This document shows, piece by piece, positions 1 to 64,000 of a stretch of DNA of 64,000 nt (position 1 is the first letter of the stretch; every line of letters starts with the position of its first letter). Location: contig JAFXKT010000002.1 in the NCBI GenBank assembly GCA_017531585.1, forward strand, positions 1-64,000. The letters are read 5' to 3'. This stretch comes from Candidatus Saccharimonadota bacterium. GTDB lineage: Bacteria > Patescibacteriota > Saccharimonadia > Saccharimonadales > Saccharimonadaceae. The notes beneath the pieces are model-generated. The model saw only the letters and a program-made list of their open reading frames with translations, did not search any database and was not told the origin of the DNA. The translations under genes and the position numbers were made by a program.

Positions 1-940
<940 letters not shown>

Positions 941-944
941 ATGA

Positions 945-990
945 TCTACTTATTGAAATTGTCTTGTATGATTTCGATAAGTAGTGTAGA
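945..990 (+). other. Hairpin just after 23S rRNA, probable processing stem
   Basis: The arm CTACTTATTGAAAT (947-960) pairs with ATTTCGATAAGTAG (971-984) across a 10-nt loop, with one G-U pair. It begins within a few bases of the 23S 3' end. A position directly after a mature rRNA end suggests an RNase III-type maturation or transcript-stabilising stem. A second small hairpin, TTGGTGTTCAACACCAA, follows at 1003-1019. No tRNA lies in the 23S-5S spacer. Confidence 0.6.
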
Positions 991-1090
991 CTTAACTAGT
1001 AATTGGTGTTCAACACCAAAGCCAATTTAATTTCAATTAACTACTTGCAATATTAGTTAATTATTGTTAATATTTCGATAGCATCTACAT

Positions 1091-1150
1091 CGAAGTTAGA
1101 TTCTAAAATAGCCGCATCGTGTTTAGTGGCGCCCTTAGAGTCTAACTTCG
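1091..1150 (+). other. Pre-5S stem-loop overlapping the 5S 5' end
   Basis: CGAAGTTAGATTCTAA (1091-1106) pairs with TTAGAGTCTAACTTCG (1135-1150), 16 bp with one wobble. The loop contains a smaller stem, GCCGC/GTGGC. The 3' arm includes the first four bases assigned to mature 5S, so this stem and 5S helix I cannot both form fully. It is probably a precursor-processing structure. Confidence 0.6.
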
Positions 1151-1253
1151 GTGTCCATAGCGCCAGGGAAATACCTGTTCTCATTCCGAACACAGAAGTC
1201 AAGCCTGGTTGCGGCGATTATACTGCTCTGCGGGAAACTAGCAAGATGCCGAA
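1147..1253 (+). rRNA. rrf: 5S ribosomal RNA
   Basis: The core matches the 5S pattern: the 5' strand TTCGGTGTCCATAGCG, the loop B/C segment CATTCCGAACACAGAAGTCAAG near 1182-1204, and the 3' strand GATGCCGAA, which closes helix I with the 5' end (TTCGG/CCGAA). At about 107 nt it is slightly shorter than usual bacterial 5S (115-120 nt), so the true ends may extend a few bases. An intrinsic terminator follows directly. Confidence 0.88.
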
Positions 1254-1264
1254 TTATACAAATA

Positions 1265-1288
1265 GGCCACCTGAACGGGTGGCCTTTT
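1265..1288 (+). terminator. Intrinsic terminator after 5S rRNA
   Basis: The stem GGCCACC/GGTGGCC has a 6-nt loop and is followed by TTTT. It sits 12 nt after the 5S 3' end and probably closes the rRNA operon, although further hairpins follow downstream. Confidence 0.75.
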
Positions 1289-1510
1289 GTCTGCCCAAAT
1301 GAAATTTGGAGCAGATCAAAAGCCACGCGAATCAGGTGGAGAAAACTCCGTTTTCTGATTGCGTAGCAATCGCCTATTTGTATAACGCCCAGGCTCTCCA
1401 GACCTGGGCGCATTATACACCTTCGCGCTAGCGAGGGGTGATAACAGCCAGGCTCCTTAGACCTGGCTGCATTATACTACTCTAGCTGCCACCTATTTAA
1501 GGTGACTTAT
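1289..1510 (+). repeat. Run of hairpins with two tandem, covarying copies
   Basis: This gene-free stretch is almost all inverted repeats. A long hairpin spans 1325-1364 (CGCGAATCAG with CTGATTGCG, plus AGAAAA/TTTTCT). Two related 33-nt units lie at 1386-1418 and 1445-1477. Their stems are CGCCCAGG/CCTGGGCG and CAGCCAGG/CCTGGCTG, so both strands changed together, and each is followed by GCATTATAC. Smaller hairpins lie at about 1419-1440 and 1488-1505. TTATACAAATAGGC (1254-1267) is also repeated inverted at 1372-1385. No convincing ORF is present. Confidence 0.7.
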
Positions 1511-1511
1511 T

Positions 1512-2129
1512 TTATCTCTTTCTAATCTTGCCTATAGTCAATACTCTAGCAATCCCCCAAGCTCCCAGCAGAATCCCTATAGACCAGGCTATTGATGCCC
1601 AGATCGGCTGCTCGTATACAAATAGAAACGGATAAGGTCCATGCCAAACGCGAAGGACATTGAGTGTTATTGCGACCGCCGCATAGGCTAGGGTAAAGCT
1701 AAGTGCACGCATCGCATCTTTCTTAGAGAAGATCTTTGGCGCAAAGACGAGAAAGCTTATTATTGCGAGAATCGGGCAAAGTGTATGAGTATATAACATT
1801 GATCCTGCCGTAAGGACGTGCAATAGATCTCCAACCATCCAAGATAATACAAATACTACAACTAGGAATGTAACGGTCGTGGCGCTTACGGCTGCATGAA
1901 ATAGATTCCAAATGACCTTAGGAATCGCGAGCTTCTTATTCTTTAATGCACGAATACCGAATATAAGATTAATGGCCGATACGAGGAATAAGAAGATATT
2001 GCTAAGCTCTGTATAGTAAACTAGAGCGGTTGCGCCAATCTGTGAAAAAGAGATAACAAGGCCAATTGCTTCAAGTATAGCTATAACTAAATTGCAAATT
2101 AGGAATGCAAATAATTTCTTTCTGCTCAT
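1512..2129 (-). CDS. Pr6Pr-type multi-pass membrane protein
   Basis: The product is a 205-residue, strongly hydrophobic protein with about six predicted membrane segments. It has a YYTELSN motif in the second segment region, an HTLCP motif in the middle and GPYPFLFV near the C-terminus, the pattern I associate with the Pr6Pr family of membrane proteins. The function of that family is unclear. I chose the ATG at 2129 (MSRKKLF) rather than a longer in-frame start because a TATAAT box on the minus strand (2136-2141) ends only 6 nt upstream, which suggests a leaderless mRNA. The gene is monocistronic, faces the rRNA operon and ends just past the hairpin run. Confidence 0.7.
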   Translation of the reverse strand: MSRKKLFAFLICNLVIAILEAIGLVISFSQIGATALVYYTELSNIFLFLVSAINLIFGIRALKNKKLAIPKVIWNLFHAAVSATTVTFLVVVFVLSWMVGDLLHVLTAGSMLYTHTLCPILAIISFLVFAPKIFSKKDAMRALSFTLAYAAVAITLNVLRVWHGPYPFLFVYEQPIWASIAWSIGILLGAWGIARVLTIGKIRKR

Positions 2130-2203
2130 GTTTAAATTATATCGGTAAAAGCTAGAAAACAAAAATACCAGCACTTTGGCTGGTATTTTTAGGTTAGCTC
2201 AAA

Positions 2204-2773
2204 TTATTGGTTATCTACGCAGTTTAATGCGCCGCCTTCAAGCTGCATAACCATAGCGAAGAATTTGTTGCCAGATGCTTGCTTGATCGTGCCTTCTTTT
2301 TCGGTGCAGTGATGGGCAGGATAGACGGCAATTACATTGTAGCCTGCCGTTTCCTTTTTGTAAGCGGTTCTATTAAATACGGAGGACATATCAGCTTCGC
2401 CATCGGAATTATAAGAACCAGGAAGAACTGCCTTAAGGAAAGCGTAATCGGTACCATCTGGATCTTGGAATTGTTCAGCGTCGCCACCTGCAATGATATA
2501 TTTCTTGACCCATTCTGTGTCTTTTGTATCGTATACTGCTGGACCACCAGTAGACTCGCTACCAGAAAATGGTAGCTTGTAGTTGTTATTTGCCTGATAA
2601 TCGTTGATTGCCGATACGAAGCGGGTCATGTCGGAACGGCGGCGAGTATTTCTCTGGCTGCGCTGCAATGCTGGCAATGCGATGAATACCATCAAGAAGA
2701 TAAGACCTGCGATAGCAAGGACCAAGACGACCTCGATAATTGTGAAGCCTTTTTTACTGTTTTTATTTGTCAT
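2204..2773 (-). CDS. Type IV pilin-like protein (prepilin), copy 1
   Basis: A short basic leader (MTNKNSKKG) is followed by FTIIEVVLVLAIAGLIFLM, the class III prepilin signal: cleavage after Gly, Phe as residue 1, Glu at +5, and a hydrophobic helix of about 20 residues. The globular part (about 60-189) has two Cys near the C-terminus (HCTEK and LNCVDNQ) that could form the D-region disulfide. The first 60 residues and about 45 bp of upstream DNA are nearly identical to the pilin at 16232-16747 on the other strand. No pilus assembly genes (pilB, pilC, pilD) lie nearby, so assembly must come from elsewhere. A GGAG motif about 12 nt upstream is the likely ribosome binding site. Probable role: surface pilus or pseudopilus subunit. 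Confidence 0.85.
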   Translation of the reverse strand: MTNKNSKKGFTIIEVVLVLAIAGLIFLMVFIALPALQRSQRNTRRRSDMTRFVSAINDYQANNNYKLPFSGSESTGGPAVYDTKDTEWVKKYIIAGGDAEQFQDPDGTDYAFLKAVLPGSYNSDGEADMSSVFNRTAYKKETAGYNVIAVYPAHHCTEKEGTIKQASGNKFFAMVMQLEGGALNCVDNQ

Positions 2774-2851
2774 AGCTTTATATAACTCCTTTTAAAAGCT
2801 TATGTTTATCTATATTAATATTAACATAAGCAAGAATTATGTAAAGGGTTT

Positions 2852-5260
2852 CTATCTAGTAGTCTCAGCTTTCTCGCGAACGTGGTTTCTATGGATATCG
2901 CGAATAAGCTCCCAGAGCTTGCCAACGGCGTGCGTAATAAGGAATAGGACTCCTGGGCAGGAAACAATCAGGATGGACGTCATGATCCAGCCAGCAAGGC
3001 TTAGGTGCTCGATACTAAATAGAGTTGGCAAGAATGCTGTGCAGAGAATCAAACAAATCAAACAGCCAAAGATAATGAAAGATTTGTATGGGTTGAGTGG
3101 CTTAATAATCGAATAGATGTAGGCAAAGCCGACGGCTGCGACGACTAGGGTTGCGCTTGTAGAGATATCTTCGCCGCTGAGGCCTAAGATGCTGCCAATA
3201 ACCAAAGTTGAAGCAATCATGAAGACATCGGTTAAGCCACCAGGAACGGCTTTTCTTAGGATGTTTTCGACAAAGTTACCACGAATCAAATCACTGTTTG
3301 GTGCCTGAGATAGTAGGAAAGCTGGAATACCAATCGTGAAGGTACTAATAAGTGAAATCTGGCTTGGGACTAGCGGATATTTAACAGAGAAGCATATCGC
3401 AAGAATCGAGGTTAGGAGCGAGAATACGTTCTTTACCAAGAACAAACTACCAGAACGCTCGAGGTTGTTTACGACACGGCGACCTTCCATTACGACCTCT
3501 GGCATGCGTGAGAAATCCGACTCTAGCAAAACTACCTGCGCAGCCTGAGCGGCAGCATCGCTACCGGATGCCATGGCGACAGAACAGTCTGCATCGCGGA
3601 GCGCCAAAACATCGTTTACGCCATCACCTGTCATAGCTACGGTAAACTTCTGTTTCTGTAGGCTCTTTACGAACTTGCGTTTCTGATCTGGCGTAACGCG
3701 GCCAAACACGACATATTCTTGCATGGCAGCGTCAATAGCCTCATCTGTAGTTAAAGTAGAGGCATCGATGTAATGTTCGGCGCCGTCAATTCCGGCTTTC
3801 TTCGCGATTTCGGAAACGGTAATCGGGTTATCGCCAGAAATAACCTTAATATTAACGCCTTGCTCTTTGAAGAACTTAAAGGTCTCTACGGCGTTCTCGC
3901 GGATAGGGTTAATAAGCAGGACTAGGCCAATCGGGTGGAACTCCTTTGTTAAAGCCTTGCCGTTCAGAGTTCCATCATACTTACCAAAAATCAAAACACG
4001 CTCACCCTTACGGCTGTGCTTCTCGATCTTGCCCTTATATTTATCGTAATTATCTTTAAGGATAAACTCTGGTGCGCCAATTACATAAGCGCCGTCTTCG
4101 AAGCTGACGCCACTGTATTTAAACTCGGAAGAAAAGGCCTGAACGCTCTTGGCTTTGCGACCGGTTGGTAAGTTAAAGAAGCTCTTGAGTGCTGTCATAG
4201 TGATATTATCGGAATCTTGTGCATAGGCAAAATCACTGAGGAGCTCCTTCATGTCGTTAGCTTTGAAATGCTCGGTATCAAGCACTTCGATATCGGAAAC
4301 TTCCATATCGTTGCTCGTAATCGTACCAGTCTTATCGACGCAAAGGACATTTACGCGTGCAAGCGTCTCGATACTCTTCATGTCGTGAAGAAGGACTTTC
4401 TTTTTGCCGAGCCTCATGGCGCTAAGAGCCAAAGCTACACTAGCGAGAAGGAAGAGCCCTTCTGGAATCATGCCAATAATCGCCGCAATAACAGAACGCA
4501 CACTTTCGAAACTGCTGAGCTGCTTTACAAAATAGCTCTGCGTAAAGAGAATGATTGCAATTGGAATAATCGCAATGCCTGCAATACGGACAATCTTGTT
4601 AAGTGAGCGAATGATTTCGGACTGCTCGCGCTTGTTTGTATGCTTTGCCTGCAAAGTAAGCTGGTTAATATAGCTTTCTGCGCCAACCTTTGTAAGTTTT
4701 GCAAAACATTTACCAGACACAATAAAGCTTCCAGACATGAGCTCGGAATCAATGGTCTTGTTAATTTCGTCGGATTCACCAGTAAGCAAAGCTTCATTAA
4801 CGGAAACGTTGCCATCAACAACAACGGCATCGGCCACGATCTGGTCGCCAGCCTTGAACATGACAATATCGTCTTTGACTAGCGTTTCAGCATCGACGCG
4901 GAGGAGTTTCTTATCGCGAACGACCCTGGCTGTCGGGGCATTCATAATCATAAGATGATCGAGCACGATCTTGGCGCGGATTTCCTGGAAGATACCGATG
5001 AAAGTGTTTGCTAAGATGATCGGCAAGAATGTCAAATCCCTGTATGAGCCTACAGAAATAAGCACCAAGGCAATAATAATAAATACAAAGTTAAAATATG
5101 TAAAAACGTTGCTCGCGACAATCTGCGGAACGGTCTTTGAAGGCGGTTGAACGGCTTTGTTTACGAGTCCAGCGCGAACACGTTCGCGGATCTCTTTCGG
5201 AGTAAGACCCGAAAAAGGAATTATATTCTCAGGATTACTGTTTTGTTTATTTTTGTCCAT
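2852..5260 (-). CDS. P-type cation ATPase, CtpE-like
   Basis: The 802-residue P-type ATPase has TGES in the actuator domain (about residue 158), the phosphorylation motif DKTGT (about 307), and TGDGVND in the hinge (about 542). The N-terminal segment LTPKEIRERVRAGLVNKA followed by VFTYFNF resembles mycobacterial CtpE, a Ca2+-uptake ATPase, more than the SERCA-like pumps. There is no N-terminal heavy-metal domain and no CPC motif in M6, which argues against copper or zinc export. The conserved M4 PEG is present (IIGMIPEGLFLL). It is divergent from a second P-type ATPase 86 bp away, so the two may balance the same ion in opposite directions. The ion specificity is inferred, not seen. Confidence 0.85.
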   Translation of the reverse strand: MDKNKQNSNPENIIPFSGLTPKEIRERVRAGLVNKAVQPPSKTVPQIVASNVFTYFNFVFIIIALVLISVGSYRDLTFLPIILANTFIGIFQEIRAKIVLDHLMIMNAPTARVVRDKKLLRVDAETLVKDDIVMFKAGDQIVADAVVVDGNVSVNEALLTGESDEINKTIDSELMSGSFIVSGKCFAKLTKVGAESYINQLTLQAKHTNKREQSEIIRSLNKIVRIAGIAIIPIAIILFTQSYFVKQLSSFESVRSVIAAIIGMIPEGLFLLASVALALSAMRLGKKKVLLHDMKSIETLARVNVLCVDKTGTITSNDMEVSDIEVLDTEHFKANDMKELLSDFAYAQDSDNITMTALKSFFNLPTGRKAKSVQAFSSEFKYSGVSFEDGAYVIGAPEFILKDNYDKYKGKIEKHSRKGERVLIFGKYDGTLNGKALTKEFHPIGLVLLINPIRENAVETFKFFKEQGVNIKVISGDNPITVSEIAKKAGIDGAEHYIDASTLTTDEAIDAAMQEYVVFGRVTPDQKRKFVKSLQKQKFTVAMTGDGVNDVLALRDADCSVAMASGSDAAAQAAQVVLLESDFSRMPEVVMEGRRVVNNLERSGSLFLVKNVFSLLTSILAICFSVKYPLVPSQISLISTFTIGIPAFLLSQAPNSDLIRGNFVENILRKAVPGGLTDVFMIASTLVIGSILGLSGEDISTSATLVVAAVGFAYIYSIIKPLNPYKSFIIFGCLICLILCTAFLPTLFSIEHLSLAGWIMTSILIVSCPGVLFLITHAVGKLWELIRDIHRNHVREKAETTR

Positions 5261-5346
5261 TTATACTCTTAGTTTACCTTATTTTAAGCATAAAAGATAG
5301 ACGCTGCGAACGAGCGAGAATTGACAGAGTCGTATATAATATACTT

Positions 5347-7980
5347 ATGCTTAAGTCTTTTTATGACGCAGAAATAGAAGAGATTTTTGAGTCGCTAAAG
5401 ACATCCAAAAAGGGTTTAAGTTCGAAAGAGGCAGATGAGCGCCTAAAGAAATATGGCCGCAATGTCCTTCCGAGGAAGAAAAAAGACAGCATTATTAAGA
5501 TTTTCTTCCGTGAATTCTTGGACCCATTGGTTTTGTTGCTTTTCGTTGCGATTATCGCCTCGCTTGTTGCGGGCGAAATTATCGATGCTTTCGTAATCCT
5601 CGGCATTATCTTGGTTGATGCAATTCTGGGCGTTTATCAGGAAAACCGCGCCAACAAAACCGCCGAAGCACTAGAAAAGCTGATTCGGGTTAATACGAAC
5701 ACGCTCCGAAATAATAGCGTCCTGCCGCTTGATGCAGAATTATTAGTGCCTGGCGATATTGTAATGCTAGAATCTGGTGATAAAATCCCTGCGGATCTTC
5801 GCCTTATCGAAGTGCATAATTTCTCGGTAGATGAATCTATTTTGACCGGCGAAAGCCTCGCGGTCGTAAAAGACCCAGCGGTTCTGGAAGAAAATATCGA
5901 ATCTCTGTCAGATAGAATTAATCTGGCTTATTCTGGTACGACTGTTGTAAGTGGTAGGGCGACGGCGGTCGTTATAAAAACTGGTCTTGAGACTGAGCTT
6001 GGTAAAATTGCAGATAGCTTTAATAATGCTATTGACGAGAAAACTCCGCTATCCTTGAGAGTTAACAAGCTGTCGAAACAGATTACTATTATGGTGCTTG
6101 TCGTGGCCATTATTACGGCTGCGCTCCTGATTTACAAACGAGTTCCGTATACCGAGATTCTGATTACGGTTATTGCCTTTGCGGTCTCTGCGATGCCAGA
6201 AGGCTTACCGCTCGCGCTCACGATGGCGCTCACGATTGCTTCGAACCGCATGGCAAAGCAAAATGTCATTGTGCGAAAACTTAAAGCCGCTGAATCTCTC
6301 GGTAGCTGCACAGTGATTGCTTCGGATAAAACTGGCACGCTTACTATGAATCAGCAGACTGCCAAAAAGATTGTCCTACCAAACGGCAAGCAGTATGAAG
6401 TGACTGGCTCTGGCTATGATTTGAACGGCGAAGTGAAGGGCGAATCAATGAAGTATGCCGAAGAGATTGGTCTGCTTGGCGTTCTAAATAATGAGGCAGT
6501 CATCAATAAAAACGAGCTTTCTGGCGACTCGATCGATCTTGCTTTCTTGGTACTAGGCGAAAAGTTAGGAGTCAAAAAAGACGATATCGAGATAATCGAA
6601 AACATTCCGTACGAATCCGAGAATAAGTATTCTGCAGTATTCTATGAGCAGGACGGCAAACGTTATTGTACAGTTAAGGGCTCGCCAGAGGTTGTTGCGA
6701 GCTTCTGCACGAAGGTGGATTTTCTCAAAAAGAAGGATACTGAGAAGCTTTTGACGCAAAATAACGAGCTTGCCAGTGATGGTTATCGTGTGATTGCGCT
6801 CGCGAAGGGTGAAGTCGAGAAGAAGAGTAGGTATAGTACAAAAGACATCAAAAATCTCTCCTTTATGGGTATGGTTGCCTTTATTGATCCGGTCCGCGAA
6901 GAGGCTACGGCTTCTATTGCTGCTTGTAAGAAGGCTGGCATTAAAGTCCTCATGATTACGGGCGATCATCCGCTTACGGCTCTCTCGATTGCGAAAGATT
7001 TGAAGCTCGTAAAATCCGAAGACAAAATCGCGACGAGTTCTGATGTTGAAGTAGCGCTTGGTGAAGGTGAGCATTATTTTGACGACTTCGTAAAAGAGAA
7101 AACGGTCTTTGCGCGCGTTACGCCACTTCAAAAGCTCGCGATTATCGAATCTTTGAAGAGGCAGGGCGAGTTTGTGGCTGTGACGGGCGATGGTGTAAAT
7201 GATGCTCCAGCTCTCAAGAGCGCTAATATTGGCGTCGCGATGGGTAGTGGAACGGATATCGCACACGATGCTTCGGACATGATTATCAAGGGCGATAATT
7301 TTAAATCCATCGTTTCGGGTATCAAAGAGGGCAGGATTGCCTACGCAAATATTCGCAAGATTATGTTCTTCTTGTTGTCTTGTGGTATGTCTGAGGCGGT
7401 TTTCTTCTGTGCCTCGATCTTTATGAATCTGCCTATGCCACTCACGGCCGTACAGTTCCTCTGGTTAAATATCGTAACCGATGGCTTACAAGATTTGGCT
7501 TTGTCTTTTGAGCGTGGCGAAAAAGACGTTTTGAACGAAAAACCGCGCAGTCCAAAAGAGTCTATCTTTGATAAAAGTCTAGTCCTAAGAATTGCGGGCG
7601 GAACGGTATTCATGAGTATGATTGCGCTAGTTGCTTGGATTCTTCTCTTGAACTTCTTTAACTTTAGCCCATTTGTGGCACGCGGATATATTATGTGTCT
7701 GATCGTATTTATGCAGAACATTCACGTCTTAAACTGTCGCAGCGAAAAAGCTTCATTCTATGCTGTATCTTTACTCAAGAGTCCATTTGTTTTATTTGCG
7801 ATTCTAGGGAATATTGCCTTGCAGTTTGTCGTGATGGAGTTCGCGCCTTTGTCTAAGCTGCTTGATGCCAGCTCGATCCCGCTCAGTCATATAGTCTATT
7901 TGTTTATTACGGCGCTCCTTATCTTACCGATGATGGAGCTTGTAAAGCAATTACTAAATAAAATTGAGCATAAAAAATAG
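5347..7980 (+). CDS. P2A-type calcium-transporting ATPase
   Basis: The 877-residue protein has the P2-type layout: an N-terminal cation-ATPase domain (1-75), TGES (about 165), M4 PEGLP (about 284), DKTGTLT (about 327), TGDGVNDAPALK (about 612), and M6 NIVTDG (about residue 703). PEGLP with NxxTD is the calcium-site signature of SERCA/PMCA-like pumps, so export of Ca2+ from the cytosol is likely. Mn2+ cannot be excluded. A TATAAT box (5335-5340) ends 6 nt before the ATG, so the mRNA is probably leaderless. A bidirectional terminator follows. The divergent neighbour is a CtpE-like ATPase. Confidence 0.9.
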   Translation: MLKSFYDAEIEEIFESLKTSKKGLSSKEADERLKKYGRNVLPRKKKDSIIKIFFREFLDPLVLLLFVAIIASLVAGEIIDAFVILGIILVDAILGVYQENRANKTAEALEKLIRVNTNTLRNNSVLPLDAELLVPGDIVMLESGDKIPADLRLIEVHNFSVDESILTGESLAVVKDPAVLEENIESLSDRINLAYSGTTVVSGRATAVVIKTGLETELGKIADSFNNAIDEKTPLSLRVNKLSKQITIMVLVVAIITAALLIYKRVPYTEILITVIAFAVSAMPEGLPLALTMALTIASNRMAKQNVIVRKLKAAESLGSCTVIASDKTGTLTMNQQTAKKIVLPNGKQYEVTGSGYDLNGEVKGESMKYAEEIGLLGVLNNEAVINKNELSGDSIDLAFLVLGEKLGVKKDDIEIIENIPYESENKYSAVFYEQDGKRYCTVKGSPEVVASFCTKVDFLKKKDTEKLLTQNNELASDGYRVIALAKGEVEKKSRYSTKDIKNLSFMGMVAFIDPVREEATASIAACKKAGIKVLMITGDHPLTALSIAKDLKLVKSEDKIATSSDVEVALGEGEHYFDDFVKEKTVFARVTPLQKLAIIESLKRQGEFVAVTGDGVNDAPALKSANIGVAMGSGTDIAHDASDMIIKGDNFKSIVSGIKEGRIAYANIRKIMFFLLSCGMSEAVFFCASIFMNLPMPLTAVQFLWLNIVTDGLQDLALSFERGEKDVLNEKPRSPKESIFDKSLVLRIAGGTVFMSMIALVAWILLLNFFNFSPFVARGYIMCLIVFMQNIHVLNCRSEKASFYAVSLLKSPFVLFAILGNIALQFVVMEFAPLSKLLDASSIPLSHIVYLFITALLILPMMELVKQLLNKIEHKK

Positions 7981-8002
7981 AGGGCCGGAGCCCTCTGTTT
8001 TT
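7979..8002 (+). terminator. Bidirectional intrinsic terminator
   Basis: The stem AGAGGGC/GCCCTCT has a CGGA loop, with TTTTT on the plus side and a U-run on the minus side as well. It lies between the convergent Ca2+-ATPase gene and the Ser/Lys-tailed membrane protein gene. Confidence 0.85.
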
Positions 8003-8021
8003 AAAAAAAATGTGCGCGGAG

Positions 8022-8816
8022 TTAGGCCTTTGCGGGGGCCTTTTTCTTTGGAGCAGGTTTGCTTGAGCTAGGCTTCTTGCTGCCGGAGCTTGTCTTGCTA
8101 CTGGAACCAGAGCTAGGTTTCTTGCTACTAGAGCTAGAACTCGATTTCTTGCTGCTAGGGCTAGACGTCTTCTTGCTGCTGGAGCTAGATGATGACTTGC
8201 TGTTAGAGCTAGATTTCGCTTTGGAACTAGAGCTTGACTTGCTTGCGGTGGCGGATTTTGCCTTGCTGCTTGAGCTTGAGCTGGATTTCTTGCTGGACTT
8301 GGTGTGCCTGTCGCCAAAGAAATCCTTTGCGGACTTCTTCTTGTTGTTCTCTTCGTCGATATCGTCGTCCTCCTGGTTGGAGAATGCGTTAGCAATGAAG
8401 GGCCAGACCCAGTTGAGAATCCAGTTGATTGCCCAGAGAACGGCGCAGATCCACATCAGCTTGTTGCCGAAGCTAGACAGGAAGTTGAACTTTCTGTCGA
8501 GCGGCATTGTAGCCGGCGTGAGCAGACCAAGGAACCAGCAGCCAATCCACAGGCCAGCCCCGACGAGTGTCAGTACTGTCCACAGATAGAACCACTTGCC
8601 ACCAATGGAATCGTAGTCCACGGTGAACCAACTGAGAAAGTCAGTGGTTCGCGGGTGCTTGTTCGCCCACTTGTGATGTTTGTTGAAGAACTTCTGCCAA
8701 TTTGGAATGGCGAAAGACTCATCAAATGCCACACCCTTAGAATAAGGGAAACGGCTAACCAGGCGAACGTTTCTGTCGTTCTTGCTCTTGTTTGTGCTCT
8801 TGTTGTCTTTACTCAT
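8022..8816 (-). CDS. Two-TM membrane protein with long Ser/Lys-rich tail
   Basis: The 264-residue protein starts at MSKDNK, 7 nt after a GGAGGT ribosome binding site. Residues 1-70 are soluble and basic. Two membrane segments lie near 75-97 and 118-140 and are rich in Trp. After an acidic patch (QEDDDIDEEN) the last 110 residues are almost only Ser and Lys, with blocks such as SSSSSSSKAK and SSSKPAPKKKAPAKA. The tail resembles the nucleic-acid-binding or wall-binding tails of other bacteria, but no enzyme domain can be seen. The gene has a near-consensus promoter (minus strand 8864-8892, TTGACT-17-TATAAT) and a leader of about 45 nt, unlike the leaderless core genes nearby. I do not recognise the family. 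Confidence 0.75.
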   Translation of the reverse strand: MSKDNKSTNKSKNDRNVRLVSRFPYSKGVAFDESFAIPNWQKFFNKHHKWANKHPRTTDFLSWFTVDYDSIGGKWFYLWTVLTLVGAGLWIGCWFLGLLTPATMPLDRKFNFLSSFGNKLMWICAVLWAINWILNWVWPFIANAFSNQEDDDIDEENNKKKSAKDFFGDRHTKSSKKSSSSSSSKAKSATASKSSSSSKAKSSSNSKSSSSSSSKKTSSPSSKKSSSSSSSKKPSSGSSSKTSSGSKKPSSSKPAPKKKAPAKA

Positions 8817-8863
8817 GATTAACACCTCCGAAAATAATTTAATGTGCTAAGTAAGACATATAT

Positions 8864-8892
8864 ATTATAGCACAAAATGCCAAAATAGTCAA
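8864..8892 (-). promoter_or_regulatory. Sigma70-type promoter of the Ser/Lys-tail gene
   Basis: On the minus strand TTGACT is followed by a 17-bp spacer and TATAAT. The predicted transcript starts about 45 nt before the ATG and includes GGAGGT. Confidence 0.75.
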
Positions 8893-8943
8893 TAAGCGTA
8901 AGCTGTTACAATGGTTTATAATGTAAAGAAAAACGGAGGTGTG

Positions 8944-10230
8944 ATGGCAGAAATTAAGTGCCCGAAGTGCGGAACGACCTTCAAGGTTGATGATGCGAGT
9001 TATGCAGATATTTTGAGTCAAGTACGTGGCGCGGAGTTCGAAAAAGAGCTCCATAACAGACTAGAAGAAGGTGCAAGGCAGGCCGAGGCAGATAAGCGCC
9101 TGGCTTTGGCAGAGCAAAAGACTGAAACAGAGCGAAAAATTGCTCAAAATAATGAGCAGCTGCAAAAGAGTCTGAGCGAAAAAGACAAGGAACTAAGTGA
9201 GCTACGTGAAAAGTTCAATACCGAACTTAGCGAGCTAAAATCTAAGCTTAGTCAGTCTGAGACTGAAAAGAAACTTGCGGTCAGCGAGGCAACAATGCCA
9301 ATCCAGCGCGAGCTAGATAACTTGAAGTCTAAAATAACAGCCCAGGAAGACAAAGCAAAACAGGATCAAGAAACTATCAAGATGCAGGCCAAGCTACGCG
9401 AAGCCTCGCTTGTTTCTAAGTATGATAACGAAATCAAGTTCAAGGACGAAGAAATTGCTCGCCTCAAAGACATGAAAGTTAAGCTCAGTACAAAGATGGT
9501 TGGCGAGACTCTCGAGCAGCATTGCCAGACGGAGTTTAATCGCCTGCGTGCAACCGCCTTCAAGAATGCCTATTTCGAAAAAGACAACGATGCTCGCACG
9601 GGTAGTAAGGGTGATTATATCTATCGCGAAAACGATGAGGCGGGCAATGAGATTATTTCAATCATGTTCGAAATGAAGAATGAGAACGAGACTACTGCTA
9701 CGAAGCATAAGAATGAGGACTTCTTTAAAGAGCTAGATAAAGACCGCAAAGAAAAGAAGTGCGAGTATGCTGTGCTTGTAACGATGCTCGAAGCTGACAG
9801 TGAACTATATAATACCGGCATTGTTGATGTTTCGTATAAATTCGACAAGATGTATGTGATTCGTCCGCAATTCTTTATTCCTATGATTACCTTGCTTCGA
9901 AACGCCGCCTTGAATGCTCAAGCATATAAAGCTGAATTAGCGCTCGTAAAGAGTCAGAATATCGACATCTCGCACTTCGAAGAAAACATGGAAGCCTTCA
10001 AAGCTGGCTTTGCGAGAAACTATGAGCTCGCTAGCCGCAAGTTTAAAGACGCAATTGACGGCATAGATAAAACCATTGCGCAGCTTCAGAAAACCAAGGA
10101 CGCTTTGCTTTCGAGCGAGAATAATCTTCGCCTCGCAAACAACAAAGCAAGCGAGCTAACCATCAAAAAACTTACTCGTGGCAACCCAACCATGGCGGCC
10201 AAGTTTGCTGAATTAAAGAGCGAGGAGTAG
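8944..10230 (+). CDS. DUF2130 coiled-coil protein with N-terminal zinc ribbon
   Basis: The 428-residue protein begins with [12 protein letters not shown] (a half zinc ribbon at residues 5-8), continues with a long charged coiled coil (about 40-200), and then has a compact domain (about 200-330) with [22 protein letters not shown] and [11 protein letters not shown]. This is the DUF2130 arrangement, whose conserved acidic and Lys residues have been compared to PD-(D/E)XK nuclease folds. The function is unproven. The ATG at 8944 is preferred because GGAGGT lies only 2 nt before GTGATGG and TATAAT is at 8913-8918. An in-frame ATG at 8911 overlaps the -10 box and is unlikely. Confidence 0.85.
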
Positions 10231-10277
10231 AACCGTTCTGCTTGTGCTTTTTCGTTAATTAAAGTAAAATAAAGCCA

Positions 10278-10463
10278 ATGGAATACGACAAAGAGGGTGG
10301 AGCACGATCTATATTTAGTTCATTCTTTTTGCTCGCGATTATTATCTTTCTCGTAATCTTTGGCCGCGAAGTTACGAAGTGGCTAAATGGCAACTTAGAG
10401 CTTATTGAGAATACCCAGAAAACTGCCGAAGAAATCGACGAAAGTGGCAATAGGAGCTATTAA
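10278..10463 (+). CDS. Small single-pass membrane protein
   Basis: The 61-residue protein has one hydrophobic segment (FFLLAIIIFLVIF, residues 13-29) between a short acidic/basic N-terminus and a charged C-terminal helix. A TAAAAT box (10265-10270) lies 7 nt before the ATG, so the mRNA is probably leaderless. A strong bidirectional terminator follows 2 nt after the stop. I do not recognise the family. The promoter and terminator framing support a real small gene. Confidence 0.6.
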   Translation: MEYDKEGGARSIFSSFFLLAIIIFLVIFGREVTKWLNGNLELIENTQKTAEEIDESGNRSY

Positions 10464-10498
10464 AAAATATCCGCTTATTTCAAGCGGATATTTTTTTA
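10464..10498 (+). terminator. Bidirectional intrinsic terminator
   Basis: The 14-bp stem AAAATATCCGCTT with AAGCGGATATTTT is flanked by A- and T-runs and separates the small membrane gene from convergent nusA. Confidence 0.9.
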
Positions 10499-10512
10499 TG
10501 GTTTAGGATAGA

Positions 10513-11655
10513 TTAATCTTCGCCGTCGTTGCCGTCTGCGCCGGAATCGTCGACGGAAGCTTCGTCGCTTTCTTCGAGAGCAGAGAGGAGGGAATCCTCG
10601 ACGTTAGCACGCTTCTTCTTTTCTGGTGCTTTTGCAAGCTCGATGTTTAGATCGTAGCCAGTAAGCTGAGAAGCAAGGCGGACGTTCTGGCCGGAGCGAC
10701 CAATTGCGATTGACTGCTGTTCTTTGTCTACATAAACAGTAGCTTCCTTGCCATTGATTTCAACCTTCTGGATTTCTGCTGGGCTTAGAGCTTCGCGAAT
10801 GTATTCGGAAGCGTTGTCGCTCCAGTTGATAATATCGATCTTTTCGCGATCACCGATTTCGTTCATGACAGCCTGGACACGAACGCCACGACCACCAACG
10901 AAGGTGCCAACTGGGTCGATGCCTGGAACGGTTGCGCAAACTGCAATCTTGGTGCGACGACCAGCTTCGCGGGTGATACCACGAATTTCGACGGTACCGT
11001 TTTCGACTTCAGGAACTTCCTGGCGGAAGAGGTATTCGATGAACTCTGCAGAACCGCGGCTAAGAATCAAAGAAGCACCACGTTCGTTGCGCTCGATGGA
11101 CTTTAAGAAGACCTTGATGCGTGCGCCTGGAGTGTAGCGTTCGCCCATAATCTGTTCGGAGCGAGGCATGATACCAGTAGCCTTGCCAAGATCAATGCGG
11201 ACAACCTTAGGATCTACGCGTGCAATAATACCGGTCATAACGGTACCGATCTTGTCTTCGAACATTTCTAGAACTGCATCGCGTTCTGCATCGCGAAGGC
11301 GCTGAATAACGACCTGCTTTGCAGTCTGGGAAGCGACACGACCAAATTCTTCAACGTCATGTTCTTCTTCTACGGTGTCGCCGATTTCTTTACCCTTAGC
11401 CTCGGACTGTGGGATTTCGGTTGCTGGGTTGTAGCCAACGCCATCCTCGATAACTTCGCGGATAACGAATACTTTGCTACGGCCAGTGTTCATGTCTAGC
11501 TCGCAGCGGACATTCATGTCTTTGTCGCCATTATCACGGCGCCATGCAGCGGCGATAGCTTGTTCGATGATCTCGATGATAGTCTCGCGTGGAAGGTTCT
11601 TTTCTTCTGCGATGATATCAACCATCGCAATCATTTGCTTGATATCTAATTCCAT
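10513..11655 (-). CDS. nusA: Transcription termination/antitermination factor NusA
   Basis: The 380-residue protein has an N-terminal RNA-polymerase-binding domain (MELDIKQMIAMVDIIAEEKN), an S1 domain (about 130-200, GTVMTGIIARV) and two KH domains, the second ending in IAIGRSGQNVRLASQLTGYDL (KH2 GxxG near residue 320). It lacks the acidic C-terminal repeats of Enterobacteria but ends in an acidic tail. NusA modulates pausing, termination and antitermination. The gene has a perfect promoter (TTGACA-17-TATAAT, minus strand 11759-11787), a leader of about 95 nt and an AAAGGA ribosome binding site. The long leader could serve autoregulation through an early terminator, but no clear terminator is seen in it. 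Confidence 0.97.
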   Translation of the reverse strand: MELDIKQMIAMVDIIAEEKNLPRETIIEIIEQAIAAAWRRDNGDKDMNVRCELDMNTGRSKVFVIREVIEDGVGYNPATEIPQSEAKGKEIGDTVEEEHDVEEFGRVASQTAKQVVIQRLRDAERDAVLEMFEDKIGTVMTGIIARVDPKVVRIDLGKATGIMPRSEQIMGERYTPGARIKVFLKSIERNERGASLILSRGSAEFIEYLFRQEVPEVENGTVEIRGITREAGRRTKIAVCATVPGIDPVGTFVGGRGVRVQAVMNEIGDREKIDIINWSDNASEYIREALSPAEIQKVEINGKEATVYVDKEQQSIAIGRSGQNVRLASQLTGYDLNIELAKAPEKKKRANVEDSLLSALEESDEASVDDSGADGNDGED

Positions 11656-11758
11656 TATTTTTCCTTTCTTTGCTCGTGTGAGCGGTTAGTTAAACTAAGC
11701 GGAAACTTAGCATAAAAACACCGCCTCTTTTCGAGCCGGTCATAATCTGTATGCTTTT

Positions 11759-11787
11759 ATTATATATGCCTAAGAAACAGTTGTCAA
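11759..11787 (-). promoter_or_regulatory. Consensus promoter of nusA
   Basis: TTGACA, a 17-bp spacer and TATAAT are read on the minus strand. The leader between it and the nusA ATG is about 95 nt. Confidence 0.8.
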
Positions 11788-11898
11788 TAACCTATATATT
11801 CTTAAGCGAATTTTTGTGCAAGATGCTTGTGCTTCATATTTTTGACGTGCTAAAATAGTAAGTACAAACGGTCAAAATAAAAATAAAAAAGGACAAAA

Positions 11899-13047
11899 AT
11901 GAAGAAAAAAGCTCTATTTTTGGCAGCAGGCGTAGCCGCTGTCTCTGCTAGTGCTTTAGCAAATGGTTCAGTTTTTGCTGCTCAGTAAACAATTATTCTT
12001 GAAACCGAAGATGCTATTAAAATCGCGCAAGCAATCGACGGTCATTCAAATGTAACTAATATTAGTTATACTGAAAGTGCTGCTCATCCGAACGAAGGAG
12101 AACCGGCGATAATTATCGGCGATGATACGCTTCCGAGCGCATTGATCTTCGATTGTTCTGGTGGTAATCCTTTGGAAGATGTAACGGACTTTAGTATTTT
12201 GCAGCACAGCGCCTTTAGCGGTTTTGAGAGTATTACTCTTTGTGGCGAAGATGACGATGCGCCTATCGATTACGGCACACTCCCAAATACGCTGACTTCT
12301 CTAACTGTTGGTGACCCTACGGCAACATATGATCGCAAATATGATGCTGATGCGAGCCGCCCGAAGAATATCAATCAACTGACAAACCTAAATAGTGTAA
12401 AACTTAACAGTGTCCAAGTTGGTAGTCTTGATGGCTTCAAGAATATGACTAACCTTGTAACTCTCGAAGTTCGTTATGGTGGCCTTGATAATATTTCGGC
12501 ACTAAAAGATTTAACTCATCTGTCCAGCTTAAACCTTGAAGGTAATAATATCGAAAATATCGATGTCTTGGTTAGTGCATGTATGACTTGGGGTGACTGT
12601 GATGCCAGTAACTGGGAAGAAACGTATCAACGGCAGGTCTTTATTAATGCTATCAAAGACAACCTAACGGTCATTGAAACTCCGACTAAAACCGCTGGTC
12701 TTCCAGAGTGGTTTACGGCCCTTTATGATAAATTCTATGGCCCGGAAGATGCTTATAAGCAGTATATTGAAGTCGAAGGCTTGGAATTAAGTGATGATTA
12801 TGGGTCTATCACTGTTACGGCTGCAGACGGTATAGGTTGGATCAATATCAAGGATCCGGGCTACACAAACAAGGTTAAATATACTATTGCCTTTGTTAGC
12901 TCAGAAGAAAAGGAAGAAGAATCGGAGGAATCCGAAAAAGAAACTAAGAACCCAGAAACTGGCGACCATTCAATTATGGGCTGGGCATTCGGAATTGCTG
13001 CTGCAATCTTCGCAGGTGCAGGTGTTGCAATTCATAGCCGCCGCTAA
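11899..13047 (+). pseudogene. LRR surface protein interrupted by an in-frame stop after the signal peptide
   Basis: A good ribosome binding site (AAGGACAAAA) precedes ATG 11899, which encodes a classic signal peptide: MKKKALFLAAGVAAVSAS followed by a segment ending in VFAAQ. The next codon is TAA (11986-11988). The same frame then stays open from 11989 to 13047. It encodes internalin-like leucine-rich repeats (LTNLNSVKLNSVQVGSL, MTNLVTLEVRYGGL, LTHLSSLNLEGNNI), an acidic stalk, and a C-terminal NPETGD motif with a membrane helix and RR, which resembles a sortase-type anchor. The body has no convincing internal ribosome binding site; the first alternative start is a TTG at 12142. It looks like one secreted, wall-anchored protein broken by a single nonsense codon. 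A sequencing error or recoding is the alternative. Confidence 0.75.
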
Positions 13048-13065
13048 AAGCGATAAATAAAACAA

Positions 13066-13092
13066 AAGAAGCTCCAAATGGGGCTTCTTTTT
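13066..13092 (+). terminator. Intrinsic terminator after LRR gene
   Basis: AGAAGCTCC and GGGGCTTCT form a stem with an AAAT loop, followed by TTTTT. Confidence 0.85.
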
Positions 13093-13117
13093 GCTCGACA
13101 AAATCCTCACACTTTGC

Positions 13118-13223
13118 TACAATAGTAGTAGCAATTAATACTCTTAACGCAACACTTCCCACTCTTCTGTTCCTGAAGAGACTTATTTTGAGTGCGAAGT
13201 GGTTATGAATTTAAAAGGAGATT
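13118..13223 (+). promoter_or_regulatory. Promoter and structured leader of the RNase J gene
   Basis: TACAAT (13118-13123) is followed by a leader of about 95 nt. Nested arms CACTTC (13153-13158)/GAAGTG (13196-13201) and CACTC/GAGTG enclose CTCTTC...GAAGAG. AAAAGGAG (13213-13220) is the ribosome binding site. A leader hairpin upstream of an RNase gene fits autoregulation, but this is inference. Confidence 0.5.
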
Positions 13224-15416
13224 ATGGAGAATAAAAAACAGGCCGAGGAGGCTCGTCGCGCAAGGCTCTTAAAGATGCGTGCGGAGCGTCTTCCGGATAT
13301 AAAGAAACAATTTGAGGAAAACCAAAAGCGCAACTTTAACGCTAATTTTGCGCCTGGCGGAAAAGATGAAGCTCTTGTAAAGAAGAGTAGTGCCAAGAAG
13401 ACTGCGAAAGCCACAAATAGTAAAGCTGGCGCCACTAAGTCTGCAAAGGCTGCTAAGACCAGCAAGGCTGGCAAAGCTACAAAAGATGCCAAAGCCAGCA
13501 AGAATACCAAGTTAACTCCAGCACAGGCTCGCAATGTTGCGCTTGGTGTTTCGACTCGCAAGGGTGAAATGGTTCATCATCAGCGCATGCTTAGCCAGGA
13601 TGTTAACATGCAGGCTACGCAGCATATTATTGGTATCCCAGTAAACAAATCTCGCTACAACGGCTATAAGGGGCAACAAGTCACGATGAGCCAGATTCGT
13701 GCTGCTCGTCCAGACAAAGACGCTGTTCGTATTATTCCTATTGGTGGTCTTGGCGAATTTGGTATCGGTAAGAACATGACTGCCTTTGAATATCAGGGCG
13801 AAATCGTCCTTATTGATATGGGTACGCTTTTTGCCGACGCGGACTATCCTGGCGTTAACTACATGGTTCCAGATTGTAAGTGGCTTGATGATAACCGCGA
13901 CAAGGTGAAGGCGATTCTCTTTACTCATGCCCACCTTGATCATATTGGTGCCTGTAAGCATCTTTTGCCATATTTTGGCCCAATGGTTCCTGTTTATGGT
14001 ACGGCCTTTACAATTGGCATGATTAAGAAGCAGATGTCTGAAGTTCCTGATGTTCCAGAAATGAACTACCAGGTTGTCGAGCCATTGAAGCACGATATTA
14101 TCAAGGTTTCTCAGCACTTTAGCGTTGAGTTTGTCCATATGCTTCACTCGATTCCTGGCAATACTTCGATTGTTCTTCGCACGCCAAACGGCGCAATCTT
14201 GGTCTCTGGCGACTGGCGTTTCGAAACCCATCCAATGGATACTCCTGCAGATTACGACCGTCTAATCGAGATTAGCGAAAAAGAAGGCTTTGCCTTGATG
14301 CTTAATGAATCTACGAACATCGACGTTCCTGGCACTCATCCACATAGCGAATATGATGTTGGCGAGAACCTTGGTCGCGTTATGGATCACTATGCTAATG
14401 GTCGTGTGATTATTTCCTGTTTCTCGAGCCAGGTAAAACGTATTGAATCAGTGCTACGTGAAGCTTCCGAGCGTGGAAGAAAAGTTGCCTTCGCTGGTTT
14501 CTCGATGATTAACAACGTCGAGGTGGCACTTCGTGCTAAGGCTATCAAGGTACCAAAAGATACTGTCATGAAGATGGAAGATATTATTAAGCTTCCAGAT
14601 GAAAAGGTAACGATTGTCTGTACTGGTTCTCAGGGTGAAATGAATGCTGTTCTCAATCGTATGGTTACTGGCCAGCACCGCTTCATCAAGATTAAAGCAA
14701 CCGATACGATCGTCTTTGCTTCAAACCCGATTCCGGGCAACGAACCAAAGGTTACGAGTACGGTTGGCGGTCTTCTCCGCGAAGGTGCACAGGTTATTCA
14801 GAACGGTAAGACTCACCTTACGAATATTGGTCCACTTCACCTTTCTGGCCACGCCTACTACGAAGACCATGTAAAGTTCGTCTCTGACCTTAAGCCAAAG
14901 AACTACATGCCATACCACGGCGAGTTCTATATGCTAGAACACAATGCCGAGATGGCAGAAAACGTCGTTGGTATCCCACGCGATAATATTATCGTGGCCG
15001 ACGATGGCGATATCGTTGAGCTTATGGCAGACAAATCTATTCGCAAGAATGGTCGCATTCATGTTGGCAACAAGCTTTATGATGATGCTGATCGCCAGGT
15101 TAACGAAGCTGTCGTTAAGGATCGTATTCATATTTCTCGCGAAGGTATCTTTGTTGTAGTGCTAACCGTCAGCAAGAAGACCGGTCGCCTTGTAAAGACC
15201 CCAGACATTGTATCTCGCGCCTTCATCTATCTCGATGATTCCGAAGAGCTCATCGGCAAGATTCGTCACTATCTCCGCACGAAAGCCGAGCATAGCAAGG
15301 GAACCGACGCAGACCTGAAGGCTCTCAAAGACGAAATCAAGGAAGACGTAACACATATTCTATTTGATGCGACTGGCCATACACCAATCGTTATTCCAGT
15401 TATAAACCGTGTCTAA
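13224..15416 (+). CDS. rnj: Ribonuclease J family metallo-beta-lactamase
   Basis: The 730-residue protein is longer than the usual 550-560-residue RNase J. The extra part is a Lys/Ala-rich, probably disordered N-terminus (residues 1-165) with repeated KAxKxxK elements. The nuclease core starts near VRIIPIGGLGEFGIGKNM, with the metal motif HAHLDH (about 233-238), the beta-CASP domain and a C-terminal domain. RNase J performs 5'-3' exo- and endonucleolytic RNA decay and rRNA maturation. The basic extension probably adds RNA binding. The start is fixed by AAAAGGAG 3 nt before ATTATG. A terminator follows at 15423. Confidence 0.95.
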   Translation: MENKKQAEEARRARLLKMRAERLPDIKKQFEENQKRNFNANFAPGGKDEALVKKSSAKKTAKATNSKAGATKSAKAAKTSKAGKATKDAKASKNTKLTPAQARNVALGVSTRKGEMVHHQRMLSQDVNMQATQHIIGIPVNKSRYNGYKGQQVTMSQIRAARPDKDAVRIIPIGGLGEFGIGKNMTAFEYQGEIVLIDMGTLFADADYPGVNYMVPDCKWLDDNRDKVKAILFTHAHLDHIGACKHLLPYFGPMVPVYGTAFTIGMIKKQMSEVPDVPEMNYQVVEPLKHDIIKVSQHFSVEFVHMLHSIPGNTSIVLRTPNGAILVSGDWRFETHPMDTPADYDRLIEISEKEGFALMLNESTNIDVPGTHPHSEYDVGENLGRVMDHYANGRVIISCFSSQVKRIESVLREASERGRKVAFAGFSMINNVEVALRAKAIKVPKDTVMKMEDIIKLPDEKVTIVCTGSQGEMNAVLNRMVTGQHRFIKIKATDTIVFASNPIPGNEPKVTSTVGGLLREGAQVIQNGKTHLTNIGPLHLSGHAYYEDHVKFVSDLKPKNYMPYHGEFYMLEHNAEMAENVVGIPRDNIIVADDGDIVELMADKSIRKNGRIHVGNKLYDDADRQVNEAVVKDRIHISREGIFVVVLTVSKKTGRLVKTPDIVSRAFIYLDDSEELIGKIRHYLRTKAEHSKGTDADLKALKDEIKEDVTHILFDATGHTPIVIPVINRV

Positions 15417-15422
15417 TTTACA

Positions 15423-15457
15423 AAAATACAGCTCTAACCAAAGGGCTGTATTTTTTT
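15423..15457 (+). terminator. Intrinsic terminator after rnj
   Basis: AAATACAGC and GCTGTATTT form the stem, followed by a T-run. A second GC hairpin, CCCCGAAGCGGGG, lies just downstream (about 15460-15472). Confidence 0.85.
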
Positions 15458-15512
15458 GCCCCGAAGCGGGGAAATGCGCATTCAAAACGCTTATGCTATA
15501 ATATATGTAACT

Positions 15513-16145
15513 ATGGCAAATACTACTTCTAAACCAAAAACAACCAAAGCTCGCGCAAAACGCACGCTCAAGAATCCGATTGCTCGTGGTGAAGACGTTC
15601 GCGCAGCTAGCTATATTACGAGCGGGAATATTATCTCGATCTGTATTCTTGTCAGCTGTCTTTCGGCGGTTCTCGTAACTTTACTATTTAACTTCGGCTT
15701 CAAGGTATTTATTGCCAATAATGCCGAGTCACAGAGTACAAACCTAAATGTTAGCGAGTATACCGAAGCATACAAAGAAGAGCTTCAGACTTCGCTTCTT
15801 GATGCTCGCAGCTTCCGCTCAATGAGCTCGAAGGCAATTCTTGGCATGATTCAATCTAAGGCCTCAGGCTTTGTTTTGGTTGCTCCAGCATCACTAAATG
15901 ACGAATCACGCGCATTTATCGAGAATGTTACAAATACGCAGTTGCAGCATCAGGATCCAATTTTTGCAGTTTACCTTGGTGTAGTTCTATCCGTAGAAGA
16001 TACCGCCTTGCTAGCAAAGCTTGGTCAAAAAGTTGATGATATGCCAACGCTCGTATATATCAAGGAAGGTGTAATTTTTGACCGCCTAGATAACGAGAAT
16101 AGCGTAGATAATCTAATGGTCTTCCTAGAAAAATATCGCAAATAG
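15513..16145 (+). CDS. Single-pass membrane protein with thioredoxin-like C-terminal domain (tentative)
   Basis: The 210-residue protein has a basic N-terminus (KPKTTKARAKRTLKNP), one membrane helix (about 38-62, IISICILVSCLSAVLVTLLF) and an exported domain of about 140 residues. The end of that domain, MPTLVYIKEGVIFDRLDNE, resembles the cis-Pro/beta4 part of thioredoxin folds, but no CxxC is present, so it would not be a redox enzyme. I chose the ATG at 15513 because TATAAT (15497-15502) lies 10 nt upstream; a longer in-frame start at 15456 lies inside the preceding terminator and hairpin. The role is unknown. Confidence 0.6.
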   Translation: MANTTSKPKTTKARAKRTLKNPIARGEDVRAASYITSGNIISICILVSCLSAVLVTLLFNFGFKVFIANNAESQSTNLNVSEYTEAYKEELQTSLLDARSFRSMSSKAILGMIQSKASGFVLVAPASLNDESRAFIENVTNTQLQHQDPIFAVYLGVVLSVEDTALLAKLGQKVDDMPTLVYIKEGVIFDRLDNENSVDNLMVFLEKYRK

Positions 16146-16231
16146 GAAAAGCATAAAAAGTATTGCATTTTCACAAAATGTGGTATTATAAATCTAAACA
16201 TAAGCTTTAAAAAAGGAGTTATATAAAAGCT

Positions 16232-16747
16232 ATGACAAATAAAAACAACAAAAAAGGCTTCACGATCATCGAGGTCGTCTTGGTCCTTGCTATCGCAGGT
16301 CTTATCTTCTTGATGGTCTTCATTGCATTGCCAGCATTGCAGCGCAGCCAGAGAAATACTCGTCGCCGCCAGGATATGGCTCGTATTCTTTCTGCCTTCA
16401 ATGACTATCAGGCAAACAATAACGGCAACTTCCCAGACGCTACAAAACCAGCCGAAATGAACAAATTTGCTAAGAAGTATGTCGATCCAAGCTGTACGCT
16501 TAGCGAAAATGATACTAAGTTAGACGGTTGTGCTGATCAGTTTGTAGATCCAGATGGTACTCAGTATAGCTTTGCTGCCGGTACTACTGGCGCCGATGTT
16601 AGTGGTGATCTAGATCACATTATTACATTCTATACAAATGCAAAGTGCAACGGCGAAAAGACCGCAGCCGCAAACGGCGGTAATCGTAGTATTGCGATCA
16701 CTTACATTCTTGAAGGTGGCGCTGTTTACTGTGGTGACAACCAATAG
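16232..16747 (+). CDS. Type IV pilin-like protein (prepilin), copy 2
   Basis: The 171-residue prepilin has leader MTNKNNKKG, then FTIIEVVLVLAIAGLIFLM. Residues 1-60 differ from the pilin at 2204-2773 at only a handful of positions, while the globular C-terminal parts have diverged strongly (short DPDGTxYxF and LEGGAxxC motifs remain). The upstream 45 bp containing AAAAGGAGTTATATAAA are also shared. One conserved Cys pair remains (AKCNG, VYCGD). The two genes are most easily read as an inverted duplication with functional divergence of the surface-exposed part. A terminator follows. Confidence 0.85.
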   Translation: MTNKNNKKGFTIIEVVLVLAIAGLIFLMVFIALPALQRSQRNTRRRQDMARILSAFNDYQANNNGNFPDATKPAEMNKFAKKYVDPSCTLSENDTKLDGCADQFVDPDGTQYSFAAGTTGADVSGDLDHIITFYTNAKCNGEKTAAANGGNRSIAITYILEGGAVYCGDNQ

Positions 16748-16760
16748 TTAGAAGCTAGCT

Positions 16761-16790
16761 AAAACACTCGGCTAAAACCGAGTGTTTTTT
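16761..16790 (+). terminator. Intrinsic terminator after pilin copy 2
   Basis: AAACACTCGG and CCGAGTGTTT form the stem, with TTTTTT following. Confidence 0.9.
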
Positions 16791-16834
16791 GTTGCTTTGC
16801 CTTGGGGCTAGTAATTGTTATAAAATATCTACAC

Positions 16835-17482
16835 ATGGATGAGATTATTTTTGTAGATAAACCAGCTGGTATTTCGAGCTTTGGCGCTGTTGCTCGTGTC
16901 AGGCGTATTCTTTCTGAGCGCGCAGGCAAAAAGGTAAAAGTTGGTCATACTGGCACACTTGATCCTTTTGCGACTGGTCTCCTGATTCTTCTTGCCGGTA
17001 AAGCTACTAAAAAGGCTCCAGAGTTTACGAAGCTGGACAAGGTCTATGAAGCTACGGTTCATTTTGGTGCTACTTCTACTTCTGGTGACCCAGAGGGTGA
17101 GATTACTGAAACTGGAAAAGCTGCGCCAACTCTCGAAGAAATCCAGAACATTCTCCCGAAGTTCATGGGCAAGATTACTCAGACTCCGCCAATGTTTTCT
17201 GCTATCAAGATTAATGGCAAGCGCGCATATAAGCTAGCCAGAGAAGGCAAGACTGTTGAGATGCCTAGCCGTGAAGTTGAAATCTATGAACTGGAAATTT
17301 TGGACTATAAAGCTCCAGAACTCAAAATCCGCACGCATGTCAGTAGTGGCACATATATCCGTTCGCTTGCTCAAGATATGGGCGAAGCGCTTGGTTGTGG
17401 TGCTTATCTAACTGAGCTACGTCGCACAAAGATTTCGGACTACGATATTTCTACTTTGCCACTTTTTGATTTGCCAGAATAA
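16835..17482 (+). CDS. truB: tRNA pseudouridine(55) synthase TruB
   Basis: The 215-residue protein has the TruB catalytic motif GHTGTLDPFATGLL (Asp near residue 41), the N-terminal DKPAGISSF, and IKINGKRAYKLAREG further on. It converts U55 of tRNA T-loops to pseudouridine. It is shorter than E. coli TruB (314 aa) because the C-terminal PUA-type domain is missing, as in several small genomes. I chose the ATG at 16835 (MDEIIFVDKP): TAAAAT at 16821-16826 lies 8 nt upstream, so the mRNA is probably leaderless. It starts a gene run that continues with prfB and ftsE, each with its own -10 box. Confidence 0.95.
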   Translation: MDEIIFVDKPAGISSFGAVARVRRILSERAGKKVKVGHTGTLDPFATGLLILLAGKATKKAPEFTKLDKVYEATVHFGATSTSGDPEGEITETGKAAPTLEEIQNILPKFMGKITQTPPMFSAIKINGKRAYKLAREGKTVEMPSREVEIYELEILDYKAPELKIRTHVSSGTYIRSLAQDMGEALGCGAYLTELRRTKISDYDISTLPLFDLPE

Positions 17483-17501
17483 TATTTGATACAATTAAGA
17501 C

Positions 17502-18608
17502 ATGTTTGATATCCAGAAGCGACTGAGCGAGCTAAAAGAGAGTTTTTCTGCCACGTGGAAGCAGCTGGATCTAGATATGCGTCTTTTTGAGTTGGAGACG
17601 CTAGAAGCCGAAGTTAATGTTCCGGAAATCTGGAACAATCCTGATGTTGCGCGCGAGAAAACCACCAAGGTGGCTAGTCTCCATGACGAGCTAGACGAGT
17701 GGCTTCTCCTTAGAACTCAAATCGAAGATATCTCTACGCTTATCGAACTAAGCTCTGATGATGAATCTATGCTAGAAGAATGTTCTTCTCAGCTTAGTGC
17801 AATGGAAGAGAAGCACGCTAAGCTTCGCTTAGGCCTCCGTTTTACCGGAAAATATGATCATAACGACGCAATCCTTCGCATTACTGCTGGTGCTGGTGGC
17901 ACTGAGGCTATGGACTGGGCTTCTATGCTTGAACGCATGTATCTTCGCTGGGCAGAGAACGAAAAGGTTTCTGCGCGCGAGCTAGAGCGAACCGATGGTG
18001 AGGAAGCGGGCGTTAAGACTGTTGTTATTGAGCTTGATGGTCGCGATGTTTATGGCAAACTAAAGTCCGAGCACGGCACGCATCGTTTGGTGCGTCTAAG
18101 CCCATTTAATGCCGATCATCTCCGCCAGACCTCTTTTGCTGGTGTAGAAGTTTTGCCAGTTATTCGTGACGACTCTGAAGTAAAGATTGATCCGAAAGAC
18201 CTTCGCATCGATACTTATCATTCTGGTGGCCATGGCGGTCAGTCTGTTAATACTACCAACTCTGCGATTCGCATTACGCATATCCCGACCAACACTGTCG
18301 TTGCGATTCAGAACGAGCGCAGTCAGCTCCAGAATAAAGAGAAGGCGATGGAGATTCTTCGCGGTAAACTCCAGCAGATGATGGATGAACAGAATGCTGA
18401 TTCTATTGATAAACTTCGCGCGGGAGAATCCGCTTCTTGGGGTCAGCAAATCCGTAACTACGTTTTGCATCCGTATAAGCTAGTTAAAGATACGCGCACG
18501 AAGTATGAAGAAAGCGACGCTGATGCTGTCCTGGACGGAAAGATTAATGGCTTTATTGATGCTTATCTCGATTCAAAGCTAACGAGTGGAGTCCTTGCCG
18601 ATGAATAA
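17502..18608 (+). CDS. prfB: Peptide chain release factor 2
   Basis: The 368-residue protein contains GGHGGQSVNTTNSAIR with the catalytic GGQ near residue 244, and the RF2-type context RLSPFNADHLRQTSFAGVEVLP. RF2 reads UAA and UGA, so its presence supports UGA as a stop in this organism. The common RF2 autoregulatory +1 frameshift site near codon 25 is absent; the N-terminal coding sequence is continuous. TACAAT (17490-17495) ends 6 nt before the ATG, pointing to a leaderless mRNA. Confidence 0.95.
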   Translation: MFDIQKRLSELKESFSATWKQLDLDMRLFELETLEAEVNVPEIWNNPDVAREKTTKVASLHDELDEWLLLRTQIEDISTLIELSSDDESMLEECSSQLSAMEEKHAKLRLGLRFTGKYDHNDAILRITAGAGGTEAMDWASMLERMYLRWAENEKVSARELERTDGEEAGVKTVVIELDGRDVYGKLKSEHGTHRLVRLSPFNADHLRQTSFAGVEVLPVIRDDSEVKIDPKDLRIDTYHSGGHGGQSVNTTNSAIRITHIPTNTVVAIQNERSQLQNKEKAMEILRGKLQQMMDEQNADSIDKLRAGESASWGQQIRNYVLHPYKLVKDTRTKYEESDADAVLDGKINGFIDAYLDSKLTSGVLADE

Positions 18609-18629
18609 TGCTTATGGTATAATTTTGCT

Positions 18630-19595
18630 ATGATATTGCTCGATAATGTCTCTAAATATTATCCTGGCGATAAAGTTCCTGCTCTCGACCGCGTCTCCCT
18701 ATATATAGAGCCTAAGGAATTTGTCTTTTTGGTTGGTAAATCTGGTGCTGGCAAGTCCACCTTGATTAAGATGCTCACTCGTGAGGAACGCCCGACTGAG
18801 GGTAAGATTATGGTTGGCGGTATTGACTATACTTATCTTCGCCGCCGTCATATTCCACATCTTCGCCGCCGTCTTGGTGTTGTCTTCCAGGACTTTAAGC
18901 TTTTGCCAAACCGTACCGTTTATGAAAACGTCGCTTTCGCGCTTGAGATTGTTGGTGTTTCGAACTCCGAGATTCGTCGCACTGTGCCAAAGGTTCTAGA
19001 ACTTGTCGGTCTTGCAGATAAGGGCCACAAATTCCCATCCGAGCTTTCTGGTGGTCAGAGGCAGCGTGTTGCTATTGCTCGTTCTATGGCTCGCCAGCCA
19101 AAGATTCTAATCGCAGATGAGCCTACTGGCAACTTGGACCCAGAAACATCCTGGGGTATTGTTCGCTTGCTCGAAGAAATAAATAACTTTGGTACGACTA
19201 TTCTTGTTACAACCCATGACGAAAACATTGTTAACCAGCTAAAGCGTCGCGTCGTTACGCTTCGCGATGGTCGCATCGTTGGCGATCAGAAGAACTATGG
19301 TCATTACGACCTTGATGCTTCTGGTAAGACTAGGATTATTAAACACAATACGATTGCTGCCAAGATGCCTATTGAGACTTCTGTTGAAGATATCCGTCGC
19401 GCAACCAATTCCTCTCGCAGAATTATTACCAAGCACAACGAAGTGAGCGTTAAACCGCTCGATGGTCCAGAATCGCTCAAACGCGATGCCGATGTTGTAA
19501 GTCCGAATATTAAGGGCACGACAGTAGTATCGGATGTAGGAAAAACTAACCCGCCAGCCAAGAAGCCGCTGACAAAGCCAAAATTTATAAGATAA
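18630..19595 (+). CDS. ftsE: Cell division ATP-binding protein FtsE with C-terminal extension
   Basis: The 321-residue ABC ATPase has Walker A GKSGAGKST (about 36-44), the Q-loop VFQDFKLLPNRTVYENVAF, signature LSGGQRQRVAIARS (about 138) and Walker B ILIADEPTGNLDP. The first 230 residues are a complete FtsE. The last 90 are a charged, probably disordered extension not found in typical FtsE (220-230 aa). FtsE and FtsX form a membrane complex that activates peptidoglycan hydrolases at the septum. TATAAT (18618-18623) is 6 nt before the ATG. ftsX follows 18 nt downstream. Confidence 0.95.
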   Translation: MILLDNVSKYYPGDKVPALDRVSLYIEPKEFVFLVGKSGAGKSTLIKMLTREERPTEGKIMVGGIDYTYLRRRHIPHLRRRLGVVFQDFKLLPNRTVYENVAFALEIVGVSNSEIRRTVPKVLELVGLADKGHKFPSELSGGQRQRVAIARSMARQPKILIADEPTGNLDPETSWGIVRLLEEINNFGTTILVTTHDENIVNQLKRRVVTLRDGRIVGDQKNYGHYDLDASGKTRIIKHNTIAAKMPIETSVEDIRRATNSSRRIITKHNEVSVKPLDGPESLKRDADVVSPNIKGTTVVSDVGKTNPPAKKPLTKPKFIR

Positions 19596-19613
19596 AATAA
19601 AACAAATAAAACG

Positions 19614-20675
19614 ATGACAACAGCACGCAACACGAACGAAGATCAAACTCCTACCGGAGGCGAAGAATCGCGCCTTACAAAGCGCCAAGCTGCAGCCGCT
19701 AGTAAGAGTCGCTTGAAGCGCATCACTAAGACGCGTCGTCATTCTGTGCGTACAAATAATCGCGTGATTAAATATGGCGCTAAGAGTTTTATGCGCAATG
19801 CTTGGCTTAGCCTTGCTGCTATTGCTATCATGACGATTACTCTTATTATTCTTGCTGCCACCGTTGTTGCTACTGATGTTTTGGGTACTGCCATTAAGAC
19901 CGTTGAGAATCAGGTCGACTATTCTATCTATATCAAACAGAGTGCTACTGATGAGCAGGTTGCTACGATCAAGAGTCGTATGGAAGCTCTAGAGAGCGTT
20001 ACGGAAGTTACGACTACTTCGCCGGAGCAGGCCAACAACAAGGCCATTCGCAAGATGATCGAAGATAACCATATCAAGGACCAGTCTGTTATCCAGAGCC
20101 TCTATCAGGCTCCAAACAAGATGCAGTGGATTTTTAACGTCAAGCTAAAACAGATTGACGATACGCGCGAGCTTGAACAGTTTGTTGAGAATGACGAATC
20201 TATGCGTGGCATGCTTGATGCTAAGGAGCCTACCTATAAGACCGAAAACCGTGGCACCGTAGATAATATCGCCAAGATCATGGATCGCATCCGTATGGTT
20301 GGCTTGATTGCAGCTGGTATCTTCGCTGCTATCGCAATTCTTGTTGTCTTTAATACAATCCGTATGTCTATCTTTAACCGCAAGGAAGAGATCTATATGA
20401 TGCGCCTCGTTGGCGCAAGCCGCTGGTTCATTGTTGGCCCATTCGTGATTGAGTCGATGCTTTATGGTGTTGTTTCTGCAATTATCTCTACTTGTGTAAT
20501 TTATGGCGGTTCCTTTGCGCTACGTAGCTCAATCGGCGAAACTTTGATGTCGCCAACCTTGGATAAAATGGAACATATTTGGTATCTATTTGCTGCAGCG
20601 TTGTTGGTGGTGGGCATAATTATCGGTGTCGTATCGTCCTTGCTCGCAACCCGTAAATACGTAAAGGTAAAATAA
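19614..20675 (+). CDS. ftsX: Cell division protein FtsX
   Basis: The 353-residue membrane protein has an N-terminal basic cytosolic segment, a first TM near residues 58-82, a large extracytoplasmic loop (about 85-225, VEVTTTSPEQ-type beta-alpha domain), and three C-terminal TM helices. The FtsX motif IFNRKEEIYMMRLVGASRWFI lies before TM3. It transmits ATP hydrolysis by FtsE to an extracellular hydrolase. The stop overlaps the start of the next gene (TAATG), so the hydrolase is translationally coupled. Confidence 0.95.
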   Translation: MTTARNTNEDQTPTGGEESRLTKRQAAAASKSRLKRITKTRRHSVRTNNRVIKYGAKSFMRNAWLSLAAIAIMTITLIILAATVVATDVLGTAIKTVENQVDYSIYIKQSATDEQVATIKSRMEALESVTEVTTTSPEQANNKAIRKMIEDNHIKDQSVIQSLYQAPNKMQWIFNVKLKQIDDTRELEQFVENDESMRGMLDAKEPTYKTENRGTVDNIAKIMDRIRMVGLIAAGIFAAIAILVVFNTIRMSIFNRKEEIYMMRLVGASRWFIVGPFVIESMLYGVVSAIISTCVIYGGSFALRSSIGETLMSPTLDKMEHIWYLFAAALLVVGIIIGVVSSLLATRKYVKVK

Positions 20676-21895
20676 TGAGAAATTATCAAAACCTCGAGGC
20701 TAAGCTCAAAAAGCGCAGCTCTTCGAATCGTCTAAGAATCCGTACGCGAAATCAAAAGCGACTAGCTCTCTGGGCTGGCGTTTTTGCGTTATCTGTAATT
20801 GTGTTTGGCAGCGTAATGTCCTTCTCGCAGGCTTTCGCTTATACTTCTGAAGATTTGAATAATGTTAATGCGAAGATTTCCGAGCTTCAGGCTACAATTA
20901 ATGATTACGAGAATCAGGCAAACGCTTTGCATGAGCAGGCAGACAGTCTTCAGAACCAAATCGCAATCTTGCAGAATGAACAAAAACAGCTCAAGACTCA
21001 GATTGATTTGAAACAAGCAGAGCACGACAAGATTGTTATTGATATTGAAAGTACGCAGAAGCGCATCGACGATAACAACGAGGCGATTGGCTATGCTATT
21101 GCTCAGTATTACTACAGCGAAGAAAGCTCTACGATCGAGCGTCTCGCTTCTTCTGCGAACTTCTCGGCTTTCCTTGATCAAGAGGTAAATCTTTCTAATA
21201 TCTCGGATACTCTCATGGAGATTGTTAAAGAAAATGAGCGCCTAAAGGCTGATCTTGTAGACAAGAAGACTAAAGCAGAGCAGATTCTTGCCGACCTAAA
21301 TAGTCAAAAGGAAGAGCTTGTTAGAAAAGAGCAAGAGCAGGCAGCTCTCCTTGCTCAGACTCAGTCCGATGAGGCTAAGTATAAGGATATGAAAGCAAAG
21401 AGCGAAAACGAAAAAGCCGAGCTCCGCAGACAACAGCAGGAAATTATCGCTGCACTTGCTCCAGCAGGTTCTACTCCGGTCGCAGGCGATGCAAGCAAGG
21501 GTGGTTATCCATATAGTGGAGAGTGCCCAGCTCATCAGGACTGGTACTCCGATCCATGGGGTATGTATATTTGCGAATGCGTAAGCTATGCTGCATGGAA
21601 AGTTCAGCAGAATTATGGCAATATGCCATACTGGGGCGGACGTGGTAATGCAAACCAGTGGCCAGCTAATGCTCGCTCTATGGGTATTACTGTAAGCGAT
21701 ACACCAAAAGCTGGTACGGTTGGTATTATGATGTCTGGTTATTATGGCCACGCTGTTTGGGTTGAGGCTGTAAGCAACGACGGCTCCCAGGTCTATATTT
21801 CTCAGTACAACTATCTTGTAAACGGCGTCTGGGGTGAATACTCCGAGATGTGGATGCCGACGAGCGCCTTCGTCTATATCTATTTTGGCGGATAG
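20675..21895 (+). CDS. PcsB/EnvC-like peptidoglycan hydrolase with coiled coil and CHAP domain
   Basis: The 406-residue protein has a membrane/signal segment (about 30-52), a long periplasmic coiled coil (about 55-260, LNNVNAKISELQATINDYEN), and a C-terminal CHAP domain (about 275-406). The catalytic Cys lies in YICECVSYAAW and the His in GHAVWVEAV. This is the layout of streptococcal PcsB, the hydrolase controlled by FtsEX. The TAATG overlap with ftsX supports that pairing. It probably cleaves septal peptidoglycan when FtsEX is active. Confidence 0.9.
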   Translation: MRNYQNLEAKLKKRSSSNRLRIRTRNQKRLALWAGVFALSVIVFGSVMSFSQAFAYTSEDLNNVNAKISELQATINDYENQANALHEQADSLQNQIAILQNEQKQLKTQIDLKQAEHDKIVIDIESTQKRIDDNNEAIGYAIAQYYYSEESSTIERLASSANFSAFLDQEVNLSNISDTLMEIVKENERLKADLVDKKTKAEQILADLNSQKEELVRKEQEQAALLAQTQSDEAKYKDMKAKSENEKAELRRQQQEIIAALAPAGSTPVAGDASKGGYPYSGECPAHQDWYSDPWGMYICECVSYAAWKVQQNYGNMPYWGGRGNANQWPANARSMGITVSDTPKAGTVGIMMSGYYGHAVWVEAVSNDGSQVYISQYNYLVNGVWGEYSEMWMPTSAFVYIYFGG

Positions 21896-21961
21896 AAAAA
21901 CTGAATCAAATCTGTAACCATAGGTACGCTTAAGATTATTTTTGCGTGCTACAATATATTT

Positions 21962-23239
21962 ATGTCTAATGCGAATTCTAAAACCGCTAGTTCTAAAAAG
22001 CACATTCGCAAAACTAGTGAAGATAACGAAACTTTAAACGAATACTACGCAAGCCCTGCAAAAGATAAGAAAGTTCAGCTTTCTTCTACGATTATTGCTT
22101 GTTTTGTAACTCTTGTTATCGGCGTCGTAGTTGGCCTAAACTGGAACGGTATTGCCGCTCAGCTTGGTATCGGCGGAAAAAAGGCCGACATCTCCAAGAT
22201 TGATTTTGACAGTCTAAACGACGTATATATGTCTCTCGCCGAGAATTATGATGGCGAGCTAGATAAAACAAAGATTATCGAGGAGGCAAAGCGTGGCCTC
22301 GTTAATGCTGCCGGAGATAAATACACCTACTACATGACCACTGAAGAGGCGGAGAAGTTCAAGAAGGATCTCGAAGGTGATGTTGGTGCTGGTATTGGTG
22401 TTGAGATTGGCGAGCGCGACGGTTTCGTAAAGGTTCTTCGCACTACTGAAGGTAATCCTGCGCGCAAAGCGGGTGTTCTTGCTGGCGACATCATCTACAA
22501 GGCGGATGGCGAAGATATTAGCGCTCTATCTGTCGAAGATGTTGCCAAAAAGCTTCGCGGTGAAGCAGGTACTACTGTTGTTTTGACGGTTGTTCGCAAT
22601 AACGAAGAGAAGGAATTTACTCTCGTTCGCGAAACAATCAATAACGCAAGTGTCTATGTGAACTACAGGAATGGTGGTAAGACTGCAGTCCTAACCATCT
22701 CTCGCTTTGATAGTGATACTGGCAAGCTCGCAGAAGAAAAAGCCAAAGAAATCCTTGAGAAAGGTTGCACGAAACTTATCGTTGACCTTCGTGGCAACGG
22801 TGGTGGCTATGTTAATGCCGCAAAAGATGTTGCATCTCTTTGGATTGATGGAGATGTTGTTGTTGAACAGCGTTCCGCGAACGGGGAATATAACGAGAAG
22901 ACTTACGCCAATAGCGGCAAAGCAATCTTGAAAGACATGAAGACTATCCTTCTTGTAAATGGCTCTACGGCTTCAGCTTCAGAGATTCTCACGGGCGCGC
23001 TTCATGACTATGGTAAAGCTACGATTATTGGCGAAAAGACCTATGGCAAGGGTTGTGTTCAGGCTCTAGAAAACTTCATGGACGGCAGCGTCCTTCGTGT
23101 TACGATTGCTAAATGGTATACCCCGCATGGTAACAATATTCATGAAGAAGGTATTGAGCCAGACAAAGTTGTCGAACGTACGTTTGAACAGATTAACAAA
23201 GATGTTGACCCACAGCTTGATGCAGCTCTAGCCTATTAG
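21962..23239 (+). CDS. S41-family C-terminal processing protease (CtpA-like)
   Basis: The 425-residue protein has an N-terminal TM (about 42-62), a PDZ domain (about 135-215, GIGVEIGERDGFVKV) and the S41 catalytic domain with Ser in NGSTASASEILTGAL (about 335) and Lys in GEKTYGKGCVQ (about 358). Such proteases trim exported proteins and peptidoglycan hydrolases, which fits its position after ftsEX and the CHAP hydrolase. TACAAT (21949-21954) lies 7 nt before the ATG, so it has its own promoter and probably a leaderless mRNA. Confidence 0.93.
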   Translation: MSNANSKTASSKKHIRKTSEDNETLNEYYASPAKDKKVQLSSTIIACFVTLVIGVVVGLNWNGIAAQLGIGGKKADISKIDFDSLNDVYMSLAENYDGELDKTKIIEEAKRGLVNAAGDKYTYYMTTEEAEKFKKDLEGDVGAGIGVEIGERDGFVKVLRTTEGNPARKAGVLAGDIIYKADGEDISALSVEDVAKKLRGEAGTTVVLTVVRNNEEKEFTLVRETINNASVYVNYRNGGKTAVLTISRFDSDTGKLAEEKAKEILEKGCTKLIVDLRGNGGGYVNAAKDVASLWIDGDVVVEQRSANGEYNEKTYANSGKAILKDMKTILLVNGSTASASEILTGALHDYGKATIIGEKTYGKGCVQALENFMDGSVLRVTIAKWYTPHGNNIHEEGIEPDKVVERTFEQINKDVDPQLDAALAY

Positions 23240-23287
23240 GGCTGGCATCATGTTATACTAAAACAGTAATAAAGGAGGCAAAGAGTT

Positions 23288-24397
23288 ATGGAGGAAAAAC
23301 CAGAAGAGCAGACCGTGGCCGAAACTACCGAAACGATGGAAGAAGTAGAGGCTCAGCCTGTAGTAGAGGAAGAAAAAGCAGAGGAAACTGTCGAGGAGGC
23401 AGCTCCAGTTGCAAGTAATTCTTCTTCGGATAATAGATTTGATGTTTTCCAGTGGGCAAACAACATTGATGAGATTAAGAACAACGTTTCTGTAGAGCTA
23501 TTCTTGTTTAATAAAAACTATTCACCATACAAGGTGCGCTATTCTGAGGGCTTGACTCAGACTGTTAAGGCTATGTTTATGCTCGAGGCAGTAGAATTCG
23601 TTGTCAAAGAGGCAGACAAGGGCCTAGAATGTCGTGATTACGAGATGAGTGACGGCGAAGACAAGGTTATCTATAAGATTCCGCTAGAAAAAGTCGAACG
23701 TGCCGAATCCCTAATCCATCTCATCGAGCACGAATACAAGGATATTGCATACTTCACGGATAACGAATACGAATTCAAGCGCATCAAGGGCATTGTCGCT
23801 CGCTTTACTTATCCTGGCAACGAAGGTCCAGAATCTTTCTATATTGCAAAGAACTTGGCTGCCGGCTCTGCCTTGAAGGGCAAGCTCAGCTGGGAGCTTA
23901 ACGGCGAAAGCTTTGAGCCTCTAACTGCCGATGTTGCTATCAAGGTTCCAGAAGGAAACGAAACCGCTATCGTAGACGGTAATATTGTTATCTTTAACCA
24001 AAGCAAGTTCGAAAAGCTCTTCCAGTACGACTTCAAGCAGCAACTTATCTCTGAACAGAAGGCAAAAGAGCTCGAAGAGGCCTATAAGCTAAGCTTCCCA
24101 GAAGGTCTTACGCTCAACGCTTTGCTCGAGGACAAGAAACCTCTCGTAAAGAAGCTCCAGAATATCGAGATTGGCGCTATGAAGCAGGATGAGCTCCTAG
24201 ATTATGCGGACAATATGCAGCTCGAGCTTATGACCGACGATCAGGGTCAGATTATTATCATGGACGACAAGGATCTCGGTATGTTCGTAAACCTTTTGAA
24301 CGAGGATTACTTTGTTTCGCCAGTTAACGGCAAACGCTACGAGATTAAAAGTAAAAAGCTCCTAGACGAGCCAGAGGGTGAGCCGCCACGCGGATAA
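23288..24397 (+). CDS. DUF4868-like protein related to KwaB of the Kiwa defence system (tentative)
   Basis: The 369-residue protein has an acidic, disordered N-terminus (1-45, Glu/Val/Thr-rich) and then a continuous alpha/beta domain. Segments such as LFLFNKNYSPYKVRYSEG, RIKGIVARFTYPG, FNQSKFEKLFQYD, LELMTDDQGQIIIMDDKDL and FVNLLNEDYFVSPV match my memory of the DUF4868 family, which includes KwaB, the soluble, DNA-associated half of the Kiwa anti-phage system. No KwaA-like four-TM protein is adjacent, so this is either a solitary relative or has a housekeeping role. GGAGG lies 9 nt before the ATG. tatD starts 1 nt after the stop, so the two are probably co-transcribed. No membrane segment or signal peptide is seen. 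Confidence 0.55.
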   Translation: MEEKPEEQTVAETTETMEEVEAQPVVEEEKAEETVEEAAPVASNSSSDNRFDVFQWANNIDEIKNNVSVELFLFNKNYSPYKVRYSEGLTQTVKAMFMLEAVEFVVKEADKGLECRDYEMSDGEDKVIYKIPLEKVERAESLIHLIEHEYKDIAYFTDNEYEFKRIKGIVARFTYPGNEGPESFYIAKNLAAGSALKGKLSWELNGESFEPLTADVAIKVPEGNETAIVDGNIVIFNQSKFEKLFQYDFKQQLISEQKAKELEEAYKLSFPEGLTLNALLEDKKPLVKKLQNIEIGAMKQDELLDYADNMQLELMTDDQGQIIIMDDKDLGMFVNLLNEDYFVSPVNGKRYEIKSKKLLDEPEGEPPRG

Positions 24398-24398
24398 A

Positions 24399-25145
24399 AT
24401 GTTAGTAGATACGCATTGTCATCTTCACGATAGGGAGTTTCCTCTGGACAAAGAGGAGACTCTTAAGGAGTGCCATAATCTTGGCGTAGATAAAATCATT
24501 GTAATCGGTACTTCGCCAAAAGATTCTGCCGACGCTCTAGATTTTGCTTCAAAACACGAAGAAGCTAGCTGGACTTATGGTTACCATCCAAACGAATTCG
24601 ACGGCAACAGGGAACAGCTCAAAAAGGACCTAGAACAGGCTAAAAAGCTGATAAAACAGCCAAAACTGGTTGGAATTGGCGAAATTGGGCTAGATTATCA
24701 TTTTCCTCCTTTTGATAAAGAAGCTCAGATTTTTCTCCTTGAAAACATGCTTCAGATTGCCCAAGATAACAAATTGCCGGTCAGTTTCCATGTTCGTGAC
24801 GCTTTTGACGATTTTTGGCCGATTTTTGATAATTTCCACTTAAAGCCATCTGTTATTCACTCCTTCTCAGATAGCAAGAAAAACCTTAGTGAGGCGCTGA
24901 AAAGAGGCCTGTATATAGGGGTTAATGGTCTCGCTACTTTTGCAGATATCGCGCACGCTCCTCTCGAGAATATTATCCTTGAGACAGATGCTCCCTACTT
25001 GACACCAAAGCCATTTCGTGGTAAAATAAATATACCCGCTTATGTTAGCTATGTAGCTAGATGGGCTGCCGAATATTACGGCAAAACTCTCGACGAAATC
25101 GAGGAAATTACCACGAAAAACGCCGAGAAAATCTATCAAATTTAA
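24399..25145 (+). CDS. tatD: TatD-family metal-dependent DNase
   Basis: The 248-residue TIM-barrel hydrolase has the N-terminal metal motif DTHCHLHD, IGEIGLDYHFPP (Glu ligand), SFHVRDAF, VIHSFS and the C-terminal ILETDAPYLTP. TatD enzymes are 3'-5' DNases/phosphodiesterases involved in DNA repair and fragment degradation. I chose MLVDTHCH at 24399 because the motif normally starts within the first few residues and the previous stop is at 24395-24397. It is tightly linked to the KwaB-like gene upstream and a small gene downstream. Confidence 0.93.
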   Translation: MLVDTHCHLHDREFPLDKEETLKECHNLGVDKIIVIGTSPKDSADALDFASKHEEASWTYGYHPNEFDGNREQLKKDLEQAKKLIKQPKLVGIGEIGLDYHFPPFDKEAQIFLLENMLQIAQDNKLPVSFHVRDAFDDFWPIFDNFHLKPSVIHSFSDSKKNLSEALKRGLYIGVNGLATFADIAHAPLENIILETDAPYLTPKPFRGKINIPAYVSYVARWAAEYYGKTLDEIEEITTKNAEKIYQI

Positions 25146-25156
25146 GGGAGAATTCT

Positions 25157-25384
25157 ATGGAAAGTGACGCATTCTTTCATATTCCTATGAATAGCCGTTC
25201 TGATAGCTTTGGGTCCAGTACGACTGCAGTTGTTGATGCCGTAGAAATTACTTCAGCACCTACAGTCGAAATCAAGACAAATAACGAATCAAAGATGGCA
25301 GATACATTAAGTCTCTACGACGAGCTTAGTGCAATCTCGGAGGAAGTCATCGCATGCAGAAACGCAGCCTTAAACAAAGCCTAA
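25157..25384 (+). CDS. Small protein of unknown function
   Basis: The 75-residue protein has a Ser/Thr-rich N-terminal half and a C-terminal helix (LSLYDELSAISEEVIACRNAALNK). I chose the ATG at 25157 because GGGAG lies 8 nt upstream and 11 nt after tatD's stop. Its 3' end overlaps the next gene by 31 nt in another frame, which suggests translational coupling. The family is not recognised. Confidence 0.6.
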   Translation: MESDAFFHIPMNSRSDSFGSSTTAVVDAVEITSAPTVEIKTNNESKMADTLSLYDELSAISEEVIACRNAALNKA

Positions 25385-25716
25385 TTAATCTTCAAAACGA
25401 GCTTAGCTTTAACCGCCAGAAAATGCGCAAGGTTGAAGCTGAACGTAACCTAATTAACGCTGAATCGGCCCTTGGTCGTACTCTTTTTGGTGCGGTAGAA
25501 GAGGGTAAACAGCGTGAATTTTTCTGCCTTCAAAAGAATGTTTGGGTCTGGTATGAAGATGGCCAGGTTATCCGTTATGAGGTTAGACAAAGTGGTGTCT
25601 TCAAAAAGGTAGATAACGGTAGCTATAGTAAGATCTCTGGCGAAGAGCTAGAGCACTTCCGCGACGCTACTAAAGCCTATCTCCAACTCATTAAACTTAA
25701 CTTGTACAAGGATTAA
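25354..25716 (+). CDS. Protein of unknown function, probably paired with its upstream overlapping neighbour
   Basis: The 120-residue protein has a charged helical N-terminus (LINLQNELSFNRQKMRKVEAERNLI) and then a beta-rich domain (REFFCLQKNVWVWYEDGQVIRYEVRQSGVFKK) ending in a helix. Its start lies 31 nt inside the upstream gene, and the cysteine desulfurase gene starts 1 nt after its stop, so the three are probably translated as one unit. No catalytic motif is seen. The role is unknown. Confidence 0.65.
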   Translation: MQKRSLKQSLINLQNELSFNRQKMRKVEAERNLINAESALGRTLFGAVEEGKQREFFCLQKNVWVWYEDGQVIRYEVRQSGVFKKVDNGSYSKISGEELEHFRDATKAYLQLIKLNLYKD

Positions 25717-25717
25717 G

Positions 25718-26866
25718 GTGATATATCTCGATCACGCTGCCGCTACGCCGCTTTCTAAGCGTGCTGCAAACGCGATGAGCGTGTATTTTGATGAGAAATT
25801 CTTTAACCCATCTGCGGCTTATCTTCCAGCCCAGCGCACGCGTCATGAGTATGAGGATGCAAAAGATACAATCGCGCATGCTATCGGCGCAAAAGGTGCA
25901 GATTTGGTTATGACTTCTGGTGCTACGGAGTCTATTAATCTTGCCTTCTCGATTGTTACTCCTGGCGCAAAAATTCTTATTTCTGATGTCGAGCACCAGG
26001 CGGTTCGTGCCTGCGCCGCAAAAAGCGGAAATTTTGACACTATTGCAGTCGACGAATATGGTCGTGTCAAAGTTTCAGATTTTGAAGCCAAATTGAATAG
26101 TGAAACCGAGTTTGTCTCGGTCTGTTTGGTTTGTAGTGAACTTGGCATGTTGCAGCCTGTCGGCGAAATTGCTGCCTTGGTCGAAAAAGAGCGCCTACGC
26201 CGCAAGCTAAACGGCGAAACTCGCCCACTTTACCTTCATTGTGACGCCTCTCAGGGCCTCGGCCTGATGGAAGTCAGGACTAGTCGCCTTGGCGTAGATT
26301 TGCTTACGCTAAATGCTGCTAAGGTTTATGGTCCAAAGGGTATTGGCGCGCTATATGTTGGTCATGGCGTTAAGCTTCAGCCGCTATCTGTTGGCGGTGG
26401 CCAGGAAATGGGTCTTCGCTCGGGTACTGAAAACGTTCCTGCGACGGTTGGTTTTGCTGCTGCTATGGTTGAAGCAGAGAAGCATCAGAACGGCGAAAGA
26501 AAGCGCCTCATGAAGCTTAAGAAGATTCTCCAGAAGGAATTGTCTACTATTCCAAATATCAAATTCCTCGGCAAGGAAAAGATGCGGCTTCCGAGCTTTT
26601 TGCCTTTCTGTGTGCCTGGCGTTGATGCCGAACGCATTATCTTTGCTCTCGAGGATCAGGAAATCTATCTTTCTACAGGCGCAGCTTGTGCGGCTAGTAA
26701 GGGCATCAAATCTCCAACCCTCAAGGCTATTGGCCTAAATGACGAGGAAATTGCTGGCTCTCTTCGTATTTCCATGGGTCGCCTAAACGACGAAGAAAAT
26801 ATCAAGCTTGCTGGTCAAAAAATCCGCGAAGTAATCTCCGCGGAAATTGAACGTGTTTCTAGATAA
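25718..26866 (+). CDS. Cysteine desulfurase (IscS/NifS family)
   Basis: The 382-residue PLP enzyme begins MIYLDHAAATPLS from a GTG start. The PLP lysine lies in LNAAKVYGPKG (about residue 198) and the persulfide Cys in STGAACAASKG (about 323), with RSGTENVPA between them. It releases sulfur from cysteine. With MnmA encoded 7 kb away and no iscU/sufB in the window, its likely client here is tRNA thiolation, though Fe-S assembly cannot be excluded. The gene follows the preceding small gene by 1 nt. Confidence 0.93.
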   Translation: MIYLDHAAATPLSKRAANAMSVYFDEKFFNPSAAYLPAQRTRHEYEDAKDTIAHAIGAKGADLVMTSGATESINLAFSIVTPGAKILISDVEHQAVRACAAKSGNFDTIAVDEYGRVKVSDFEAKLNSETEFVSVCLVCSELGMLQPVGEIAALVEKERLRRKLNGETRPLYLHCDASQGLGLMEVRTSRLGVDLLTLNAAKVYGPKGIGALYVGHGVKLQPLSVGGGQEMGLRSGTENVPATVGFAAAMVEAEKHQNGERKRLMKLKKILQKELSTIPNIKFLGKEKMRLPSFLPFCVPGVDAERIIFALEDQEIYLSTGAACAASKGIKSPTLKAIGLNDEEIAGSLRISMGRLNDEENIKLAGQKIREVISAEIERVSR

Positions 26867-26868
26867 TT

Positions 26869-27648
26869 CTAGTAGCAGTGGTCGCCGCTGTAATCGTCGC
26901 AGCGCTGGTAGCTGTAAGAACTACCGTCTTCCATAATCTTGCCATAAAGCTCTGAGTTGATAACTTGCATGCTATTATTTTGCATCTGCTGAAGCTCGTC
27001 GTCGGTAACCTCGGCGTCATTGTATTGGCCGTCATGGTATTTATCTTCGTCGCTCGGCTTGTTGTCGTCGGCCTGCGAGTTTAGCTTCTCGACCAAATCT
27101 TTAATCTTCTTCTTGTCGCGGTCCATGGCCTTTTGCGCCTGTTCGTCGGAACCTTTGGAAGAATCTTGTTGGTCGGCGCAATTGTCGCCACTTAGGTAAC
27201 CAACTGCTTCGCTATACTTAATAATCGCATCGGAATAGTTTTCTTCGCTCGAGAGCTTATCTGCTTGCTTCTCGATGCTGTAGGCCAAGTTTGTGCGTAC
27301 TTTACAGACGTTTTCTTTGTCTGGGTCTTGCTCGAGACTACTAATTAGTTTCTGTTCAGCTCCAGTGTAATCTCCGTCCTGAATCATGGCGGTGCCAATC
27401 TGGTAATCTGCGATGTAAGGCTCGATAATGTTAAGGAAATTCTGTGTATCTGCAACGCTCTCTGCGCCCTTATAATTCTTACTAGAATAATTCATGCTAT
27501 ATAGCATCATTGTGATTGCTGGGCGAAGGAAGAATACGCCGAGAACGAGCAAGATAATACATGGTGCGATCGAGATAAGAAGCAGTTTCTTGCGCTTTTG
27601 CTTACGAATCTTGTCTTGGTCGAGCTTGTTTAAGTCGAAATTAATCAT
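26869..27648 (-). CDS. Membrane-anchored TPR-like protein of the Bat-type operon
   Basis: The 259-residue protein has a basic cytosolic start, one TM (about 24-46, LLISIAPCIILLVLGVFFL) and an extracytoplasmic helical domain with TPR-like pairs (YIADYQIGTAMIQDGDYTGAEQKL; NLAYSIEKQADKLSSEENYSDAI), then an acidic tail with Cys residues (RCDDYSGDHCY). BatC/BatE proteins of Bat operons also carry TPRs, so it probably scaffolds the VWA proteins. The ATG overlaps the stop of the upstream VWA gene by 8 nt. It is the last gene of the minus-strand operon and ends 3 nt from the convergent desulfurase gene. Confidence 0.75.
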   Translation of the reverse strand: MINFDLNKLDQDKIRKQKRKKLLLISIAPCIILLVLGVFFLRPAITMMLYSMNYSSKNYKGAESVADTQNFLNIIEPYIADYQIGTAMIQDGDYTGAEQKLISSLEQDPDKENVCKVRTNLAYSIEKQADKLSSEENYSDAIIKYSEAVGYLSGDNCADQQDSSKGSDEQAQKAMDRDKKKIKDLVEKLNSQADDNKPSDEDKYHDGQYNDAEVTDDELQQMQNNSMQVINSELYGKIMEDGSSYSYQRCDDYSGDHCY

Positions 27649-28675
27649 TCGAAACTTTCCTTTCGGATAATAGTTTTACAATCAAATCGGATAGCGTCCA
27701 GAAGAGGAGTAGAATAATGACTCCGGCAATAATGAAGTAACAGTCCACATAGCCTTCCTTGCTGCCAGATGCCTTAACTTCGCCATTATTTAGGATATCC
27801 TTTGTGATTGATTCTAGGTCGGAAATATCGTTTCTGGTGTAATATTTTACCTTTGCGGCATCGGCGATATTCTCGAGATTATCTTCGTCTAGCTTCGAAA
27901 TATGATCGGAGCTCTTTTTGTAGCCCGAGCTATCGCGTCCATACTCTCTTACAGGTTCGTCGTCATTGATAGTGTATTCTTCGCACTCTGGGTCCTTGTA
28001 GCAATAATTCTGCTTGATAGTAGCCACGGTTGTGCCAGAAGTTGTACCATAGCCAATTACTGCGCCAGTCGTGAAGGCATCACTGAGCTTCTTAGGAATC
28101 GAAGTTTTACTGCCATCGCTTTCCTCGCCATCGCTCAGAAAGAAGAAAATTCTTGGTCTGTCATATTTTTCTTTATTCTCGGTAGCTTTGTCTGCAGCTA
28201 GATCTAACAGATCGCTAAGGCTTGTTCCAGAGCTTGCATTAGTAATTGGATAAAATAGGCCGTCGGCGGCGTTCTGCAGGGCGTCCAAATCGCTTAGAAG
28301 TGGCGTTGCTTGGTAACTAACGGCGCTCTGGGCGAAAACTGTATATCTTGCGCCAGGGATTTGCTTGGCGATAGTAATAATATCCTCTTTGGCCTGTTCG
28401 AGGCGGCGTTTGTTATCCTTCATATCTTTACCGACCATGCTGCCAGTTGTATCTATAGCAAAATATACATCGATATTATTGTCTCTGGTCTCGACCTTTC
28501 CGCCAGGGAACTGTGGCCTTGCGAGCATGAGAACGCCGAGGAAAAGGATCGCAATTAGGCGGAAGTTTTGCTTCGTGCGGAAGCTTTTCTTGATAAGGCA
28601 AAATACAAGCGCTGCGACAAGCAATGCTGCGAGTGTGATTACTATCCAAAGCGGAATAATACTTTCGAATATCAT
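27641..28675 (-). CDS. VWA-domain membrane protein (BatA/BatB-like), second copy
   Basis: The 344-residue protein has two N-terminal TM helices (about 5-25 and 38-55), a von Willebrand A domain with the MIDAS variant DTTGSM (about 72-77) and a FLSDGEE strand, and a C-terminal TM (ADYFIIAGVIILLLFW-like). It starts with ATG overlapping the TGA stop of the upstream gene (ATGA at 28675-28672), so a longer in-frame start at 28708 is not preferred. VWA proteins of MoxR operons work with the MoxR ATPase in envelope stress or complex assembly. Confidence 0.88.
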   Translation of the reverse strand: MIFESIIPLWIVITLAALLVAALVFCLIKKSFRTKQNFRLIAILFLGVLMLARPQFPGGKVETRDNNIDVYFAIDTTGSMVGKDMKDNKRRLEQAKEDIITIAKQIPGARYTVFAQSAVSYQATPLLSDLDALQNAADGLFYPITNASSGTSLSDLLDLAADKATENKEKYDRPRIFFFLSDGEESDGSKTSIPKKLSDAFTTGAVIGYGTTSGTTVATIKQNYCYKDPECEEYTINDDEPVREYGRDSSGYKKSSDHISKLDEDNLENIADAAKVKYYTRNDISDLESITKDILNNGEVKASGSKEGYVDCYFIIAGVIILLLFWTLSDLIVKLLSERKVSND

Positions 28676-29784
28676 AGACGGAGCCTCCAAACGGTTAGTG
28701 CAAAACAAATAATTGAAACAATGCCAACGATTAGGAATACTGCTGGCCTATCTTTAAGAACTAGGCTGCCTTCTGTCTGGTGTTTTGCGGCATCCTCTTC
28801 GAGAATTCTGGTTACGACTTCTTTTGCTTTGGCGCTATCTGAAATAGCACCTCTTCTTGTGTTGTACTCTTCATAAGTTTCTTTGTCGTAATCCCAAGGC
28901 TCAATGAAGGCATTTAGGGCATAATAGCTACCACCAGTATCTAGAACGGCATTCTTGAAGCTTGCGTTAGTAACATAAGTGCTCTCGTTTCCCTCGCTAG
29001 ACCAGTCTGCGGGATTAAAGCCGTAAGCTACGATTCCGTAACGTTTGGCGAGGTTGAGGGCTTTATGGATACTTTCGCCGTCATGTCTGCCGGTTTCTTC
29101 GTCGCCAAAGCCAGTGTTGTCATAGTTGTCCGTAATAATAATCAAGGATCTTGAGCGCTTTTCGTCAAGCTTTGTAAAGTCTTGCACGCAACCAACGACA
29201 CCTTCGAGAACGTTTGTCATGCCACCTACTGCACCTGCGTATCTGTCTAGCATTGGATAGCTGTCGTAGGTAGAAGTGGCGCTGCTGTCGTATTTGGCTA
29301 GATTTTTTATAAAATCTTTGGTTGCTTCGTAATCATTATTGAGTGGCAAAATTTGCGCGTGATGAGTACCAAAGATTGAAATACCGATGCGCTGACCTTG
29401 CAATTCGTCGACCATATCGGCAAAAACACCAAGCGCAGCGGCGTCGGCTTCGTACATCGAACCGCTAACGTCAAGGCAGAGCAAAATATCACGGTCGTTC
29501 TGTTCGTTCTTCTCGTAGTCTGCAACTACTGGACGAGAGCTAAGAATCGTGCAAGAAACAAGCGAAATAGCGAGGAAAACAAAGCAGAGCGAAAGTAGCA
29601 ACCTATAAACGCTTTTTGCTTTCTTGTATTCTGGAAGATTGCGGATTGCTTCGGTATGGCTAATGAGGGTGGCTTTGGTGTCGATCCCGTTTTTCTTGGA
29701 TAATTTCTTGAAACGCAAAACCGAAATAATGATAGTTAGTGCGAGTGCGACTAAGATAAGGATGAATAGGAAGTTATATCTCAT
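28672..29784 (-). CDS. VWA-domain membrane protein (BatA-like), first copy
   Basis: The 370-residue protein has an N-terminal TM (FLFILILVALALTIIISV), a second TM (about 63-83), a VWA domain with the canonical MIDAS DVSGSM (about 108-113) and an ITDNYDNT strand, and a final TM (VFLIVGIVSIICFALTVW). It uses TGA as stop, overlapping the ATG of the next VWA gene. Its own ATG overlaps the stop of the preceding gene (TAATG). Two adjacent VWA genes after DUF58 and MoxR genes is the Bat aerotolerance-type arrangement. Confidence 0.88.
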   Translation of the reverse strand: MRYNFLFILILVALALTIIISVLRFKKLSKKNGIDTKATLISHTEAIRNLPEYKKAKSVYRLLLSLCFVFLAISLVSCTILSSRPVVADYEKNEQNDRDILLCLDVSGSMYEADAAALGVFADMVDELQGQRIGISIFGTHHAQILPLNNDYEATKDFIKNLAKYDSSATSTYDSYPMLDRYAGAVGGMTNVLEGVVGCVQDFTKLDEKRSRSLIIITDNYDNTGFGDEETGRHDGESIHKALNLAKRYGIVAYGFNPADWSSEGNESTYVTNASFKNAVLDTGGSYYALNAFIEPWDYDKETYEEYNTRRGAISDSAKAKEVVTRILEEDAAKHQTEGSLVLKDRPAVFLIVGIVSIICFALTVWRLRL

Positions 29785-30260
29785 TATTGTGCCCCTATAA
29801 GATTCTTAGCGTTAGCTGCAGATTCGGAAACATTGCCTTTTTCGAGCATGTCAAACTCGTTTGGATAAAATTGCTCAATCATGCTTGTAAGGTCTGCAAA
29901 ACGAGATTTCTTTAAATCTCCAAGAGTCATAACATCTGTGCGGATATTATGAAGTTCACAGAAGAATAAACGGGTTAGCAGGCTAATCTGCTGGTGCGCG
30001 ACAGAGCTCTTGGAAAGGCCTTGTGCGTGCTCATTCTCGGCCTGAGAAATAAGGGCGAGATATTTTTGCTTGAGCTCGTCTTTATTAATAATCTTTGGCG
30101 GCAACTGCTTGAGTGTAGCAAGGTTTTTGATAACTGTCTTGCGGGTTACAAAGAAAATAAGGAAGTACATCAAAACAATCAAGAAAACACAGATAAGACC
30201 AAAAAGAAGCCATATCCATTTGTAACTAATCGGACCGTAGAAATTATCGCTTTCTTGCAT
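29784..30260 (-). CDS. Single-TM protein of the MoxR operon
   Basis: The 158-residue protein has a TM near residues 14-38 (WLLFGLICVFLIVLMYFLIFF) followed by a cytosolic helical domain (QKYLALISQAENEHAQGLSKSSVAHQQISLLTRLFF). Its position between the DUF58 and VWA genes, and its size, correspond to the small DUF4381-like proteins found there in other Bat operons, although I cannot confirm that family by eye. It overlaps the DUF58 gene by 17 nt, so it is coupled. Confidence 0.7.
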   Translation of the reverse strand: MQESDNFYGPISYKWIWLLFGLICVFLIVLMYFLIFFVTRKTVIKNLATLKQLPPKIINKDELKQKYLALISQAENEHAQGLSKSSVAHQQISLLTRLFFCELHNIRTDVMTLGDLKKSRFADLTSMIEQFYPNEFDMLEKGNVSESAANAKNLIGAQ

Positions 30261-31134
30261 TCTTTTGTTCCTCTAACATATTTACAATATTCGTAACCGC
30301 GGTTTCTGAGCTATCTACGAAGCAACTTGTGATTCTTAGATGGCGTAGATTCTTCGTGATTGCGGCCTTTTGCTTTTCGCGGTAAGCTTGCTCGGCCTTT
30401 GTGACGCTCCTGCTCGATCGCATGAAGCTCGGAAGTCTAACGAGTCCATCAATATCTTTTGCATCGCGCTTTTTGAGCTTGCTATCAGTAAGCGGCGCGT
30501 CTTCGACGAGAATAAACATGATTTCGTGTCTTGCGAGTAATTTGCGAAGTAGTTCCATGTCTTGCTTCTCTGCGCTTTCTGGATCGGTAATAATTACAAA
30601 AGTTTTGCGCTCACGGTTGCCTTTGTTGGCATATTGTAAGACTGAAGCAAGGTCGCCATCGGCAGATTCGAACTTAGGCGCTTTGGCATAGCTGTTTAGG
30701 AAGTTCTCGGCATTGGCGCGATTTTCTTTGAGTGGGAAGCGCTTGTTCTCGGCATGATTGCCATAAACCATACCAACAAGGTCGGAGTGATTAATCCCAA
30801 TATAGGCCATTACGCCCGCGCAGAAGGTTGCAACTTCGGCTTTGCTTTCGCCACTTGGCGCCAAGGTTGCCATGTTGCGACCGCTGTCGGCAATAATCAT
30901 GATGTTTCTCTTGCGAATGGCAATGTAGCGGCGAATCATGACGCCTCTTGAGCGTGCAGAAGCTTTCCAGTCGATATCTTTGACGTCATCGCCAGGGATA
31001 TATTCGCGCAAATCGTCAAAATCCATGCTACGACCCTTAAATACTGAGCCGTAATTGCCTGTCAGAATGGAGCGCGTGCGACGACGCGAATAAATATCCA
31101 TTCTTTTTTGAACTTTTGCGAGATAGCTAGGCAT
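30244..31134 (-). CDS. DUF58-domain protein of the MoxR operon
   Basis: The 296-residue protein has the DUF58 hallmarks RTRSILTGNYGSVFKGRSMDF, DLREYIPGDDVKDIDWKASAR and a VWA-like fold with IIADSGRNM in place of a full MIDAS. DUF58 proteins are always found with MoxR AAA ATPases and are thought to link them to the VWA partners. It lies 9 nt downstream of moxR and overlaps the following gene, so it belongs to one operon. Confidence 0.92.
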   Translation of the reverse strand: MPSYLAKVQKRMDIYSRRRTRSILTGNYGSVFKGRSMDFDDLREYIPGDDVKDIDWKASARSRGVMIRRYIAIRKRNIMIIADSGRNMATLAPSGESKAEVATFCAGVMAYIGINHSDLVGMVYGNHAENKRFPLKENRANAENFLNSYAKAPKFESADGDLASVLQYANKGNRERKTFVIITDPESAEKQDMELLRKLLARHEIMFILVEDAPLTDSKLKKRDAKDIDGLVRLPSFMRSSRSVTKAEQAYREKQKAAITKNLRHLRITSCFVDSSETAVTNIVNMLEEQKNARKR

Positions 31135-31143
31135 TAGTTAATC

Positions 31144-32217
31144 CTATGGAGTCTGAACCTTTTCAAAAATTGCATCAATAATTGCTTCTGGATGGATATC
31201 GTCAGCGAGTGCTTCGAAGTTTAGGATAATGCGGTGGCGAAGCGCGGCGTAGCGTAGCTGCTTGACGTCATCTGGGGTAACATAATCGCGGCCATTGATG
31301 ACAGCAAGTGCGCGAGCAACCTGTAAGAGCGCGATGGAACCACGTGGAGAAACGCCATACTCGATGTAATGAGCGAGCTTTGGATCGATAAACTGACCTG
31401 GCGTGCGCGTAATGGAAACGATATTTACGATGTAGTTCTTGATAGCATCGTCGACACGAACTGCGGCCGCCTGCTTTTGGAGCGACTGAATATCCGCAAG
31501 AGAAACTTTCTGACTATCTGCGAGTGGGGAAGTTGTATTGCCACTAATAATGTAGTTGAGAACCTGCAACTCTTGTTCGCGGGTTGGATAATCGATAAGG
31601 ATCTTGAGTAGGAAGCGGTCAAGCTGAGCTTCTGGAAGCTCATAAGTGCCTTCCTGTTCGATAGGGTTCTGAGTTGCAAGCACGACAAATGGTTCTGGCA
31701 TCTTGAAAATCTGGCCGCCAATAGAAACCTGGCGTTCCTGCATAGCCTCGAGCATGGCACTCTGAGTCTTTGCGGAACTACGGTTAATCTCATCAAGCAA
31801 GACAAAGTTGGCATTTACTGGACCAATCTTGGTTTCGAAAGTGCCCTTGGTGTAGTTGTAAATCTGCGTACCAATAATATCGCTTGGAAGAAGATCAGGC
31901 GTACACTGGACACGGCTAAAGCTACCGTTGGAAGATTCGGCAATCGTCTTTGCAGAAAGAGTCTTAGCAAGACCTGGAACGGATTCCAAGAGAACATGAC
32001 CTTCGGCAATAAGGGCGACAATCATAGAAAGGCAGAGCTCGTCCTGGCCAACGATGCGACTATGGAACGCGTTCTGAATCTTTGCAACGATTGGGTTTGT
32101 GGATTGGGCTGCCGGAGTGGCTGGAGCTGGGGCAGGGGTGACGCCTGGATTTGCGATTGGCCCTGCGGTTGGTAGAGCGCTTGGCGCTGCTTGGTTTTGT
32201 ATTGGATTTTCCTGCAT
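31144..32217 (-). CDS. moxR: MoxR-family AAA+ ATPase
   Basis: The 357-residue protein has a low-complexity Pro/Ala N-terminus (1-45), then a MoxR ATPase: IVGQDELCLSMIVAL, Walker A-like ESVPGLAKTLSAKTIA, Walker B FVLLDEINRSSAKTQSAMLEAM, sensor ATQNPIEQEGTYELPEAQLDRF and a C-terminal lid with GVSPRGSIALLQVARA. MoxR proteins act as chaperone-like ATPases with VWA partners encoded just downstream, here two of them. It lies 9 nt downstream of the PRTase-like gene and starts the Bat-type part of the operon. Confidence 0.94.
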   Translation of the reverse strand: MQENPIQNQAAPSALPTAGPIANPGVTPAPAPATPAAQSTNPIVAKIQNAFHSRIVGQDELCLSMIVALIAEGHVLLESVPGLAKTLSAKTIAESSNGSFSRVQCTPDLLPSDIIGTQIYNYTKGTFETKIGPVNANFVLLDEINRSSAKTQSAMLEAMQERQVSIGGQIFKMPEPFVVLATQNPIEQEGTYELPEAQLDRFLLKILIDYPTREQELQVLNYIISGNTTSPLADSQKVSLADIQSLQKQAAAVRVDDAIKNYIVNIVSITRTPGQFIDPKLAHYIEYGVSPRGSIALLQVARALAVINGRDYVTPDDVKQLRYAALRHRIILNFEALADDIHPEAIIDAIFEKVQTP

Positions 32218-32226
32218 ATTACTCCT

Positions 32227-32889
32227 TTATGCCCAGTAGAGGCTTACGTTATTTGCTAGTTGAATTTTTTGTTCGTCGCTATACTGATCTGGTTGATCAA
32301 AGTAGTGCGCGTCGTCGAAGATTGAATTTGGTAAAACGTCGAGATAGGTTACGCCGTCGGTATCGATATGGAATTTATCCGAAACGTTCGAGGTGATGTT
32401 TCCGACCGCTCCGCTAACCGATCGAGGTTTGTACGGTTTCAAAATGTCGAGTGCGATTTGGATTTGGAAGCTATCTCGTAAGATGTCTGATGTTAAGAAG
32501 ATGTGTCGGTCGTTAAAGATTTGTTTGTCAAAGTTCGGATTCGGGTCTTGCTTGGCGTTGATTTTTGAGAAGGCTACGCGTTTACCTTCTTCGACTACGC
32601 TAGCGAAGTTCATCGTAATATATTCGTACTCGCTTTGGGTTATCTCTGGGTTTAGGACGAAGTTTCCAGTTTGGGTGACGGCGCCAAGCTTTCTAGTGAT
32701 TACATAAGGATCATCGACAGTTTCGTATTGCATGATATAGACATAGCCATGCAGCTGTGCGGCGAGCTCAATGCAGGATAACAGACCGCTTTCTTTGAGG
32801 CAAAAAACAATCGCTTCCTGGTCTTTGTAATATGGCTCAAGACGCTCGGCTAGCTGATCGCCCACCGACTGCCGATTTGGATAAAACAT
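32227..32889 (-). CDS. Phosphoribosyltransferase-like protein
   Basis: The 220-residue protein resembles the COG1926-type predicted phosphoribosyltransferases: an N-terminal YPNRQSVGDQLAERL, AIVFCLKESGLLSCIELAAQLHG (PRTase beta1-alpha1), and VITRKLGAVTQTGNFVLNP. The usual VxxPRGG is changed to CLKESG, and the PRPP-binding loop is not obvious, so the enzymatic activity is doubtful. It is the first gene of the moxR operon, 9 nt upstream of moxR, an association I do not know from other Bat operons. Its promoter region is shared with divergent mnmA. Confidence 0.65.
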   Translation of the reverse strand: MFYPNRQSVGDQLAERLEPYYKDQEAIVFCLKESGLLSCIELAAQLHGYVYIMQYETVDDPYVITRKLGAVTQTGNFVLNPEITQSEYEYITMNFASVVEEGKRVAFSKINAKQDPNPNFDKQIFNDRHIFLTSDILRDSFQIQIALDILKPYKPRSVSGAVGNITSNVSDKFHIDTDGVTYLDVLPNSIFDDAHYFDQPDQYSDEQKIQLANNVSLYWA

Positions 32890-32972
32890 TAATTAAATTT
32901 TAGCATAAGCGAGACTAATTTTGATGATTATCCCACCCGTGACAAAATTTCAAAATATTATATAATATAGAT

Positions 32973-34001
32973 ATGAGTAAAGTTTTTCTAGGTATGTCTG
33001 GTGGCGTCGATTCTGCGGTTTCGGCTTATCTTTTGCGCGAAGCTGGTCATGAAGTAATTGGCGTCTATATGAAAAACTGGTCCAAAAACTTGCCTGGTAT
33101 GAAGTGCCCATGGGCAGAAGATTTGGCTGACGCAAAGCGCACTGCCGTAAAGCTCGGCCTAGATTTTCGTGTATTCGATTTCGAGACGGAATACAAACAA
33201 AAAGTTGTAGACTACATGATTGCTGAATATAAAAAGGGTAACACTCCAAACCCAGATATTATGTGCAATCAGGAAATCAAGTTTAAGCTCTTTGCCGAGA
33301 TGGCTTTCGAGCAGGGTGCCGAGATGATTGCGACTGGTCACTATGCTCAGACTGACGGCAAAAATCTTCTTCGCGCCGTTGATGAAAATAAGGATCAAAC
33401 CTATTTCTTGTATCGCATTTCTGAAGATATTATTCCAAAATGTATTTTCCCGGTTGGTGGCATGGAAAAACCTGCCGTAAAGAAGCTTGCTGAAGAAGTT
33501 GGTCTAGCGGTTGCGCACAAGTCCGAATCTATGGGTGTTTGTTTTGTTGGTGAAGCAAATATGAAGGATTTCTTGGGCGAATTTGTCGAGACAAAGCCAG
33601 GCGAAATTCGCGAGCTCGAAACCAATAAGAAGCTTGGTATGCATGACGGCGCCATCTTCTATACACTTGGTCAGCGCCATGGTCTTGGCCTCAAAACTGG
33701 CTTGCCGTACTACGTTGTAAAGAAGGATATGGATCAGAATATCGTCTATGTCTCACAAAATCTCAATTCGCTTTCTCTCTGGAAGAAAGAAATTAAACTC
33801 AAAGATATTATTGTTCGCGGCGAGCATGATTTGTCTAAGCTCCAGGCGCGCATTCGCCATCGTGCTCCACTTGTAAATGCTTCTCTAGATAAAGAATCTG
33901 GAATTCTCACTTTTGCCGAAGAACAAAAATCTCTCACTCCTGGTCAGAGTGTCGTTCTCTATGATGGCGATATCTGTGTGGGTGGCGGAATTATCGACTA
34001 A
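32973..34001 (+). CDS. mnmA: tRNA-specific 2-thiouridylase MnmA
   Basis: The 342-residue protein starts with the PP-loop [14 protein letters not shown], has the first catalytic Cys in [12 protein letters not shown] (about 101) and the second in [12 protein letters not shown] (about 190), and the C-terminal tRNA-binding beta domain. It makes s2U34 in Lys, Glu and Gln tRNAs with sulfur from a cysteine desulfurase, one of which is encoded upstream. TATAAT (32961-32966) lies 6 nt before the ATG, so the mRNA is probably leaderless. The stop overlaps the convergent DUF1653 gene by 4 nt. Confidence 0.96.
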
Positions 34002-34249
34002 GATTTCTTTGCGACGCTTTTGATTGTCTGTAACTCGAAGCGATATTTTTGCTTGACCTCTGGATATTTTTCGTGGTCAACCTCGCTAAGGAACATCTCG
34101 CGTGGGCGCGCCCAAAGTTCGCCCTTGCCATAGAGCTGACGATAGATAACTAACTCTTCCTCGGTTTCGGAATATTTTGCTACGTCAACAACAAGATAAT
34201 GGTCACCCTTGAAATGTTTGTAAACGCCATTGATTACTAATTTGTTCAT
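33998..34249 (-). CDS. DUF1653-family small protein
   Basis: The 83-residue protein contains [39 protein letters not shown] and a final FELQ, the DUF1653 pattern. Function is unknown; the fold is a small beta barrel. I chose the start at MNKLVING (34249) because GGAGGT lies 5 nt upstream on the minus strand. The end overlaps convergent mnmA by 4 nt. Confidence 0.85.
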
Positions 34250-34304
34250 AAAAACCTCCGCAAATTTATGGCTTAAGTATAGCATAGCGCCATAATACTA
34301 ATAC

Positions 34305-34333
34305 TAGACAAAAACGCCTGTTCGTTATATAAT
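34305..34333 (+). promoter_or_regulatory. Promoter of orphan gene 34396
   Basis: TAGACA, a 17-bp spacer and TATAAT, with a leader of about 55 nt. In the leader CCTCC (34351-34356 region) can pair with a GGGGG stretch just downstream or with the ribosome binding site AGGAGGGG, giving two alternative folds. Confidence 0.7.
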
Positions 34334-34395
34334 ATGCCAGATATCCTTCGCCTCCAAAACAGGGGGAAATCTAATATCAGACAGGAGGGGATAGT

Positions 34396-34923
34396 ATGAA
34401 CCTTAGCAAGCGTGATTGCAGAGAAACCATCAACCAGATGTACGAGTTCGGCGAAAGTTTTCGCATTTTGGGCCTTTACCTAAAGGGTCAGACGAATCCC
34501 TTTTGGGACGAACTGTACATGCAAGCAGTAAGCGCTTTCGAAAGACGTTCCGCGGGACTAATGCTCGCCATGATCAAGCGTCTATCAAAGAGTCTGCCCG
34601 AAATGACGAGTCCGTACCAGAGATGTCAGAAAATTATTGCTCTTGCCGACAAAATCGACGATTTTGACAATAGTTTTCACGACGATCGGCTCTATGCGGC
34701 CGCCTGTCTGTCTTATGTAAGCGGTCTGGCCTTTAATGCGACAATGCACTCGCCAATCGAATCGACTCAGCTTGGCATGACGATGCTGAAGAACTTCCGT
34801 GAGTTTACGGAGGAAGATTATCGCTATGCGAAGCAATATCTCGGCAGTAACGAGCTTTCCTTAAAGCAAGGCGCGCCCGAGCTTAAGGCTTACGTTGGCT
34901 TGCTTGATGCTATCTTTGCATAG
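34396..34923 (+). CDS. Orphan helical protein
   Basis: The 175-residue soluble protein is probably all alpha and carries paired aromatic and charged residues (FRILGLYLKGQTNPFWDELYMQAV; FSHDDRLYAAACLSYV-like). No signal peptide, TM or known motif is visible. AGGAGGGG lies 6 nt before the ATG. Codon use includes CCC/CCG for Pro and CTG for Leu, which neighbouring core genes mostly avoid. The gene has its own promoter, a structured leader and terminator, so it is a stand-alone transcription unit. Family not recognised. Confidence 0.7.
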   Translation: MNLSKRDCRETINQMYEFGESFRILGLYLKGQTNPFWDELYMQAVSAFERRSAGLMLAMIKRLSKSLPEMTSPYQRCQKIIALADKIDDFDNSFHDDRLYAAACLSYVSGLAFNATMHSPIESTQLGMTMLKNFREFTEEDYRYAKQYLGSNELSLKQGAPELKAYVGLLDAIFA

Positions 34924-34934
34924 AACTCTGCACG

Positions 34935-34962
34935 GTCCTCCTGGAAACAGGAGGACTTTTTC
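34935..34962 (+). terminator. Intrinsic terminator after orphan gene 34396
   Basis: GTCCTCCTG and CAGGAGGAC pair across a GAAA tetraloop, followed by TTTTT. Confidence 0.93.
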
Positions 34963-35046
34963 TTACGCCTTGCGGGATTTTTCCGGCTACAAGAAGAATA
35001 CTTTTTTGTGTCGTCGTTTATCGTCTTTTTTTTTCTTATGTAATCT

Positions 35047-35136
35047 TTAGCTTGCCAAATTGGAAAGTTTAATCAGATGAGGCTTTATTGGTATAGCGTA
35101 TTAGCTTTCCAAAATGGAAAGCTAAAGCATATATAT
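35047..35136 (+). repeat. Double-palindrome repeat, copy A
   Basis: Two near-palindromes with the core AGCTTTCCAAAATGGAAAGC lie at 35047-35072 and 35101-35125, about 54 bp centre to centre, separated by a TTTATTG-TATAGCG segment. The whole 90-bp unit recurs at 58515-58602 with about nine differences. It sits in a 350-bp gene-free stretch that otherwise holds only the terminator at 34935 and T-rich DNA, and lies 140 bp upstream of a RhuM-like HTH gene. It could be an operator pair, a protein-binding site or a small mobile repeat. Confidence 0.85.
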
Positions 35137-35275
35137 CGAAGAATATCCTCTTTCCGAAAAATTTGTAAAACCGATGTCGTTTGCGATTATTAATGCTAAA
35201 GTTAAAAAAATGCTCGCCTCTGTTGTAATTTGCTCATGTTTGACCTATTCTTAGCGATTCAAATAATCGAGTATT

Positions 35276-35707
35276 ATGAGAAGATTTATATCAAACAACA
35301 ATCTAAAACGCTTTCTTCTAGATGAAAATATCTATTTTAGCAGTAAACAAATTAGAGATTTGCTAAATATTAGTGAATCTTGTCTCTGTAAACACTTAAA
35401 ACAAGTCTTAATAATCCCTGGCTGCCAATCAGAATATATGCACGTTATATACAACAATCCAAAAAGAAAGCCTCGCGAACGTCGATTATTAAAGCATTAC
35501 AATCTAAACACGGTTGCAGCTATTGCTTATCGAATAAACAACAGTGCTTGCAGGGAATTCCTCGGTTATTATCATCGGGTTCTGCTTGGCCTGCATCAGC
35601 GCATTGCTGGGCCTAATTATCAAATTCCAATGACCCTAACCGCCCATGAGTTCCAAGCTTTTGCGAATAGATATACGCCTCAGTATATAACCGATCCGCT
35701 CGATTAA
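35276..35707 (+). CDS. RhuM-like HTH protein, short form (tentative)
   Basis: The 143-residue protein has an HTH-like segment FSSKQIRDLLNISESCLCKHLKQ (about 17-40), then HYNLNTVAAIAYRINNSACREFLGYYHRVL, which resembles the RhuM motif in which a YNLD-AYRVNS stretch precedes an FRxWA segment. RhuM proteins are common in pathogenicity islands and near restriction genes, and no function is settled. The protein is about half the length of RhuM and has no nuclease motif. The 5' half is AT-rich relative to neighbours. TTGACC is 17-18 bp upstream of a TAATCG-like -10, so the start at 35276 may be near-leaderless. A double-palindrome repeat lies upstream. Confidence 0.55.
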   Translation: MRRFISNNNLKRFLLDENIYFSSKQIRDLLNISESCLCKHLKQVLIIPGCQSEYMHVIYNNPKRKPRERRLLKHYNLNTVAAIAYRINNSACREFLGYYHRVLLGLHQRIAGPNYQIPMTLTAHEFQAFANRYTPQYITDPLD

Positions 35708-35721
35708 AACTAGAGGTGGTT

Positions 35722-35856
35722 TTGTATATTATGAAATAATATGGTATACTTCACAAGTAGCCCGACAAGGGCTTTGTTCATTTATATATCTGTTTTAGAT
35801 TTGAATCTGGGCATAAACCCTGTGCCTGGAAAAAATCTAAAACAGAGGTGTTGTTT
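35722..35856 (+). promoter_or_regulatory. Promoter and structured leader of orphan gene 35857
   Basis: TTGTAT, a 17-bp spacer and TATACT (35722-35750) precede a leader of about 100 nt. AGCCC/GGGCT forms a first hairpin (35759-35773). CTGTTTTAGATTT (35790-35802) pairs perfectly with AAATCTAAAACAG (35833-35845), with an inner GGCA/TGCC stem. The big stem ends in the ribosome binding site AGAGGTG (35844-35850), so its formation could limit translation. Confidence 0.65.
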
Positions 35857-36879
35857 ATGCAAAATGAGGTACGTAGTGGCGGCAATTCGTCCCCGACTAG
35901 CAGTGCATCGCCGATCCGTAAGTCTTTCGTGGCGTTCCGCCTCGCAAAGGCGGCAAACGAGGTCGTAATTCGTGCACTCGAGGGTCGTTACGACCCCAAG
36001 GCTTCCAGCCTGGTTCTGTTCGAATTCGGCAAGCTTTTGTCCGAATCCATTCAGCATCTTCCGGAGGGTGAGTTTGCTCTCGGCGAGAGCTTCTACAAAA
36101 CCGGCGAGATCGTAACCAATATCGAGAACAAGTATACAACCTATCCGAGCCTTGGCGCTTATGTTGAGACTCTGGAGGTCGGTCAGCCTGATCCTTGTGA
36201 AAGCGAAATCGAGCTCAAGGCTATCTGCCATTCTCTGGCAAAGAGTTTTGCGGATAACGGTATCGATAGCTGCCCGAGCGAACAGGCTTTGATTGATGCT
36301 TGTTTGGGTGACATGAGCTTCCCTGATGTTCAGCACTGTCTTGAGCGCGCATTCTGCGAGGCAAAAGAGAAGAGTATCTTCGACAAGGTTCTCTATGACG
36401 CAATGGATGCGTATCATACAAACTTTACGGTGCGCGTCCTGGATGAGTTCGGCGATAGTTTTCCTGAGGATACTTGGGCAAACCACGCTTACGAAATGAT
36501 GCCTTTTGGTCTTGCTCCGGCAGATACGGTGGCGGCGATCTACTCGGCATTTCTCCCGCTTTTGCTCTATGCGAACGTAAGCCCTGACAGACAGGAATTC
36601 TTTACCTTCAGAATTGAGAGCGGACGCGAAAAAATCCGTCAGCTCACTGGCGGCGCAGTAAGAAGCGCTTCGTCCGAATCTCTGAACAAGTTCAGAAAAT
36701 TCCTCGAGGAAGATACGGATAAGCTCGTTCCGTATTTTACGCCGAGTCTGAAGAGCGTAATAAAGAGTCAGCCTGCGAGCTTCCCGCTCGCGATTGCTAT
36801 TATCGGCAACCTTTGGCCTGATTCTGTCGAAGACGGAGTCGCTTCGTTCGTGGCAGAAATGATTAATCATAAAGCCTAA
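35857..36879 (+). CDS. Orphan helical protein
   Basis: The 340-residue soluble protein is mostly alpha by appearance, with a Ser/Asn-rich N-terminus (MQNEVRSGGNSSPTSS) and many charged helices. No TM, signal peptide or known motif is visible. I chose the ATG at 35857, 6 nt after AGAGGTG; an in-frame GTG at 35848 lies inside the ribosome binding site. Codon use (CTG, CCG, CCC, CTC) differs from core genes around it. It has its own promoter with a 17-bp spacer, a long hairpin leader and a terminator at 36902, like the other orphan genes here. Confidence 0.75.
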   Translation: MQNEVRSGGNSSPTSSASPIRKSFVAFRLAKAANEVVIRALEGRYDPKASSLVLFEFGKLLSESIQHLPEGEFALGESFYKTGEIVTNIENKYTTYPSLGAYVETLEVGQPDPCESEIELKAICHSLAKSFADNGIDSCPSEQALIDACLGDMSFPDVQHCLERAFCEAKEKSIFDKVLYDAMDAYHTNFTVRVLDEFGDSFPEDTWANHAYEMMPFGLAPADTVAAIYSAFLPLLLYANVSPDRQEFFTFRIESGREKIRQLTGGAVRSASSESLNKFRKFLEEDTDKLVPYFTPSLKSVIKSQPASFPLAIAIIGNLWPDSVEDGVASFVAEMINHKA

Positions 36880-36901
36880 CCTCACGCACATTCAAAAAAA
36901 T

Positions 36902-36930
36902 GCGGTCACCGCTTTGGTGGCCGCTTTTTT
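36902..36930 (+). terminator. Bidirectional intrinsic terminator
   Basis: GCGGTCACC and GGTGGCCGC form the stem. A U-run follows on the plus side and an A-run precedes it, so it serves the orphan gene and the convergent DJ-1 gene. Confidence 0.9.
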
Positions 36931-36934
36931 ATGC

Positions 36935-37477
36935 TTAGTATTGGATTCCGTAATCTACGTCTTGAAGTTTATCTGGTGCTAGAGTTTTAATAATCTCTCT
37001 GGCGAAATCTACGGAGCTATTCATGGCGCGACCAGTGATAATGTTGCCGTCATGAGCAAAAGACTCGCCGGTATAATTACCGCCAAACTCTGGGCTTTCA
37101 AAGCCAGGGAAGCAAGTATAATTCTTGCTGTTTAGAATGCCATTTTTGCCAAAAACGGTAGGCGCTGCACAGATGGCACAGCAGAGTTTGCCTTCGCTAT
37201 TTAGCTGTTTGATAAAATCGCAGAGCGGGGCAAAATTACCTAGATTTTCGCTACCTTTAGTGCCGCCGGGGAGAATCACGGCTTCGCAGGTGTCCTTCTC
37301 GTTCTCGAAGTCGCTCCAGTTTCCATCGCTTTTTACGACTACGCCATGTGAGCTCAAAACATCTTTTGAATCAGTAATAGAGAAACTCTTAATATCTAGT
37401 CTTGCGCGGCGAAGTAGATCAATCTGAGTGAGCGCCTCGCAAACTTCAAAACCTTCAGCTAAAAATATTGCAATCAT
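36935..37477 (-). CDS. DJ-1/PfpI-family protein
   Basis: The 180-residue protein begins MIAIFLAEGFEVCEAL. It has the nucleophile-elbow region CCAICAAPTVFGKNG, with Cys at the usual position, and PGFESPEFGGNYTGE and a final IITGRAMNSS segment. These match the DJ-1/ThiJ family of glyoxalase, deglycase or chaperone-like proteins. The substrate is unknown. I chose the start at 37477 with AAAGGG 5 nt upstream and a TATAAT box on the minus strand near 37507-37513. Confidence 0.88.
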   Translation of the reverse strand: MIAIFLAEGFEVCEALTQIDLLRRARLDIKSFSITDSKDVLSSHGVVVKSDGNWSDFENEKDTCEAVILPGGTKGSENLGNFAPLCDFIKQLNSEGKLCCAICAAPTVFGKNGILNSKNYTCFPGFESPEFGGNYTGESFAHDGNIITGRAMNSSVDFAREIIKTLAPDKLQDVDYGIQY

Positions 37478-37537
37478 AATAACCCTTTCAGTACTTATCC
37501 TGTATCTATTATACAAGGTCAAAATCCTTATTGGCAC

Positions 37538-37566
37538 TTGACTACATAAGCGTTATCTGATATAAT
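37538..37566 (+). promoter_or_regulatory. Promoter of the small alarmone synthetase gene
   Basis: TTGACT, a 17-bp spacer and TATAAT precede a leader of about 66 nt that contains the small hairpin TGCTTCGGAAGCA and a second ribosome binding site with ATG (37607). Confidence 0.78.
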
Positions 37567-37606
37567 ATATAGGTTATTTCTGCTTCGGAAGCAAGGAGCA
37601 GTCTTA

Positions 37607-37717
37607 ATGAAATTTAGCAAAAGAAGGAGGTGTTATCATTGCCAGACAATGATAACAGCAGTAAGCAGCTCGAGTATGCAATGCTCAGATACGAGCTTGC
37701 GCGAGACAAAATCTTAA
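37607..37717 (+). CDS. Small overlapping upstream ORF (36 codons), tentative
   Basis: This reading frame is not that of the alarmone synthetase. AAGGAG lies 8 nt before ATG 37607; the frame encodes MKFSKRRRCYHCQ and further residues and stops at TAA 37715-37717, well inside the synthetase gene. Its coding sequence contains the synthetase ribosome binding site and TTG start (37639). It could be a regulatory upstream ORF whose translation masks or exposes the downstream site, or a chance frame. Confidence 0.35.
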   Translation: MKFSKRRRCYHCQTMITAVSSSSMQCSDTSLRETKS

Positions 37718-38412
37718 ATGCGATTGAGGGGATCAAAAGAGAGCTTGAGCTCAAGCGAAGGCTCGAAGATGACCCCAACAAGTATCCACAGATAGAAAGA
37801 GTGGAATCGCGTATTAAGAGCGAAAGCTCAATCATGGCAAAATGCCAGAAAAAGGGCATCGAGCCAACCATCGACAATATCGAGCAGAATATCCATGATA
37901 TTATTGGCATCCGTATTGTAACGGTATTTCGCCACGAGATCTATCAGATTGCAGACGCATTGCTCGCGACGCCAGGAATTAACTTCGTGAAGGTTAAGGA
38001 CTATATTGAGAGCCCGAAAGAATCGGGCTATCGCGGCTACCACCTGATAATTTCAGTGGAAGTCTATTCCAGAGGACGTTCAAGTATTGTAACTGGCGAG
38101 ATTCAGATTCGTGACTTACTTATGGACGCTTGGAGTAAAATCGAGCATCGCAAGAGATATAAGCCACATGACGATCTCTCTGAGAGTCTGGATGCTTCGT
38201 TTACTAAGCACGCAGATATTCTTGATAGATTCGATCTCGAAGTAGACAACAGCGAGACACCGCTGAACGGTTTCGGGATTTCGGATCCGAATCTGCCCTA
38301 TGTAGCAGCATTTCAAGGAGTGGTTGTTGTGAGTGACGAAGAACCTGATTATGGCGACGATGCTGATACTGAGTTTGGCTCTGGTGTTAACAAGATACCC
38401 AAAGCTGACTAA
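37639..38412 (+). CDS. Small alarmone (p)ppGpp synthetase, RelQ-like
   Basis: The 257-residue protein has the synthetase-domain pattern: RVESRIKSESSIMAKCQKKG, NIHDIIGIRIVTVFRHEIYQIADAL (G-loop region with the DIIGIR motif), DYIESPKESGYRGYHLII (substrate loop) and GEIQIRDLLMDAWSKIEHRKRYK. No HD hydrolase, TGS or ACT domain is present, so it is a stand-alone synthetase. It makes (p)ppGpp or pGpp from GTP/GDP and ATP. The TTG at 37639 is chosen as the start because GGAGG lies exactly 8 nt upstream; a GTG at 37630 is within the ribosome binding site. An acidic 40-residue C-terminal tail follows. A terminator lies at 38444. Confidence 0.88.
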   Translation: MPDNDNSSKQLEYAMLRYELARDKILNAIEGIKRELELKRRLEDDPNKYPQIERVESRIKSESSIMAKCQKKGIEPTIDNIEQNIHDIIGIRIVTVFRHEIYQIADALLATPGINFVKVKDYIESPKESGYRGYHLIISVEVYSRGRSSIVTGEIQIRDLLMDAWSKIEHRKRYKPHDDLSESLDASFTKHADILDRFDLEVDNSETPLNGFGISDPNLPYVAAFQGVVVVSDEEPDYGDDADTEFGSGVNKIPKAD

Positions 38413-38443
38413 CTGCTGACTACTTCCGCACCTTAAAGATTTG

Positions 38444-38469
38444 AGCGCACCTGTTTGGGTGCGCTTTTC
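38444..38469 (+). terminator. Intrinsic terminator after alarmone synthetase gene
   Basis: AGCGCACC and GGGTGCGCT form the stem, with TTTTCTT following. Confidence 0.85.
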
Positions 38470-38483
38470 TTATGCTCCTCAAA

Positions 38484-38512
38484 TTGACAAAAATAAGCAT
38501 ATATGGTATAAT
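38484..38512 (+). promoter_or_regulatory. Perfect consensus promoter of orphan gene 38552
   Basis: TTGACA, a 17-bp spacer with TGG before the -10, and TATAAT. The short leader contains a hairpin (CATACAAC with GGTGTATG) whose 3' arm holds the ribosome binding site GAGGTG. Confidence 0.85.
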
Positions 38513-38551
38513 TATAGACGTACCCATACAACTACCGTGAGGTGTATGTAT

Positions 38552-38914
38552 ATGAAAATTAAAGGTGTAAAAAAGAACTTTAAGGTAATCTTTTCGCGCG
38601 CATCGGTTGCTTATACGATCGTAATTCTCGCGTCTATGATTGCTGGCAAAATCGTAGATTGTCGCATGGCGTATTGTCTCGCGCATAAAGCAGCAAAGCA
38701 TGGCGATGTTGCGAAGCTCGAAAACGAGTGTGAGTTCCTTCGTGGTCTGACTCGCTATGGAGACTATAACCTCAAATTGATGTTGTGTGCCTTGGCGATT
38801 CTGTTTGCCATCGTGGCCATTTACAGACTGATCGAAATTGCTCGCAATCGCCGCAAGGTTCAGGAAGCGCACGCTGCAGTCAAAAAGCGCGTCGCTAAAG
38901 CTACGCATCGTTAA
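38552..38914 (+). CDS. Orphan small membrane protein with two TM helices
   Basis: The 120-residue protein has TM1 near 13-33 (VAYTIVILASMIAGKIV) and TM2 near 75-95 (LKLMLCALAILFAIVAIYRLI), a short extracytoplasmic loop with two Cys (VDCRMAYCLAHKA), and a basic C-terminus. The ATG at 38552 is 8 nt after GAGGTG. The in-frame ATG at 38546 is too close to it. The family is not recognised. Perfect promoter, sequestered ribosome binding site and terminator make it a stand-alone unit. Confidence 0.75.
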   Translation: MKIKGVKKNFKVIFSRASVAYTIVILASMIAGKIVDCRMAYCLAHKAAKHGDVAKLENECEFLRGLTRYGDYNLKLMLCALAILFAIVAIYRLIEIARNRRKVQEAHAAVKKRVAKATHR

Positions 38915-38962
38915 TTTTTCGCATCTTTTTCTAAAGGAAACTGCTTTTCTGGGTACTATTTG

Positions 38963-38985
38963 TCTCCGCTTCGGCGGAGATTTTT
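38963..38985 (+). terminator. Intrinsic terminator with UUCG tetraloop
   Basis: TCTCCGC and GCGGAGA pair across a TTCG loop, followed by TTTTT. Confidence 0.92.
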
Positions 38986-39037
38986 CTTGGGTGCCGAGCA
39001 TTCGCTATATCTGTAAAAATATGTTAAAATATTCGAC

Positions 39038-40912
39038 ATGAAAGCAAGTGAAGTCCGTCAAAAATATCTAGAATTTATGAAATCTAAAGGCCATGCGCAG
39101 ATTGCGCCAGCCGCTTTGGTTCTCGAAAATGATCCAACCACACTTTTTACGGGCTCTGGTATGCAGCCACTTATGCCATATCTTCTTGGCAAAAAACACG
39201 ATAAAGGCACTCGCTTGACGAATTCTCAGCCATGCCTTCGCTTGCAGGATATTGACGATATTGGCGACCCTCGCCACTCGACTGTCTTTGAAATGCTTGG
39301 TAACTGGTCTCTTGGCGATTATTTCAAAGAGGAACAGATTCGTAACTACTTCACTTTCTTGACTAAGGAAATTGGTCTAAAACCAGAAAAGATCTATGTC
39401 ACTTGCTTTATTGGCTCAGAGAAATACGGTATTCCTCGCGACGATGAGGCGGCTTCTATCTGGCAAAAGGTCTTTGCGGAAGTTGGTATCGAGGCAGAAA
39501 TTGCCGAAATCGACACCGCAGAAAACGGCGACAAGCGTGGTATCAAGCCAGGCGAGCGTATCTTCTTCTATAACGACAAAGAAAACTGGTGGTCTCGTGG
39601 TGGTGGTATCGAAACTACGCCAATTGGCGACCCATGTGGTCCAGATTCTGAGGTCTTCTATGATTTCGGCGAAGACAAACAGGATGTTGAGAAATATGGT
39701 CAGAGCCACCCAGCTTCCGACGGTGCGCGCTTTATGGAGATTGGCAACCAGGTCTTCATGCAATATCGCCGCAAAGAAGATGGCACTTTTGAAGAACTCG
39801 AGCAGAAGAATGTCGACTTTGGTTCTGGTCTAGAACGCGTCACTGCTGCAAGTATTGATTCCTTCGATATCTTCCAGATTTCGCTTTTGAAGCCAATTAT
39901 CGATAAGCTTGCTGAGATTTCTGGCAAGGATTACGAAAGCAATACTTCTGAAATGCGTATTATTGCAGATCATCTTCGCGGTGCTTACCTCTTGACTGCT
40001 CAGGGGCTCGTGCCAAGCAACAAACAGCATGGTTATGCGCTTCGCCGCATTATCCGCCGCGCAATCTTGAAAGCTTTAAATCTTGGTATCGAGCAGAACT
40101 TCCTCGAAGAAATCTTGCCATCTATTGCCGAGAATTATAAAGATTTGCCAGATAGTATTTTGACAAACCGTGATGAGGTTTTGAATGTCTTAACCAAAGA
40201 AGAGCAGGCTTTCCGCCGCACGCTCAACCGTGGCATTAAGGAGCTTGGCAAGTTGAAAGAAGCTGGTCTAACTGGTAAAGAAATCTTCATGCTTCAGGAT
40301 ACCTATGGCTTCCCAATGGAATTGTCTGTCGAGGAGGCTTACCGCGAAGATATCAAGCTTAGTGAGAACTGGCGCGAAGAATTTAATGCCGCTCTAGAAG
40401 AGCAGCGCAACCGCTCTAAGACTGCAAGCAAGGGTATGTTTAAGGGCGGCCTAGAAGATCATGGTGAAATGTCCACGAAGTATCATACAGCTACACACTT
40501 GCTACTTGCCGCTATTCAGAAGCTTATTAATCCAGATAGCTATCAGCGTGGTTCGAATATTACCTCGGAGCGTATGCGCCTAGATTTCGCTTGTGATCAC
40601 AAGCTAGAGAAGGAAGAGTTACAGAAGCTCGAAGATCAGGTAAACGAATGGATTCAGGCGGATTTGCCGGTCCAGTTCGCTGAATATGATAAAGAATATG
40701 CTCGTAACGAGCTCAAGGCTCATGGTAGCTTCTGGGATAAGTATCCAGAGAAGCTAACTGTCTATACGATTGGCGACTTCGATAATCCAACTTCTCGCGA
40801 AGTTTGCGGTGGTCCTCACGTTGAGCATACTGGTGTGCTTGGCCACTTCAAGATCCAGAAGGAAGAAGCAAGCTCTGCTGGTGTTCGCAGAATTAAGGCA
40901 ATCTTGGAATAA
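39038..40912 (+). CDS. alaS: Alanyl-tRNA synthetase, short form
   Basis: The 624-residue protein has the class II catalytic domain with FTGSGMQPLMPYLLG near the N-terminus, RIIADHLRGAYLLTAQGLVPSNKQHGYALRRIIRRA, and a C-terminal editing-domain region with HTATHLLLAAIQ (about 482) and CGGPHVEHTG (about 589). The enzyme ends right after the editing domain. The usual C-terminal coiled-coil/DHHA1 (C-Ala) domain of 870-residue AlaRS is missing, with a clean stop and a terminator directly after it. It charges tRNA-Ala. TAAAAT (39025-39030) is 7 nt before the ATG, so the mRNA is probably leaderless. Confidence 0.95.
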   Translation: MKASEVRQKYLEFMKSKGHAQIAPAALVLENDPTTLFTGSGMQPLMPYLLGKKHDKGTRLTNSQPCLRLQDIDDIGDPRHSTVFEMLGNWSLGDYFKEEQIRNYFTFLTKEIGLKPEKIYVTCFIGSEKYGIPRDDEAASIWQKVFAEVGIEAEIAEIDTAENGDKRGIKPGERIFFYNDKENWWSRGGGIETTPIGDPCGPDSEVFYDFGEDKQDVEKYGQSHPASDGARFMEIGNQVFMQYRRKEDGTFEELEQKNVDFGSGLERVTAASIDSFDIFQISLLKPIIDKLAEISGKDYESNTSEMRIIADHLRGAYLLTAQGLVPSNKQHGYALRRIIRRAILKALNLGIEQNFLEEILPSIAENYKDLPDSILTNRDEVLNVLTKEEQAFRRTLNRGIKELGKLKEAGLTGKEIFMLQDTYGFPMELSVEEAYREDIKLSENWREEFNAALEEQRNRSKTASKGMFKGGLEDHGEMSTKYHTATHLLLAAIQKLINPDSYQRGSNITSERMRLDFACDHKLEKEELQKLEDQVNEWIQADLPVQFAEYDKEYARNELKAHGSFWDKYPEKLTVYTIGDFDNPTSREVCGGPHVEHTGVLGHFKIQKEEASSAGVRRIKAILE

Positions 40913-40915
40913 ACA

Positions 40916-40947
40916 AAAATACCGCTCCAATAAGGGCGGTATTTTTT
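40916..40947 (+). terminator. Bidirectional intrinsic terminator
   Basis: AAAATACCGC pairs with GCGGTATTTT, with a U-run on both sides, between convergent alaS and the DsbA-like gene. Confidence 0.9.
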
Positions 40948-40958
40948 GTAGCTTTAGA

Positions 40959-41678
40959 TTAGTATTTGCCGAGCTCTGTGGCTAGAGTTGCCTTGAGATC
41001 TGTAATCTCGATATTCTCGCCGTTTAGGCGGAAGGTTGGCGTGCCTTTTAGATCGGTTTCTTTGCCGAGTCTGTATTCGAAAGCCAATCTCTTAGCGACG
41101 GTTTCGGACTCCATGTCTGCTAGGAACTTTTCGGTGTCACCTTTGCCATCCGATGCGGCTTCAAAGTAGGAGACGAGCTCGTCCTTGAGGGTGTTGCCAC
41201 TAGCGTTATACCATCTGACCTGGTTGGCAAAGAGTTGGCCTTTGTATTCTTGCCAGTAGCCCTGCATTTGTGCGGCGGTTGCGGCGGAGGCGGCTACGAC
41301 ACTGTTCTTGAAGCCTGGAAGAAGGTAGCCGCGGTAAACTACGGCGAGCTTGCCATCGGATTCTTTTACGGTCTTGTCTAGATATTCACTCCATTCGGCA
41401 CAGTGCGAGCAAGCGTAATCTGCGTATTCGTAAAGCACAACTTTGGCGGTTTTTGGATCGCCCATGGTCTTTTCCGGTAAGTTGCTCGTGAGTTCGCTGG
41501 CTTCGTAGATGCTGTCCGGGTTTAGGTCTTCTTTCTTGATTTGGTCTGCTAGGGATTGAATCCTGTCTAGCTTGTATTGGCTATAATCTGGGGCTTTGTT
41601 AAAAATGCTACTAAAGACTGCCAAGCCGACAAAGGCGGCCACGATTGCCATAACGGCGATAATTGTTTTCTTGTCCAT
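40959..41678 (-). CDS. DsbA-like thiol-disulfide oxidoreductase, membrane-anchored
   Basis: The 239-residue protein has an N-terminal TM (IIAVMAIVAAFVGLAVFSS) and an extracytoplasmic thioredoxin fold with the active site CSHC in YADYACSHCAEWSEY, and the cis-Pro stretch GTPTFRLNG. It belongs to the DsbA/BdbD-type family and would form disulfides in secreted proteins, such as the paired Cys of the pilins. A TATAAT box on the minus strand (41692-41697 region) lies about 10 nt upstream of the ATG. Confidence 0.9.
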   Translation of the reverse strand: MDKKTIIAVMAIVAAFVGLAVFSSIFNKAPDYSQYKLDRIQSLADQIKKEDLNPDSIYEASELTSNLPEKTMGDPKTAKVVLYEYADYACSHCAEWSEYLDKTVKESDGKLAVVYRGYLLPGFKNSVVAASAATAAQMQGYWQEYKGQLFANQVRWYNASGNTLKDELVSYFEAASDGKGDTEKFLADMESETVAKRLAFEYRLGKETDLKGTPTFRLNGENIEITDLKATLATELGKY

Positions 41679-41730
41679 AAATAATTCCTATTATATAACC
41701 TAGCTATTAGCTAACTACTACTGGATATTA

Positions 41731-41790
41731 TATAATATAAGCATCCGAGAGAAAAAGACGAGCTTGCTCGTCTTTTTTAGAGGATGCGCC
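41731..41790 (+). ncRNA. Candidate mini-transcript with promoter and terminator
   Basis: TATAAT (41731-41736) is followed within about 20 nt by a terminator: GACGAG/CTCGTC with a CTTG loop and TTTTTT (41757-41778). The hairpin has U-runs on both strands and can also stop minus-strand transcripts. GCATCC (41741-41746) and GGATGC (41782-41787) can close a larger stem around it. If transcribed, the RNA would be only about 35 nt. Confidence 0.4.
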
Positions 41791-42072
41791 ATATTACGCC
41801 GAATGGTATAATATAAGCATGTAGAGCGCAGCTCTAGGAACTACGCTCTGATAAATTTGGTTTAGAGTCTTCGCCTAACGGCGTTGACTCTTTTTATTCT
41901 TCGTCACTCGGATACCGAGTTTAACTTCCACTCTCCACCATTTCAGGCAGATTGTCATAGCCATAACCTTTCTCACGGACTCTAGTAGAGCCTAGAATAC
42001 TTTTCATTAAGCCCGTGCGAGTATAACTGTCAGGCTCAATTACTTGAATAACGGGGCAAACCTCAGTCCCGT
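41752..42072 (-). ncRNA. Candidate minus-strand structured RNA with a pseudoknot
   Basis: A promoter on the minus strand (TTACAA-like -35 and TATAAT, 42079-42108) would give a transcript starting near 42072. Three pairings are visible: A, CACGGGACT with AGTCCGTG (42065-42073/41974-41981); B, GAGCCT with AGGCTC (42032-42037/41988-41993); C, CCCGT with ACGGG (42051-42055/42012-42016). A closes the domain, and B and C interleave, so the inner part would be a pseudoknot. The first U-run terminator on this strand is near 41752. I could not match it to tmRNA, RNase P, 6S or SRP RNA. Confidence 0.45.
41807..41895 (+). ncRNA. Candidate small RNA (about 77 nt) with own promoter and terminator
   Basis: TATAAT (41807-41812) is followed by an RNA from about 41819 to 41895. 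A 5' region can fold as GAGC/GCTC or AGAGCG/CGCTCT. The end is a terminator with GAGTC/GACTC and CGCC/GGCG stems plus TTTTT (41865-41895). The 14 bp TATAATATAAGCAT are identical to those of the mini-transcript promoter 76 bp upstream. No plausible peptide is encoded. Confidence 0.5.
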
Positions 42073-42078
42073 GCGTGG

Positions 42079-42108
42079 ATTATATATTGCTACAAATTTT
42101 CTTTACAA
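42079..42108 (-). promoter_or_regulatory. Promoter of the minus-strand structured RNA
   Basis: On the minus strand TTGTAA (complement of 42103-42108), an 18-bp spacer and TATAAT (complement of 42079-42084). The predicted start is near 42072, at the base of stem A. Confidence 0.55.
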
Positions 42109-42181
42109 GCGGAAGCATGATGATTATATGGGGTAGATTTCGAAAAACATGAGCATGATGTTTGCATTTGCTTTTTGGTGA

Positions 42182-42332
42182 TATAATTAAAATGTCTTAA
42201 GCTATATCATTAAAGTCGGATTATTCTATGCATCGCCGAAAGAAAACGGCACCGCATAGCAGAAGTTCGGCGAACAGTCCGATTTTTGTGATATGGCTTA
42301 AGACACCTTGCGGTGTCGTTTTTTATTTATTA
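42182..42332 (+). promoter_or_regulatory. Promoter, pseudoknotted leader and terminator upstream of orphan gene 42352 (riboswitch-like)
   Basis: TATAAT (42182-42187) begins a leader with an 18-bp closing stem, TGTCTTAAGCTATATCAT (42193-42210) with GTGATATGGCTTAAGACA (42288-42305). Inside, AAAGTCGGA pairs with TCCGATTT (42212-42220/42278-42286). TCGCCGAA (42233-42240) pairs with TTCGGCGA (42266-42273), and CTATGC (42226-42231) with GCATAG (42254-42259); these last two interleave as a pseudoknot. An intrinsic terminator GACACC/GGTGTC plus TTTTTT (42302-42323) shares GACA with the closing stem, so the two can compete. No known riboswitch class was recognised. Confidence 0.6.
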
Positions 42333-42351
42333 GTGCAGAGAGGAAAAGACT

Positions 42352-43005
42352 ATGATCCCAGGATTTAGTGAACGAAAACTGGCTAAAAAAATAGCGCATT
42401 CTCGTGGATTAGAGAAGGCAAAATACGCTTTAAAAGATTCGCTGCTTGGTATTACTTCTCAATTTGAAGATGTTTTTGCTTATCAAAATCTAGTTGTTGT
42501 CTTCTATGATTGGTATAGAACGCTTATAGTGCAGGCGCTTGGAAGAGACTGCTATAGAGAATGGGCTGAACTTTTAGTAAATAACCCTTCTGGAATAAGA
42601 TACTACACTATTAGATTATATGCTATTACTCTTGGAGTAATGAAAAGGAACGAAGAAGTAACAAGGGGAGAAGTGATTGATGCCGATGCGTTTCTAGATG
42701 CAAGAACGCGTCTTTTGAGACTAAAAGAGTCAGAACGAAATGAAATGAGGCAAGTGTATGATACTTTCTTGTGGTGGTATGATTCGGGGTTTGATGTTGC
42801 GGTTCTTGATCCGAATAGAATGCTAGAGTTAATGAAGGCAGTTGTTAATACGACGTATATGTTTAGCGATAAAGAAATGATAAATCTTATAGTTACGGGT
42901 ATGCCGATTGGGAGAGGCTTGGGTGCCGGCCATTTGTTTGATATCTCGCTACGGAAGGCATGTGCAGAAGCTCGCATAGCATATAATACGCTAAAAGCTA
43001 TATAG
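42352..43005 (+). CDS. Orphan protein controlled by a riboswitch-like leader
   Basis: The 217-residue soluble protein is largely helical (FVYQNLVVVFYDWYRTLIVQALGRDCYREWAELL-like) with no signal peptide, TM or motif that I recognise. GAGG lies 8 nt before the ATG. Codon use is more AGA/AAT-rich than in neighbouring core genes. It sits between a structured leader with a terminator and ftsA, which has its own promoter, so it is a single-gene unit. If the leader senses a metabolite, this gene should act on it, but the sequence does not say which. Confidence 0.7.
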   Translation: MIPGFSERKLAKKIAHSRGLEKAKYALKDSLLGITSQFEDVFAYQNLVVVFYDWYRTLIVQALGRDCYREWAELLVNNPSGIRYYTIRLYAITLGVMKRNEEVTRGEVIDADAFLDARTRLLRLKESERNEMRQVYDTFLWWYDSGFDVAVLDPNRMLELMKAVVNTTYMFSDKEMINLIVTGMPIGRGLGAGHLFDISLRKACAEARIAYNTLKAI

Positions 43006-43067
43006 CGTTAAGTGCCTTTGTGCAGCTTATTTAGGAACGCTATTGAAAGTGTTATAATATACCTAAC

Positions 43068-44390
43068 ATGAGCATTATATCTAAAGCTTCAAAAGTCTTT
43101 CGTGGTGAACCGAGCGAGCTCGAGAATAGCTCCACGGATGTGCGCCGCGCTAATTATTCCAAAAACTCTGACGATTATCTCCTAGCCTTAGATATCGGTA
43201 CGGAATACGTCAAAGCTCTTATCGCAAAGAAAACTCGTGGCACGCTTAAAATCGTAGGTGTTGGTAAAGCTCACGAAGCTCCAACTAATATGTTTGCAGG
43301 TGCTATCGCAGATATCGCAGGCGTTGCTAAAACTTGTGAAGAAGCCCTAGTTAAAGCCGAGGAAATGGCCGAGGTTCGCGCCAAGGAAGTCATCGTTGGT
43401 ATTGCTGGCGAGCTTATTAAGGGTAATACTGCCTCAATTAAATATCGCCGTCCGGAAGCCGACCGTCCAATTACCGAAGATGAAATGGCGGACATTATTG
43501 ACATGGTTCAAAAGCGTGCTGGTGAAAAGGCTCGCCGTGAAGTCGCTATCGAAACCAACAACCCAGATGTTGAAGTTCGCCTAATCAACTCCGCTCTCGT
43601 CTCTCTACGTATTGATGGTTACAAAGTCTCTAACCCTATCGGTTTCAAGGGTAAGGAAGTTATCGTTCAGATCTATACCGCTTTCGCGCCCCTCGTTCAT
43701 ATTTCTGCCATTGAACGCGTTTGCGACGAGCTTCAGCTCGACCTAGTGACTGTTGCTGTTGAGCCATTCGCAGTTTGCCGTGCTTGTCTTGGTAACGATC
43801 TAGAATCTAGCTTCTCTGGTATCGTGATGGATATTGGTGGCGGCACAACGGATATTGCTATTGTCGAAGATGGTGGTGTTGAAGGTACGAAGATGTTTAG
43901 TATTGGTGGTCGCAGCTTCACGCATCAGATTGCCGAACGCCTTGGCGTAAGCTTCGCCGAAGCAGAGAAGATTAAGCTCCTAAGCGACAGTCCAAAGATG
44001 AGCCCAGAGCTTCGTCAAAAGTTTGATAAAGCCATCGCAAGAAACCTTGATGTCTGGCAGGCTGGTGTCGAACTCGCTATCGAAGAATTTGACCAGCTCG
44101 AAACTTTGCCGAACCAGGTTTTCCTCTGTGGTGGTGGCGCAAGCCTCGCAGAGATTCCAGAAACGCTCGCTACTGGCGATTGGTATAAAGGTTTGCCGTT
44201 CTCTCGCCGTCCGGTCATTAGTCTAATCGACCCTGACGAAATTGAGGGCGTAGAAAACACGACCGACCGCAAACTTGACCATACTTTTGTAACGGCTATG
44301 GGTCTCCTAAGAGTTGGTATTGATACTCTTATTGGAACAGGTGACGACCGTAGCATTAAAGCAAAGCTCGCAAGATTACTTAGAAAATAA
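43068..44390 (+). CDS. ftsA: Cell division protein FtsA
   Basis: The 440-residue actin-fold protein has LLALDIGTEYVKALIAKK (phosphate 1), the 1C domain (about 110-200), VMDIGGGTTDIAIVEDGGV (phosphate 2) and FLCGGGASLAEIPETL (adenosine). A basic amphipathic C-terminal segment (KLARLLRK) is the membrane-targeting helix. It anchors FtsZ to the membrane. ftsZ is not adjacent here, which differs from many bacteria. TATAAT (43053-43058) lies 9 nt before the ATG. Confidence 0.92.
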   Translation: MSIISKASKVFRGEPSELENSSTDVRRANYSKNSDDYLLALDIGTEYVKALIAKKTRGTLKIVGVGKAHEAPTNMFAGAIADIAGVAKTCEEALVKAEEMAEVRAKEVIVGIAGELIKGNTASIKYRRPEADRPITEDEMADIIDMVQKRAGEKARREVAIETNNPDVEVRLINSALVSLRIDGYKVSNPIGFKGKEVIVQIYTAFAPLVHISAIERVCDELQLDLVTVAVEPFAVCRACLGNDLESSFSGIVMDIGGGTTDIAIVEDGGVEGTKMFSIGGRSFTHQIAERLGVSFAEAEKIKLLSDSPKMSPELRQKFDKAIARNLDVWQAGVELAIEEFDQLETLPNQVFLCGGGASLAEIPETLATGDWYKGLPFSRRPVISLIDPDEIEGVENTTDRKLDHTFVTAMGLLRVGIDTLIGTGDDRSIKAKLARLLRK

Positions 44391-44423
44391 AAAATATAGG
44401 CCCGAATCAGGGTCTATATTTTT
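44391..44423 (+). terminator. Bidirectional intrinsic terminator
   Basis: AAATATAGGCCC pairs with GGTCTATATTT, flanked by A- and T-runs, between convergent ftsA and the pseudouridine synthase gene. Confidence 0.85.
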
Positions 44424-45114
44424 ATCTAGGCTTTTTGAACTCTACATATTCCCCAGGCTTTAATCCAGATAGCGAATAGATTCCGAAGCTAACACGATGT
44501 AGCTTTACTACTTTGTATCCTAGCGCGTCGAAGGTGCGGCGAATCTGCCTGTTGCGTCCTTCGCTCATTGTGACACGCCATTTTTTGCGCTTGTCGTCGG
44601 TATCTAGCTTTTCTAGTCCGAGCTGACTCTTGCCATCTGTCAGAGTTACGCCAAAATCCGAAATCATCTGCTGATGTAGCGGCGCCAAATCTCTATCAAT
44701 CTCTACTTCGTAAACCTTCGTCTTATGAAACTTTGGATGTGTCATCTCGAAAGCGAAATCACCATCGTTGGTAAGGAGTAAAATTCCAGAAGAATCTTTG
44801 TCTAATCTGCCGACATTCTTTAGATTCTGAAGTTCTTTTGGTAGTAGTTCATAAATCGTAGGTGTATCACCCTGACGTTTCTTGCTACAAACATATCCAG
44901 TAGGCTTATTCAAGGCAAAGTAGCGAAGTTCTTCTTTCTGGATATTCTTGCCAGCAATAGAAACCTCGTCGTTATCGCCAACGCGTGCGCCAAGCTCGGC
45001 TACTTTCTTGTTTACGAGAACTTTGCCAGCAGAAATCAGCTCGTCTGCCTCACGGCGCGAGATTCCAAAATTAGTACTCAAATATTTATTGAGTCTTACT
45101 TTGTCTTCGCTCAT
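44422..45114 (-). CDS. RsuA/RluB-family pseudouridine synthase
   Basis: The 230-residue protein has an N-terminal S4 RNA-binding domain (RLNKYLSTNFGISRREADELI), then the catalytic domain with GRLDKDSSGILLLTNDGDF, in which the Asp is the catalytic residue, and a C-terminal MSEGRNRQIRRTFDALGYKV. It modifies rRNA (16S U516 or 23S sites such as 2605). Which site cannot be decided from sequence. It is downstream of the kinase/regulator pair on the same strand; TATAAT (minus strand, about 45129-45134) lies about 11 nt before the ATG. Confidence 0.93.
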   Translation of the reverse strand: MSEDKVRLNKYLSTNFGISRREADELISAGKVLVNKKVAELGARVGDNDEVSIAGKNIQKEELRYFALNKPTGYVCSKKRQGDTPTIYELLPKELQNLKNVGRLDKDSSGILLLTNDGDFAFEMTHPKFHKTKVYEVEIDRDLAPLHQQMISDFGVTLTDGKSQLGLEKLDTDDKRKKWRVTMSEGRNRQIRRTFDALGYKVVKLHRVSFGIYSLSGLKPGEYVEFKKPR

Positions 45115-45150
45115 AATCGCAATCTATTATATAACAAAAGAAATAATAAA

Positions 45151-47199
45151 CTAATTCTCGGTGCTTTCTTCGTTGTTTTCCGAGGATTCTTCAGTAGCGT
45201 CCTGGTCAAAGTTTTGCATGTTTACGCCAAGAGCTGTGTTGTCTGCCTTGAGGAAATCTGGTAACTGATCATCTGCTTCGTCGAGAATAGTACCAGATTC
45301 TTCTTCGTTGGTTTTCTCGGCGGCGCCTTGCTCGCGTAGTCTAGCTGCCTCGGCAGTAATCGGGTCATCGGCTAGTTCGCGTGCCATCTCTGCGGCTAAT
45401 GGATTAACAACCTCGGCCTCAATATTGCCGTCATCTTCGCTTAGCTGCTCGGTTAAATCATTGACGTAGCCAGGCATGATAGGTTCAACGACTTCTTCTT
45501 CTTGCTTGTCGGTAGTAAAATCATCGTCCGAATCCTGTTCAAGGGAATCGTTATCAAAATCAAGGCCCATCTTCTTTTCGGCTTCGGCAACCTGGGACTG
45601 CTCGAAAGCTTTAACCTGAGCTTCATCGGATTCGTTCCTAGAAGAGACGTTACTACTAGACTCGTCTTTTGGAGGAATCGAAAAATCTACAGGTCCATCT
45701 TCGATGGAACTAAGAAAAGTATCCTCGGAGTTTTGCTTTTTGGAAACATCAGAAAAATTTTCTTTGCTTTCTGGCTTAGATTCTTTTTCTGTTTTGTTTT
45801 CCGGCTCCGCAGTGAAATCAAGTGGTGGCGGAGTCGGCGCGTTAAAAGGGTTTTCTTGTGACGCCCCCTGATCGTCACTGAGCAATTGCTCCATTTGTTT
45901 TGCCATCTGCTCGCGAGCTTCGGCAAAGTTAGTGTTACCAATTGGTTGAATTACGCGTTCGCCGCCTGTTGGCTGAGCTGGAGCCTGAGGCTTTGGTTCT
46001 TCGAATTGTACCTGGTTTGTAGCTTGAGGATTAATAGCTGGAGCTACTGGGGCTGCTGTCTGTGGAGCTTGAGCTAAATCCTGAGGAGCACTCGGAATAA
46101 TCTGAGTTGTATCGACTACCGGAGCGGCTCCTGCTGGAGGAACTACTAAATCATCTTGTGGAGCAGCTGGTGTTGCTGGCGCCTCTGGTGCTGGAGCTAC
46201 TGGAGCTTCCGGAGCTGCTGGTGCTTCTGGCATAGCAGGCGCTTCTGGCATTGCTGGAGCCTGTGGCATTTCTGGCATAGCTGGAGCTTGTGGCGCAAAC
46301 TCTGCAATTGGTGCTTCTGGGGCAGCCGGAGCTTCGACCTGCGGAACGAATGCTGTGTCCGTAGTAAGATTCTGAGCTGGATTCTGCTGTGGTTCAGCTG
46401 TAAAATCTGCAGGATTTGGCATTGGTGGCATAACTGGCATTTCTGGAACGGCTGCGGCTTCTGGTGCCTGTGGTGCAACTGGCGCTGGAGCTACTGGAGC
46501 TTCCGGAGCAGCTGGCATTTCAGGCATTGCAGGAGCTGCTGGTGCTTCTGGCATAGCCGGAGCTTCTGGCATAACCGGTGCCTGTGGGGCAGCTTGCATC
46601 TCTGGCATAGCTGGAGTCTGAGGAGCAAACTGTGGTGCTGCTTCTGGGACTACTGGCGCCTCTGGGGCTGGAGCTGGTGCTGCAGGTGCAGGCTGTTCAG
46701 CTGCTGGAGCCTGAGGTGGAATTGGTTCAAGTGTTGGTGGGGTAGCAGGATTAATTGGCTCGCCAGGAGCTGCTGGGCGAGGTGGAATTGCTGCTACAGT
46801 ATCAAGATTTGCTGCGGCGTTTGAATTTGGCGTATCGCCAAGCAAATCATGGACAGTATTAACTACGTCCTCGATACCGACCTGAGACTTAACAAGGTAG
46901 CGGTCTGCGCCGAGCGCTTCGCCGCGTTGTCTCTGATCGTCGCTCGAAAGAGCGGTCATCATAATTACTTTGATATTCTTTGTTTCTGGTGTAGCGCGCA
47001 AGATATCTAGCATATCGAAACCAGAAATCTTTGGCATCATTACGTCTGCAATGATTAGATCTGGTTTTTCCTGCACGGCAAGAGCAAGGCCTTCTTCGCC
47101 ATCGCCAGCAGATACGATATTATAGCCTTCTGCGACCAACCTGATACTATAAATTTCGCGTAGGGACTTATCGTCCTCGACTAACATTATCTTGGTCAT
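45151..47199 (-). CDS. Response regulator with very long Pro/Ala/Glu-rich tail and no DNA-binding domain
   Basis: The 682-residue protein has a normal receiver domain in the first 120 residues: DD pair in LVEDDKSLRE, phosphoacceptor DLIIADVMMPK (Asp near 53), Thr/Ala switch and YLVKSQ Lys. The remaining 560 residues are low complexity: about 300 residues of PEAPAMPEAPxAPAMPEMP-type repeats, then an acidic Ser/Glu-rich tail ending in an EESSENNEESTEN-type segment. No helix-turn-helix or enzyme domain follows the receiver. It follows the histidine kinase gene by 27 nt and is its likely partner. It may act as a scaffold, polar organiser or sequestering protein instead of a transcription factor. 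Confidence 0.88.
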   Translation of the reverse strand: MTKIMLVEDDKSLREIYSIRLVAEGYNIVSAGDGEEGLALAVQEKPDLIIADVMMPKISGFDMLDILRATPETKNIKVIMMTALSSDDQRQRGEALGADRYLVKSQVGIEDVVNTVHDLLGDTPNSNAAANLDTVAAIPPRPAAPGEPINPATPPTLEPIPPQAPAAEQPAPAAPAPAPEAPVVPEAAPQFAPQTPAMPEMQAAPQAPVMPEAPAMPEAPAAPAMPEMPAAPEAPVAPAPVAPQAPEAAAVPEMPVMPPMPNPADFTAEPQQNPAQNLTTDTAFVPQVEAPAAPEAPIAEFAPQAPAMPEMPQAPAMPEAPAMPEAPAAPEAPVAPAPEAPATPAAPQDDLVVPPAGAAPVVDTTQIIPSAPQDLAQAPQTAAPVAPAINPQATNQVQFEEPKPQAPAQPTGGERVIQPIGNTNFAEAREQMAKQMEQLLSDDQGASQENPFNAPTPPPLDFTAEPENKTEKESKPESKENFSDVSKKQNSEDTFLSSIEDGPVDFSIPPKDESSSNVSSRNESDEAQVKAFEQSQVAEAEKKMGLDFDNDSLEQDSDDDFTTDKQEEEVVEPIMPGYVNDLTEQLSEDDGNIEAEVVNPLAAEMARELADDPITAEAARLREQGAAEKTNEEESGTILDEADDQLPDFLKADNTALGVNMQNFDQDATEESSENNEESTEN

Positions 47200-47226
47200 C
47201 TTACATCCATTCTATAATAATTATGC

Positions 47227-48486
47227 TTAATTTTCTAGTAACTTATTTTTTGCCTGTTCGGCCAAATTATCCATCACAAAGCGTTGTTGTTTGTAAACTT
47301 CGTCGCTCATACGCGGGAAGCTAACAGTGAAGGTACTACCTTTACCGACTTCGCTCGTAACTTCAATATGCCCATTCATGGATTCGGTGCGCTTTTTAAC
47401 AAGATAAAGACCAAGACCTGTACCGCCAATTTCGCGCGTGTCGCTATTGTCTATGCGATAGAACTTCTGGAAGACGTGTGTAAGCTCTTCGCGTGGCATG
47501 CCGATACCAGTATCCTGAACAGAAACATGGACGTTCTCAATATCTGCGCTAACATTAACAATTACCCAACCTTTAGGCGTGTATTTAATGGCATTCTCGA
47601 GCAGGTTATCTATAATCTCGCGGTAAGAATCAATGTCTAGGCTGGTATAGACGAGCTGGCCAAGCTTTTTGCCGCCACCAAAGTTCTGGTCAGTATTGCC
47701 AGAAGTAAAACGGAAGCCTAAGCCCTTTTTCTGGATGTTTGGAATCTGCCCCTCGACAATACTCCTTGTTGTAGCAACTAGTTCTACGGGTACCATATGA
47801 AGCTTAGAGAGCTGGTCATCCATCTTGGTAGTATCGAGAAGATCCTGGAATAAATGGCCAAGGTGCTGGGAAGCTTCGTGGGCTTTTTGTAAGTAATCCA
47901 TAGCGCGGGAATCAACCGTAGCTGTGGCAGGATTCATGGCAAGGCCAAGATAACCCTCGATACTTGCGACAGGAGTGCGCATTTCGTGGCTAGCTGTAGA
48001 GATGAAATCGTTGCGCTCTTCTTCCTCTTTGAGCTGCTGAGTAATATCGCGGAAAGTAACAACAAGATTTGAACCAGCGCCGTTAGTTGGCGTAACAATG
48101 ATAGAAACAGGAGTTATTTTTTGGCTATCTAGGGTTTGTAGTTTGAAATCACGTGTTTCGCCGGTTTTACCGCTGTTGAGCGCAAAAAGAATTGGGTTTT
48201 TGTCGTCTGGAACCGACTTGTCGTCTTTGTCAAGAAGCTTGATCGAGCTACTGAAATCTAGGCCAACAATCTCGTCTTTGGATTTGCCTATCATGTGCTC
48301 GCCAGCTGGGTTTACAAGCTGAATATTTTTATCAGTACCAATAATAACGATGCCTTCGTGGATATATTGAAGGACCTGTTCGTTAAGGGCGTTCTTGGCG
48401 CTCTTTTGTTCGTTGACTTGCTCGATGTTGCCCGAGCTGATTATTGGGCCGGTCGTGGCCGGTTGGTTTTTCCTAAATAAGCCCAT
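47227..48486 (-). CDS. Cytosolic PAS-domain sensor histidine kinase
   Basis: The 419-residue protein has no TM helix. An N-terminal PAS domain (about 40-150, EGIVIIGTDKNIQLVNPAGEHMIG) is followed by the HisKA dimerisation domain with the H-box ISTASHEMRTPVASIEGYL (His near 166) and HATPase_c with NLLENAIKYTPKGWV, DTGIGMP and GTGLGLYLVKK boxes. It would sense an intracellular signal and phosphorylate the regulator encoded 27 nt downstream. A TAAAAT box lies on the minus strand about 11 nt before the ATG. Confidence 0.94.
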   Translation of the reverse strand: MGLFRKNQPATTGPIISSGNIEQVNEQKSAKNALNEQVLQYIHEGIVIIGTDKNIQLVNPAGEHMIGKSKDEIVGLDFSSSIKLLDKDDKSVPDDKNPILFALNSGKTGETRDFKLQTLDSQKITPVSIIVTPTNGAGSNLVVTFRDITQQLKEEEERNDFISTASHEMRTPVASIEGYLGLAMNPATATVDSRAMDYLQKAHEASQHLGHLFQDLLDTTKMDDQLSKLHMVPVELVATTRSIVEGQIPNIQKKGLGFRFTSGNTDQNFGGGKKLGQLVYTSLDIDSYREIIDNLLENAIKYTPKGWVIVNVSADIENVHVSVQDTGIGMPREELTHVFQKFYRIDNSDTREIGGTGLGLYLVKKRTESMNGHIEVTSEVGKGSTFTVSFPRMSDEVYKQQRFVMDNLAEQAKNKLLEN

Positions 48487-48526
48487 ATATAACTAATATT
48501 TTAGCATAAGCGGGGAAGTAAAATGT

Positions 48527-48562
48527 ATAGCAAAAAGGCCGGAGCGCTGGGGCTTCGGCCTT
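48527..48562 (-). terminator. Intrinsic terminator of orphan gene 48571 (minus strand)
   Basis: On the minus strand AAGGCCG and a CCGGCCTT arm form a stem with a long loop, followed by TTTTT. Confidence 0.8.
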
Positions 48563-48570
48563 AGGTAGTG

Positions 48571-49062
48571 TTACTGTCTGTTTACCTCGAGAGACTCAAG
48601 GCAAAGGTTGTATATGATGTTCATAATATCAGTGAGATATTCATCAGGGATATTTGGGTGGTAATTATGGATGCACTGACGAACGGTTCTGGTGTCGTAG
48701 TCGTTGAAGAGATCGTTATAGAATTTAGGGCATTCGCCGGTGAGGGCGGAGCCTTCATAGAGATCTCTTGCGACAACTTCCAGAACTTCTTCTCTTGAAT
48801 AGCCTGCGCTGATAAGTCTTGAAATATTGCTCGGAGTGTCAAGGAGGAGCAGATTCCAGGAAATGAGGTTGTTTTCTGCGAAAGCCTTGAAAGCATCAGG
48901 GTAAGCAAGTACTTCGGAGGGATTATCGCCGCCAACATAGTCGCCAAAGAGCTTGCCGAGTTCATAGCGATAACAATAATCTGCATTTGCCATAGCGATA
49001 ACGTCTTTGTAATTCTCTGCCACATCTTTGAGAGTGGTGGTGTTATTAATTTCAATAATCAT
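48571..49062 (-). CDS. Orphan acidic protein
   Basis: The 163-residue soluble protein is acidic and rich in Asn, Asp, Tyr and Leu (LGKLFGDYVGGDNPSEVLAYPDAFKAFAENNLISW; CIHNYHPNIPDEYL). No motif or TM segment is seen. AAAGG lies 11 nt before the ATG on the minus strand. A perfect promoter on the minus strand (49182-49210) gives a leader of about 110 nt. It ends with a terminator. Family not recognised. Confidence 0.7.
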   Translation of the reverse strand: MIIEINNTTTLKDVAENYKDVIAMANADYCYRYELGKLFGDYVGGDNPSEVLAYPDAFKAFAENNLISWNLLLLDTPSNISRLISAGYSREEVLEVVARDLYEGSALTGECPKFYNDLFNDYDTRTVRQCIHNYHPNIPDEYLTDIMNIIYNLCLESLEVNRQ

Positions 49063-49210
49063 AATTCAAACGACCTTTCTAAAGAATGTAGACCAGACAG
49101 TGTCCAGCCCCAATGTAAAGCCTGCTATAAAAGGCCTTGCATCGAGGCTAGAAACTAACACTTTTAAAGAGCGATTAACGCATTATAAAACTAAAGATTG
49201 ATGCTGTCAA
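49063..49210 (-). promoter_or_regulatory. Perfect consensus promoter and leader of orphan gene 48571
   Basis: TTGACA, a 17-bp spacer and TATAAT occupy 49182-49210 on the minus strand. The leader of about 110 nt holds an AGCCT/AGGCT hairpin around a GCAAGGCC segment. Confidence 0.75.
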
Positions 49211-49298
49211 GGGTATGAGACCTATTTACAAAATTAACAGATATGTTTTAGTATGCTAGCTTGGGCTATGCAAAAGCATTATGCTATAATATTTTTAT

Positions 49299-51149
49299 AT
49301 GAATAAAGATGTCATCTATATAGAGCCAGAAGACGATATCACAGATATTCTTGCAAACATTAAGGGTGCAAAGAATCGAGTTGTCGCCCTGGTGCCGCCA
49401 AAGAAAGCCGGTGTGCTTCGCAGTGCGGTTAACTTTAAATTAATTGCTAAAACCGCAACCCGCGCAGACAAGGTTGTTGTTCTTATTAGTAATGACGAAT
49501 CGCTTATTAAGCTTGCTGCAGCTGCTGCTATGCCTGTTGCAAAGAATCTTCAGAGCAAGCCTCAGCTTCCAAAGATTTCTAATAATAAGGAATTTGGCGA
49601 AGAGCCAAGCGATGTTATTGAAGGCAAGAAAGCTTCCAAAGTTCAGGTAAAGAATAATACCGAAGAAGCGAAAGAAGGAGATAGTGACGAAGAGCTCGAG
49701 TCTGTAAACTCCGAGGTTCGTCCAGCTTTTAAGACTGCAAAAGAAGATTCCGCTCCAAAGAAGAGCGAAAAAGTCGACGATGTTATTGAACTTGACGGCG
49801 AAAAAGATGATCCAAAGGAAAAGAAAGCTTTCCGTAGTATCAAGGCTGCGCCATTTTCTGGTAAAGTTCCAAATTTCAAAAAGTACCGCATCCCAATCAT
49901 TGCTGGCTCGATTGCTGTGGTCCTTCTTGTTGTTTTCTTGGTCTGGGCAAACGTCGTTGCCCCAGCCGCAGATATTGCTATCAAGATTAAAACCTCTACC
50001 GTAAACTTCACAGAAAAAGTTACCTTTACGACTAATTCCGAAAACGCAAGACCAAGCGAAGGCGTCTTTATGCTCGAAGAAAAGAGTGTCAAAAAGACTG
50101 CCGAGGCTGAGTTTGAGGCTACCAAGGAAGTAGATAAGGGTGAAAAAGCTACTGGTACGATTAAGGTTACAATTCCTGCTGGCACGAGCGCGGATCGTTC
50201 GATTTTGAAGAATGGCGTTGGTGTTTCTGCTGGCGAAGTATTTATATACCAGGAATTGTCTTTTGAGGCTACAAGTAGCGTGTCCGTATCTGCCGAAGCT
50301 TTGGACCAGGGTGGCTATGTGAATTGTGGTCTCTCATCGACTAGTTGTAGAGTCTTGAAACCGATTGTCTTGGGAACGGTAGATGTTCGCGCGAAAGAGA
50401 GCGGCGATAAGTATAATATTGCCGGGACTAATAGTAACTGGAAGCTTTCCACTAGCGACTGGTTTGCAAGTTCTGCAACATTTGAATCTAGCACTATGGA
50501 TGGCGGCACAAGCAAGATAGTCAAGGTCGTAAGCAAAGAAGACCTAGAGAATGCTAAGAGCTCTCTAAGTCTCCCAAGTAATACCGAGATTATTGATGAT
50601 CTGTCCAAAGAATTTGGTGATGGCTATTTCGTAATCAATGATAGCTTTACTTCTGACGAAGCTAAATATACTAATACTCCAGACGTCGATGGCGAAGTCG
50701 AAGAGGGCAAGAAAGCAAAGATTTCTGTAGAAAAGAATTACAAGATCTATGCTGTTAAGCGCTCGGATATTAATGACTATATTATGGCTAAGGCTAGCGA
50801 AGGTATCGGTGATGATACTCAGAGTGTCTACTGGACTGGCGTAACTGGCTTCTCGAAGGATGTTATTAAAAACAGCAATTCTGTAAAGAAAGATAAGGTC
50901 TTCTTTGAGAACTTCTCAAAGGGCGACGAAATGAGCGCTAAGCTCAAGAGTACTGTATTTATCGGCCCAGAAATCACCGAAGATATGGTCTACGAAAAGG
51001 CTCTCGGCAAGAAGACTGGCGAAGTTCAGACTGCTATCAAGTCCATCAATGGCGTTTCGGAAGTAAATGTAAAGACATCATACTTCTGGGTGTATAAGAT
51101 TCCAGACGATAAAAGTAAAGTCCATATCGACGTCTCCCTAGTAGAATAA
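49299..51149 (+). CDS. Single-pass membrane protein, baseplate J-like (tentative)
   Basis: The 616-residue protein has an N-terminal cytosolic domain (1-90, VIYIEPEDDITDILANIKGAKNRVVALVPPKK), an acidic linker, one TM (about 198-218, PIIAGSIAVVLLVVFLVWANVV) and an extracytoplasmic domain of about 390 residues with beta-rich segments (GEKATGTIKVTIPAGTSADRS; KVHIDVSLVE). I recall similar CPR proteins annotated as baseplate J-like family. The role is not known; it may be a large envelope or secretion-related component. TATAAT (49285-49290) is 8 nt before the ATG, and the stop overlaps ruvX (TAATG). Confidence 0.6.
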   Translation: MNKDVIYIEPEDDITDILANIKGAKNRVVALVPPKKAGVLRSAVNFKLIAKTATRADKVVVLISNDESLIKLAAAAAMPVAKNLQSKPQLPKISNNKEFGEEPSDVIEGKKASKVQVKNNTEEAKEGDSDEELESVNSEVRPAFKTAKEDSAPKKSEKVDDVIELDGEKDDPKEKKAFRSIKAAPFSGKVPNFKKYRIPIIAGSIAVVLLVVFLVWANVVAPAADIAIKIKTSTVNFTEKVTFTTNSENARPSEGVFMLEEKSVKKTAEAEFEATKEVDKGEKATGTIKVTIPAGTSADRSILKNGVGVSAGEVFIYQELSFEATSSVSVSAEALDQGGYVNCGLSSTSCRVLKPIVLGTVDVRAKESGDKYNIAGTNSNWKLSTSDWFASSATFESSTMDGGTSKIVKVVSKEDLENAKSSLSLPSNTEIIDDLSKEFGDGYFVINDSFTSDEAKYTNTPDVDGEVEEGKKAKISVEKNYKIYAVKRSDINDYIMAKASEGIGDDTQSVYWTGVTGFSKDVIKNSNSVKKDKVFFENFSKGDEMSAKLKSTVFIGPEITEDMVYEKALGKKTGEVQTAIKSINGVSEVNVKTSYFWVYKIPDDKSKVHIDVSLVE

Positions 51150-51586
51150 TGCGTATTGTAGCTCTAGATATTGGCGAAAAACGAATCGGAACAGCGTATG
51201 CGGACACAAAAGTCCGCATTGCTATTCCTCGCGAGATGATTCCTGTTGATGGAAATGAGCTCGCGAACATTGCGAAGTTTTGTCGCCTCGAAAAAGCCGA
51301 AGTTTTGGTTTCTGGCTATCCAAGAAATAGTCAGGGCGAAGCCACGAAACAGACCGAGTTTGTTGTGGACTTTGTCGAGAAAATCAAGGCGTATTTTGAA
51401 AGTATCGGCCAAGCGCTACCGCAAATCTATTTCCAGGATGAATCCCTGACATCGGTAACTGCCGAGGAAAGGCTTAGTTCGAAAAAACACGAGCTATCCC
51501 GAAATGATCGCGCCAAAGGAATTGTGGATTCCGAGGCAGCGACAATCATCCTTCAAGACTTTATAGAAAATACAAAACTGGATTAG
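51149..51586 (+). CDS. ruvX: Putative pre-16S rRNA nuclease / Holliday junction resolvase YqgF (RuvX)
   Basis: The 145-residue RNase H-like protein has MRIVALDIGEKRIGTAYAD with the first Asp, VSGYPRNSQGEATKQTEFVVDFVEKI, FQDESLTSVTAEERL with Glu, and DSEAATIILQDFI with the final Asp. YqgF enzymes process 16S rRNA 5' ends and were first proposed as junction resolvases. Translation is coupled to the preceding gene by a TAATG overlap, and mltG follows 7 nt later, an arrangement found in other bacteria. Confidence 0.93.
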   Translation: MRIVALDIGEKRIGTAYADTKVRIAIPREMIPVDGNELANIAKFCRLEKAEVLVSGYPRNSQGEATKQTEFVVDFVEKIKAYFESIGQALPQIYFQDESLTSVTAEERLSSKKHELSRNDRAKGIVDSEAATIILQDFIENTKLD

Positions 51587-51593
51587 GAGTTTA

Positions 51594-52676
51594 ATGAGGC
51601 ATCTAGGACAAAAGACACATACTTTAAAGACTATTATTACTATCGTCGCAAGCCTTGTATTGCTTGCCATTATTGCTTCTGCAATTTTGATGGTTTGGTA
51701 TCATCAATCGGTTTCCGCAGTTGATCCTCACGCTTGTGATGCAGAAAACTGCCTAATTGAGTTTACGGTCAAAGATGGCGATACGGCCGAAACCGTCTCT
51801 AAGCGTCTTGAAGAAGCCGGTCTTATTCGCTCGGCATTTGCTTATCGCGTATACATTAAGCTCGAGGGCAAGGGCAAGGTTCTTCGCTCTGGTGAATACC
51901 AGTTATCTAAAGATATGACAATTGCAAAGATCGTTGATGCCTTTAATGTTGGTCCAGATTCTCAAACTTTCTCTATCACATTCTTACCTGGTGGAACTTT
52001 GGCTGATGCTCGAACAAGATTAAAGGCCAAAGGTTATAGCGATGACGAAATCTCAAAGGCTTTTGGGGCAGATTATGACCATGAATTGCTGAAGGATAAG
52101 CCGGCAGACGCTAGCCTCGAAGGCTATATTTATGGCGAAACTTATGAATTCTACAAAAACGCAACCGTAGAAGAGATTCTCGAGCGCTGCTTCGATGAAA
52201 TGTATAAAGAGGTAAAAGAGAATAACTTGGTCGCCAAGTTTAAGGCTCAGGGCTTGAATTTGCACGAGGGCATTGTGCTCGCCTCTGTAGTTCAGCGTGA
52301 ATCTGGTGTTCTTCCAGATGATATGGCAAGCGTTGCTCAGGTGTTCCTAAACCGTTTGAACCAGGGTATCCCTCTTGGTAGTGATGCAATTATCGCTTAC
52401 TGGGCAGATACTCAGGATGAGAATCGCGACAAAACAGATATGAGCTATCTTGATACCACTCCGTGCCCATGGAATTCTAGGCGTTGTGGTGGTTTGCCGC
52501 CAACTGGTATTTCTACTCCGGGCGCAGGCGCACTGGAAGCTGTCGCAAATCCAAGTGGTGAAAATTACCTATATTTCCTAACCGGCGATGATGGCAAAAT
52601 GTACTACGGTACAACAGAGGCGGAACACAACGCAAATATCCAAAATCATTGCCAGGAGATGTGCCAAATTTTGTAA
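51594..52676 (+). CDS. mltG: Endolytic transglycosylase MltG
   Basis: The 360-residue protein has a cytosolic start, one TM (about 18-42), a LysM-like/YceG domain (FTVKDGDTAETVSKRLEEAGLIRS), and the catalytic region ASVVQRESGVLPDDMASVAQVF with the conserved Glu (about residue 237), then GLPPTGISTPGAGALEAV. It cleaves nascent glycan strands and helps set glycan length. It is typically downstream of ruvX, as here. Confidence 0.94.
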   Translation: MRHLGQKTHTLKTIITIVASLVLLAIIASAILMVWYHQSVSAVDPHACDAENCLIEFTVKDGDTAETVSKRLEEAGLIRSAFAYRVYIKLEGKGKVLRSGEYQLSKDMTIAKIVDAFNVGPDSQTFSITFLPGGTLADARTRLKAKGYSDDEISKAFGADYDHELLKDKPADASLEGYIYGETYEFYKNATVEEILERCFDEMYKEVKENNLVAKFKAQGLNLHEGIVLASVVQRESGVLPDDMASVAQVFLNRLNQGIPLGSDAIIAYWADTQDENRDKTDMSYLDTTPCPWNSRRCGGLPPTGISTPGAGALEAVANPSGENYLYFLTGDDGKMYYGTTEAEHNANIQNHCQEMCQIL

Positions 52677-52772
52677 TCATTAAAGCTTGTAGTATAATAT
52701 AGCTAATGTTTTATTAAGAAACATTTGTTTTCCGAGATAAAACACATTGCGGTGGGGCGATGCAATTTATTT

Positions 52773-53957
52773 ATGAAAAGAATTCAACTTATTATTAAAA
52801 AACTACTACCATACTTAGGCTGCTCGGCTTTGATCCTAGCACTTATGATTTTTGGTTCTAGTTCCGAAATTGACGAGAGTGGCAAGCCTATCGCGTCGAA
52901 TTTTGGTGATACCGAATTCGTCGTTACTGCTGACCAAGTTTCTGAAACCTACACCGTTGCAAGTATTACTGATACCTTGCAGCTCGCTTCCGCATCCACT
53001 GTAAGCGCTAACTATGTTACGGTTGATCGTCTCTATGAAGAGACTGGTTCTATTGTTTCTAAGGACAATAACGTCGAAGAAAAGCCTATCTTTATCGATA
53101 CTAGTGATTATTATCGCGGTATTCGTAAATATACAGTAAAAGACGGCGATACTCTTGATTCTATTTCTGAGCTAATCGGCGTCAGTAAAGACCACATCCG
53201 CTGGAGTAACGACATGAAGAAGGAAGACGTTACTGTTGGTCAGGAACTCGTATACTATCCAGATGTTGATGGTATTATCTACAAGGTCAAGGAAGATGAT
53301 ACGGTTGACTCTCTTGCTGAGAAATACGGTTCGAATAAGGAAGAAATCATCGCCTATAACGACCTTGAGGGTAAGGATCTAGAAGTCGACTCTTTGATTG
53401 TTCTTCCTGGTGGCGATCTTCCAGAAAAAGAACGCCCAGAATATGTTGCCCCTGCACCAGTTATTGTAAATCCTACTCCAAGTTACTACAGTTATTCTAC
53501 AGACTCTGGTACACGTCATGGTCTAACCGAGGTTGGTAGCTATGCTTACTGGTCTGGTGTTTACTACAGTGGCGCGCCTGGCGCAGCTGGTAACCCTGGT
53601 GCCTTTGGTAACTGTACTTGGTTTGCTTGGTACTGGCGTAACAGCAACGTTGCTGCTGGTAACCTCCCTGAAAGTTATAGACTCCCTGGTGGCGCTATTG
53701 GTAACGGTCGCGACTGGGCATACAGCCTTGGCGCAGCAGGCTTCGCTGTTAACCGTACTCCTGCCTATGGTGCTGTTATTCAGTCTATGGACGGTTGGTA
53801 TGGTCACGTTGGCGTTGTCGTTGGCGTCGAAGAAGGCGTCTCGATTACGATCCAGGAAATGAACTACGCTGGTCCAAACGGTATGTATAATCACGTTTAC
53901 CAGTCTACGATCAACTGGAGCGATGCGCTCGGTTACAACTACATTCACGGTAAATAA
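52773..53957 (+). CDS. Secreted peptidoglycan hydrolase with two LysM domains and CHAP domain
   Basis: The 394-residue protein has an N-terminal signal/TM segment (LPYLGCSALILALMIFGSS), two LysM repeats (about 135-180, YTVKDGDTLDSISELIGVS; and about 183-235, YKVKEDDTVDSLAEKYGSN) and a C-terminal CHAP domain (about 265-394) with Cys in GNCTWFAWYWRN and His in WYGHVGVVVGV. It should bind and cut peptidoglycan. I chose the ATG at 52773 because it directly precedes the signal segment. The leader after TATAAT (about 52690-52700) is about 70 nt with an AATGTTT/AAACATT hairpin. Confidence 0.9.
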   Translation: MKRIQLIIKKLLPYLGCSALILALMIFGSSSEIDESGKPIASNFGDTEFVVTADQVSETYTVASITDTLQLASASTVSANYVTVDRLYEETGSIVSKDNNVEEKPIFIDTSDYYRGIRKYTVKDGDTLDSISELIGVSKDHIRWSNDMKKEDVTVGQELVYYPDVDGIIYKVKEDDTVDSLAEKYGSNKEEIIAYNDLEGKDLEVDSLIVLPGGDLPEKERPEYVAPAPVIVNPTPSYYSYSTDSGTRHGLTEVGSYAYWSGVYYSGAPGAAGNPGAFGNCTWFAWYWRNSNVAAGNLPESYRLPGGAIGNGRDWAYSLGAAGFAVNRTPAYGAVIQSMDGWYGHVGVVVGVEEGVSITIQEMNYAGPNGMYNHVYQSTINWSDALGYNYIHGK

Positions 53958-53989
53958 AAACAGCTCCCCTGAAATATGGGGAGTTTTTT
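53956..53989 (+). terminator. Intrinsic terminator after LysM-CHAP gene
   Basis: CTCCCC and GGGGAG form a stem with flanking A- and T-runs. Confidence 0.85.
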
Positions 53990-54058
53990 GTTGGTCTGAA
54001 AATTTGCTTTAAGGGGTAAAAAATTATATAATATATAAAAATAGACGGAGCAAAAATT

Positions 54059-55246
54059 ATGTTTGTAGATACCGCAAAAGTTATTATACGCGCAGGTAAG
54101 GGTGGCAATGGTGCTGTATCGTTCCGCCACGAGATTTATATTCCTAAGGGTGGCCCAGATGGCGGTGACGGCGGAAAAGGTGGCGACGTAGTTTTTGTTG
54201 CAAGTAAAGACTGTAACACTTTGGTAGATTTTAAGTTCCAGCCAAAGCTTATCGCAGAGGATGGTAAAGCAGGCTCTGGTCAGAAGAGCTCTGGAAAATC
54301 TGGTAAAGATCTAGAAGTTGAAGTTCCGGTTGGTACTGTCGTAAAACGTGATGGCGAAATCGTTGCGGATTTAGTCCGTGATGGTCAGCGCGAAATTGTC
54401 GCTCATGGTGGTGATGGTGGCTATGGCAACTGGCATTTTAGAAGCTCCGTCCGTCAAACGCCAAAGTTTGCCGAGCTCGGTAACCCTGGCGAATCTTATG
54501 AAGCAGAGCTCGAGCTCAAACTTATTGCTGACGTTGGCTTGATTGGTTTCCCGAATGCTGGCAAGTCTACCTTCTTGTCCGTAGTAAGTAATGCTACTCC
54601 AGAAATTGCAGATTATCCATTTACGACCTTGATTCCAAATCTTGGCGTCGCAAAGATTGATGATGGTTCTATCCTGATCGCAGATATCCCTGGCCTTATC
54701 GAAGGCGCAAGCGAGGGTAAGGGTCTTGGCGACAAGTTCCTTCGCCATGTCGAGCGCACGAAGGTCTTGCTGCATCTTGTCGATGTATATAACGACGATG
54801 CTGGTAAAGCCTATAAAGACATCCGTAGCGAGCTAGAAAAGTACTCCAAAGAATTGGCAAAGCGCCCAGAACTAGTCGTTCTAACCAAGACTGAGGGTCT
54901 AGACGAGGATATCGTAAAGATGCAGATGGCTGCCATCTTGGCCGTCAATCCAGATGCAAAGGTTATGGCAATGTCCAGCTCCGCGCATCAAGGTTTGACT
55001 GAGGTTCTTCGTGAGCTTCGCGAAATCATTACCGAACAAAAGAAGAAAGAAGAGGCTGAAGAGGCAGAGAAGCTCAAAAATCTCCTTAGCGAAGATGAAG
55101 CAGAATCTTTGCCAGTTATTACACTTGAGCGCAAAGAACAGAAGCGTCGTGCTCGCCATCAGCGTTACGAGAAGGGTGATCGTGGTTCTATCGTAGAACT
55201 AGGCGTAAGTGATGATGACGAAGACTACGACGATTTTGAAGACTAA
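54059..55246 (+). CDS. obgE: Obg-family GTPase (ObgE/CgtA)
   Basis: The 395-residue protein has the glycine-rich Obg fold (1-155, GKGGNGAVSFRHE...), the G domain with GFPNAGKSTFL (P-loop), DIPGLIEGASEGKGLGDKFLRH (G3) and LVVLTKTEG (NKxD variant TKTE), and an acidic C-terminal tail. It acts in ribosome assembly and growth control. GGAG lies 8 nt before the ATG. TATAAT is about 17 nt upstream of the ribosome binding site. The G4 motif TKTE departs from NKxD but matches known Obg variants (TKID-like). Confidence 0.94.
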   Translation: MFVDTAKVIIRAGKGGNGAVSFRHEIYIPKGGPDGGDGGKGGDVVFVASKDCNTLVDFKFQPKLIAEDGKAGSGQKSSGKSGKDLEVEVPVGTVVKRDGEIVADLVRDGQREIVAHGGDGGYGNWHFRSSVRQTPKFAELGNPGESYEAELELKLIADVGLIGFPNAGKSTFLSVVSNATPEIADYPFTTLIPNLGVAKIDDGSILIADIPGLIEGASEGKGLGDKFLRHVERTKVLLHLVDVYNDDAGKAYKDIRSELEKYSKELAKRPELVVLTKTEGLDEDIVKMQMAAILAVNPDAKVMAMSSSAHQGLTEVLRELREIITEQKKKEEAEEAEKLKNLLSEDEAESLPVITLERKEQKRRARHQRYEKGDRGSIVELGVSDDDEDYDDFED

Positions 55247-55264
55247 AATATAGCTTAATACCTC

Positions 55265-55456
55265 TTGACGCTTGTGCTTAAATTTGCTTTAATAAAGACA
55301 AGCTGGTACGCTACACGGGGTTCCACTGCAATACGTGGACAGTGTGGAGACTTGAAACAAAAACAAACAGCGGATTAAAACAAACCAATGTGCCCCAGGG
55401 TGGGCGCGTAACAGCGAAAAAATTGGTCGGGCACGCGGCCGATTTTTGCTTACGCG
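55265..55456 (+). ncRNA. Candidate structured ncRNA with own promoter
   Basis: TTGACG, a 17-bp spacer and TTTAAT (55265-55293) predict a start near 55300. The RNA has a CCACTG/CAGTGTGG hairpin (about 55322-55352), an A-rich single-stranded linker of about 35 nt, a GTGCCC/GGGCGC stem, and a long 3' hairpin (about 55404-55456): GCGTAA/TTACGC flanking an AAAAATTGGTC/GGCCGATTTTT arm. The hairpin may act as terminator. No ORF is convincing and I do not recognise a known RNA class. Confidence 0.5.
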
Positions 55457-55492
55457 ACACTTTTGACCGAAAGCACAATAAGGGTAAGACTA

Positions 55493-55692
55493 TTGACAAA
55501 ACGCTTATTTTTTGGTATAATACACATATCCTATGATTATCTCTGTTACAGAGGTGAGGGAGATCATTTAAATAAAGTCAAATCATTACTGTGCACAACG
55601 CACAGTATGAAGACATGCTAGGTTAAGAACCTAAGTGCTACGGAGGTCTTCAGAGCAAATCTTTTCCAACTGTCAAAAGGAGAGTGATAACT
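55493..55692 (+). promoter_or_regulatory. Perfect promoter and structured leader of the Thr-rich protein gene
   Basis: TTGACA, a 17-bp spacer and TATAAT (55493-55521) precede a leader of about 165 nt. It folds into ATCTCTGTTACAGAG, TACTGTGC/GCACAGTA (55587-55607, 5-nt loop) and a three-part hairpin, GAAGAC (55609-55614)/GTCTTC (55646-55651), around TAGGTT/AACCTA. Ribosome binding site GGAG at 55679-55682. Confidence 0.65.
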
Positions 55693-57507
55693 ATGTTGGA
55701 AAAAACACAGTCAATCGCACAGAAGGGAGTTATCTTTTTGTGCGTCGTTGCGGTCATCTGCAGCGCCATCTTTGGTGTGACGACTATTGCAGCCGTCGAT
55801 AAGTTCAACGACTTTATCGAAACACCTTCCGCTCATGCGGCCGAAAACATCTCGGACGTCAACTATGTCGTAAATGACGCAATTGAGGAACCTCAGGCCA
55901 AAAGCCTTGTGGACCTCAAGCCTGTGTCGAGCAACGGCAACAATGGCTCCGGCTCTGGCGGTATCATCAATGTTACCTTTGGTAACGATACTGTTCAGAA
56001 CGATGGCATCGACAGCAACAACTATAACTTCAACCACAATCTGTGGCTTGACGGCATGAATGCTGACGAGGCTTTCGACGTATTCTTCAGCTGGCTTAGC
56101 TGCGACCCCTGCCTCATGGCTGCCACTGCGACTGGTATTCAGTCTCGCATCGGCGATATTGGCCTTCAGGCAAAGGAGTCTGGCATTACTGGTCTTGAAG
56201 AGAAGGCAAACGCTAGTGCGTTTAGTTACTACGACGACCGTGCATACTGGCAGAATGACCTGAATACTCTGTACAACTACCTGAGTGAAAAGCCCAGAAA
56301 AATCGATGAGATTGGGGACTATAACTCGGCTATGTACCAGAGTCACTTTGACGGCTCTATTCTGCCCAGAATCGTAGTTCGCAAGACCAAGAACAGCAAT
56401 GGACACGCAATCGCGTTCGAGCTGGCTCCTGGTACCGAGGTCCGTTTCAGACTGGAATGTGGATTCCAGATGGTTGATATTATCGAGACTTATGTCACCG
56501 AGACTACAACCACTCCGGAAACAACTACAACTCCCGAGGAAACAACCACGACTGAAGCAACTACGACCACGGTTACTACAACGGTAACTGAAACCACGAC
56601 ACCCGAAACCACTACTTCGACGGAAACTACGACCGAGGAAACAACAACCTCGACTACACCGACAACTACGACTGAGACCACGACAAGCACTTCTGAGTCA
56701 ACTACATCGACTCAGACTACATCCACGGCAACCACGACCAGTACGACGGAAACCACTACTACAAGTAAGGCAACCACGACTACTGAGTCTACGACTACAA
56801 GTACGTCAACTTCCACGACTACTGAGTCTACGACAACAAGCACGTCAGCTACGACAACTACCGAGTCTACAAGTACGTCCACCACGACTACTACCACTAC
56901 GACGGAAGCTACAACAACTTCCACAACCCAGGCAACTACGAGTACTACCGAGGCCACTACGACCAGCACTACGCTGGCACCGAAGGACCCGACAATTGCT
57001 CCTATTGTTACTGAGGTGAGCGGCGTAGTAGACGATGACAAGGTGAATACCGAACTCGTCGAAACACGAGCTACGATTCCGCCTAAGACGACTACGACGA
57101 CCCGGGCAACGACAACCACCAAGACTGAAGGAACTACAAGCGCTACCGCTACAGAGCCTTCCGGGCCAATAGTGATAGTTTCGCTCGACGCTCCTCGCCT
57201 TATGGCTGCGCCGGAAGTTGTAACTGACGACGTAAGCTATGATGATGTAAGCTATGATGACGAGTCCGACACCGATGAAGACAAGGCGACCGTCAGCGAT
57301 GACGATAAGACCTTTGCCGACGACGATGATGGCAGCAAGGTTCCTGAAGCACAGGACAATAACGGGGTTCCCGAAACGGCAAATCCCGAAGCGCCTGAAA
57401 TCAGCGAATCGGCGCCCGCCAATATCGACAACGTATCTGTATCCGACTATTCAACCCCCGACGTGGTGATTATTAATCCCATTGTTACTGAGGTGTTGAT
57501 CATCTAA
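55693..57507 (+). CDS. Secreted Thr/Ser-rich mucin-like surface protein
   Basis: The 604-residue protein has an N-terminal membrane/signal segment (IAQKGVIFLCVVAVICSAIF), an exported domain (about 50-260) with few Cys (WLSCDPCLMAAT, LECGFQM), then a region of about 170 residues that is almost only Thr with Ser, Glu and Ala (TTTTPETTTTPEETTTTE and related units). A linker, an acidic segment rich in DD/DE (DDVSYDDVSYDDESD) and a hydrophobic end (VVIINPIVTEVLII) follow. No LPxTG motif is seen. It looks like a glycosylated stalk that presents the exported domain. The ATG at 55693 is 10 nt after GGAG. Codon use (CTG, CCC, CAG) differs from core neighbours. Function unknown; adhesion to a host cell is a guess. 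Confidence 0.8.
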   Translation: MLEKTQSIAQKGVIFLCVVAVICSAIFGVTTIAAVDKFNDFIETPSAHAAENISDVNYVVNDAIEEPQAKSLVDLKPVSSNGNNGSGSGGIINVTFGNDTVQNDGIDSNNYNFNHNLWLDGMNADEAFDVFFSWLSCDPCLMAATATGIQSRIGDIGLQAKESGITGLEEKANASAFSYYDDRAYWQNDLNTLYNYLSEKPRKIDEIGDYNSAMYQSHFDGSILPRIVVRKTKNSNGHAIAFELAPGTEVRFRLECGFQMVDIIETYVTETTTTPETTTTPEETTTTEATTTTVTTTVTETTTPETTTSTETTTEETTTSTTPTTTTETTTSTSESTTSTQTTSTATTTSTTETTTTSKATTTTESTTTSTSTSTTTESTTTSTSATTTTESTSTSTTTTTTTTEATTTSTTQATTSTTEATTTSTTLAPKDPTIAPIVTEVSGVVDDDKVNTELVETRATIPPKTTTTTRATTTTKTEGTTSATATEPSGPIVIVSLDAPRLMAAPEVVTDDVSYDDVSYDDESDTDEDKATVSDDDKTFADDDDGSKVPEAQDNNGVPETANPEAPEISESAPANIDNVSVSDYSTPDVVIINPIVTEVLII

Positions 57508-57801
57508 TCCGCAAATTGCCGAACTCTCCCAAGGGTTCAAACCTATGCCGACAGGAGGCTAATTCTGATTCGGCGCTAAACTATACGCCCATCTAGACAG
57601 CATTCGCTGTTACGTTCTATATGAATATAAACAACCATGCTGTAAAAAGAAAGGAGGTTATGATTATGAAACAGCATGTCTTAGTACATTATTAGGAGGG
57701 GAGAAATTATCTACGGATAAGAAATCCCCTCCTGATACCATGTTATGAACAGTAACGATTTGATTTTCAAAAAAATCCACTAGTTTTCGCTGGTGGATTT
57801 T
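57508..57801 (+). other. Gene-poor stretch after the Thr-rich gene
   Basis: Contents seen: a possible 3' leader of the Thr-rich gene, the mini-ORF and its hairpin (57628-57733), and the bidirectional terminator at 57769-57803. Nothing else is recognisable. Confidence 0.5.
57666..57695 (+). CDS. Nine-codon mini-ORF with strong ribosome binding site
   Basis: AAAGGAGG lies 8 nt before ATG 57666, which encodes MKQHVLVHY and stops at TAG. The ribosome binding site sits in the loop of a CATGCTGT/ACAGCATG inverted repeat. A strong hairpin (AGGAGGGG with CCCCTCCT, 57692-57733) begins at the stop. This resembles a leader peptide, but the hairpin has no U-run and no plus-strand gene follows, so its target is unclear. 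Confidence 0.4.
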   Translation: MKQHVLVHY

Positions 57802-57803
57802 TT
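57769..57803 (+). terminator. Bidirectional intrinsic terminator
   Basis: AAAAAATCCAC pairs with GTGGATTTTTT, and it serves the minus-strand Sua5 gene and any plus-strand transcript. Confidence 0.88.
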
Positions 57804-58392
57804 AGTTGTATTGAACGATAAGTAGGCCGCCTTGGCGGATAATGTGCGGGATGCTGCTACGAATGTCTAGGATTGTAGACGGTAGGCTATTGCCGGATTT
57901 TCCGCGGATTACGGCGTCTGCTTTTGGCATCCTAGTCTTGAATTCGCTCCAGTCTAGACAAGGGGTTTCGCCGCGCGGGTTGGCGCTGGTTACTAGGAGT
58001 GGACCGGTCTTTTCGAGTAGCTCTAGCATGTATTTATGAGCTGGGATACGAATACCGATGGTATTAAAGTTATCGAAATAGTAGTTTTTGAAATCTGGGT
58101 TTTTGTTGAAAATCATGGTTAGCTCGCCTGGGAAATAGCGGCGCGAAAGGTTGGCTTCCTGGCGGCTAATATCTGCAAAGCGAGGGATATCTTTGACACT
58201 TGGGAGCATTAAGGTGAAACATTTGTCGCTGGTGATTGGGCGCTTCTTGATCTTGATAAGCTTCTCAATCCCGTCTCTGCTTTCGAGTGAGCTGGCGATT
58301 CCGTAGACGGTTTCGGTTGGTACACCAAGAATACCGCCATTCGTTAGAATGTCGAAAGCCTGCTTTTTGTCTTTCTGAGAAATCACCTTCAT
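57802..58392 (-). CDS. Threonylcarbamoyl-AMP synthase (Sua5/YrdC family)
   Basis: The 196-residue protein has the YrdC fold: LTNGGILGVPTETVYGIASSL, IKKRPITSDKCFTLML, ARRYFPGELTMIFNK-type segment, IRIPAHKYMLELLEKTGPLLVTSANPRGETP. It uses Thr, bicarbonate and ATP to make the threonylcarbamoyl-AMP needed for t6A37 of tRNA. A minus-strand TATAAT (58401-58406) is 8 nt from the ATG, so the mRNA is probably leaderless. It stops inside the terminator stem. Confidence 0.9.
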   Translation of the reverse strand: MKVISQKDKKQAFDILTNGGILGVPTETVYGIASSLESRDGIEKLIKIKKRPITSDKCFTLMLPSVKDIPRFADISRQEANLSRRYFPGELTMIFNKNPDFKNYYFDNFNTIGIRIPAHKYMLELLEKTGPLLVTSANPRGETPCLDWSEFKTRMPKADAVIRGKSGNSLPSTILDIRSSIPHIIRQGGLLIVQYN

Positions 58393-58514
58393 TGGAGTAT
58401 ATTATACAATAAATTGTTAGTTATTCAAGCGAGCCATAATAACTCGTCATCTTTGCGAACTATTCGATATTCGTCCACTTCGCCTCGCCGAAAAACTTTT
58501 TCGTTATATGCTTG

Positions 58515-58602
58515 TTAGCTTTCCAAAATGGAAAGTTTTAACAGATAAGCCTTTATTGCTATAGCGTATTAGCTTTCCAAAACGGAAAGCTAAAGCATAT
58601 AT
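58515..58602 (+). repeat. Double-palindrome repeat, copy B
   Basis: It matches the unit at 35047-35136 (about nine differences over 90 bp). Two palindromes with the core AGCTTTCCAAAATGGAAAG lie about 54 bp apart, and the second is AGCTTTCCAAAACGGAAAGC. It lies between the divergent Sua5 and gpmI genes, about 70 bp before gpmI. The rest of this 283-bp gap holds their promoters. Confidence 0.85.
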
Positions 58603-58675
58603 TTAGAAAACAAACTAACCGCTCGAGGGGAGTCTAGGGGTAAAATCGGAAGCGTTACCGTGCTAAAATAAAGAC

Positions 58676-60250
58676 ATGAGCAAATTGAATTACAAAGGCC
58701 CAGTTGTCCTTATCGTTATGGATGGCGTCGGTCTTGCTGAAGATAATCCTTATAATGCTGTCACGCAGTCGCGCGCAGATACCCTACACGAACTAATGCA
58801 AAAATACAAAATGGCCGAGCTTGGCGCTGCTGGCCACTATGTCGGCATTCCTGACGGCGACATGGGCAACAGCGAAGTTGGTCACAACGCTATGGGCGCA
58901 GGCGAAATCGTCTTGCAGCGTAGCGCAGCTGTCGAAGAAGCCATGAATGGTGGCGCCTTCGAAACTCAGACCTGGCAAGATATTAAGAATCGCCTTGCCA
59001 GCACAGATAAGACCCTTCATTTCATGGGTATCTTTAGTGACGGTAACGTTCACTCGAATATTACTCACCTCGAAAAAATGCTAGCTCAGGCCCAGAAAGA
59101 CGGTATCGAGCACGTTCGTGTTCATATTCTCCTTGATGGTCGTGATGTTCCGCCGCAGAGCGAGCCAAAGTTCATTAAGCGTCTAGAAGATTTCGTTCAT
59201 GGTCTTGGCGATCCAGATTATAGAATCGCTGATGGTGGTGGTCGCATGGTTATTACTGCCGACCGCTACGATAGCAACTGGAAGATGGTTGAAGATGGCT
59301 GGAACCTAAGTGTCCATGGCCAAGGTCGCCAGTTTGCAAGCGCTACCGAGGCTGTCGAAACTTACCGCAGCGAAAATCCAGGGCTTCAGGATCAATATAT
59401 GCCGCCATTTATCGTGGCTGAAAATGGTCAGCCAGTTGGTAAGATTCAAAACGGCGATGCTTTGATTTATATCGATTTTCGTGCTGATCGCGCTCTAGAA
59501 ATGGCTAAGGCATTCACTTTCGAAGATTTCCCGTATTTCGACCGTGGCGAGCGCCCAGATGTCTACTTTGCAGGTATGGCGGTCTATGACGAAGATAAGC
59601 ATATTCCAGAACATGTTCTTGTAGAATCTCCAAGCTTCGAAAAGCCACTCGCATTCCAGCTTGCAGAGCAGGGCGTAAAACAATATGCAATTTCTGAAAC
59701 TGTAAAGTTTGGTCATATTACCTACTACTTCAATGGTAATAGCCATCAGGTTCCAGAAGGTGAAGACGAGGTTGAGGTATCTTCCTATATTGAGCCATTT
59801 AATACTCGCCCATGGATGAAAGCGGCCGAGATTACAGATAAGCTCGTTGAAGCTATCGAAAGCGAAAAATATCAGTTCCTACGCATTAATTATCCTGGCG
59901 GTGATATGGTTGGTCACTTTGGTGAAGTTGAGCCTACGATCGCAGCCATGGAAGCCATTGATATCTCTTTGAAGCGTATTATCGACGCCGTTAACAAGCT
60001 TGGTGGTGTAACGATTATTACTGCCGATCACGGCAACGCGGAGGAGCTTATGGAAGATGGTAAGCCAAAAACTTCTCATACGACCAATCGTGTTCCTTGT
60101 ATCTTTGTTGATGAAACCGAGAATGCGGATAAATACCATCTTGCCGAAGGTGATTTTGGCCTAGCCAACCTCGCTCGCACGATTACAGCAATGTTAAACA
60201 AAGAGCCTTACGAAAAATGGCTCCCATCTATCATTGAGGAGAACGACTAA
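58676..60250 (+). CDS. gpmI: 2,3-bisphosphoglycerate-independent phosphoglycerate mutase
   Basis: The 524-residue alkaline-phosphatase-superfamily enzyme has the metal Asp in LIVMDGVGLAEDNPYN, the catalytic Ser in GNSEVGHNAMGAG (about 63), and late metal ligands in YPGGDMVGHFG and TADHGNAEEL. It converts 3-phosphoglycerate to 2-phosphoglycerate in glycolysis. TAAAAT (58664-58669) lies 6 nt before the ATG, so the mRNA is probably leaderless. The stop overlaps the next gene (TAATG). Confidence 0.95.
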   Translation: MSKLNYKGPVVLIVMDGVGLAEDNPYNAVTQSRADTLHELMQKYKMAELGAAGHYVGIPDGDMGNSEVGHNAMGAGEIVLQRSAAVEEAMNGGAFETQTWQDIKNRLASTDKTLHFMGIFSDGNVHSNITHLEKMLAQAQKDGIEHVRVHILLDGRDVPPQSEPKFIKRLEDFVHGLGDPDYRIADGGGRMVITADRYDSNWKMVEDGWNLSVHGQGRQFASATEAVETYRSENPGLQDQYMPPFIVAENGQPVGKIQNGDALIYIDFRADRALEMAKAFTFEDFPYFDRGERPDVYFAGMAVYDEDKHIPEHVLVESPSFEKPLAFQLAEQGVKQYAISETVKFGHITYYFNGNSHQVPEGEDEVEVSSYIEPFNTRPWMKAAEITDKLVEAIESEKYQFLRINYPGGDMVGHFGEVEPTIAAMEAIDISLKRIIDAVNKLGGVTIITADHGNAEELMEDGKPKTSHTTNRVPCIFVDETENADKYHLAEGDFGLANLARTITAMLNKEPYEKWLPSIIEEND

Positions 60251-60936
60251 TGGTCCTTGCGATAATCATTTCGATACTTTGCGGATTCCTAGTATTCTGT
60301 GGCGTGACGCTCTATCTTATCCAGAGCTCGCTCTATAGTATTATTCGTCATTTTGGAGCGATTATCGCGGCCGTTATCGGTCTGCTGGCTATCTGTTTCT
60401 TTGTTGCTAGCAGCTCAATCGCGGTTTTGGGTTTCGGGAGCTTTATTCTCTTAGTTTTGCTTGGCTCCTTATGCTTCGCGGTTATCAATGTTTTGGCGTA
60501 TTTCTTGACCAAGGCGATGCTTGTTCCGCGCAAAAAGGAGGGGCGCAAGAAAGCCGTCGTGACGAGCAGTTCTTTGGCACTCGTCTCGACTTTTGACGGC
60601 ATTGTGTCGCTTTGTTCTGGCTTCGCGCTTGGCTTTAGCTTTATTCAGGGCGCAAGCACGGCGATGCTTCTATTTGTATCTTTGGCGCTCTTTATGATTC
60701 TTGACCGAGTTATGCGTATCGAGCAACTCGAAAGAGAAGTTGTGCCAGAAACAGCTGTGCGCGCTAATTTGCTGACCTCTATTATTTGTATGATAGTGGG
60801 CCTGATTTTTAGCGCTATTATGTCGCAAGGAATGAAGGATAACAAAGAAGCTTATCTGGTCTTGCCGATTGCTTGCTTGTTGTTTTATGGCCTCAAGGCG
60901 GCTTGGTCTCTGATTGCTAAGCTAAGAGCTAGATGA
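60250..60936 (+). CDS. Multi-pass membrane protein of unknown function
   Basis: The 228-residue protein has six or seven hydrophobic helices (VLAIIISILCGFLVFCGVTL; AAVIGLLAICFFVASSSIAV; FILLVLLGSLCFAVINVLAY and others). It is coupled to gpmI by a TAATG overlap. It uses TGA as stop, followed in frame by TAA. No motif points to a substrate. Family not recognised. Confidence 0.7.
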   Translation: MVLAIIISILCGFLVFCGVTLYLIQSSLYSIIRHFGAIIAAVIGLLAICFFVASSSIAVLGFGSFILLVLLGSLCFAVINVLAYFLTKAMLVPRKKEGRKKAVVTSSSLALVSTFDGIVSLCSGFALGFSFIQGASTAMLLFVSLALFMILDRVMRIEQLEREVVPETAVRANLLTSIICMIVGLIFSAIMSQGMKDNKEAYLVLPIACLLFYGLKAAWSLIAKLRAR

Positions 60937-60963
60937 TAAAATAGGAGAAACTAAGAGATAATT

Positions 60964-61803
60964 ATGAAAGTCAATAAAGCAATTATTCCGGTTGCGGGTT
61001 GGGGTACGCGCCGTTTACCAATTACCAAAACTATCGAGAAAGCAATGCTTCCAATTGGCAATCGTCCGCTAGCGGATTATGTCGTAGAAGATTGTGTTAA
61101 AGCTGGTATCAAAGAGATCTATATCGTCATTGATGAAAAGCCATTCTCTCAGATTAAGAACTATTACGAAGAAAATCAGAAACTAGCAGATTATCTCATT
61201 GCTCGTGGAAAAGAAGATCGCCTAGAACTCGCCAAGACTGGCTACGAAGGCGTAAAGATTCATTTCTATTGCCAGAAGAACGTCGACGAACGCTATGGTA
61301 GCGCAGAACCTGTTGCTCAGGTTGTCGAAGAGTTCGGCATTAACGAACCAACCGCTGTTCTTATGGGCGACGATTTTAGCTACAATGCTGACGGCAGCTC
61401 GGATATGCAGCGCCTAGTCGAGATCCTAGAAGACGATACCGAATCTGCGATGCTTGCAACCGAAATCCCAATGGAGAAGGTTGAAAAGTATGGCGTTTTG
61501 AAGGTAGAAGATGGCTGTCTATCTGGCATCTATGAAAAGCCAAAGCGCGAAGAAGCTCCAAGCAATCTTATTAATATCAGCAAGTTCATTATGTCTCCAG
61601 AACTACTTCAGCGCATCGTGAAGTATTGTAAAGAGAACGATTTTGGTCCACAGGATCAGGAATATCTCATTACAGATCCAATCATCGAACATATTAAGGC
61701 TGGTGGCAAGATTCGCGTTCTTCCTATCAAGGGTCAGTATCTTGATGGTGGTTCACTTGAAGGCTGGCTACATGCCAATCAAGTTATTTACGGCGATAAA
61801 TAA
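60964..61803 (+). CDS. galU: UTP-glucose-1-phosphate uridylyltransferase
   Basis: The 279-residue nucleotidyltransferase has IIPVAGWGTRRLPITKTIEKAMLPI, the KPFSQIKNYYEEN segment, VLMGDDFSYNADG with the metal-binding Asp, and YLDGGSLEGWLHANQ at the C-terminus. It makes UDP-glucose for surface glycans, which fits the many envelope genes here. AGGAG lies about 17 nt before the ATG, beyond the usual distance. A DUF167 gene follows 6 nt later. Confidence 0.93.
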   Translation: MKVNKAIIPVAGWGTRRLPITKTIEKAMLPIGNRPLADYVVEDCVKAGIKEIYIVIDEKPFSQIKNYYEENQKLADYLIARGKEDRLELAKTGYEGVKIHFYCQKNVDERYGSAEPVAQVVEEFGINEPTAVLMGDDFSYNADGSSDMQRLVEILEDDTESAMLATEIPMEKVEKYGVLKVEDGCLSGIYEKPKREEAPSNLINISKFIMSPELLQRIVKYCKENDFGPQDQEYLITDPIIEHIKAGGKIRVLPIKGQYLDGGSLEGWLHANQVIYGDK

Positions 61804-61809
61804 TATATC

Positions 61810-62031
61810 ATGGCGCGCATAAATGTAAAAGTTAAGCCTGGCTGCAAACAGGCTTCGCGCCTCGAGAAGCAAGAGGACGACAGTTATGTCGCCTTTTTGC
61901 ACGCTCGTGCGCACGACGGCGAGGCAAACACTGAGCTTTTGAAGCTGTTATCAAAAGAGCTCGGCGTGCCAAAAACGCAGATAGAAATCGTCGCTGGCGC
62001 AAAAGGTCGAGACAAGATTATCGAGTTTTAA
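61810..62031 (+). CDS. DUF167 (YggU-like) small protein
   Basis: The 73-residue protein MARINVKVKPGCKQASRLE has the DUF167 pattern with ARAHDGEANTELLKLLSKELGVPKTQIEIVAGAKGRDK. Function is unknown. It is linked to galU by a 6-nt gap and ended by a terminator. Confidence 0.85.
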   Translation: MARINVKVKPGCKQASRLEKQEDDSYVAFLHARAHDGEANTELLKLLSKELGVPKTQIEIVAGAKGRDKIIEF

Positions 62032-62032
62032 A

Positions 62033-62060
62033 ATAACCCGCAATTCGCGGGCTATTTTTA
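62033..62060 (+). terminator. Intrinsic terminator between galU-DUF167 and rarA
   Basis: CCCGC and GCGGG with A- and T-rich flanks form a short stem with TTTTT. It overlaps the rarA stop codon by three bases. Confidence 0.8.
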
Positions 62061-63233
62061 TGTAATCTTTTTGTCTTTAATTTCGTCTGGGAGATAGTTT
62101 TTGTCTAGATGGAAGCCTGCCTCCCATTTTTGGCCTTTGCCGAAACCGAGATCGGACATGAGCTTTGTAGGAGCATTGCGGAGCCAGATCGGGACCGGCA
62201 AATCCATGGTTCGGTTTGCTAAATCTTTGGCGCGCATATAGGCATCGTAGCTCTCACGGGATTTCTTGGCTTTTGCTAGGGCGTAAGCGACATGAGACAA
62301 GATAATCTGGCTCTCCGGCATGCCGACGCGCTCTACGGCCATAAAAGCATCTAGGGCGAGTCCTAGGGCACCGTTTCCTGCTAGGCCAATGTCTTCGCTT
62401 GCGAATATTACCATGCGACGTGCTACAAATTTCGGATCTTCGCCAGCATTCAGCATGCGTGCAAGATAATAGAGCGTCGCATCAACATCGCTGCCGCGCA
62501 TCGATTTAATAAAGGCGGAAATGTTGTTGTAGTGCTCGTCGCCCTTCTTGTCGTATCCTGGAACTTTGCGACCAGCAGCTTCGCGTACCTGATCGACATC
62601 GACTTTATCTGACAAGCTTAGTGCGAGTTCGAGGTCTCCAAGAGCAGAGCGGGCGTCGCCGCCAGATAGTTCTGCAAGGTAATCAATCGCCTCGTCTGTG
62701 ACGCGTTTTTCGGCTTTTTCTTCCTCGATTGCTCGACGTAAAACCTCTTTAATGTTTTCTTTGCTTAGATGTTTGACGATAACGACGCGGCTTCTCGAGA
62801 GAAGTGGTGAGATAACTTCAAAGCTTGGGTTTTCGGTAGTAGCGCCAATTAGGGTAATTAGACCGCTCTCGACATGGGGCAAAAATGCGTCCTGTTGTGC
62901 CTTATTGAAGCGATGAATCTCGTCCACGAAAAGCACGGTGCGAACCTGGAGATTCCAGTTCTGCTTTGCACGCTCAACGACCGCTTCGACATCTTTCTTG
63001 CCGCTCGTAACGGCAGAAATCTCGATAAAATCTGCCTCAAACTCGTGAGCAATAATGCGCGCCATGGTGGTCTTGCCAGTGCCTGGTGGGCCCCAAAAAA
63101 TGATATTGACTGGCTCTTTCTTCTTTACGATTTCGGTCAAAATCTTGCCTTCGCCAATAATATCGGTCTGGCCAATAACGTCTTCGAGCTTTTGCGGGCG
63201 CATACGCTCGGCTAGAGGAATCCTAGATGTCAT
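62058..63233 (-). CDS. rarA: Replication-associated recombination protein A (RarA/MgsA)
   Basis: The 391-residue AAA+ protein has [17 protein letters not shown], Walker [18 protein letters not shown], Walker [20 protein letters not shown], sensor [11 protein letters not shown] and the C-terminal [16 protein letters not shown] and [15 protein letters not shown] segments. RarA acts at stalled forks. It overlaps the upstream NUDIX gene by 11 nt (same strand), so translation is probably coupled. Confidence 0.95.
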
Positions 63234-64000
63234 CTTCGTAATCCGTCTCTCCGTAATCTTCTGGAGTAGTAGTTATATCTTCGCGCTCAGAGAAAGCGGC
63301 TGGTCTCTCTAAGTATTTCTTGGCGGCGCGAAGGATTGCAATCTCGCGGTTGCGCCAAAAATGAGCACGATAGCCAAGATCGCTGGAAATCTTGGTTAGA
63401 TCTTCTAGGGACATGTTTTGGAAGGTCTCGATAGCTTCGTCGATAGTATTGAACCATTCGGTCTGCGTGCCATCTTCGATTTCGTCCTCTTCTTGCATGG
63501 CGCCAATGAATTTTTCTACCTGGCAAACAAAAACCTGGTTGTCTACGATTCTTGGGGTTGCATCTGGAGTCTCGCCGCCACGAAGCTCAATCGTGCGACC
63601 AAGAGATACAAGATTCTTCACCTTGTAACCAACTTCTTCGTGGATTTCGCGCTCGACGTTTTCGTAGGCGAGCTCGCCTGGTTCTTGGCCGCCACCAGGA
63701 AGCTTGTAATAGCCCTTATTGACTGCATGGGTGATGCAAACGCGACCATCTTTGTCTAGGACTGCGGCGCGTGCGCCAAACTTTAGCTTGGCCTTGTCGT
63801 AATTATTGTTAGTAGGGAAGCCAAAATCTTCATTAGATAGAGTAATTAAGATGTCGGTATTGATTGGCTTGACCCAATAATCTGTGAATTCATTTTTCTC
63901 GTTGTAGTGGAAATATGCTTCAAGTTTTTTGCCGCGAAGAATATCTGGCAGAAAAATCTTTGCATCGGACCACATTTTGTCATAGGGAATATCTCGGAGG
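63223..64000 (-). CDS. NUDIX hydrolase, 5' end outside window (probable)
   Basis: The NUDIX box GGGQEPGELAYENVEREIHEEVGY (GX5EX7REUxEExGU) lies near residue 102 of the frame. The frame is open from the edge of the window: upstream of the first ATG (63975) it reads RDIPYDK, and a PY-D-MW-D pattern with later LPDI resembles the N-terminus of related MutT/NUDIX hydrolases. So 63975 may not be the true start. It hydrolyses nucleoside diphosphate derivatives; the substrate is unknown. Linked to rarA by an 11-nt overlap. Confidence 0.75.
   Translation of the reverse strand, partial: LRDIPYDKMWSDAKIFLPDILRGKKLEAYFHYNEKNEFTDYWVKPINTDILITLSNEDFGFPTNNNYDKAKLKFGARAAVLDKDGRVCITHAVNKGYYKLPGGGQEPGELAYENVEREIHEEVGYKVKNLVSLGRTIELRGGETPDATPRIVDNQVFVCQVEKFIGAMQEEDEIEDGTQTEWFNTIDEAIETFQNMSLEDLTKISSDLGYRAHFWRNREIAILRAAKKYLERPAAFSEREDITTTPEDYGETDYEDDI

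Follow-up and report, generated by a model that had tools for sequence, protein, structure and literature searches.

A pseudoknotted leader RNA with a co-evolving antiterminator strand, probably a transcription attenuator, in Saccharibacteria and related groups

The window, by which we mean the whole 64,000-nucleotide stretch of Saccharibacteria DNA analyzed here, contains a strongly folded 151-nt segment that lies between a promoter and an orphan gene, which raises the question of what this segment does for the gene that follows it. The structure is real and goes far beyond chance: its fold energy is −53.9 kcal/mol, compared with −29.1 ± 3.4 kcal/mol for 200 dinucleotide-preserving shuffles (z = −7.3). 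An initial annotation had described the segment as a riboswitch-like RNA with a pseudoknot and a competing terminator, and every pairing that it named was found in the sequence where it had been placed.

All of the features lie on the forward strand. The −10 box TATAAT (42182–42187), preceded by an extended −10 TG at 42178–42179, stands 6 nt ahead of the presumed +1 at 42194, from which the leader RNA would run through the terminator to 42325 (E = 8.6e-21 against the whole genome with covariance model R1 and 6.5e-19 with R2, both described below). The closing stem, P1, pairs 42193–42210 with 42288–42305 over the 18 bp claimed initially, including two G-U pairs, and extends further through 42212–42220 and 42278–42286. 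Inside it, the P2 strands CTATGC (42226–42231) and GCATAG (42254–42259) are crossed by the P3 strands TCGCCGAA (42233–42240) and TTCGGCGA (42266–42273), so that P2 and P3 form a pseudoknot. The intrinsic terminator, GACACC-TTGC-GGTGTC-G-TTTTTT (42302–42324; hairpin, 42302–42317; U-tract, 42319–42324), shares a GAC(A) with the end of the P1 3′ strand, as had been noted. What had been missed is a strand in the P3 loop that we call M (AAACGGCACCGCA, 42244–42256), the 3′ end of which is overlapped by the second P2 strand. M can pair with T′ (42309–42321), which consists of the end of the terminator loop, the terminator 3′ arm, and the first U's. A ribosome binding site (RBS), AGAGAGG, follows at 42337–42343, and the cargo gene, encoding a 217-aa orphan protein, occupies 42352–43005, with its ATG 27 nt past the U-tract. 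As in the initial annotation, a promoter precedes the RNA, and an orphan gene with its own RBS comes after it.

A −10 box stands just ahead of 103 of the 107 distinct elements and includes the extended TG in 79; in 83, exactly 6 nt separate this box from the first P1 base. The control gave 28 of 330, with no TG. Because the spacing is nearly fixed, the leader RNA very probably begins with P1. At the other end, the start codon lies a median of 42.5 nt past the terminator (minimum, 13), and the gene starts within 45 nt of it in 46 of 82 cases. Many members, including the window element, therefore have no room for a second promoter, and expression should require read-through. The leader has in this respect a mark of attenuators, an intrinsic terminator that separates the gene from its sole promoter.

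The stretch of 5′ untranslated region (UTR) past the terminator can pair with the RBS or start codon in 35 of 70 testable members (z = 7.5 for a member's own partner) and may add a translational layer, of which the window element gives no clear sign. UTR hairpins past the terminator mask the RBS or start codon in, for example, L092, L130, L112, L132, and L123, and the masking strand is often complementary to T′ as well, which suggests a coupling of read-through with translation. A further T′ complement occurs in the 5′ UTRs of 37 of 104 members. A third M copy in the 5′ UTR, M2, gave a weak signal (17.5 versus 16.4 for permuted partners) and was kept as a subset feature. A leader peptide was considered by eye and rejected, as the ATG within GTGAATGGA is not conserved, some members having AACGGA.

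Compensatory changes occur in relatives for P1, P2, P3, and the terminator, which excludes a chance match for each of them, and all of the helices include G-U pairs. In alignment-free tests of own versus permuted partners, P1 scored z = 34, P3 scored z = 25.7 (96 elements), and P2 scored z = 6.3 (106 elements; 5.0 in a rare-core subset). In an alignment of 78 distinct rows, double changes were found at all 22 modeled P1 pairs, and the proportions of paired cells were 95% for P1, 87 to 91% for inner P1, 80% for P2, and 99% for the terminator helix, percentages that favor the tested structure because the alignment was fitted to it. P3 was 96.6% paired in the seed alignment, and P3 flanks M in essentially all members. 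The pseudoknot proposed initially is thus supported by covariation in relatives; P2, which completes it, is its weakest part, being clear in many members and doubtful in a group of multicopy surface-protein leaders.

The pairing of M with T′ is the key part of the leader. M was complementary to its own T′ over 9 to 17 bp in all 96 elements first tested. The complementarity reaches into the hairpin loop and the U-tract and is therefore longer than the terminator stem; in the window element, 13 contiguous M-T′ pairs stand against a terminator stem of 6 bp. Across the 96 elements, own partners had an M-T′ score of 30.0, whereas permuted partners scored 24.3 (standard deviation [SD], 0.34) and shuffled sequence scored 15.4. 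The result was repeated in 16 held-out matches from outside the R2 training set (29.0 for own partners versus 17.6 for permuted ones; SD, 1.2), nearly all of them found by R2, a model that does not include the M-T′ pairing. In an alignment not fitted to M-T′, 92.8% of the cells were paired, with 61 double changes. The extra M-T′ pairs covary with M and not with the terminator 5′ arm, examples being AAGCG/CGCTT, GGG/CC, GGCAACTCGC/GCGGGTTGTC, and GGGCAGCTACGT/GCGTGGCTGTCC, and the co-evolution holds even among wholly different terminator sequences. In genomes whose copies differ from one another, M fits the terminator of its own copy (30.5 versus 17.5 in the window genome). Together, this co-evolution and the fit of each M to its own T′ among differing copies argue for M-T′ as a cis antiterminator pairing, the own-terminator fit in multicopy genomes being the strongest evidence for action in cis. 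A conserved antiterminator pairing that excludes the terminator is a further feature of terminator/antiterminator attenuators.

The window genome (1.01 Mb, 6 contigs) carries a second copy. A descriptor scan for terminator, M, P1, and P3 over this whole genome (1.04 Mb of sequence) gave four hits, of which the window element ranked first with a score of 107. A second real element, at G000:C4:54030-54176 (L201:15030-15176) and so outside the window, was also found independently by R2 (E = 4.5e-8), and the two remaining low hits scored about as high as the single hit in a reversed control. Behind the second copy lies a gene for a 592-aa protein, by its sequence apparently a DNA methyltransferase in which a cytosine-5 type and an adenine type are fused, and about 3.3 kb on there is a tRNA gene.

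Some 25 relatives of the leader turned up when 199 genomes of its family were searched at the DNA level; these relatives were not linked to the 217-aa gene. With E ≤ 0.01 as the limit, model R1, built from 11 of these relatives, had matches in at least 106 of the 394 family genomes, spread over at least 27 of the 61 genera, counts that include the weakest matches, inspected in part; some genomes have at least 8 copies. These numbers are lower bounds because genomes were sampled and 8 candidates per genome were scored. Further matches were found in other families of the order, elsewhere in the class, and outside the class within the phylum. Among 380 genomes from across the phylum, the broader model, R2, matched in at least 22, 20 of them credible and five in other classes. 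When 84,980 species were scanned with an exact pattern, at least 19 contigs matched, almost all from Saccharibacteria metagenome-assembled genomes. We took two model matches as false positives (L153, a lone terminator hairpin, and L154, with no M-T′ pairing) and discounted opposite-strand matches at the same places as a product of the near-palindromic fold. A viral origin was rejected, since the RNA patterns had no match in IMG/VR and the 217-aa protein no relatives there or among phages.

An Rfam search and a study of covariation among homologues, two of the checks proposed with the initial annotation, returned no known class and covarying pairings, respectively. At the window element, Rfam gave no match even at E ≤ 5, and when ten other members were searched at gathering thresholds, an unrelated tRNA was all that Rfam 15 returned; neither search gave a T-box match. 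The open-licence PMC papers that we searched held no description of such a leader class. The leader is apparently a member of an undescribed class that is widespread in Saccharibacteria and related groups; the initial annotation had recognized no known riboswitch class in it and had ranked it as the likeliest undescribed regulatory element.

We then considered the genes behind these leaders. The 217-aa orphan has no Pfam match, one weak PHROG match (E = 0.011), and no PDB relative; its best match in the other family genomes has E = 0.036, and no reliable structure could be predicted for it (mean pLDDT, 32.6). Near-identical RNA precedes unrelated cargo genes in near relatives, so that the leader is not peculiar to the orphan gene, and both a toxin-antitoxin arrangement and a leader dedicated to one gene were rejected because the downstream gene is not conserved. 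Judged from their sequences, the downstream genes mostly encode secreted or membrane proteins, pilins, and DNA methyltransferases: a strongly hydrophobic segment occurs within the first 70 residues of 50 of the 82 downstream proteins, compared with 29% of 393 genome open reading frames, and the recognizable families include type IV secretion system (T4SS) pilins, DUF4352, host-exposed lipoprotein Ltp, TM2, and several DNA methyltransferases and restriction enzymes. One leader subgroup is repeatedly paired, across families (L109, L111, L112, L124, L130, L135, L147, and L009), with a conserved membrane protein of 75 to 80 aa that is probably TM2-like (MKDRKTYKILT...FDEAMAKRGFTNTN). The multicopy genomes (L084 to L103) have their leaders ahead of large secreted paralogues, of which several are nearly identical at the N terminus, possibly a surface-antigen family; one locus has a tandem pair of leaders (L084:257-572).

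The leader and its gene appear to have been gained together. In two relatives, G094 and G183, the whole cassette of promoter, leader RNA, and gene (42140–43034) is absent from the same site, and the counterparts of window positions 42139 and 43035 are separated by just 16 bp (in G183, at the ftsA site). On this comparison, the window unit is a clean joint gain of promoter, RNA, and gene. In G183, a near-identical leader lies elsewhere in the same intergenic region (contigs C108 and C66; L227 and L228), upstream of a small membrane protein and a DnaK-like gene, and C66, which bears the other flank, also has a gene of J-domain-like look. Separately, a window stretch of about 62 bp (41745–41806), which contains a terminator-like hairpin (GACGAGCTTGCTCGTC and a T-run) and is flanked by a repeat of TATAATATAAGCAT, is missing from the same place in G094.

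Taken together, these results make it probable that the leader is a 5′-leader transcription attenuator, off by default, with M-T′ as its antiterminator. Transcription would start at the first P1 base, and the nascent RNA would fold into P1 and P3, with P2 completing the pseudoknot, holding M in the apical loop. The terminator would then form, and most transcripts would end near 42324 as free RNAs some 130 nt long. Alternatively, M, freed from P2 or brought to the emerging terminator, would displace the 6-bp terminator stem by pairing with T′ and so let RNA polymerase continue into the gene. The M-T′ duplex has a mean energy of −20.8 kcal/mol, and the M-T′ fold is less stable than the terminated fold by a mean of 11.8 kcal/mol (range, 2.6 to 22.3; 18 for the window element) in a calculation restricted to nested pairs, where P1 is lost because it cannot coexist with M-T′. 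Termination is therefore expected by default, and M-T′ pairing would depend on a factor, on a kinetic route, or on P1 being kept through a three-way-junction geometry. We infer that it might occur with P1 open in part, or with P3 folded back on P1 at the junction, and that the balance in the cell would be set by a trans factor: an RNA-binding protein, the state of RNA polymerase, or, less likely, a small ligand. A small molecule is no likelier as the trigger than a protein, an RNA, or the state of the elongating polymerase, and may be less likely.

The initial annotation had proposed ligand- or factor-dependent attenuation, and the attenuation is supported, with a co-evolving antiterminator added to the terminator. 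The ligand part has so far found no support. In a metabolite riboswitch, a small molecule would bind the pseudoknot or junction and lock M in P2, turning the gene off. Its general topology is that of pseudoknot riboswitches with a terminator/antiterminator platform, and the M-T′ fold costs just 3 to 8 kcal/mol in some members. However, among 76 members, there was no strongly conserved unpaired core outside M, T′, the helices, and the U-tract; the U-tract aside, the only strongly conserved unpaired bases are two A's beside M, and these pair with the U-tract in M-T′. The lack of a conserved unpaired aptamer core makes a classical metabolite riboswitch less likely, and a stem switched by a ligand would be expected to be shorter than P1 with its 18 bp or more. 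No metabolic theme was found among the 82 downstream proteins, a regulon of surface proteins, pilins, DNA methyltransferases, DUF4352, TM2, and others, and no Rfam class matches. We regard this reading as unlikely.

Equally unlikely, in our estimate, is constitutive attenuation, in which the leader would fix a low expression of acquired genes and respond to no signal. The very diverse cargo, the cassette-like gain, and the lack of a conserved sensor site all fit such a device, but a fixed terminator needs neither a co-evolving antiterminator nor a pseudoknot, yet both have been kept across the phylum. Somewhat less credible again is a trans-acting stable small RNA, in which the terminated product, closed at both ends, would pair with other transcripts through loop M or its 3′ arm. 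Its 5′ end is paired from +1, its 3′ end is the terminator, M is displayed in the apical loop, and the UTR features described above (T′ complements and masking of the RBS) could serve such pairing; against this, M fits its own terminator and not those of differing paralogues, and the RNA sits directly ahead of a gene with which it was gained as a unit. That the inverted repeats are merely RNA-like and mark a recombination site or transposon end is very improbable, for although RNA and cargo are gained together and several contigs of multicopy genomes end within a few hundred bases of a leader copy, as if assembly had been broken by repeats, P1 begins 6 nt past a −10 box in most members, every helix has compensatory changes and G-U pairs, the terminator and RBS follow in order, and no target-site repeat or far-end signature was seen at the window insertion.

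The leader marks candidate controlled genes (surface proteins, secretion pilins, and DNA methylases) across many Patescibacteria genomes and offers exact, testable pairings. To our knowledge, almost nothing is known of gene control in Saccharibacteria and related groups. The switch of Patescibacteria between host-attached and free cells has been described as being under completely unknown mechanisms (PMC11665869). We put forward tentatively, as something that may well prove wrong, a regulatory RNA class across Patescibacteria in which each copy has its own co-evolving antiterminator in a pseudoknotted loop and no metabolite is sensed; surface, pilus, and DNA-modification cassettes would then open together under some general factor of the cell or state of the polymerase, such as might differ between host contact and free swimming. 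A loop strand complementary to a terminator arm also provides a general search key for sequence-variable leader RNAs that ordinary sequence models miss.

Comparison with known systems places the leader among the attenuators. By its sequence, it has the features that define terminator/antiterminator attenuators, and it lacks the tested features of metabolite riboswitches and of type III toxin-antitoxin RNAs. The type III RNA ToxI is similarly a pseudoknotted RNA followed by a terminator and then a gene, but the RNA described here lacks tandem repeats and is not followed by a constant endoribonuclease gene, the 82 downstream proteins belonging to many unrelated families. The c-di-GMP riboswitches (GEMM) likewise form multicopy leaders ahead of surface and pilus genes, whereas the present class has no structural or sequence match in Rfam. 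The fluoride, ZTP, and preQ1 riboswitches share an H-type pseudoknot that competes with terminator formation; the leader described here differs in having no conserved ligand pocket that we could find and no Rfam match, a very long closing stem, and helices most of whose sequences are free to vary. The leader would work like the Bacillus-type attenuators (TRAP-controlled trp, PyrR-controlled pyr, and T-box leaders), which also combine a 5′ leader, an intrinsic terminator, and a mutually exclusive antiterminator with genes reached by read-through only. In contrast to these, the present leaders, with no matching Rfam family, precede cargo genes that are unrelated to one another and carry the antiterminator strand inside the loop of a pseudoknotted hairpin that is closed by a long stem from +1.
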